Below the pieces are notes generated by a model. It searched no databases and was not told where the DNA came from. It was given only the letters and a program-made list of their open reading frames with translations. Source: a virus. Taken from it: 21,671 bases of DNA. Shown piece after piece: positions 1 to 21,671 of the stretch (the stretch's first letter is position 1; each line of letters begins with the position of its first letter). The DNA is taken from positions 1-21,671 of the IMG/VR virus record IMGVR_UViG_3300009176_000084; one strand, 5' to 3'. The position numbers and the translations under genes are program-made.

Positions 1-72
1 CACTTTTTCGCACCGTGTCCCATTGGGCGAATTTGCGAACTAGCACAACAATTTGAGAGGGGAAAGCGAATT
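1..72. other. Leader of the small terminase gene, possible end of an upstream gene
   Basis: No complete gene is visible. A frame starting at base 2 is open from the window edge to a TAG at 41-43 and could be the last dozen codons of an upstream gene, but nothing in so short a tail identifies it. The frame of the terminase gene is also open to the edge. A purine-rich Shine-Dalgarno stretch (GAGAGGGGAAAG, 55-66) lies just before the ATG at 73 and fixes that start. Confidence 0.4.
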
Positions 73-540
73 ATGGCCGCACGCGGAAACAAGGGAAAGC
101 CGACCATCTTAAAACTGGTTTCGGGCACTGCGCGCGCGGATCGGATGCTACCGAACCAACCCGATGCACGCGGCGAGATTGGCGACGCACCGGGGCACTT
201 CAACGAACTTCAGCGGGCTTGCTGGGATGAAGCGAAGGGCACGTCCGCCGATGGATTGCTCACAGCATGCGACCGCCCGCTATTCGGCGCCTACGCGCTA
301 TCGAATGCCGCGCTGATCGCGGCGACGAAGGAATTCAACCGAACGGGAAACGCAATCCTGTTGCGAAGCGATCAGGACGACGCGCGCTTGATCGTGAATC
401 CGTACTTGAAGGACATGCGGCGAAGCATCGAGATGATTCGCCAGCTAGCCAACGAGTTCGGATTTTCCCCGGCCGCGCGGACCCGCATTTCGCTTCCGAC
501 CGGCGAAAGTCTCGACGACCCGCTAGCGAAATTTGTCTGA
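73..540 (+). CDS. terS: Phage terminase small subunit, P27 family
   Basis: This 155-residue protein is the DNA-recognition subunit of the packaging motor. It should bind the packaging site and hand the concatemer to TerL. The N-terminus (MAARGNKGKPTILKLVSGTA) has the basic, 'KPT-LK--GT' pattern of P27-type small terminases. A middle section rich in Trp, Asp and Leu follows (FNELQRACWDEAKG), then a C-terminal helical part (about residues 110-155), matching the family's usual 130-170 residues. The start at 73 is chosen from the strong GAGAGGGGAAAG ribosome site and the family-like N-terminus. TerL is the other packaging gene but lies 1.3 kb downstream, separated by three plus-strand genes, a terminator and a minus-strand gene; in most relatives the two are adjacent. 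Family assignment is by pattern recognition. Confidence 0.85.
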   Translation: MAARGNKGKPTILKLVSGTARADRMLPNQPDARGEIGDAPGHFNELQRACWDEAKGTSADGLLTACDRPLFGAYALSNAALIAATKEFNRTGNAILLRSDQDDARLIVNPYLKDMRRSIEMIRQLANEFGFSPAARTRISLPTGESLDDPLAKFV

Positions 541-551
541 AAGGAAACGTC

Positions 552-710
552 ATGATTGCTCTGATATTGATGATTCTTGCGCTAGTCGCATTCCTGATCG
601 CCGCGTTTGGCGTCGCTACTCCGCGGCTTTCGCTCGACTGGACCGCGGTCGGACTCGCCTTCGTGGGGGCGGCGTGGCTTGTGACGCACGTAACGCACGT
701 CGCGGCATAG
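552..710 (+). CDS. Small two-segment membrane protein, function unknown
   Basis: This 52-residue hydrophobic protein has two likely membrane helices, at about residues 2-21 and 29-46. The linker holds PRLSLDW. The ATG at 552 has a good ribosome site (AAAGGAAA, 539-546) starting right at the terS stop. The longer open frame that begins at 267 is rejected as a start because it would overlap terS and has no ribosome site. The next gene starts 6 bases after this stop and is also a tiny membrane protein, so the two may act together. Small phage membrane proteins can be holin-like, antiholin-like or superinfection-exclusion factors. Nothing here decides between these and no endolysin is in the window. 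Confidence 0.65.
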   Translation: MIALILMILALVAFLIAAFGVATPRLSLDWTAVGLAFVGAAWLVTHVTHVAA

Positions 711-716
711 AGGCGC

Positions 717-863
717 ATGACGCGAACATCGAAAGCCGCGCTTTCGCTGTTGCTTGCGCCGTTGGCGATAGGCGCGGCTTTCGTTCTTGTCAAATACTGG
801 TTCGTGTGGACGCCGGTCGCTGCGCTGTTGGCGGCGGTCCTGTTCATCGACAGCAAGCGATGA
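717..863 (+). CDS. Small two-segment membrane protein, function unknown
   Basis: This 48-residue protein has a short basic N-terminus (MTRTSKAA) followed by two hydrophobic stretches, at about residues 8-25 and 30-44, and ends in a basic DSKR tail. The positive-inside rule would place both ends in the cytoplasm. Its TGA overlaps the next gene's ATG (ATGA at 860-863), a typical translational-coupling arrangement. Only 6 bases separate it from the membrane gene upstream. Support comes from the packing, the coupled overlap and the membrane-protein composition; no family is recognised. Confidence 0.6.
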   Translation: MTRTSKAALSLLLAPLAIGAAFVLVKYWFVWTPVAALLAAVLFIDSKR

Positions 864-1552
864 TCCATTACCACGGGACGCCGATATCGCCGCGCGATCA
901 ACTGTTGCGCATGGGCGGGCGTCACTTTTGCATTTCGATCATTGACCCGCGCGACTTGGCGACGTGCATCCGGATCGGGCAGTCGGTCTTGCTCGACAAC
1001 GGCGCGTTTTCGCACCATACCCGCGGGACCCGGCCGGACTGGTCGGCGTTTTACAAGTGGATTGCGCCGGTACTCGGGCATCCGCATTTCGCCGTGATTC
1101 CCGACGTGATCGACGGCAACGAAGAACAGCAAGACGCCCTGCTTGCCGAATGGCCGTTTCGCCGGTCGCTCGGCGCGCCGGTATGGCATCTAAACGAAAC
1201 GCTGTCGCGGCTCCTGTCGCTGGCGGACCGTTACCCGCGCGTGTGCTTCGGATCGTCGGGCGCGTTCTGGCAAATCGACTCGCCCGCGTGGCGCCGCCGC
1301 ATGGATGAAGCGTTCAACGCGCTGGCGAAAAGCGGTCATGGCGTGCCGTGGATTCACGGCTTGCGCATGCTCGGGCAAACGGACGGCGATTGGCCGCTTG
1401 CAAGCGCCGACTCGACGAACGTCGCGCAAAGCTTCAAGCGGGATACGGGTTGCGCTGAATGCAAGGCGGCGCCGATTGACGCGAGTCAGACGCCGCTATT
1501 TTGGAATCCGCGACCGACGCAGCAAGACTTGCTCGGCGCAGTTATGAACTGA
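860..1552 (+). CDS. DpdA / tRNA-guanine transglycosylase-like protein
   Basis: This 230-residue protein shows motifs resembling the TIM-barrel transglycosylases that exchange guanine for 7-deazaguanine bases: TGT on tRNA, and DpdA on DNA in some phages and bacterial islands. In order these are LLDNGAF (44-50, at the place of the 'DSGGF' substrate loop), IPDVIDG (80-86, a strand-end Asp), WHLNET (109-114), VCFGSSG (128-134), IHGLRMLG (165-172) and ADSTNV (183-188). Two cysteines near the C-terminus (C198, C201) recall the TGT zinc site, but the full ligand set is not evident. It is much shorter than TGT (about 380), as phage DpdA-like proteins often are. No preQ0 synthesis genes (folE, queC, queD, queE) occur here, so any 7-deazaguanine would have to come from the host or from elsewhere in the genome. 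The start is fixed by the ATGA overlap with the preceding membrane gene. DNA modification against host restriction is inference; an uncharacterised phage TIM-barrel protein is the alternative. Confidence 0.5.
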   Translation: MIHYHGTPISPRDQLLRMGGRHFCISIIDPRDLATCIRIGQSVLLDNGAFSHHTRGTRPDWSAFYKWIAPVLGHPHFAVIPDVIDGNEEQQDALLAEWPFRRSLGAPVWHLNETLSRLLSLADRYPRVCFGSSGAFWQIDSPAWRRRMDEAFNALAKSGHGVPWIHGLRMLGQTDGDWPLASADSTNVAQSFKRDTGCAECKAAPIDASQTPLFWNPRPTQQDLLGAVMN

Positions 1553-1569
1553 CGGGTCCCCTCCCGTTG

Positions 1570-1613
1570 AACCGGCGTTGCTGTTCCCTCCCTTCAGCGC
1601 GCCGGTTTTTTTT
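1570..1613 (+). terminator. Rho-independent terminator after the DpdA-like gene
   Basis: An 8-bp stem AACCGGCG (1570-1577) pairs with CGCCGGTT (1600-1607). An extra inner GCTG/CAGC pairing (1580-1583 with 1595-1598) continues the helix across a small bulge. A run of eight T follows (1606-1613), partly within the stem. It lies 17 bases after the stop of the DpdA-like gene. Its right half and T-run lie inside the 3' end of the minus-strand HTH gene. Confidence 0.85.
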
Positions 1614-1836
1614 CGCCGCCGCGCGCCCGACACTCGAAATCCGGATGAAGCCCCGTCATCAAAAGGAAATATTGCCAGCGCGTCGCGTCGATGCGCCGGG
1701 CGCCGGTTTCATATTCGCACCATCGAGGCGGGCCGGACAGCAACGCGATCCGCGCGCAGTCCGCTTGCGTGAGGGCGGCGGCGGCGCGGGCGCTGCGCAC
1801 GTCGTCGGGGGAAGGGTTCGAGGTCGGGAACGTCAT
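1594..1836 (-). CDS. Small helix-turn-helix (XRE-like) DNA-binding protein
   Basis: This 80-residue protein has a single helix-turn-helix core at about residues 10-60: SPDDVRSARAAAALTQADCA, a recognition-helix region around RWCEYETGARRID, and TRWQYFLLMTGLHP. The '-R-AR---LTQ-' opening and 'W--YE-G-R' continuation are characteristic of small XRE/Cro-type phage regulators. The ATG at 1836 is preferred over an upstream in-frame ATG at 1926, because the HTH domain begins soon after it and the longer form would overlap terL. The ribosome site is weak. It is convergent with the DpdA-like gene and divergent from terL, with 22 bases between starts. A TATATT on the minus strand (1875-1880, inside terL) could be its -10 box, though no good -35 was seen. 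It may control terL or the upstream segment; the target is unknown. Confidence 0.7.
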   Translation of the reverse strand: MTFPTSNPSPDDVRSARAAAALTQADCARIALLSGPPRWCEYETGARRIDATRWQYFLLMTGLHPDFECRARGGEKKPAR

Positions 1837-1858
1837 CTTGCGCAAAGCGTAAGGCAAT

Positions 1859-3565
1859 ATGGGGCGACCGCGCAAATATAACGATCCCGTGACCCGGTAC
1901 GCCCGCGATGTGCTGGCGCAATCCATCGTCGCCGGGCCGCACGTGCGCGATGCGTGTCGGCGGCATTTGTCCGACTTGGAACTCGCGACCGCGCGCGGAT
2001 GGCGGTTCGACGTGGAAAAGGTCGACCGGGCGCTATCCTTTTTTCCGGCGATCCTTCGCCTAAACGGCGGCGAATTCGAGGGCGCGGCGTTCGCGCTCGC
2101 GCCGTTTCAGGAATTCATTGTCGGCAGTGTGTTCGGATGGGTTGATACCGAAGGACGGCGCCGCTTCCGCGTTTGTTATGTGGAAACCGGCAAGGGCAAC
2201 GGCAAGTCGCCGCTTGCCGCCGGGATTGGGCATTACATGCTCATTGCCGATCAGGAACCGCGCGCCGAAGTCTACGCGGCGGCGACGAAAAAAGATCAGG
2301 CGATGATTCTATTTCGCGACGCGGTCGCCATGGTGCAACTGTCCCCGTCGCTGTCATCGCGCATCACGCCGATAGGCGGGCAGAATTGCTGGAATCTCGT
2401 TTACGGGGGATCTTTTTTCCGGGCGATATCGAGCGATGACGGCCAGTCCGGCCCGCGTCCGCACTGCGCGCTGATCGACGAGATACACGAACACAAGGAC
2501 GACGTCGTCATCGAAATGTTGCGCGCCGGATTCAAGGGGCGCCGTCAACCGCTGTTGTTCATGATTACGAACAGCGGAAGCGACCGCCAGTCCGTGTGCT
2601 TTCGGTATCACGAACGCGCCGTCAACATTGCCGCGGGCGCGCTGCAAGACGACCGTTTCTTTTCCTACGTGTGCGCGGTCGACAAGGACGACAAGCCGTT
2701 ACAGGATGAATCATGCTGGCCGAAAGCCAATCCGAACTTGGACGTCACGATAGATCACGACTATTTGCGCGACCAAGTCCGCGAAGCGTTGCAGATGCCA
2801 GCAAAGGAAGCGACCGTCCGCCGGTTGCACTTTTGCGAGTGGACCGAAAGCGCGAACCCTTGGATATCCCCGGAAGTGTGGCAAGCGGCGCTGCGCAAGT
2901 TCGACCCCGAAGAATTGCTGACCGGGACAATCCATCTCGGGATCGACCTGTCCGTCGTCACGGACTTGACCGCAATCGCCATCGTGCAACGCCGCGTCGA
3001 CGAACTCGGCGTCACGCGTTACCGCGCCGCGGTCGAGTTCTTCGCGCCCGCCGAGGGCGTCGTCGAGCGATCCGCGCGCGACCGCGTGCCGTTCGATCAG
3101 TGGATACGCGAAGGGCATTTGAAAACGACGCCGGGCGCCGATATCAAGTATTCGTTTCTCGCGCAACGGCTCGGGGAAATCCGCGCGCGCGCGCACATCT
3201 CGCAAGCCGCGTTCGACCGCTATCGAATCCGCGAACTGAAAAAGGAACTCGAAGACCAAGGTATATGGATAACGATGGTCGAGCATCCGCAAGGCACGCT
3301 GCGATCCACGGAAACGGACCTTTACATGCCGCTGTCAATCGAGATACTCGAATCGGCGTTGCTCGAAAAGCGCATCGAGATTTGCGAAAATCCCGTCCTG
3401 ACGTGGAACGCGGCGTCCGCGATGACCGAAGCCGACCGGCAACTAAATCGCGTGTTCACGAAGCGCAAGTCGACCGGGCGCATCGACGGCGTCGTCGCGC
3501 TGGCGATGGCGGTCGGCGCGGCCGAAACAGCGAAGCCGCGCTTACCGATGATCGAAGTTATCTAG
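1859..3565 (+). CDS. terL: Phage terminase large subunit (Terminase_1 / HK97-like)
   Basis: This 568-residue ATPase-nuclease drives DNA into the prohead through the portal and cuts the concatemer. The N-terminal ATPase has a deviant Walker A, ETGKGNGKS (109-117), a Walker B, ALIDE (204-208, with D207 and E208), and a coupling motif, MITNSGS (235-241). The C-terminal RNase H-like nuclease shows the expected acidic residues: LGIDLS (D363, with D369 close by), AFDRYR (D453) and GRIDGVVALAMA (D543). Length is normal for the group and no lesion is seen. The ATG at 1859 has a modest AAGG ribosome site. It overlaps the convergent minus-strand gene by 8 bases at its 3' end. With a terminator upstream and an antisense HTH gene in between, it must either have its own promoter or depend on read-through. 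Confidence 0.95.
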   Translation: MGRPRKYNDPVTRYARDVLAQSIVAGPHVRDACRRHLSDLELATARGWRFDVEKVDRALSFFPAILRLNGGEFEGAAFALAPFQEFIVGSVFGWVDTEGRRRFRVCYVETGKGNGKSPLAAGIGHYMLIADQEPRAEVYAAATKKDQAMILFRDAVAMVQLSPSLSSRITPIGGQNCWNLVYGGSFFRAISSDDGQSGPRPHCALIDEIHEHKDDVVIEMLRAGFKGRRQPLLFMITNSGSDRQSVCFRYHERAVNIAAGALQDDRFFSYVCAVDKDDKPLQDESCWPKANPNLDVTIDHDYLRDQVREALQMPAKEATVRRLHFCEWTESANPWISPEVWQAALRKFDPEELLTGTIHLGIDLSVVTDLTAIAIVQRRVDELGVTRYRAAVEFFAPAEGVVERSARDRVPFDQWIREGHLKTTPGADIKYSFLAQRLGEIRARAHISQAAFDRYRIRELKKELEDQGIWITMVEHPQGTLRSTETDLYMPLSIEILESALLEKRIEICENPVLTWNAASAMTEADRQLNRVFTKRKSTGRIDGVVALAMAVGAAETAKPRLPMIEVI

Positions 3566-3956
3566 GACCCTTGCCGGGCATGACGCCGCCTTCGGGCGTC
3601 ACGTGCCACGGTTGACCCCACAAATTCAACAACACTTTGACGGCTTCGCGATTGATCGGACGATTTCGCAGCGCGCGCGGATTCATTAGCCGCACGGTCT
3701 GCGGCTCGATATCGAACAGCGAATAGAATTCCTTGCGCATGTAGGTCTTGCCCGAGGCCGTCGAGACGACAACCCCGCCGCGTTCAAGCCACGCGTGCAA
3801 GTGGCGGTGGTCGTTGTAGGGATTGGGACCCATGACGCCGACCGCGATGCGCCATCCCGGATCGCTCACGCGAAGCTTTCCCCATGCGTCGATTGCCTGA
3901 TGAAAACAACCGCCCAAACCCGGGGCGGTTGCGACGTAACGGGCGAACTCGATCAT
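3558..3956 (-). CDS. Transglutaminase/papain-like fold protein, function unknown
   Basis: This 132-residue protein has GGCFHQA near the N-terminus (C17) and HRHLHAWLE (H54, 50s region), followed by GVVVSTASGK and KEFYSLFDI. The spacing of an early Cys in a helix and a later HAW-E before a beta strand resembles transglutaminase-like Cys-His-Asp folds. At the place where such proteins usually carry the third-residue Asp ('vvD') this one has Ser/Thr (S65-T66), so catalysis is doubtful or uses another residue. The ATG at 3956 has a clear AAGGTG ribosome site (3965-3970, read on the minus strand) and overlaps the stop of the preceding minus gene as ATGA. Its 3' end runs 8 bases into terL. A phage accessory gene (moron) is the likely status; its target is unknown. 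The fold assignment is a pattern-level inference. Confidence 0.55.
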   Translation of the reverse strand: MIEFARYVATAPGLGGCFHQAIDAWGKLRVSDPGWRIAVGVMGPNPYNDHRHLHAWLERGGVVVSTASGKTYMRKEFYSLFDIEPQTVRLMNPRALRNRPINREAVKVLLNLWGQPWHVTPEGGVMPGKGPR

Positions 3957-4159
3957 GACTTGTTCACCTTCAACGCGTGTTCAAGCACGCGCCTTCGTTC
4001 CTGTTGCGTCAGTTCGGCAATCTCGGCAAGGCAACGGATCGCGAAGCGGCGGACCGATTCCTTGTCGAAGGTCGAGCGCCGCGGCCGTTTGATGCCGTAT
4101 TTTTTGCGCGCTTCCGGGGTCAGGTCCGCGATGTTCAATCGCGCGGCTTTCGTGGTCAT
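3953..4159 (-). CDS. Small basic protein coupled to the transglutaminase-like gene
   Basis: This 68-residue protein (MTTKAARLNIADLTPEARKK to its C-terminal ALKVNKS) is rich in Arg and Lys and mostly helical by eye, with a KYGIKRPRRSTF centre and a TQQERRRVLEHALKV helix at the end. The ATG at 4159 is chosen over the upstream in-frame start at 4213 because AAAGGAAAG sits just before it. Its TGA overlaps the ATG of the next gene downstream on the minus strand, so the two are very probably one operon with coupled translation. It could be a nucleic-acid-binding regulator or a partner of the second protein; no family is recognised. The pair interrupts the plus-strand packaging and capsid genes. Confidence 0.65.
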   Translation of the reverse strand: MTTKAARLNIADLTPEARKKYGIKRPRRSTFDKESVRRFAIRCLAEIAELTQQERRRVLEHALKVNKS

Positions 4160-4321
4160 GGTCTTTCCTTTCGTCAGTGGATTTGAATGTGCCGTTTGCG
4201 CACGTTCGCGCATTCGACAACGTCATTTTATCAAATCGACTTTTCGAAATTTCCCGAAACGAACGAACCGACAAGGACTTACCGAAATCCGCCGACTGAT
4301 TCCATTGGCGAAAAATAGTGC

Positions 4322-4349
4322 TTGACACGGGTTTAGCCGGTTTTCGGAT
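4322..4349 (+). promoter_or_regulatory. Candidate sigma-70-type promoter for the capsid gene
   Basis: A perfect -35 hexamer, TTGACA (4322-4327), is followed after 16 bases by TCGGAT (4344-4349), a 3-of-6 match to TATAAT. It lies upstream of the protease-capsid gene in an otherwise gene-poor region. The weak -10 keeps confidence low. Confidence 0.3.
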
Positions 4350-4487
4350 TTGCCGGGACAAAATGACGCCGCCGCAAAAATATTTTCGTGTGCGCTGAAT
4401 CCGTCCCGCTCTGTTTTGCCGTGTCCGTGTGCGTCCCGCGGCGTCTCACAACTGCGCCGACCTGAGCCGCCCGGGCCTTGCGCTTCG

Positions 4488-4510
4488 AAAAAAAATAGCG
4501 GACATTCCGC
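4488..4510 (-). terminator. Candidate minus-strand terminator
   Basis: Read on the minus strand, a 5-bp stem GCGGA/TCCGC (4498-4510) with a 3-base loop is followed by TA and eight T (4488-4497). It would stop antisense transcription from the capsid region before it reaches the minus-strand cassette. The stem is short and the loop tight, so this is tentative. Confidence 0.35.
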
Positions 4511-4516
4511 GCCAAC

Positions 4517-4615
4517 ATGGGAGAACGCAACCGCCCGCCGCAATTTGTGCGACGGGAAACGCCGAAGCCGACACCGCCGCCAATCGCGCCGGGGACGCCG
4601 ACTCCCAAAAAGTAA
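4517..4615 (+). CDS. Possible 32-residue proline-rich peptide
   Basis: An ATG at 4517 opens a 33-codon frame whose product is basic at the start (MGERNRPPQFVRRE) and proline-rich at the end (TPKPTPPPIAPGTPTPKK). Its codons (GAA, CCG, AAG, CGC, GCG) match the surrounding genes better than the competing longer frames do. There is no good ribosome site, it sits behind a hairpin, and the gene is too short for certainty. It may be a small head-region protein or chance. Confidence 0.25.
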   Translation: MGERNRPPQFVRRETPKPTPPPIAPGTPTPKK

Positions 4616-4664
4616 ACACGACCAAGCGGCGACGGATTGCCGGTCCGCATAGGGAAGCAAGCCT

Positions 4665-6620
4665 ATGGACCGCGCACTTTTCCCGACAGGCGACCGCTGC
4701 AAAGCGTTTTCAGTCCTTACACTGAAAACCGTCGACGCCGCGCCGAGTGCCAAGCGCCGGTTGATCGGCACCGCGACAACCCCGAAGCCCGACCGCATGG
4801 AAGACGTCGTTGCACCCGACGGCGCGCAATTCTCGTTGCCGCTTTCCTTCCTTGCGCATCACGACTCGCGCGAACCAATCGGCAATGTCGTGTCCGCGAA
4901 AGTGTCCGCCGACGGCATCACTATCGAATGCGAGATACCCAGCGAAGACGAAGTCGCCGCACAAAACGGCGCGCTTGATTACATCGAGCGGGCGTGGTCG
5001 CAAATAAAACTGAAACTTGTCCGCGGACTGTCAATCGGATTTCGTCCGCTCGAATGGGAACCGATCAAGGGAACGAACGGGTTCCTTTTCAAAAAATGGG
5101 AATGGCTTGAACTGTCGTCCGTGACGATCCCGGCGCAGTCCGAAGCCACCATCGACACGATAAAGGCACTAGCGCACGGCAGAGTCCCCGCCGCGTCCGG
5201 CACCAATGCGACCGCGCCGCGCTTGTCCCTTCCTTCCGCCGCGTCCGGCGCGATCCGCAAAAACCTTCAGGTATCAACTGCCATGAATCTATCGCCACGT
5301 ATTGAAGCGAAGCAAAACGAAATCGCAGCGCTTCGCGATCAGCATGCGACATTGGAAGCATCCTTCGCCGACCGCGATCCCAGCGAAGACGAATCCGCAC
5401 AAGTCCTTGCACTGTGCGACCGGATCGACGCCGAAGAACGGACGCTTGCAACCTTCAAGCGTTCCGAACAATCGCGCGCGCACCAAACGACCGCCGTCGT
5501 CCCCGCTTCGGGACAGCGTTCCGCGTCGATTCACACGATGCGCCCGCGCACCATTCAGCGCGCGCAAAAAGCCGACTTGATAATGAAGGCGGGAATCTGC
5601 GTCCTGCGTGGACACGCGCGCAAGGCGAACCCCTTCGATATCGCCAAGACGGACTTTGCAGGGGACGAAGAACTGGCGCTGATCGTGAAAGCCGCGGTCA
5701 ACCCCGCGGACACGGTCACGCCGGGATGGGCAAAGGAACTCGTCGGCGAACAGGTCGGCGAACTGGTCGACGTGCTGGCGCCGATTTCGGTTTATGGCGC
5801 GCTGGCATCGCGGGCGCTGCGCGTGAACTTCAGCGGCGCCGGACTGATCCGCGTGCCGTCACGTTCGAAGACGCCGAACCTTGCGGGCGTGTTTGTCGGC
5901 GAAGGCAAGCCGATTCCCGTCAAGCAGGGTCACATCGACAGCGTGAATCTGTACCCGCACAAGGCCGCTGTCATCTCGACGTTCACGCGCGAACTCGCGA
6001 TGGCGACGTCGAACCCTTCGATTGAAAAAGTGATCCGGGATGGCATTCTCGACGACACGTCGATTTATATCGACACGGCGTTGCTCGATGCCGCCGCCGC
6101 CGACTCGATCCGACCCGCCGGTTTGCTGAACGGCGTCGTGACGATCCCGTCGTCGGGCAATGCTTCGGATGACATGCAAGCGCTGTTGACGGCAATCGTT
6201 GCCGCTGGCGGCGGGCGCAGTGTGGTCGTCATCATGAACCCGATCCGCGCAATAAGCCTTGCGTTCACGACCAACGCGACCGGCGCTTTCATCTACCGCG
6301 ACGAACTCGCGCAAGACCGTTTCTTCGGCGCGTCGGTCATTCGTTCGACCAATGTTCCGCCCGGAACAATCATCGTCATGGACGCCGCAGACTTCGCGAC
6401 CGCGACGGGCGATTCGCCGGAATGGGACGTTTCCGACGTGGCAACAATCCATGAGGAAGACACGACCCCGTTGCCGATTGTCGACGCCGCGGGCGTTGCT
6501 GCGAAGCCGATCCGCTCACTGTGGCAAACGGCTTCGATTGGCATCCGGATGATTTGGCCGCTGACGTGGGCCATGCGTCGCACCGGGATGGTCGCGGCGA
6601 TGACGGACGCTGCTTGGTAA
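4665..6620 (+). CDS. Fused HK97-type prohead protease and major capsid protein
   Basis: This 651-residue fusion contains three parts. Residues about 10-180 form an S78-type prohead protease: SFLAHHDS holds the catalytic His (H66, next to D67), GLSIGF holds the nucleophile S123, and LSSVTIPAQSEA follows as in the family. A charged helical linker (about 207-270) looks like the scaffolding delta domain that the protease removes. Residues about 340-651 form an HK97-fold capsid (NPADTVTPGWAKELVGEQ, then VPSRSKTPNLAGVFVGEGKP and PAGLLNGV). AGGGAAG (4651-4657) supports the ATG at 4665. An in-frame ATG at 5283 (M207), preceded by a weak AGGT, begins exactly at the delta domain and could give a capsid-only product of 445 residues. 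A strong terminator follows. The family roles are well established; the internal start is inference. Confidence 0.93.
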   Translation: MDRALFPTGDRCKAFSVLTLKTVDAAPSAKRRLIGTATTPKPDRMEDVVAPDGAQFSLPLSFLAHHDSREPIGNVVSAKVSADGITIECEIPSEDEVAAQNGALDYIERAWSQIKLKLVRGLSIGFRPLEWEPIKGTNGFLFKKWEWLELSSVTIPAQSEATIDTIKALAHGRVPAASGTNATAPRLSLPSAASGAIRKNLQVSTAMNLSPRIEAKQNEIAALRDQHATLEASFADRDPSEDESAQVLALCDRIDAEERTLATFKRSEQSRAHQTTAVVPASGQRSASIHTMRPRTIQRAQKADLIMKAGICVLRGHARKANPFDIAKTDFAGDEELALIVKAAVNPADTVTPGWAKELVGEQVGELVDVLAPISVYGALASRALRVNFSGAGLIRVPSRSKTPNLAGVFVGEGKPIPVKQGHIDSVNLYPHKAAVISTFTRELAMATSNPSIEKVIRDGILDDTSIYIDTALLDAAAADSIRPAGLLNGVVTIPSSGNASDDMQALLTAIVAAGGGRSVVVIMNPIRAISLAFTTNATGAFIYRDELAQDRFFGASVIRSTNVPPGTIIVMDAADFATATGDSPEWDVSDVATIHEEDTTPLPIVDAAGVAAKPIRSLWQTASIGIRMIWPLTWAMRRTGMVAAMTDAAW

Positions 6621-6645
6621 AGAGTTAGACAAGAGGGCACGACGC

Positions 6646-6678
6646 ACCCGGCGCGAATGAAAGCGCGCCGGGTTTTTT
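6646..6678 (+). terminator. Strong rho-independent terminator after the capsid gene
   Basis: A perfect 10-bp stem, ACCCGGCGCG (6646-6655) with CGCGCCGGGT (6664-6673), encloses an 8-base loop and runs into six T (6673-6678). It lies 26 bases after the capsid stop and 24 bases before the next gene, so it may attenuate rather than fully end transcription, giving more capsid than neck mRNA. Confidence 0.9.
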
Positions 6679-6701
6679 CACGAAATGAGGGGGCGCGGGA
6701 C

Positions 6702-6893
6702 ATGACTGCAATTCTCGATGCAATCGTCGCGATCATCGTCGGCATTCCCGTGACTCTGGTCGCAACCGTCACGAATAACGAAGTCGCCTTGTGTGATCGC
6801 ATGGGCGGCACCTATCAATCCGCCCCGGCGCCGACGGACGTTTGCCCGGGCGGTCACTGGTCGTCACTTGTCAGGCGAAAGGATCATCCATGA
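6702..6893 (+). CDS. Small protein with an N-terminal membrane helix
   Basis: This 63-residue protein has a hydrophobic helix at about residues 4-23 (ILDAIVAIIVGIPVTLVATV). A short, probably exported part follows with two cysteines (C31, C48) in a Gly/Pro-rich context (CDRMGGTYQSAPAPTDVCPG), which could form a disulfide in the periplasm. The ATG at 6702 is preferred over the in-frame ATG at 6657, because that one lies in the terminator loop while GAGGGGG precedes 6702. Its TGA overlaps the next ATG (ATGA, 6890-6893). It begins the overlapping neck operon. No family is recognised. Confidence 0.65.
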   Translation: MTAILDAIVAIIVGIPVTLVATVTNNEVALCDRMGGTYQSAPAPTDVCPGGHWSSLVRRKDHP

Positions 6894-7504
6894 GAGGCAT
6901 AAGCGGAACCATCCGGCGCGCGGGGTCGATCCTTTGGTCGGGCGCACAAACAGCGTCCGAATATTTCGTGACCGCGCCCTATCTGCATTTCGTGTCGCCC
7001 GCGCGCGTGGCTATCGGCTCGGGCGCGATGGTCTTGCACGTGCGCGGCGTTTTCCAGAATGGCGACACTGTGCAAGTCGGCGGCGCCGACCGGGCGACGA
7101 CATTCGTCGACGGCGACGACATGACTGTGCCGATGACGCCCGCGGATTTCGCCGCCCCGGGAAAATTGCTGGTCAGGGTCAAGCGTGGCGCGCTGAAGTC
7201 GCGCGTCGCCCCGCTGTACGTCGGGCCTGACCCGCTGTCACCGTTGCCGCGCGCGCAATCAATCGTCCCGGACACCGTGTCGGCGGCGGGCGGCGATTTC
7301 CCGATCACGGTCACGGGGACGGGCTTCGCGCCCGGCGACGTGATCGTCGTCGACGGGGTTGCGCTGGCCGATAGCGATATCGTTTCCGCAACCGAAGCGA
7401 CCGGCACCGTCGACGTCGACATACTCGGCGCAGGGACCTATCCGGTCGCCATGCGCCGCGGCGCCGCGACGACGCAAACGAAACCGCTGACGGTTACCCC
7501 ATGA
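6890..7504 (+). CDS. Virion protein with two IPT/TIG (Ig-like) domains
   Basis: This 204-residue protein appears to be two tandem Ig-like beta domains. Domain 1 (about residues 27-110) runs from PYLHFVSPARV through VRGVFQNGDTVQVGG to APLYVGP. Domain 2 (about 118-204) runs from AQSIVPDTVSAAGG through ITVTGTGFAPGDVIVVDG to TKPLTVTP. The 'P--v-aGG--i-vtGtgF-pgd-v-vdG' pattern is typical of IPT/TIG domains. The ATG at 6890 has GAAAGGA just upstream and overlaps the previous stop; an in-frame start at 6842 lacks this. Its stop overlaps the next ATG (7501-7504). Set between capsid and portal, it may decorate the shell or contribute to weak surface binding, as Ig-like domains on phage virions often do. 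That role is inference. Confidence 0.7.
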   Translation: MRGISGTIRRAGSILWSGAQTASEYFVTAPYLHFVSPARVAIGSGAMVLHVRGVFQNGDTVQVGGADRATTFVDGDDMTVPMTPADFAAPGKLLVRVKRGALKSRVAPLYVGPDPLSPLPRAQSIVPDTVSAAGGDFPITVTGTGFAPGDVIVVDGVALADSDIVSATEATGTVDVDILGAGTYPVAMRRGAATTQTKPLTVTP

Positions 7505-7746
7505 GCCGCCGACACGACGACATGGTCGCGCTGTGGGTTCACGGCGGACCCGGACCGCACGGCGGGCCGCATTACATGCCGCGCGCGAAAGCCGAAGAAC
7601 TGATCGCCGCCGGGTTCGCTCAGGACATGAAGCACATCGACTCGCGCAAACTCAAAGCGATCAAGCCCGAGGGCGCACCCGCCGCGGGCGGCGAATATCT
7701 CACGCGCGAAATGCGCGCGGGAAAGCCGAAGCGCCGTGGCCGGTAG
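7501..7746 (+). CDS. Small basic protein between Ig-like protein and portal
   Basis: This 81-residue protein is rich in Gly and His early (VHGGPGPHGGPHYMPR), has a helical AKAEELIAAGFAQDMKHI segment at about 29-46, and ends in a strongly basic tail (KPKRRGR). It overlaps its neighbours by 4 and 11 bases, strong support that it is translated. The AEELIAAGFAQ stretch recalls small head-assembly proteins that lie between capsid and neck genes, but no family can be named with confidence. Confidence 0.6.
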   Translation: MSRRHDDMVALWVHGGPGPHGGPHYMPRAKAEELIAAGFAQDMKHIDSRKLKAIKPEGAPAAGGEYLTREMRAGKPKRRGR

Positions 7747-9151
7747 GATCGCAACCGCACTCGCGCGCGTCGCGAACGCTGTCGGGTTGCGTGGCTATGG
7801 ATCGTCACGCCCGCACGCGATGACCTTCGAAGGCGCGATCCCGTATTCGTGGCCGTGGAACTTCTGGCAAACCGGGCGCAACCCGCTTCCCTACAACGGC
7901 GCCAGCGCGGCCGTTGAATCCTGCATTTCCGCCATTTCGCAATCCATCGCGATGATGCCGGTCAATCACTGGCGCGAGACGGACGACGGCGGTCGCGAAC
8001 GCGTCATCACGTCGCCCGCCTATCGCGTCATGCGCCGCCCGAACAGTTACCAAACGCGTTCGGAATTCATCGTCAACTTGTTGCGCTCGGAACTGTTTCA
8101 GGGCAACGGGTACGCGCAAGCCGTGCGCGACGACCGCTTTCAGATTCGGGAACTGCATCTCGGGTCCCCGCGCATCGTGTCGCCGTATGTCGACCCCGAA
8201 GACGGCGCCATTTTTTACCAATTCGGTTTTAACCCGCTGGTCGATGGCGAACAAGCCTTTGACCCGGCCCGCTATGTCCCGGCGCGTGACGTGTTGCACG
8301 TGCGGCTTCACACGAACCGCGATCCGCTTTGCGGCGAAACGCCGCTGACGGCGGCGATGATGGCGGTCGCCGCGGGGAACTCGATCAGCGCACACACGGC
8401 AACCTTTTTCCAAAACATGTCCCGCCCGTCCGGCGTGCTGTCGACAAAGGACGCGATGGCGCCGGAAATCCGCGCGGAAAATAAGGCTAGCTGGAAGGAA
8501 GCGACGACCGGCGAACAGACCGGCGGAACCGCGATCCTGTATGGCGGACTCGAATGGAAGCCGCTCACGATGACCGCGGTCGACTCCGCGCTGATCGAAT
8601 CCTACAAACTGACGGTTGCCGACATTGCGCGCGTCTTTCGCGTGCCGCCCGCGATCATTGGCGAACTCGGCGGCGCCACGTTCGCGAACACGGAAACGCT
8701 GTTGCGCCATTGGATCGCGACCGGACTCGGGTATGTGATTGAGCATCTCGAACAGTCCTTCGACTACCTGTTCCGGCTTCCCGAGTCGGAATGGATTGAG
8801 TTCGATACGGACTATCTGTTGCGATCCGAGTTTGCCGCGCGCATCGACGCGTTGACCAAGGGCATCACGGGCGGGCTGTTCGCGCCGAACGAAGCGCGCG
8901 CGCGCGAGGGCTTGCCGAAGGTCGATGGCGGCGACGAGCCGTTCGTGCAACAGCAATTGCAACGCATTTCCGACCGCGCGGAAAATATCCCGCTCGATGC
9001 CGGGCGCGAACCCGCACCCGCGCCCGCTGCGCCGCCGCCGCCCGCCGCACCCGCCGCCGACCCGGCGCCGCCGAGTGCCGACGAACAGGCCGCGTTCGCC
9101 GAATTCCTAGAGCGGATCATTCATCCCGTCGACGCCGATGCAACCGACTGA
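7736..9151 (+). CDS. Phage portal protein, HK97 family
   Basis: This 471-residue protein forms the dodecameric ring at one capsid vertex through which TerL pumps DNA. Recognisable portal segments are SAAVESCISAISQSIAMMPV (about 58-77), a VMRRPNSYQT and FIVNLLRSELFQGNGYA block (about 99-126), PARDVLHVRLHT, and FRVPPAIIGELGGATFANTE with the following helices (about 302-330). The C-terminal 60 residues are Ala/Pro-rich and low in complexity. It starts at GTG (7736) with GGGAAAG about 10 bases upstream, inside the end of the preceding gene, and overlaps the next gene by 14 bases. In most HK97-like phages the portal gene precedes protease and capsid; here it follows them by about 1.1 kb. Confidence 0.92.
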   Translation: MAGRIATALARVANAVGLRGYGSSRPHAMTFEGAIPYSWPWNFWQTGRNPLPYNGASAAVESCISAISQSIAMMPVNHWRETDDGGRERVITSPAYRVMRRPNSYQTRSEFIVNLLRSELFQGNGYAQAVRDDRFQIRELHLGSPRIVSPYVDPEDGAIFYQFGFNPLVDGEQAFDPARYVPARDVLHVRLHTNRDPLCGETPLTAAMMAVAAGNSISAHTATFFQNMSRPSGVLSTKDAMAPEIRAENKASWKEATTGEQTGGTAILYGGLEWKPLTMTAVDSALIESYKLTVADIARVFRVPPAIIGELGGATFANTETLLRHWIATGLGYVIEHLEQSFDYLFRLPESEWIEFDTDYLLRSEFAARIDALTKGITGGLFAPNEARAREGLPKVDGGDEPFVQQQLQRISDRAENIPLDAGREPAPAPAAPPPPAAPAADPAPPSADEQAAFAEFLERIIHPVDADATD

Positions 9152-10373
9152 CCGCGACCGCGTGATTCTCGAACTTGTCGGCGCCGCGATCCGCAAGGAA
9201 ATCGCCAGCGTCAAGGATTCCGTGCGCGACCGCTGCGCCGAAATGGCGGCGACGCTGTCCGCGTCCGTTGCCGCGCTAGCGAAGCGGCTCGATGAATCCA
9301 TCGAGCAAACCGCCGTCGCCATGCAACAGGATCGCGACCGCATGCGCCTTGACATGGCCGAAGCGATCCGCAAGCAGATTGAAGACGTCAAAAAATTCGT
9401 GACCCTTCACGACGAGGGCGTCGTCGGCGGCGTGGGCGACTCCCTGATCGCGTTGACGAAGCGGGTCGATGAAACCATCGAGCGGGAGCGCGCCGCCACG
9501 CAAGCCGAACTGACGCGCGTCATCCGCGAAGACCTGAAGCAACTCGACGAACGCATTACGGAAAACTTCAAGACGGCGACCGCCGAACTCGACGAATACG
9601 CCGAAGAACTGATCGCCGACCGCATGGAATCGTCGTTGATGGACGTCGAACGCCGGGCGATTCTGGCCGTGCAAGCCGCGATCCCGACGCCGCGCGACGG
9701 GCGCGACGGCAAGGACGGGCGCGACGGCAAGGATGCGGCGGGGGCCGATGGAAAGGACGGCGCGCCGGGGGAGTTCATCGAGCCGGTTCAATGGGCCGAG
9801 GGTGCAACTGTGTTGCGCGGCGCGCTGGTCCTGCATCGCGGCGGCTTGTGGTATTGCCGCACCGCCACGAAGGAAGAACCGCACGCGGGCGCCGAATGGG
9901 CGTTGCTGTGCAACGGCATTGCGCGCGTCGAGATGAGCAAGACCGGCGTGCGCGAATTCGGAATTGCAATGGAACTGTCATCCGGGGACCAAGTCGCGGA
10001 AGTCGTCGAACTTCCCGCGATTGTTTACCGTGGAACGTGGTCCGCGCGCGCGTACAAGTGCGGGGATTCGGTCACGCATTCGGGCGGGCTGTGGATCGCC
10101 GACCGCGACACGGACGCCAAGCCCGGCGAAGCGGATTCAGGATGGCGCCTTGCGGTCAAGCGCGGGGACAAGGGCAAGGACGGGCATTCGCTCGACTGGC
10201 GCGGCGATTGGGAACCGGGCAAGACATACAAGGCGGGCGACGTCGTGCGGTCGCCGTCGGGCATATACGCGGCGCTTCGCATCACACTTAGCGCGCCGCC
10301 GTACCGCTCCGACCGCTCGGACGACTGGCAACTGATGATCCGCGGCAACGCGGACGGCGGGGCGATGCAATGA
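9138..10373 (+). CDS. Coiled-coil/collagen fibre with three carbohydrate-binding-like repeats
   Basis: This 411-residue protein has three parts. Residues 1-180 are heptad-rich helices, probably a trimeric coiled coil. Residues 187-211 are Gly-X-Y collagen-like (DGRDGKDGRDGKDAAG and on). Residues about 217-402 are three repeats, each with an opening V or W segment, a 'y--Gd-V--sgGlW-a' core and a closing 'P----W-L' segment: about 217-259, 296-342 and 352-402. The core is like CBM5/12-type small binding modules found on phage fibres and chitinases. A second GDKGKDG sits between repeats 2 and 3. The ATG at 9138 lies within the end of the portal gene, so translation is probably coupled; the stop overlaps the next ATG. 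It looks like a fibre that could bind surface glycans. Position between portal and connector suggests a head or neck fibre, but a tail fibre is possible. Confidence 0.75.
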   Translation: MQPTDRDRVILELVGAAIRKEIASVKDSVRDRCAEMAATLSASVAALAKRLDESIEQTAVAMQQDRDRMRLDMAEAIRKQIEDVKKFVTLHDEGVVGGVGDSLIALTKRVDETIERERAATQAELTRVIREDLKQLDERITENFKTATAELDEYAEELIADRMESSLMDVERRAILAVQAAIPTPRDGRDGKDGRDGKDAAGADGKDGAPGEFIEPVQWAEGATVLRGALVLHRGGLWYCRTATKEEPHAGAEWALLCNGIARVEMSKTGVREFGIAMELSSGDQVAEVVELPAIVYRGTWSARAYKCGDSVTHSGGLWIADRDTDAKPGEADSGWRLAVKRGDKGKDGHSLDWRGDWEPGKTYKAGDVVRSPSGIYAALRITLSAPPYRSDRSDDWQLMIRGNADGGAMQ

Positions 10374-11023
10374 CGCCCGAACTACTCGCCGCGATCAAAA
10401 TCGGCTTGTCGATTCCCGCCGACGAGACGGAAAAAGACGCGTTGCTGATGCAGCGCGGGGACTTGATCCTTGACGCCATGCGCAAGCGCACGGGCGCCGT
10501 GCTGTACCCGATTCGCCGCTTCAAAGAGATTTACCACGGGACCCGCTTCGAGGGCGCCGACCATATGGACGGCTACACGCCGCGCAAGCATCCTGTCGCG
10601 TTGCTCGAAGAACTGAAAATCAACGGCGTCCCGGTCGATGACGTGAGTTTGTATCCCGTGACGACCGACGGGCGGATTTCGTTTTACGCCGCGCCGTATG
10701 CGATTTATTCCGAACTCGAATTCACCTATCAGGCGGGCTATGAACGCGTGCCCGGCGAACTGTTCGACGCGCTGTTGAACCTGTTGCAGCAATACATCGA
10801 CGCAATCGAGTCCGGGGCAATCGGCCCGTTCACGCCGTCGAAGATTTCCCTTGTCGACGTCGGGTCCCTTGAATTCAAAAGCGGGGATTCGTTTACGGAT
10901 TTTTTCGGACCGTATGGTGCGGTCGTTGACGCTTTCGTCGTCGGCGCGGGCGCTGGCGTCGGCGGCGAACCGCTCTATCGCGAAACATACGACCTTGGCG
11001 AAGTCGTCCCGCCCGGACCATGA
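10370..11023 (+). CDS. Head-tail connector (gp6-like adaptor)
   Basis: This 217-residue protein begins with a helix typical of connector adaptors (MTPELLAAIKIGLSIPADET, then KDALLMQRGDLILDAMRKRTGA). A beta section (YPVTTDGRISFYAAP), LEFTYQAGYERVPGELFDALLNLLQQYIDAI and a Gly-rich C-terminus follow. The '-YqaGye-vP--l--Al--l--~y-----' stretch matches gp6-type adaptors that sit under the portal and receive the tail. The family is usually near 100-200 residues, so the C-terminal extension (about 150-217) is somewhat long. GGCGGGG precedes the ATG, and ATGA overlaps the fibre gene's stop. Assignment rests on sequence pattern plus position after the portal. Confidence 0.75.
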   Translation: MTPELLAAIKIGLSIPADETEKDALLMQRGDLILDAMRKRTGAVLYPIRRFKEIYHGTRFEGADHMDGYTPRKHPVALLEELKINGVPVDDVSLYPVTTDGRISFYAAPYAIYSELEFTYQAGYERVPGELFDALLNLLQQYIDAIESGAIGPFTPSKISLVDVGSLEFKSGDSFTDFFGPYGAVVDAFVVGAGAGVGGEPLYRETYDLGEVVPPGP

Positions 11024-11024
11024 A

Positions 11025-11040
11025 TTTTGTATGTACAAAA
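11025..11040. repeat. Perfect 16-base palindrome, candidate operator
   Basis: The sequence TTTTGTA (11025-11031), TG, TACAAAA (11034-11040) is a perfect inverted repeat with 7-base arms. It is the most A/T-rich spot in a GC-rich stretch, right after the connector stop and at the start of the lipoprotein gene. Symmetry and size fit a dimeric repressor site; it could also fold in mRNA and hide the lipoprotein start. No family of binding protein can be named; it is not a LexA-type CTGT-N8-ACAG site. Confidence 0.5.
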
Positions 11041-11230
11041 ATGCATGATATTGACGCTGATCGCCCTGACGGGATGCGCGACGTCGCCGCCGACGGAACG
11101 CACGGACACGCTTGCGCCGGTCGCGCTGGTCACGATATGCCTGTTTGCGCGTTGCTCCGTGACCATCCGCCGCGCGCCCGCGGCCGTGCCCGTGTCCGCG
11201 CCATGTGTGAACGAATTGCAGGCGCCCTGA
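11027..11230 (+). CDS. Small lipoprotein
   Basis: This 67-residue protein has a lipobox (IALTGC) after a hydrophobic stretch, followed by ATSPPTERT, the look of a secreted lipoprotein anchored after Cys acylation. If translation starts at TTG 11027, the signal peptide is 16 residues with a Lys near the N-terminus (MYVQKCMILTLIALTGC). If it starts at ATG 11045, the signal is only 10 residues and uncharged, so TTG is preferred; it lies 3 bases after the connector stop, allowing coupled translation. More cysteines occur later (three after the lipobox). It sits oddly amid neck genes. Candidates are a Rz1-like outer spanin, although no inner spanin is seen nearby, or a superinfection-exclusion lipoprotein. 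Confidence 0.55.
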   Translation: MYVQKCMILTLIALTGCATSPPTERTDTLAPVALVTICLFARCSVTIRRAPAAVPVSAPCVNELQAP

Positions 11231-11322
11231 TGCGCTTCCCCTTCCCGTTTTCGTTTCCCGAAGTCGTGCTGATCGCGGCGCTTGCCGTGTTCGTCGTCGT
11301 GCAATGCGGGTCGCGCTCATGA
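11230..11322 (+). CDS. 30-residue single-helix membrane peptide
   Basis: The ATG at 11230 shares one base with the lipoprotein stop (TGATG), and the stop overlaps the next gene's ATG (ATGA, 11319-11322). The product has an aromatic/proline start (MRFPFPFSFPEVV) and a membrane helix (VVLIAALAVFVVVQC). Overlaps on both sides and the membrane character support it despite its size. It might act with the lipoprotein; no family is recognised. Confidence 0.5.
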   Translation: MRFPFPFSFPEVVLIAALAVFVVVQCGSRS

Positions 11323-11651
11323 ACACCGCTTCGCTTTTCGAAACCGCCATCGCGCTAATGATCCGCGCCGCGCCGCGGCCGATTGCCGTCACGCAACCCG
11401 ACGGCACGTTCAAATATGCGTGCGACGCGACGTCGGGCGTCTTCCCGCGCGATTCGCAGTTCGTGAACGCATACGATCAAAACCGTTTGCAGGTAGAACA
11501 CTTGGCTTCCTTCGGCACGCCGGAAAAATTCGACACGCTGATAATCGACTCGATCCCGAAGGCCATTCAGGAAGTGCGCCCGCGCCGCGTCGGCGCCCGG
11601 ATCATTTCCTACCGTCTCATTGTGCAAGGCGACTCCCTTGGCGTCCCTTGA
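11319..11651 (+). CDS. Putative neck / head-closure protein
   Basis: This 110-residue protein (MNTASLFETAIALMIRAAPR to its C-terminal QGDSLGVP) contains VTQPDGTFKYACDATSGVF and a strand-rich second half with FDTLIIDSIPKAIQEVRPRR and GARIISYRLIVQG. The ATG at 11319 is preferred over the in-frame ATG at 11304 because of the ATGA overlap with the preceding small gene. Its place between connector and tail terminator is where HK97-type phages carry a head-closure protein of about 110 residues. No diagnostic motif was recognised, so the call rests on synteny and size. Confidence 0.5.
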   Translation: MNTASLFETAIALMIRAAPRPIAVTQPDGTFKYACDATSGVFPRDSQFVNAYDQNRLQVEHLASFGTPEKFDTLIIDSIPKAIQEVRPRRVGARIISYRLIVQGDSLGVP

Positions 11652-12093
11652 TGCGCGCAACTGGTTCCGTGCCGAAATGGCGGCGCTGTGGTCAACGGTC
11701 GATCCCGCCGACCCGCTGTATGCGCCGTACTTTGAAACCGTGAACACGTTCAAGTCCGACGCGATGCCCGACCAATGGACGACGCTGGAATTCCCGGCCG
11801 GGTCCGGCGCGAAGTTAGCCGCCAGCATTGGGCAACCCGGATGCAAGCGCGAAACCGGGACCGCGAACGTCGTCATTGCCTGCAAGGCGGGACTCGAAAC
11901 CGACGTCCCGGTCCTGATGATCGCCGCAATGATCGCGACGTTTTTCATGCAGCGCGCGCAGCGCATCGCGTCCGCGCCCGCGCGCGATATTCGAACACTG
12001 GTCCCGGCGCCGCCGATGACTCCGTCGGATGCCAACGGCCGGTTTTTTTCCGCTGTCGTCGGCGTTCCTTTCGAACTCGACACTTACGAATAA
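11638..12093 (+). CDS. Tail terminator (tail completion) protein
   Basis: This 151-residue protein has the layout of tail terminators (lambda U-like): an N-terminal helix with LDARNWFRAEMAALWSTVDP, an aromatic YAPYFETVNTFKSDAMPDQW section, a strand pair ending in QPGCKRETGTANVVIACKAG, then an amphipathic helix with VPVLMIAAMIATFFMQRA. Such proteins cap the last tail-tube ring and join it to the head. No ATG fits the beginning. TTG 11638 has an AAGG about 8 bases upstream and overlaps the preceding gene by 14 bases; TTG 11620 is the alternative. The tail tube gene follows 9 bases later. Confidence 0.7.
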   Translation: MASLDARNWFRAEMAALWSTVDPADPLYAPYFETVNTFKSDAMPDQWTTLEFPAGSGAKLAASIGQPGCKRETGTANVVIACKAGLETDVPVLMIAAMIATFFMQRAQRIASAPARDIRTLVPAPPMTPSDANGRFFSAVVGVPFELDTYE

Positions 12094-12102
12094 GGGGAAT
12101 CC

Positions 12103-13080
12103 ATGACTTCCGCCGATTCAGCAAGGCTTGCCATCGCAAGAATGACCGGGAACCCGCCAGTAATTCCCGCAACGCCCGCTTGGCAAGTGGCGCGGTTCAC
12201 TGGCGAAAGCATCGCGTTTCAACCGACCGTCACGCAGTCGGGCGAACTCGATCCGTCCGGGCAGGTAAAAGATTCCATTCTGACCGGCGGACAAACGTCG
12301 GGCGCCGTCAATTTCGAAGTGTCCAAGAATCCGTTCTTGGAAGATTTGCTGGCGGGCGTGTTTCGCAACGAATGGGGCACGGGCGATGCGGGCACGCCGC
12401 CCGTTGCGATTGGTGCGGACGACCTGATCCCGGGATTGATCTTGGAATCGTTCGCCGTCGAAAAGACTTTTCAAGTCGCCGACGCGCCGCTGACCTATAC
12501 CTATCATCGTTTCGCCCCGTCGGGCGTCGAGTCGCTTTCAATCTCGATTGATCCGGGTCAACCGATCACGGGCACGGCGAACATGACGGGCGGAACGCAA
12601 ACCGTCGACGACGCGGAAATCGTCGGGTCGACTTACGATTCCGGCGGCGACAACCCGATCATGACCGCGCCGCTTGTCAAAACGCTGTCCATCGACACGG
12701 GGTCCGTCGCGGCGAAGTGCGTGTCGGCGTTCGTCATGAACTTTAATTCGAACCTGACCGCCGTCGAGTGTATCGGCACGCTGGGACCGCGCGAATTGTT
12801 GCTCGGCAAGTTCGCCGCGACACTCACGGGGACGATGTATTACAGCGACGACACTCTCGTCGAAAAATTCCTTGCGCAGGATTCTTTCCCGGTCGTCGTG
12901 CGGATGGAAGATTCCGAGGGCAACGCATACGAATTCGATTTCCCGAAAGTGAAGATAACCGGCGGGCCGGTCAACATTGGCGGCACCGGGCAACCCGTCG
13001 TCATCGACATGTCAATGCAGGCGATATACGACTCGACGCAGGGTTATACCTGCAAGGTAACGCGTGTCGCGATGCCCTGA
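12103..13080 (+). CDS. Major tail tube protein
   Basis: This 325-residue, beta-rich protein should polymerise into the hollow tail tube around the tape measure. It has the long-tube-protein pattern: FTGESIAFQPTVTQSGELDP and DSILTGGQTSGAVNFEVSKN at the start, then NPFLEDLLAGVF, a middle with VESLSISIDPGQPITGTANM, and a C-terminal half repeating the theme (VKTLSIDTGSVAAKC, PRELLLGKFAATLTGTMYYS, then DDTLVEKFLAQDSFPVVVRM). The two similar halves fit a tube protein with duplicated tube fold. AAGGGGA precedes the ATG at 12103. Terminator-like hairpins follow. Family confidence is good; length is at the upper end for tube proteins. Confidence 0.88.
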   Translation: MTSADSARLAIARMTGNPPVIPATPAWQVARFTGESIAFQPTVTQSGELDPSGQVKDSILTGGQTSGAVNFEVSKNPFLEDLLAGVFRNEWGTGDAGTPPVAIGADDLIPGLILESFAVEKTFQVADAPLTYTYHRFAPSGVESLSISIDPGQPITGTANMTGGTQTVDDAEIVGSTYDSGGDNPIMTAPLVKTLSIDTGSVAAKCVSAFVMNFNSNLTAVECIGTLGPRELLLGKFAATLTGTMYYSDDTLVEKFLAQDSFPVVVRMEDSEGNAYEFDFPKVKITGGPVNIGGTGQPVVIDMSMQAIYDSTQGYTCKVTRVAMP

Positions 13081-13085
13081 TCGTC

Positions 13086-13097
13086 CCGGACGTCCGG
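13086..13097. repeat. Perfect 12-base palindrome after the tail tube gene
   Basis: CCGGACGTCCGG is self-complementary and starts 6 bases after the tail tube stop. It could be a small hairpin at the mRNA 3' end or a protein site; there is no T-run, so it is not a terminator by itself. Confidence 0.45.
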
Positions 13098-13100
13098 TAA

Positions 13101-13145
13101 GTGGCGGCGCGTGCCCGAAGATTGACCGGGTTATCGAGCCGCCAC
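13101..13145 (+). other. Nested RNA hairpin in the tube-chaperone gap
   Basis: GTGGCGGC (13101-13108) pairs with GCCGCCAC (13138-13145). Inside it, CCCG (13114-13117) pairs with CGGG (13127-13130). A compact nested structure like this can protect the tail tube mRNA end from exonucleases. No T-run follows. Confidence 0.45.
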
Positions 13146-13161
13146 GCTCAACCCCGTTTCG

Positions 13162-13202
13162 GGCGGCTTCGGGAATCCGGGAAAAGCCGCCTCACCTTTT
13201 TT
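13162..13202 (+). terminator. Probable terminator or attenuator before the chaperone genes
   Basis: GGCGGCTT (13162-13169) pairs with AAGCCGCC (13184-13191), with a 14-base loop, and six T follow at 13197-13202 after a 5-base gap. The gap makes it a weaker terminator, fit for letting some transcripts through to the chaperone and tape measure genes while tail tube, needed in many copies, stays high. Confidence 0.6.
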
Positions 13203-13219
13203 GAGCGAAGGGAAACAAC

Positions 13220-13633
13220 ATGGACCTGAAAGAAAAGTTTGGGACCGTCGGCGCGATGGAAACCGACGGCGTCGATGTGCATCTCGGCGGCGACGCGTTC
13301 GTCACGGTCCGCCGCGCGGGCGGCTCGAATCTGGCCTACCTGCGCGAGACGCGGCGCATGTACTCGAAGCACAAGCGCGCCATTGATGCCGGATCAATCG
13401 AGGGCGCGGAAGCCGAACGGCTGTTGATGGACGTCTATGCGGCGACCATCGTTACCGGATGGCGCGGGGTCGAACTCGACGGCGCGGCGCTTGAATTCAA
13501 CCGGGCGAATGTCACGCGGCTGTTCGTCGAAGTGCCGGAAGTTTTTCGCATCATCAAGGAAGAAGCCGAACGCATCGCCAATTTTCAGGCGGCGCAAGTC
13601 GATGAACAGGGAAAAGACTCGCGGACCATTTGA
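13220..13633 (+). CDS. Tail assembly chaperone, G-type (zero-frame product)
   Basis: This 137-residue protein corresponds in place and size to lambda gpG, the chaperone that coats the tape measure while the tube assembles. It starts with MDLKEKFGTVGAMETDGVDV and contains AYLRETRRMYSKHKRAIDAG and WRGVELDGAALEFNRANVTR, a pattern common in this family (a short strand-rich start, then a helical core). GAAGGGAAAC precedes the ATG at 13220. Near its 3' end, codons CAG-GGA-AAA create the slippery heptamer G_GGA_AAA (13609-13615), and the downstream frame is open for another 134 codons. Most ribosomes should end at TGA 13633 and give this short form. Confidence 0.8.
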   Translation: MDLKEKFGTVGAMETDGVDVHLGGDAFVTVRRAGGSNLAYLRETRRMYSKHKRAIDAGSIEGAEAERLLMDVYAATIVTGWRGVELDGAALEFNRANVTRLFVEVPEVFRIIKEEAERIANFQAAQVDEQGKDSRTI

Positions 13634-14019
13634 TTTGGCTTGCGCAATGGGGACCGCATTTAGAAAGACTGCAAGCGATAGCGGACACGGGCGAACCCGT
13701 GCGGGCGCTGGAACTCCGCCCGGAAATGGATTTTCTCGACGTGTTCAACCTTCAGGCGGCGTTGATCCTGAGCAACGGCGGCGCGCATCCGACAGTGTCC
13801 GACCTGATGGCGTTCGGCGACAAGATAGGTTTGACCGGCGAAGAATCTTTCGAGCTACTCGACGTCGTTAGGGCGGGACTCTCGGGCCTGAATTCTTGGA
13901 AGGCAGGCGAGGCGAAAAAGAAACTAGGGGCGACGAATGGCGGAAGCAACAATCAAGCTTCAAGCGGTCAAGGAAACCGACGACCTGTCCAAGTTCGTCA
14001 CGACCGTATTACCCGCTGA
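13220..14019 (+). CDS. Tail assembly chaperone G-T (frameshift fusion)
   Basis: A -1 shift at 13609-13615 fuses the first 132 residues of G to 134 residues of T, giving about 266 residues. The T part reads RLADHLIWLAQWGPHLERLQ onwards, contains EMDFLDVFNLQAALILSNGG and DKIGLTGEESFELLDVVRAG, and ends in a low-complexity Asn/Gln/Arg tail. In lambda, G and GT are made in a fixed ratio and T recruits tail tube protein. A standalone TTG start at 13630 overlaps the G stop and is the alternative; the heptamer favours the fusion. The last 83 bases overlap the next gene. Confidence 0.78.
13609..13615 (+). promoter_or_regulatory. Programmed -1 frameshift site G_GGA_AAA
   Basis: The heptamer GGGAAAA is in the correct phase (CAG GGA AAA in the zero frame) for simultaneous slippage of two tRNAs, and differs only in the last base from the lambda G/GT site G_GGA_AAG. 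Slippage by -1 joins the G frame to the frame that ends at 14019. No convincing downstream pseudoknot or long stem was seen, as is also the case in lambda. Confidence 0.85.
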
Positions 14020-14668
14020 CCTTCGCGACACGCTGCGGCAAGTGTCCGCATTCGAAATCGAGCAACAGCGCGCGTTCGGCAACTACCCGTCCGCAATCAT
14101 CGTCGACGGTCGGCAGCAATCCATCGAGTCCGCCAACCGGCGCGTTCAGGCATTGTTCGCCGACTCGCGCATGCTGCAACAGGCGTTGACCGAAGCGTTC
14201 GCGATGCTGCGGCAACTGACGCGCATTCAGACCGGCCGCGCCCGCCGCGAATTCTTCCTGTACGTGAATGACTCGCCGGTCGGCAATGAGGGCGCAATCG
14301 CCGCGGTGGCTTCGCGCATGACCAATCGCGACAACGCGGTCGTGTATGGGCCGGTCGTCCCCTACGGGCGGAAACTTTACTGGAACCCCGCGGGCGGTCA
14401 GGAAGGCGCCCTGCGTTCGCGCACGGTCAAAAAAACCCGCGGCGAATATCGCACCTTCGGCGGGGAAAAAATAAAGGTCAAGGTCGCCTATCGCGAACCC
14501 ATGCACCGCATTGTCGAGCGCGCATTAAAACGCAAATACGGGCGCGTGCTGACGATCAAGGAAGCATGGCTATCGACGCAGGCGTTCCGCGCGTTCGGCG
14601 GCGATGCATCCGGACCGGGCCTGATGATCCGATATAAAAGCGGGCGCCGCGCGCGGGGTTCGCTATGA
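13937..14668 (+). CDS. Possible tail-completion / gp10-like structural protein
   Basis: This 243-residue protein starts MAEATIKLQAVKETDDLSKF. It has a helical part to about residue 95 and then QTGRARREFFLYVNDSPVG and DNAVVYGPVVPYGRKLYWNP (about 130-155). The 'TG-----f-lyV-dspv---- VvygPvvpYgrKLyw' run resembles HK97 gp10-like and related neck/tail-completion proteins, which show 'tG-L--si' followed by 'n-----YA--lE'. A basic, Lys/Arg-rich C-terminus follows. AGGGGCGACGA before the ATG supports 13937; the stop overlaps the tape measure ATG (14665-14668). A tail-completion gene between chaperone and tape measure is an unusual place, so another structural role is possible. Confidence 0.45.
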   Translation: MAEATIKLQAVKETDDLSKFVTTVLPADLRDTLRQVSAFEIEQQRAFGNYPSAIIVDGRQQSIESANRRVQALFADSRMLQQALTEAFAMLRQLTRIQTGRARREFFLYVNDSPVGNEGAIAAVASRMTNRDNAVVYGPVVPYGRKLYWNPAGGQEGALRSRTVKKTRGEYRTFGGEKIKVKVAYREPMHRIVERALKRKYGRVLTIKEAWLSTQAFRAFGGDASGPGLMIRYKSGRRARGSL

Positions 14669-16887
14669 CCGACCTAGTCACACGCCGCGTAATCGAGATT
14701 GACGCGAAGATTGCGTCGGGCGCACTGGCGACCCTGAAAGCGGTCGACTCGAACGTCAAGAGTATGGAACGCACGCTGTCGACGGCAAAGGACACGCTAA
14801 AGCAATTCGCAATCGGACTTGCGGGCGCGTTTTCAGTCGGCGCGTTCGCGGCCGGGATCAAAGGCGCCATAGACCAAATGGACGCGCTGAACAAAGAGAT
14901 TCAAAAGGTCGGCATCGAGGCGGAAGCGTTTCAAAAACTGCAATACGCCGCCGACTTGGCGGACGTGTCGACGGAACAACTGACGAAGTCGCTGACGAAA
15001 TTGTCGGTCAACCTGCAAGAGGTCGACGAGGGCGCCAGCAAATCGGCGAAGGCGCTGCGTTCGATGGGCGTCAAGGGCACGGATTCGCCCGAACAAGCGC
15101 TGATGAAAATCGCCGATGCGTTTCAGAAAATGCCCGACGGCGCGCGCAAGACGGCGCTTGCGGTCGAGGCACTCGGCAAGGGCGCGGAACAACTGATCCC
15201 GCTATTGAATCAGGGATCGAAGGGTTTGCGCGAGATGGGCAAGGAAGCCGAAGAACTCGGCATCATCATGTCGGGGCGCACGCTGGCCGCGGCGGAAGAA
15301 TTCAACGACACGATATCGAAGATTCAAAAAGTCGGCGGCGGCGCGTTCAAGCAGATGGCGCAAGGCATGTTGCCCGCGCTGCAAGCGGTCGCGACCGCGT
15401 TTTTCGACGTGGTAAAGGGCGGGCAAACATTCGTCAACGTCGGCGACTCAATCGGGCAAATGGCGATATGGCTTGCTGAACAGTTCATCAAGGCAAGCGC
15501 GACCGTCGAGGCGCTGGGCAAATTGCTGGGCGGGGTCGCCGCCGCCGCGGTCGCGCTCGGGTCCGGCGAGTTCAGGCAAGCCAAAAACATCATGGGTTCG
15601 ATGATCGCCGACATAGACAAACTCGGCGAACAGGCGAACGCGCGCATTACGAAATTGAAATCAGATTTCGAAAAGGCGAAGAACGCGCCCCTTGCCCCGC
15701 GCCCGAAACCGCCCGGCGCCCCGGGCGGCGGGATCGAAGACACGGCGAAGCATGTATCGCTGGTCGATGCGCTGACGAAGTCGCTTGGCAAACTCGAAGA
15801 CCAAGCGGTCGAGGCGCAAATGGCGCTGGGACTGTTCGACCGCGGGATTCCGCTGGACAACGTCAAGCAAATGGCGGACGTGCTGAACAATCTCGAAAAA
15901 ACGCTCGGTCGCAAACTCACGTTGAACGAAATGTCGGACGCGATTGCGCAAATAACCGTCGCGCTAAACGCCGCGACCGACGCCGAAAAGGAACTCGCGA
16001 GGGTGCGCGCGGACGCGGCCGACATGGCGAGGTTTCAGATTGAAATTGATCAGATGCGCGCCGAGGCGATGGCCGAAGCCGCCGCGTCGATCAAGGCCGC
16101 GGCCGACGCGGAGTTCGAGCGCTTGCAAAAACTGCGCGAGGGCGTTCAGGACGTCATCGACCCGACGCACAAACTGCGCGAGGAAATGGACGCCATACGC
16201 GAAGCCATGATGCAGGGCGAAATCGAGTGGAACGACGGCGCACTTGCACTCGAACGCATGGCGGGCGCACTCGACAAGACCGACGACGCGGCGAAGAAAG
16301 TCGAAAAGACATTCCGCGATGACTTGCTCGATGCGATCAACGGATTTTCCCGGCAGGCGTCCGAAGCCATCGTCGACTTTGCAAGCGGGGTCGAGGGGAA
16401 CTTCGCCGACATGGTCAAGGGCGTGTTGCATCAACTGGCCGTCATGACGACGCAAGCGATGATCGTTTTGCCGCTGTTCAACGCGATAAAGGCGTCCTTC
16501 GGGATCGTCGGTTCGGCGCAAGGCAATGTGTTCGGGCCGGAAGGGTTGATCCCGTTCGCACGCGGCGGGGTCGTGTCATCGCCAACCCTGTTCCCGTTTG
16601 CGAATGGCGTCGGACTCATGGGCGAAGCCGGACCCGAAGCCATCATGCCGCTTGCGCGCACGGCGTCCGGGGACCTTGGCGTGCGCGGCTCGGGCGGGGA
16701 AACGAACGTGTACGTCATCAACAACGCAACCGGCGCGAGGGCGACGACGTCGGAACAGCGGCGCGCCGATGGCGGACTCGATGTGCGGGTCATGGTCGAA
16801 GACGCCGTCGAACGCGGCTTCGCGACCGGCCGGTTCGACCAAACGCTTTCGAGCAACTACGGCGTGGCCCGCCGGGGAAGGAACTGA
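14665..16887 (+). CDS. Tape measure protein
   Basis: This 740-residue protein fills the tail tube during assembly and sets its length; at about 0.15 nm per residue it predicts a tail near 110 nm. The N-terminal part has a hydrophobic stretch (FAIGLAGAFSVGAFAAGI, about 50-67). Long Ala/Lys/Glu-rich helical stretches fill about 70-250 and 320-570, and a hydrophobic region (about 575-620) precedes the C-terminal GEAGPEAIMPLAR (653-665) with GDLGVRGSGGETNVYVINN, a signature of lambda/HK97-type tape measures. The ATG overlaps the preceding stop as ATGA. Hydrophobic segments may enter the host membrane at DNA ejection. The minor tail genes follow directly. Confidence 0.92.
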   Translation: MTDLVTRRVIEIDAKIASGALATLKAVDSNVKSMERTLSTAKDTLKQFAIGLAGAFSVGAFAAGIKGAIDQMDALNKEIQKVGIEAEAFQKLQYAADLADVSTEQLTKSLTKLSVNLQEVDEGASKSAKALRSMGVKGTDSPEQALMKIADAFQKMPDGARKTALAVEALGKGAEQLIPLLNQGSKGLREMGKEAEELGIIMSGRTLAAAEEFNDTISKIQKVGGGAFKQMAQGMLPALQAVATAFFDVVKGGQTFVNVGDSIGQMAIWLAEQFIKASATVEALGKLLGGVAAAAVALGSGEFRQAKNIMGSMIADIDKLGEQANARITKLKSDFEKAKNAPLAPRPKPPGAPGGGIEDTAKHVSLVDALTKSLGKLEDQAVEAQMALGLFDRGIPLDNVKQMADVLNNLEKTLGRKLTLNEMSDAIAQITVALNAATDAEKELARVRADAADMARFQIEIDQMRAEAMAEAAASIKAAADAEFERLQKLREGVQDVIDPTHKLREEMDAIREAMMQGEIEWNDGALALERMAGALDKTDDAAKKVEKTFRDDLLDAINGFSRQASEAIVDFASGVEGNFADMVKGVLHQLAVMTTQAMIVLPLFNAIKASFGIVGSAQGNVFGPEGLIPFARGGVVSSPTLFPFANGVGLMGEAGPEAIMPLARTASGDLGVRGSGGETNVYVINNATGARATTSEQRRADGGLDVRVMVEDAVERGFATGRFDQTLSSNYGVARRGRN

Positions 16888-16888
16888 C

Positions 16889-17254
16889 ATGGCCGCATTG
16901 ACTGTCCCTTGGCCCGTTGACCTTCCGGACTGTCTCGAATCGTGGCAGGAAACCGAACGCGAAAGCATCACGCGCACGAACATGGACGCGGGTCCGCCGA
17001 AGGTCCGCCGCCGCTTCACGGCACCCATGCGCGAGATGCGTTGCACGATGGTCTTGCGCGCTGACCAGTATGAAACCTTCCGCGACTTTTTCGATATTGA
17101 ACTCGCGCAGGGGATCAACTGGCACACCTTCCGCCATCCCTACACGGGCAACGTCGAATCCTTCCGGTTCGTGTCCCCGTTCGAGATTTCGAACATGAAC
17201 GCGCTTGCCATCACGGTTTCGATGCTATGGGAGCAATTGCCGTATGCCGCGTAA
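16889..17254 (+). CDS. Minor tail protein (lambda M position)
   Basis: This 121-residue protein begins MAALTVPWPVDLPDCLESWQ and contains TNMDAGPPKVRRRFTAPMRE and ELAQGINWHTFRHPYTGNVE. The PPKVRRRFT and NWHTFRHPYTG motifs, followed by EISNMNALAITVSMLWEQ, are typical of small beta-rich tail proteins that sit right after the tape measure, at the position of lambda gpM. AAGGAA just upstream sets the ATG at 16889; a longer frame from 16598 lies antiphase inside the tape measure and is rejected. Such proteins form the ring between tail tube and tail tip. Confidence 0.75.
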   Translation: MAALTVPWPVDLPDCLESWQETERESITRTNMDAGPPKVRRRFTAPMREMRCTMVLRADQYETFRDFFDIELAQGINWHTFRHPYTGNVESFRFVSPFEISNMNALAITVSMLWEQLPYAA

Positions 17255-17741
17255 TCTCACGCCCCGGGGCTTGCGCGGCGTTCAGGATGAAGTCGAGGGC
17301 GCCGTTTTCTTGCCGCTGTTGACGATCACAATCCCGGCGCCGCCCGCGGGCGGATCGGAAACGATTTTCCGCGTCGTCCCGAATACCGAACCGATTGTTT
17401 CGCGCGGGTTGACTTTCGAACCCTGCGCGTTCGAGTTCGTCATGCCCGAAGACGCACTCGACCGCACGCCCGATTGCGAACTGCGCATCGACAACGTCGA
17501 CCTTGCGATGATCGACGCGCTTCGCGCGGTCGCCGATCCGCCGTCGATCAAGGTCGAGGGCGTGTGGTCCGACGTGCCCGACTTCGTCGAACTCACGATA
17601 GAAAATTACCTGTTGCGAAATGTGCAATGGGACGTCCAGACCATCACGGGAACCGTACAGGCGAACGACGTGTTTTCGCTGGCGTTCCCTTCCCGCTATC
17701 CGACGTATGATCCAATCCAATTCCCGGGCCTGTTTGCCTGA
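17244..17741 (+). CDS. Minor tail protein, DUF1833-like
   Basis: This 165-residue protein starts MPRNLTPRGLRGVQDEVEGA. A hub-like beta domain follows: FRVVPNTEPIVSRGLTFEPC, then FEFVMPEDALDRTPDCELRI, DNVDLAMIDALRAV, then YLLRNVQWDVQTITGTVQAN and a terminal FPGLFA. The 'srG--f-p--f---lPedalD-tP---l-idNvd' run and the FPGLF ending are hallmarks of the DUF1833 tail family. The ATG at 17244 is within the preceding gene's end and has GGGAG upstream; a longer in-frame start at 17205 is not needed. It probably lies at the lambda L position and connects the tail tip. Confidence 0.82.
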   Translation: MPRNLTPRGLRGVQDEVEGAVFLPLLTITIPAPPAGGSETIFRVVPNTEPIVSRGLTFEPCAFEFVMPEDALDRTPDCELRIDNVDLAMIDALRAVADPPSIKVEGVWSDVPDFVELTIENYLLRNVQWDVQTITGTVQANDVFSLAFPSRYPTYDPIQFPGLFA

Positions 17742-18105
17742 CTTCGTTGGCTTGCCTTACGGCTTCCGCGGCGCCGATGGCGGCGTCGATTGCTGGCAAC
17801 TGGTACGCCGCGCGGGCGCGGTCCTGTTCGGGGTCGAGTTCCCGGACCCGGACTGTTTGTTCCTGTCGGATGCCGGGCGGGTCATGCGCGAGAACTTCGC
17901 GCGCTGGGATCGCGTGGCCGTGCCCGAAGCGGGCGACGTGGTTTGCCTGACACTGCGCGGGCAACCGCTGCATACAGGCTTGATGCTCGACGCGCGAAGC
18001 TTCCTTCACGTGTTGCCGAACTCGACGTCGCGCATCGACCGCGTGACCGATATCGCTTGGCGCAGTCGCATTGACGGGTTTTACCGATGGCGCGCCCGGT
18101 CCTAA
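17707..18105 (+). CDS. Tail-associated NlpC/P60 peptidoglycan hydrolase
   Basis: This 132-residue protein is a compact NlpC/P60 cysteine peptidase domain: VDCWQLVRRAG with nucleophile C29, then HTGLMLDARSFLHVLP with H89 and H101. The Cys-His-His spacing matches the family's catalytic triad. The domain starts with PDFVGLPYGFRGADGGVDCW, typical of lambda K-like tail hydrolases that cut cell-wall peptide cross-bridges so the tail can cross the peptidoglycan. The ATG at 17707 overlaps the preceding gene by 35 bases; a TTG at 17734 is less likely because it would cut off the start of the fold. Its stop lies 19 bases into the tail-tip gene. Confidence 0.88.
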   Translation: MIQSNSRACLPDFVGLPYGFRGADGGVDCWQLVRRAGAVLFGVEFPDPDCLFLSDAGRVMRENFARWDRVAVPEAGDVVCLTLRGQPLHTGLMLDARSFLHVLPNSTSRIDRVTDIAWRSRIDGFYRWRARS

Positions 18106-21100
18106 ACGTCAACGCGTTCCCGCACCCGTTCCGGCCCGATGCCGAACTGCGGGCGTCGCTGTTCGTCGGACTGACCCCGGGCGAAGTCCTTGACGAAATA
18201 GATTGGCCGGAAGGGCGCGACCGCTACACGCGCTTTTTCGTCGACGGCGTCGAAATCCTGCGGCCGGAATGGGATCACGTCACGCTGACCGGCGGGCGTG
18301 TGGACGTGCGCTTGATCCCCGCGGGCGGCTCAAGCGGAAAGCAGATGCTCGGGCTTGTCGCCATGATCGGGCTTGCGCTGGCCGCGGGTCCGCTGTCCGT
18401 GGCGATCCTTGGCGCGGGGAGCGCTGGCACGCTCGCGGCAACCGCACTCGCCGCCGGGATAACCATCGTCGGCGCGCTGGCGCTGTCGGCGCTGTTCAAG
18501 CCGCCGCTTCCGTCGCTGGGCATTGCGGACACGCCGTCGCAACAATATTCCATCCTTGCGCAATCGAATCAGTTGACCCCGTATGGCGTGATCCCGCGCG
18601 TTTACGGGCGGCTTCGCATCTTCCCGCGCGTCGCGGTCGTGCCCTATTCGGTCAACCTGTCCGGCGCGAATTACCTGCATGCGGTCTATGACTTCGGCTA
18701 TGGGCCGTTGCTGATCGAAGATATCCGGATCGGCTCGACCCCGCTTGCGGACTATCAGGGCGTGTCCTATGTCGTGCATGAAAACTGGATCGCGGGCGAC
18801 CCGCTGACGCTGGTCAACGGCGATCAGGTATCCGAGGGCGTCGCCGTCACGCTCGACCATCAGGGACAAACCGGCACGCGCACGACGGCCGCGGATGCGA
18901 CGCAAGCCGTCATCGACCTGACCTTCCCCGCCGGGCTGTACGCCGTCAACACAAGCAACGGCAGCATTGGCACGCTCGGCGCCGCGTTCAATCTGTTGAT
19001 AAATGGCGCCGTGCCCAGCGCGTCCGGCGCGCGCATCGTCAACATGCAGGGAAGCCGCGGCGGACTTGAATTCCTGTTCGGCAATGTCGGCGGTCCCGGA
19101 TGGGATTGGGACGGGTTGTTCGGCGTGTCGTCGATCAAGAACGCAACGCCCTTCAGCATCTCGGTATGGGTTGAATTTCAGACTCCCGGCGCGCGCGATA
19201 TCACCGTCACGCGCGGCACGACATACGAACAACCCAGCTACATAGAAAAGGCGACATGGTGGCAATTCCGCACGGTCAAGACGACCGCGCCGCTTGCGAT
19301 CAAGGTCCCGCACACAATCCTAGAAGTCAGGGTGCGGGCGAACGATCAGTTGTCCGGGACCATTGACACGCTGTCCGCGATTGCGACGTCGAAACTTGCG
19401 ACGTGGAACGGGTCCGTGTGGTCGGCGCCGGTCCCGACGCGGAACCCCGCTTGGATATTCGCCGACGTGTTGCGCGGGTCGGCAAACAATCGGCCGGTCG
19501 CCGACGCGGGCATCGACCTTCCCGAATTGCTGTTGTGGTCGCAGGACTGCGCCGCCGCCACGCCGAACGATCCGGGCGTCCCGCAATACTGTTGCGACCT
19601 AGTCGTCGACTGGCGGGCGACCGTGCGCGAGGTATTGCAAACCGTCGCGGCGTGCGGTCGCGCGGCACTGAACATGCGCGACGGGCGCTTTTCCGTGATC
19701 CGTGACGCCGACCCGGGCGCGGCCGTGCAAATCATCACGAAGCGCAATTCATGGGGATTCAACGCGTCGATTCCCTATCTCGACCGCGCGCACGCGCTGA
19801 ACGTGACTTTTTTCGACGAAACATCGTGGACCGAAAACACGATCCCGGTTTACGCCGATGGCTACAACCTGTCGAACGCGTCGCTATTCGAGGAACTGAA
19901 ACTGCCGGGCATCGTTCGCCATAATCAGGCTTGGCGATTCGGCCGCTACTATCTGGCGCAAGCGTTGCTGCGGCGTGAACGCGCAAGCGTCACGATGGAC
20001 GCCGAAGGGTTGATCCCGCAACGCGGGGACCTGATCGGCATTGCGCACGACACGATGAAAGTCGGCGGCTTCCCGTCGCGCATCGTCGAAATTATCGGGA
20101 CGCAAGTCCGGGTCGATGAACCGATTCAGTTCGGCGCAGCGAACGCGGCGCGCGTGCGGCGCAGCGATCAGCGCGGACTCTCGGCCGTGATCGCCGCGAC
20201 CGTGGTCGACGTCGTGACGGTCGACCTTGCCGACGTGACCGGCTTCGCCCCGGGCGACATAATCATTCTAGGAACGACGGACGTCATCGTCGGCGATTAC
20301 ATCGTCGAGGGCGTGCGGCCCGGCGCAAACTTCAATACGTTCACGATTGACGTGCTTGAAAACCGGCCGGAAGTGCGCGACGCCGACAAGGGTCCGATTC
20401 CCGCGCGCGTGCCGAAGCCGGGCCTGAACCCGGACGGCACGCTTGCCAGTCCCGCCCCGCTTGTGCCGCTGGTCACGTACACCGTGAAGGACGGCGCGCG
20501 CGTCTATGACATAGCACTGAACTGGAATCGTTCCCCGCTGGCAGGTTTGTATCGCGTCATGATTCAGGACGCGGACGGCGCATGGCGCGAACTCGGGACG
20601 ACCAAGGACACGCGTTTCCAATACTCCGTTCCCGCGGGCAATGTCACGCCCGGCCCGCTGACCTTCGGCGTTCAGGCGTTTTCCGCCAACGGCGCCGGTA
20701 GTGAAATCGCAAGCGCGGTCGTTACGCTGGACCCGGCCGCGGACCCGTGGCCGAACCCGCCCGCGCCGACCGGGCTTACCGTGCAAACGCGCCCCGACGA
20801 AATCGAAATCCGATGGAACGCGGTCGCATACGATTTTATTGACCTGTACGTCGTGCGGATCGGTCCGGATTGGGACACCGCGACGGAAGAATATCGGAAC
20901 AAGACGCTTGTCCAGTTCATCCCGCCGCACTTGGCGGGGACCTATAACGTCATGGTCAAGACCGTGGACCAAGCCGGGCGCTTGTCGGATTTGGCCGCGG
21001 GTCCTGTCCCCTTCACGGTCGTCAACCCGCTGGCCGTGACGATCATCGCGAACACGGTCACGAATACGGCTTATCTGCGCTATGGATCGCTGGCACTCGG

Positions 21101-21671
21101 AAATCCGGGCTGGACCGCTCAGACAACGCACCGCATTGCCTACTATGAAATTGCGAAGGCGAAACAAACCGCCGCGCCGCCGCTGCGCCGACTGACGCCG
21201 CCCGAACACATACTCGCGAACCCTGCGCGGCTTCGCGTCGTGTCGTTGCCCGACCCGCCGCCCGGCACGCAGCGCGTCGCCAAGGACCCGCCGGTATGGC
21301 CCGGTTACGATCCGCCGACCGGCGTCGGGCGGTCATCGACCGAATTCGTCGTCCTGTCCGAACAGGTCGAAGGCAATTGGCGCTATGGCGTGCGCGCGGT
21401 CGACGTCGCCGGAAACTTGGCGCCATGGGCCTACGTCGATTTGCTGTTGACCCCGCCCGACAATTTTTTTCAACTCGATCACGTCGACGACATTGTCCCG
21501 CTGTCGGTCCTTGTCGATGCGCTCGGGATCGACGCCGACGCCGAGTTCACTTATCACGACGGCGACGCGGCCGAAGATCACATCATGGCTTTCGACACGG
21601 CGCAAACATGGGAAGGGCACTTCACCGCGAACGCATGGGCGACCCCGCAAGCGCAAGTCGACGCCGGGTTC
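18087..21671 (+). CDS. Tail tip attachment protein, I-like plus J-like (partial, runs off the right edge)
   Basis: The frame stays open from ATG 18087 to the window end, giving at least 1195 codons. Residues 1-85 look like a beta-grasp domain of the lambda I kind (VGLTPGEVLDEIDWPEG, then FFVDGVEILRPEW). Residues 87-137 are hydrophobic, Gly/Ala-rich segments (MLGLVAMIGLALAAG, then TALAAGITIVGALALSAL). From about 157, LAQSNQLTPYGVIPRVYGRL starts the J-like hub that closes the tail tip, with LNMRDGRFSVIRDADPGA and IPQRGDLIGIAHDTMKVGG further on. After about residue 795, FN3-like beta domains follow (for example PPAPTGLTVQTRPDEIEIRW at about 890, and GNWRYGVRAVDVAGNLAPW at about 1095). It is expected to contact the receptor and to trigger ejection. 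Host range would be set mainly by the missing C-terminus. Confidence 0.9.
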   Translation, partial: MARPVLNVNAFPHPFRPDAELRASLFVGLTPGEVLDEIDWPEGRDRYTRFFVDGVEILRPEWDHVTLTGGRVDVRLIPAGGSSGKQMLGLVAMIGLALAAGPLSVAILGAGSAGTLAATALAAGITIVGALALSALFKPPLPSLGIADTPSQQYSILAQSNQLTPYGVIPRVYGRLRIFPRVAVVPYSVNLSGANYLHAVYDFGYGPLLIEDIRIGSTPLADYQGVSYVVHENWIAGDPLTLVNGDQVSEGVAVTLDHQGQTGTRTTAADATQAVIDLTFPAGLYAVNTSNGSIGTLGAAFNLLINGAVPSASGARIVNMQGSRGGLEFLFGNVGGPGWDWDGLFGVSSIKNATPFSISVWVEFQTPGARDITVTRGTTYEQPSYIEKATWWQFRTVKTTAPLAIKVPHTILEVRVRANDQLSGTIDTLSAIATSKLATWNGSVWSAPVPTRNPAWIFADVLRGSANNRPVADAGIDLPELLLWSQDCAAATPNDPGVPQYCCDLVVDWRATVREVLQTVAACGRAALNMRDGRFSVIRDADPGAAVQIITKRNSWGFNASIPYLDRAHALNVTFFDETSWTENTIPVYADGYNLSNASLFEELKLPGIVRHNQAWRFGRYYLAQALLRRERASVTMDAEGLIPQRGDLIGIAHDTMKVGGFPSRIVEIIGTQVRVDEPIQFGAANAARVRRSDQRGLSAVIAATVVDVVTVDLADVTGFAPGDIIILGTTDVIVGDYIVEGVRPGANFNTFTIDVLENRPEVRDADKGPIPARVPKPGLNPDGTLASPAPLVPLVTYTVKDGARVYDIALNWNRSPLAGLYRVMIQDADGAWRELGTTKDTRFQYSVPAGNVTPGPLTFGVQAFSANGAGSEIASAVVTLDPAADPWPNPPAPTGLTVQTRPDEIEIRWNAVAYDFIDLYVVRIGPDWDTATEEYRNKTLVQFIPPHLAGTYNVMVKTVDQAGRLSDLAAGPVPFTVVNPLAVTIIANTVTNTAYLRYGSLALGNPGWTAQTTHRIAYYEIAKAKQTAAPPLRRLTPPEHILANPARLRVVSLPDPPPGTQRVAKDPPVWPGYDPPTGVGRSSTEFVVLSEQVEGNWRYGVRAVDVAGNLAPWAYVDLLLTPPDNFFQLDHVDDIVPLSVLVDALGIDADAEFTYHDGDAAEDHIMAFDTAQTWEGHFTANAWATPQAQVDAGF

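Follow-up and report, generated by a model that had tools for sequence, protein, structure and literature searches.

Genes at the terminase locus

The window, by which we mean the whole 21,671-base stretch of viral DNA analysed here, carries between its terminase genes a gene for a DpdA-like protein (P0001), preceded by two tiny membrane protein genes (m1 and m2) and followed by a small antisense gene (Table 1).

Table 1. Genes of the window described in the text
Feature	Position	Strand	Remarks
Terminase small subunit (terS)	73..540	+	phrog_83, E=1.5e-19; left border of the slot
Tiny membrane protein m1, 52 aa	552..710	+	preceded by GAAAGGAAA
Tiny membrane protein m2, 48 aa	717..863	+	about two TM helices by eye; stop overlaps dpdA start by 4 nt (ATGA)
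dpdA-like gene, 230 aa (P0001)	860..1552	+	ATG to TGA; predicted active site H5, D46, D82, H110, H166, R169, D184
Antisense small HTH-like protein, 80 aa	1594..1836	-	right side of the slot
Terminase large subunit (terL)	1859..3565	+	phrog_9, E=2.5e-144; right border of the slot
Small convergent gene	3558..3956	-	between terL and the capsid gene; faint similarity to transglutaminases that stays under the cut-off (E=0.0017)
Small convergent gene	3953..4213	-	between terL and the capsid gene
Head protein, 651 aa	4665..6620	+	residues 19-358 match head maturation protease; major head protein families are matched as well; apparent protease-capsid fusion, judged from these matches
411-aa protein	9138..10373	+	among structural genes; collagen-like G-D-G repeat (GRDGKDGRDGKD...)

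Translation of the window gave a dpdA frame unbroken over 230 codons, and all the motifs listed in a preliminary description of this DNA are present in its product: VLLDNGAF (residues 43-50, including the reported LLDNGAF), IPDVIDG (80-86), FGSSG (130-134), HGLRML (166-171) and ADST (183-186). The G+C content per codon position (0.62/0.50/0.77) resembles that of terS, terL and the capsid gene, and homologues of P0001 were found in more than 590 IMG/VR stretches, 102 phage records and 32 bacterial genome contigs. This codon-position pattern and the wide conservation indicate that dpdA is a genuine coding sequence. Ten residues (H5, D46, D82, H110, G131, H166, R169, P179, D184 and S185) are invariant across 72 diverse relatives.

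One IMG/VR record, L001 (IMGVR_UViG_3300010403_000381; 7,784 bases), is the same as window positions 1-7784 and shares the first base, which probably means that one DNA was assembled twice, or that this is a true end. Apart from L001, no match above 66% identity was detected.

The terS-terL slot

In about 75 of 79 TerL relatives, terS and terL are adjacent (≤50 nt). Locus L087 has a 398-nt terS-terL gap that holds an antisense HTH ORF only, while the slot of L088 is occupied by another ORF together with an antisense HTH gene. The antisense HTH protein of the window (no match in Pfam or NCBIfam) is conserved in both (42% and 50%, respectively), which are the nearest TerL relatives having a gap. 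dpdA itself was found in none of the 79 TerL relatives, and its relatives in most other phages are located among early or replication genes; it is therefore considered mobile cargo. A role in packaging was rejected, as the two terminase genes usually adjoin each other and the two gapped loci contain the HTH ORF only or another gene. The preliminary description was right in placing the gene between terS and terL, but the packaging-module setting loses its meaning, since the slot is empty or otherwise filled in the nearest TerL relatives. Judged by gene order, the terS-terL position is a place for cargo that says nothing about mechanism, and the window gene is an intact cargo gene and an ordinary member of the DpdA family.

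The preliminary description had also pointed to a tight coupling with two tiny membrane genes. The overlap of m2 with dpdA bears this out, but the arrangement is special to the window phage: a close search of IMG/VR revealed no relatives of m1 or m2, and m1 had none among 50,697 phage records. The codon-position G+C content of both genes is coding-like.

Family assignment and predicted fold

P0001 matches PHROG 887 ('queuine tRNA-ribosyltransferase') with E=7e-49. The DpdA of Enterobacteria phage 9g, which inserts preQ0 (7-cyano-7-deazaguanine) into DNA (Hutinet et al. 2019, PMC6884629), falls in the same PHROG (E=2e-98). As suggested in the preliminary description, P0001 was compared by HMM with the DpdA and TGT families. 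With hhalign, a profile built from the 72 relatives reached 9g DpdA at E=1.3e-10, i.e. there is profile-level likeness to an experimentally tested DpdA, and D46, H166 and D184 of P0001 paired with D72, H196 and D215 of 9g. Both active-site aspartates are kept and invariant, as is H166 in all 72 sequences. H196 of 9g is the conserved histidine that separates DpdA from DpdA2 (PMC6884629). As its equivalent is present in P0001, an identity as DpdA2 of the Vibrio phage nt-1 type was ruled out, although that protein has, according to the literature, a related fold and proposed reaction. 9g DpdA differs from P0001 in its length (317 aa) and in its location within a full folE-queD-gat-queC-queE cluster, where it supports dG+, and the likeness between the two is significant by profile only.

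The Pfam DpdA model PF23859 did not match P0001 even at E≤10 and recognized only one of the 72 relatives (E=0.033); it misses 9g DpdA as well. Searches of Pfam, NCBIfam and PADLOC gave zero matches to P0001.

The connection with bacterial TGT is more indirect. Neither PF01702 nor TGT profiles matched P0001 significantly, and by sequence its identification as a TGT was rejected; a faint local match between LLDNGAF and LTDSGGF of TGT had E=0.075. Since 9g DpdA likewise shows no significant TGT similarity in the same test, the link between P0001 and TGT rests on the literature, in which the DpdA of Pantoea phage MED16 was related to 2ASH by HHpred (PMC8306585). The proposed chemistry and the barrel fold are shared with TGT. 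As the preliminary description stated, P0001 is far shorter (by approximately 145 aa), and the zinc cysteines of TGT are not conserved. P0001 offers only the two cysteines of a C-terminal CxxC, C198 and C201; these are nearly invariant among close relatives but missing in L038, the Pam5 group and the MED16 group, so that a TGT-type zinc site is lacking. Of the earlier label 'DpdA/TGT-like', the first half is well founded (shared PHROG, profile alignment and barrel model), whereas the second holds only indirectly.

The AlphaFold2 model of P0001, obtained with the 72-relative alignment (pLDDT 95.9, pTM 0.91), has eight strands alternating with helices. The invariant residues sit at or just past strands 1, 3, 4, 5, 6, 7 and 8, with D46, H110, G131, H166 and D184 located at strand ends or close to them. 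Viral Foldseek matches included many phage proteins annotated as queuine tRNA-ribosyltransferase (E=1e-8 to 6e-4), and PDB matches were (beta/alpha)8 barrels with TM of about 0.5 and E≥0.02. TGT was absent among the best 50 PDB fold matches, all of them generic barrels. According to the preliminary description, a fold other than a TIM barrel or the lack of the active-site aspartates would speak against its proposal; the predicted fold is an eight-strand barrel and the aspartates align with those of 9g.

Comparison with the closest phage relatives

The closest characterised relative is gp38, the MED16 DpdA (a singleton in the 'DpdA/TGT_1' group), which shares PHROG 887 and is 43% identical over 83% of the protein; it is the best guide to the role of the window gene. 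Both phages are alike in having dpdA only, with no preQ0 synthesis genes, the window being a fragment. The proteins differ in length (261 aa in MED16, 230 aa in P0001), the C-terminal 40 residues, where P0001 has a CAEC motif, cannot be aligned, and the location between terS and terL is also unlike MED16. In MED16 virion DNA, dADG amounts to about 0.13% of G, and gp38 is the sole pathway gene of that phage; the base is scarce, the tested enzymes were not blocked, and dependence on gp38 was not proven by knock-out (PMC8306585).

Higher identity is shown by the 'transglycosylase' of Pseudanabaena phage Pam5 (48%) and the homologue in Rhizobium phage RHph_N3_2 (46%), which are equally short. Both are followed within 300 nt downstream by a YhhQ-family transporter gene, whereas none is in view in the window.

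Supply genes beside dpdA relatives

Models of FolE, QueC, QueD, TGT and the YhhQ family detected no preQ0 synthesis or import gene in the 21,671-base fragment, in agreement with the preliminary description, which saw no 7-deazaguanine synthesis gene. The base would therefore have to come from the host, or from genes in the unsequenced part. The earlier expectation of such a reliance fits the relatives, which often have a transporter-family gene or QueD/QueE beside dpdA.

Within 1.5 kb of dpdA, 62 of the 79 closest loci carry a PF02592 gene (Vut_1; YhhQ/COG1738 family). At 43 loci the nearest start codon of this gene shares 4 nt with the dpdA stop. No YhhQ-family gene was found in the 79 TerL relatives. 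The genes beside dpdA score significantly against the NCBI 'queuosine precursor transporter' model without reaching its cut-off, and the gene is therefore named here a transporter-family gene and not a proven preQ0 importer. In a tblastn search with the Pam5 protein, only 26 of 50,697 phage records contained a YhhQ-family gene. The transporter-bearing phages that were opened are Pam5, RHph_N3_2, RHph_X2_30, phiLM21, Aoka, ReqiPine5, Bhagsy (one of 12 mycobacteriophage records with the transporter), Flyfo Tbat1_6 and PEAT2. In each, a DpdA-like gene (PHROG 887, 1279 or 15826) is adjacent to the transporter gene or at most three genes away; in Erebus, dpdA, QueC and QueD are located elsewhere in the genome. 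Every transporter-bearing phage lineage opened in GenBank thus also holds DpdA. MT837598, seemingly a 'phage' with the transporter only, was discarded, as it looks bacterial by its neighbouring frames (glnE, hemH, grpE and dnaK-like, by eye).

Some transporter-free loci have synthesis genes instead. QueD adjoins dpdA in L005 and L277, and QueE is close to it in L002, L268 and L281; the QueD of L277 and the QueE of L268 pass the NCBI cut-offs. L083, L261, L265, L266, L268 and L281 carry short QueD-like genes, which give weak matches and in most cases overlap the start of dpdA. Their products (e.g. L261:1857-2156, L266:904-1203, L268:3312-3659 and L281:5702-6001) have about 100-116 aa, less than a normal QueD, and contain an HGH motif. 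In L002, a nucleoside 2-deoxyribosyltransferase-like gene (10594-11073, +; PF05014, E=9e-8) is located between dpdA and QueE.

Once redundancy was removed, 46 loci of the clade remained: 25 have the transporter, 8 have QueD/QueE, none has both and 13 have neither. QueD/QueE is thus present in 8/21 transporter-free versus 0/25 transporter loci (Fisher p=8e-4, uncorrected for phylogeny). The transporter label is clustered on the tree, its 12 gains or losses being below all 500 shuffles (mean of about 22), so this p value is optimistic. On these co-occurrence data, importing the base and making it in part look like two ways to meet one need, and the genes for them are not placed together beside dpdA. 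The window, with no supply gene in view, is unlike most relatives and belongs to the class with neither in view, the record being a fragment.

The source of the modified base in phages having dpdA only was left open by Hutinet et al. (2019), whose survey found the preQ0 transporter uncorrelated with any phage group (PMC6884629). The relatives described above suggest an answer, namely YhhQ-family import or partial synthesis (QueD, QueE). Our literature search revealed no earlier report of the dpdA-transporter pairing as a rule, although prior notice in work from 2023-2024 is possible.

Cellular carriers and the putative host

Among cellular carriers, Ideonella livida comes nearest, with a homologue 62% identical to P0001; its genome has QueC and TGT, and its sole PF02592 gene adjoins dpdA. 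From this relative and the G+C content of 62% we guess that the window phage infects a member of the Burkholderiales. TGT is present in 12/12 carrier genomes examined and a clear QueC in 10/12. The two without clear QueC, Rhizobium subbaraonis and Devosia ginsengisoli, both have the transporter gene beside dpdA, as opposed to 2/10 QueC-positive hosts. This link between QueC and the transporter stays an anecdote, as the larger sample (385 Rhizobium-class and 399 Burkholderiales genomes) yielded no further carriers in the 384 and 398 other genomes, respectively. The near-absence of the gene from cellular genomes is as expected of a phage gene.

Proposed function

Based on our observations, we suggest, with a probability of about 0.75, that P0001 is a compact phage DpdA, i.e. 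a DNA guanine transglycosylase, and we infer its preQ0-inserting activity from the characterised relatives. By analogy with 9g DpdA and TGT, D184 or D46 would attack C1' of the deoxyribose at a deoxyguanosine targeted in the phage DNA; guanine would then depart, and preQ0 of the host would fill its place. The inserted base may be converted later to dADG. Phage DNA modified in this way would be attacked less readily by restriction enzymes, or recognised less readily by sensors of unmodified DNA. A singleton DpdA alone does not guarantee a modified genome, as DNA of Mycobacterium phage Orion, which has such a gene, is unmodified in a host without preQ0 (PMC8306585, PMC6884629).

A less likely explanation is that an enzyme of the DpdA fold makes sparse, sequence-specific marks and not a bulk anti-restriction modification. 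The few labelled G sites would allow escape from host systems destroying unmodified DNA (e.g. Dpd-type restriction), or would mark DNA for a phage process. The 0.13% of dADG in MED16, whose short DpdA is homologous and whose DNA is still cut by the tested G-site enzymes (PMC8306585), is consistent with such a function, as is the modification of about 0.02% in phage 7-11, which has DpdA only (PMC6884629). However, scarce preQ0 alone may explain these low levels, and the frequent supply genes beside the relatives suggest a demand for more base.

It is very improbable that P0001 is a tRNA-guanine transglycosylase, or a competitor of the host TGT, altering wobble bases of host tRNA during infection. 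TGT and DpdA are called homologues (PMC6884629, PMC8306585) and TGT is present in the hosts of the relatives, but P0001 matches no TGT profile, lacks a TGT-type zinc site, and its nearest characterised relatives act on DNA. Just as improbable is a decayed or repurposed DpdA, incapable of base exchange and retained as a moron: the gene is rare in cells, scattered among unrelated phages and has no supply gene in view, but all ten family-invariant residues are intact, and nothing is unusual about its reading frame or codon-position G+C.

If P0001 is a compact DpdA, as we prefer, one may speculate further that short DpdAs belong to a swappable supply module, in which m1 and m2 of the window phage stand in for the importer, forming a novel, miniature pair for preQ0 uptake, although we give this the slimmest chance of all. 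Such a module would combine one DNA-modifying enzyme with either a small importer of the YhhQ type or one to two steps of preQ0 synthesis, depending on what the host lacks.

The analysis also offers clues to PHROGs 4899 and 15826, both of unknown function: the first may represent a transporter of the YhhQ family that is paired with DpdA, and the second its actinophage DpdA-like partner. The latter ('unknown function') includes actinophage proteins annotated as DpdA-like transglycosylase, and its members L325:3817-4443, L326:3444-4064 and L327:3494-4105 are each located near a YhhQ-family gene, which in L327 belongs to PHROG 4899.
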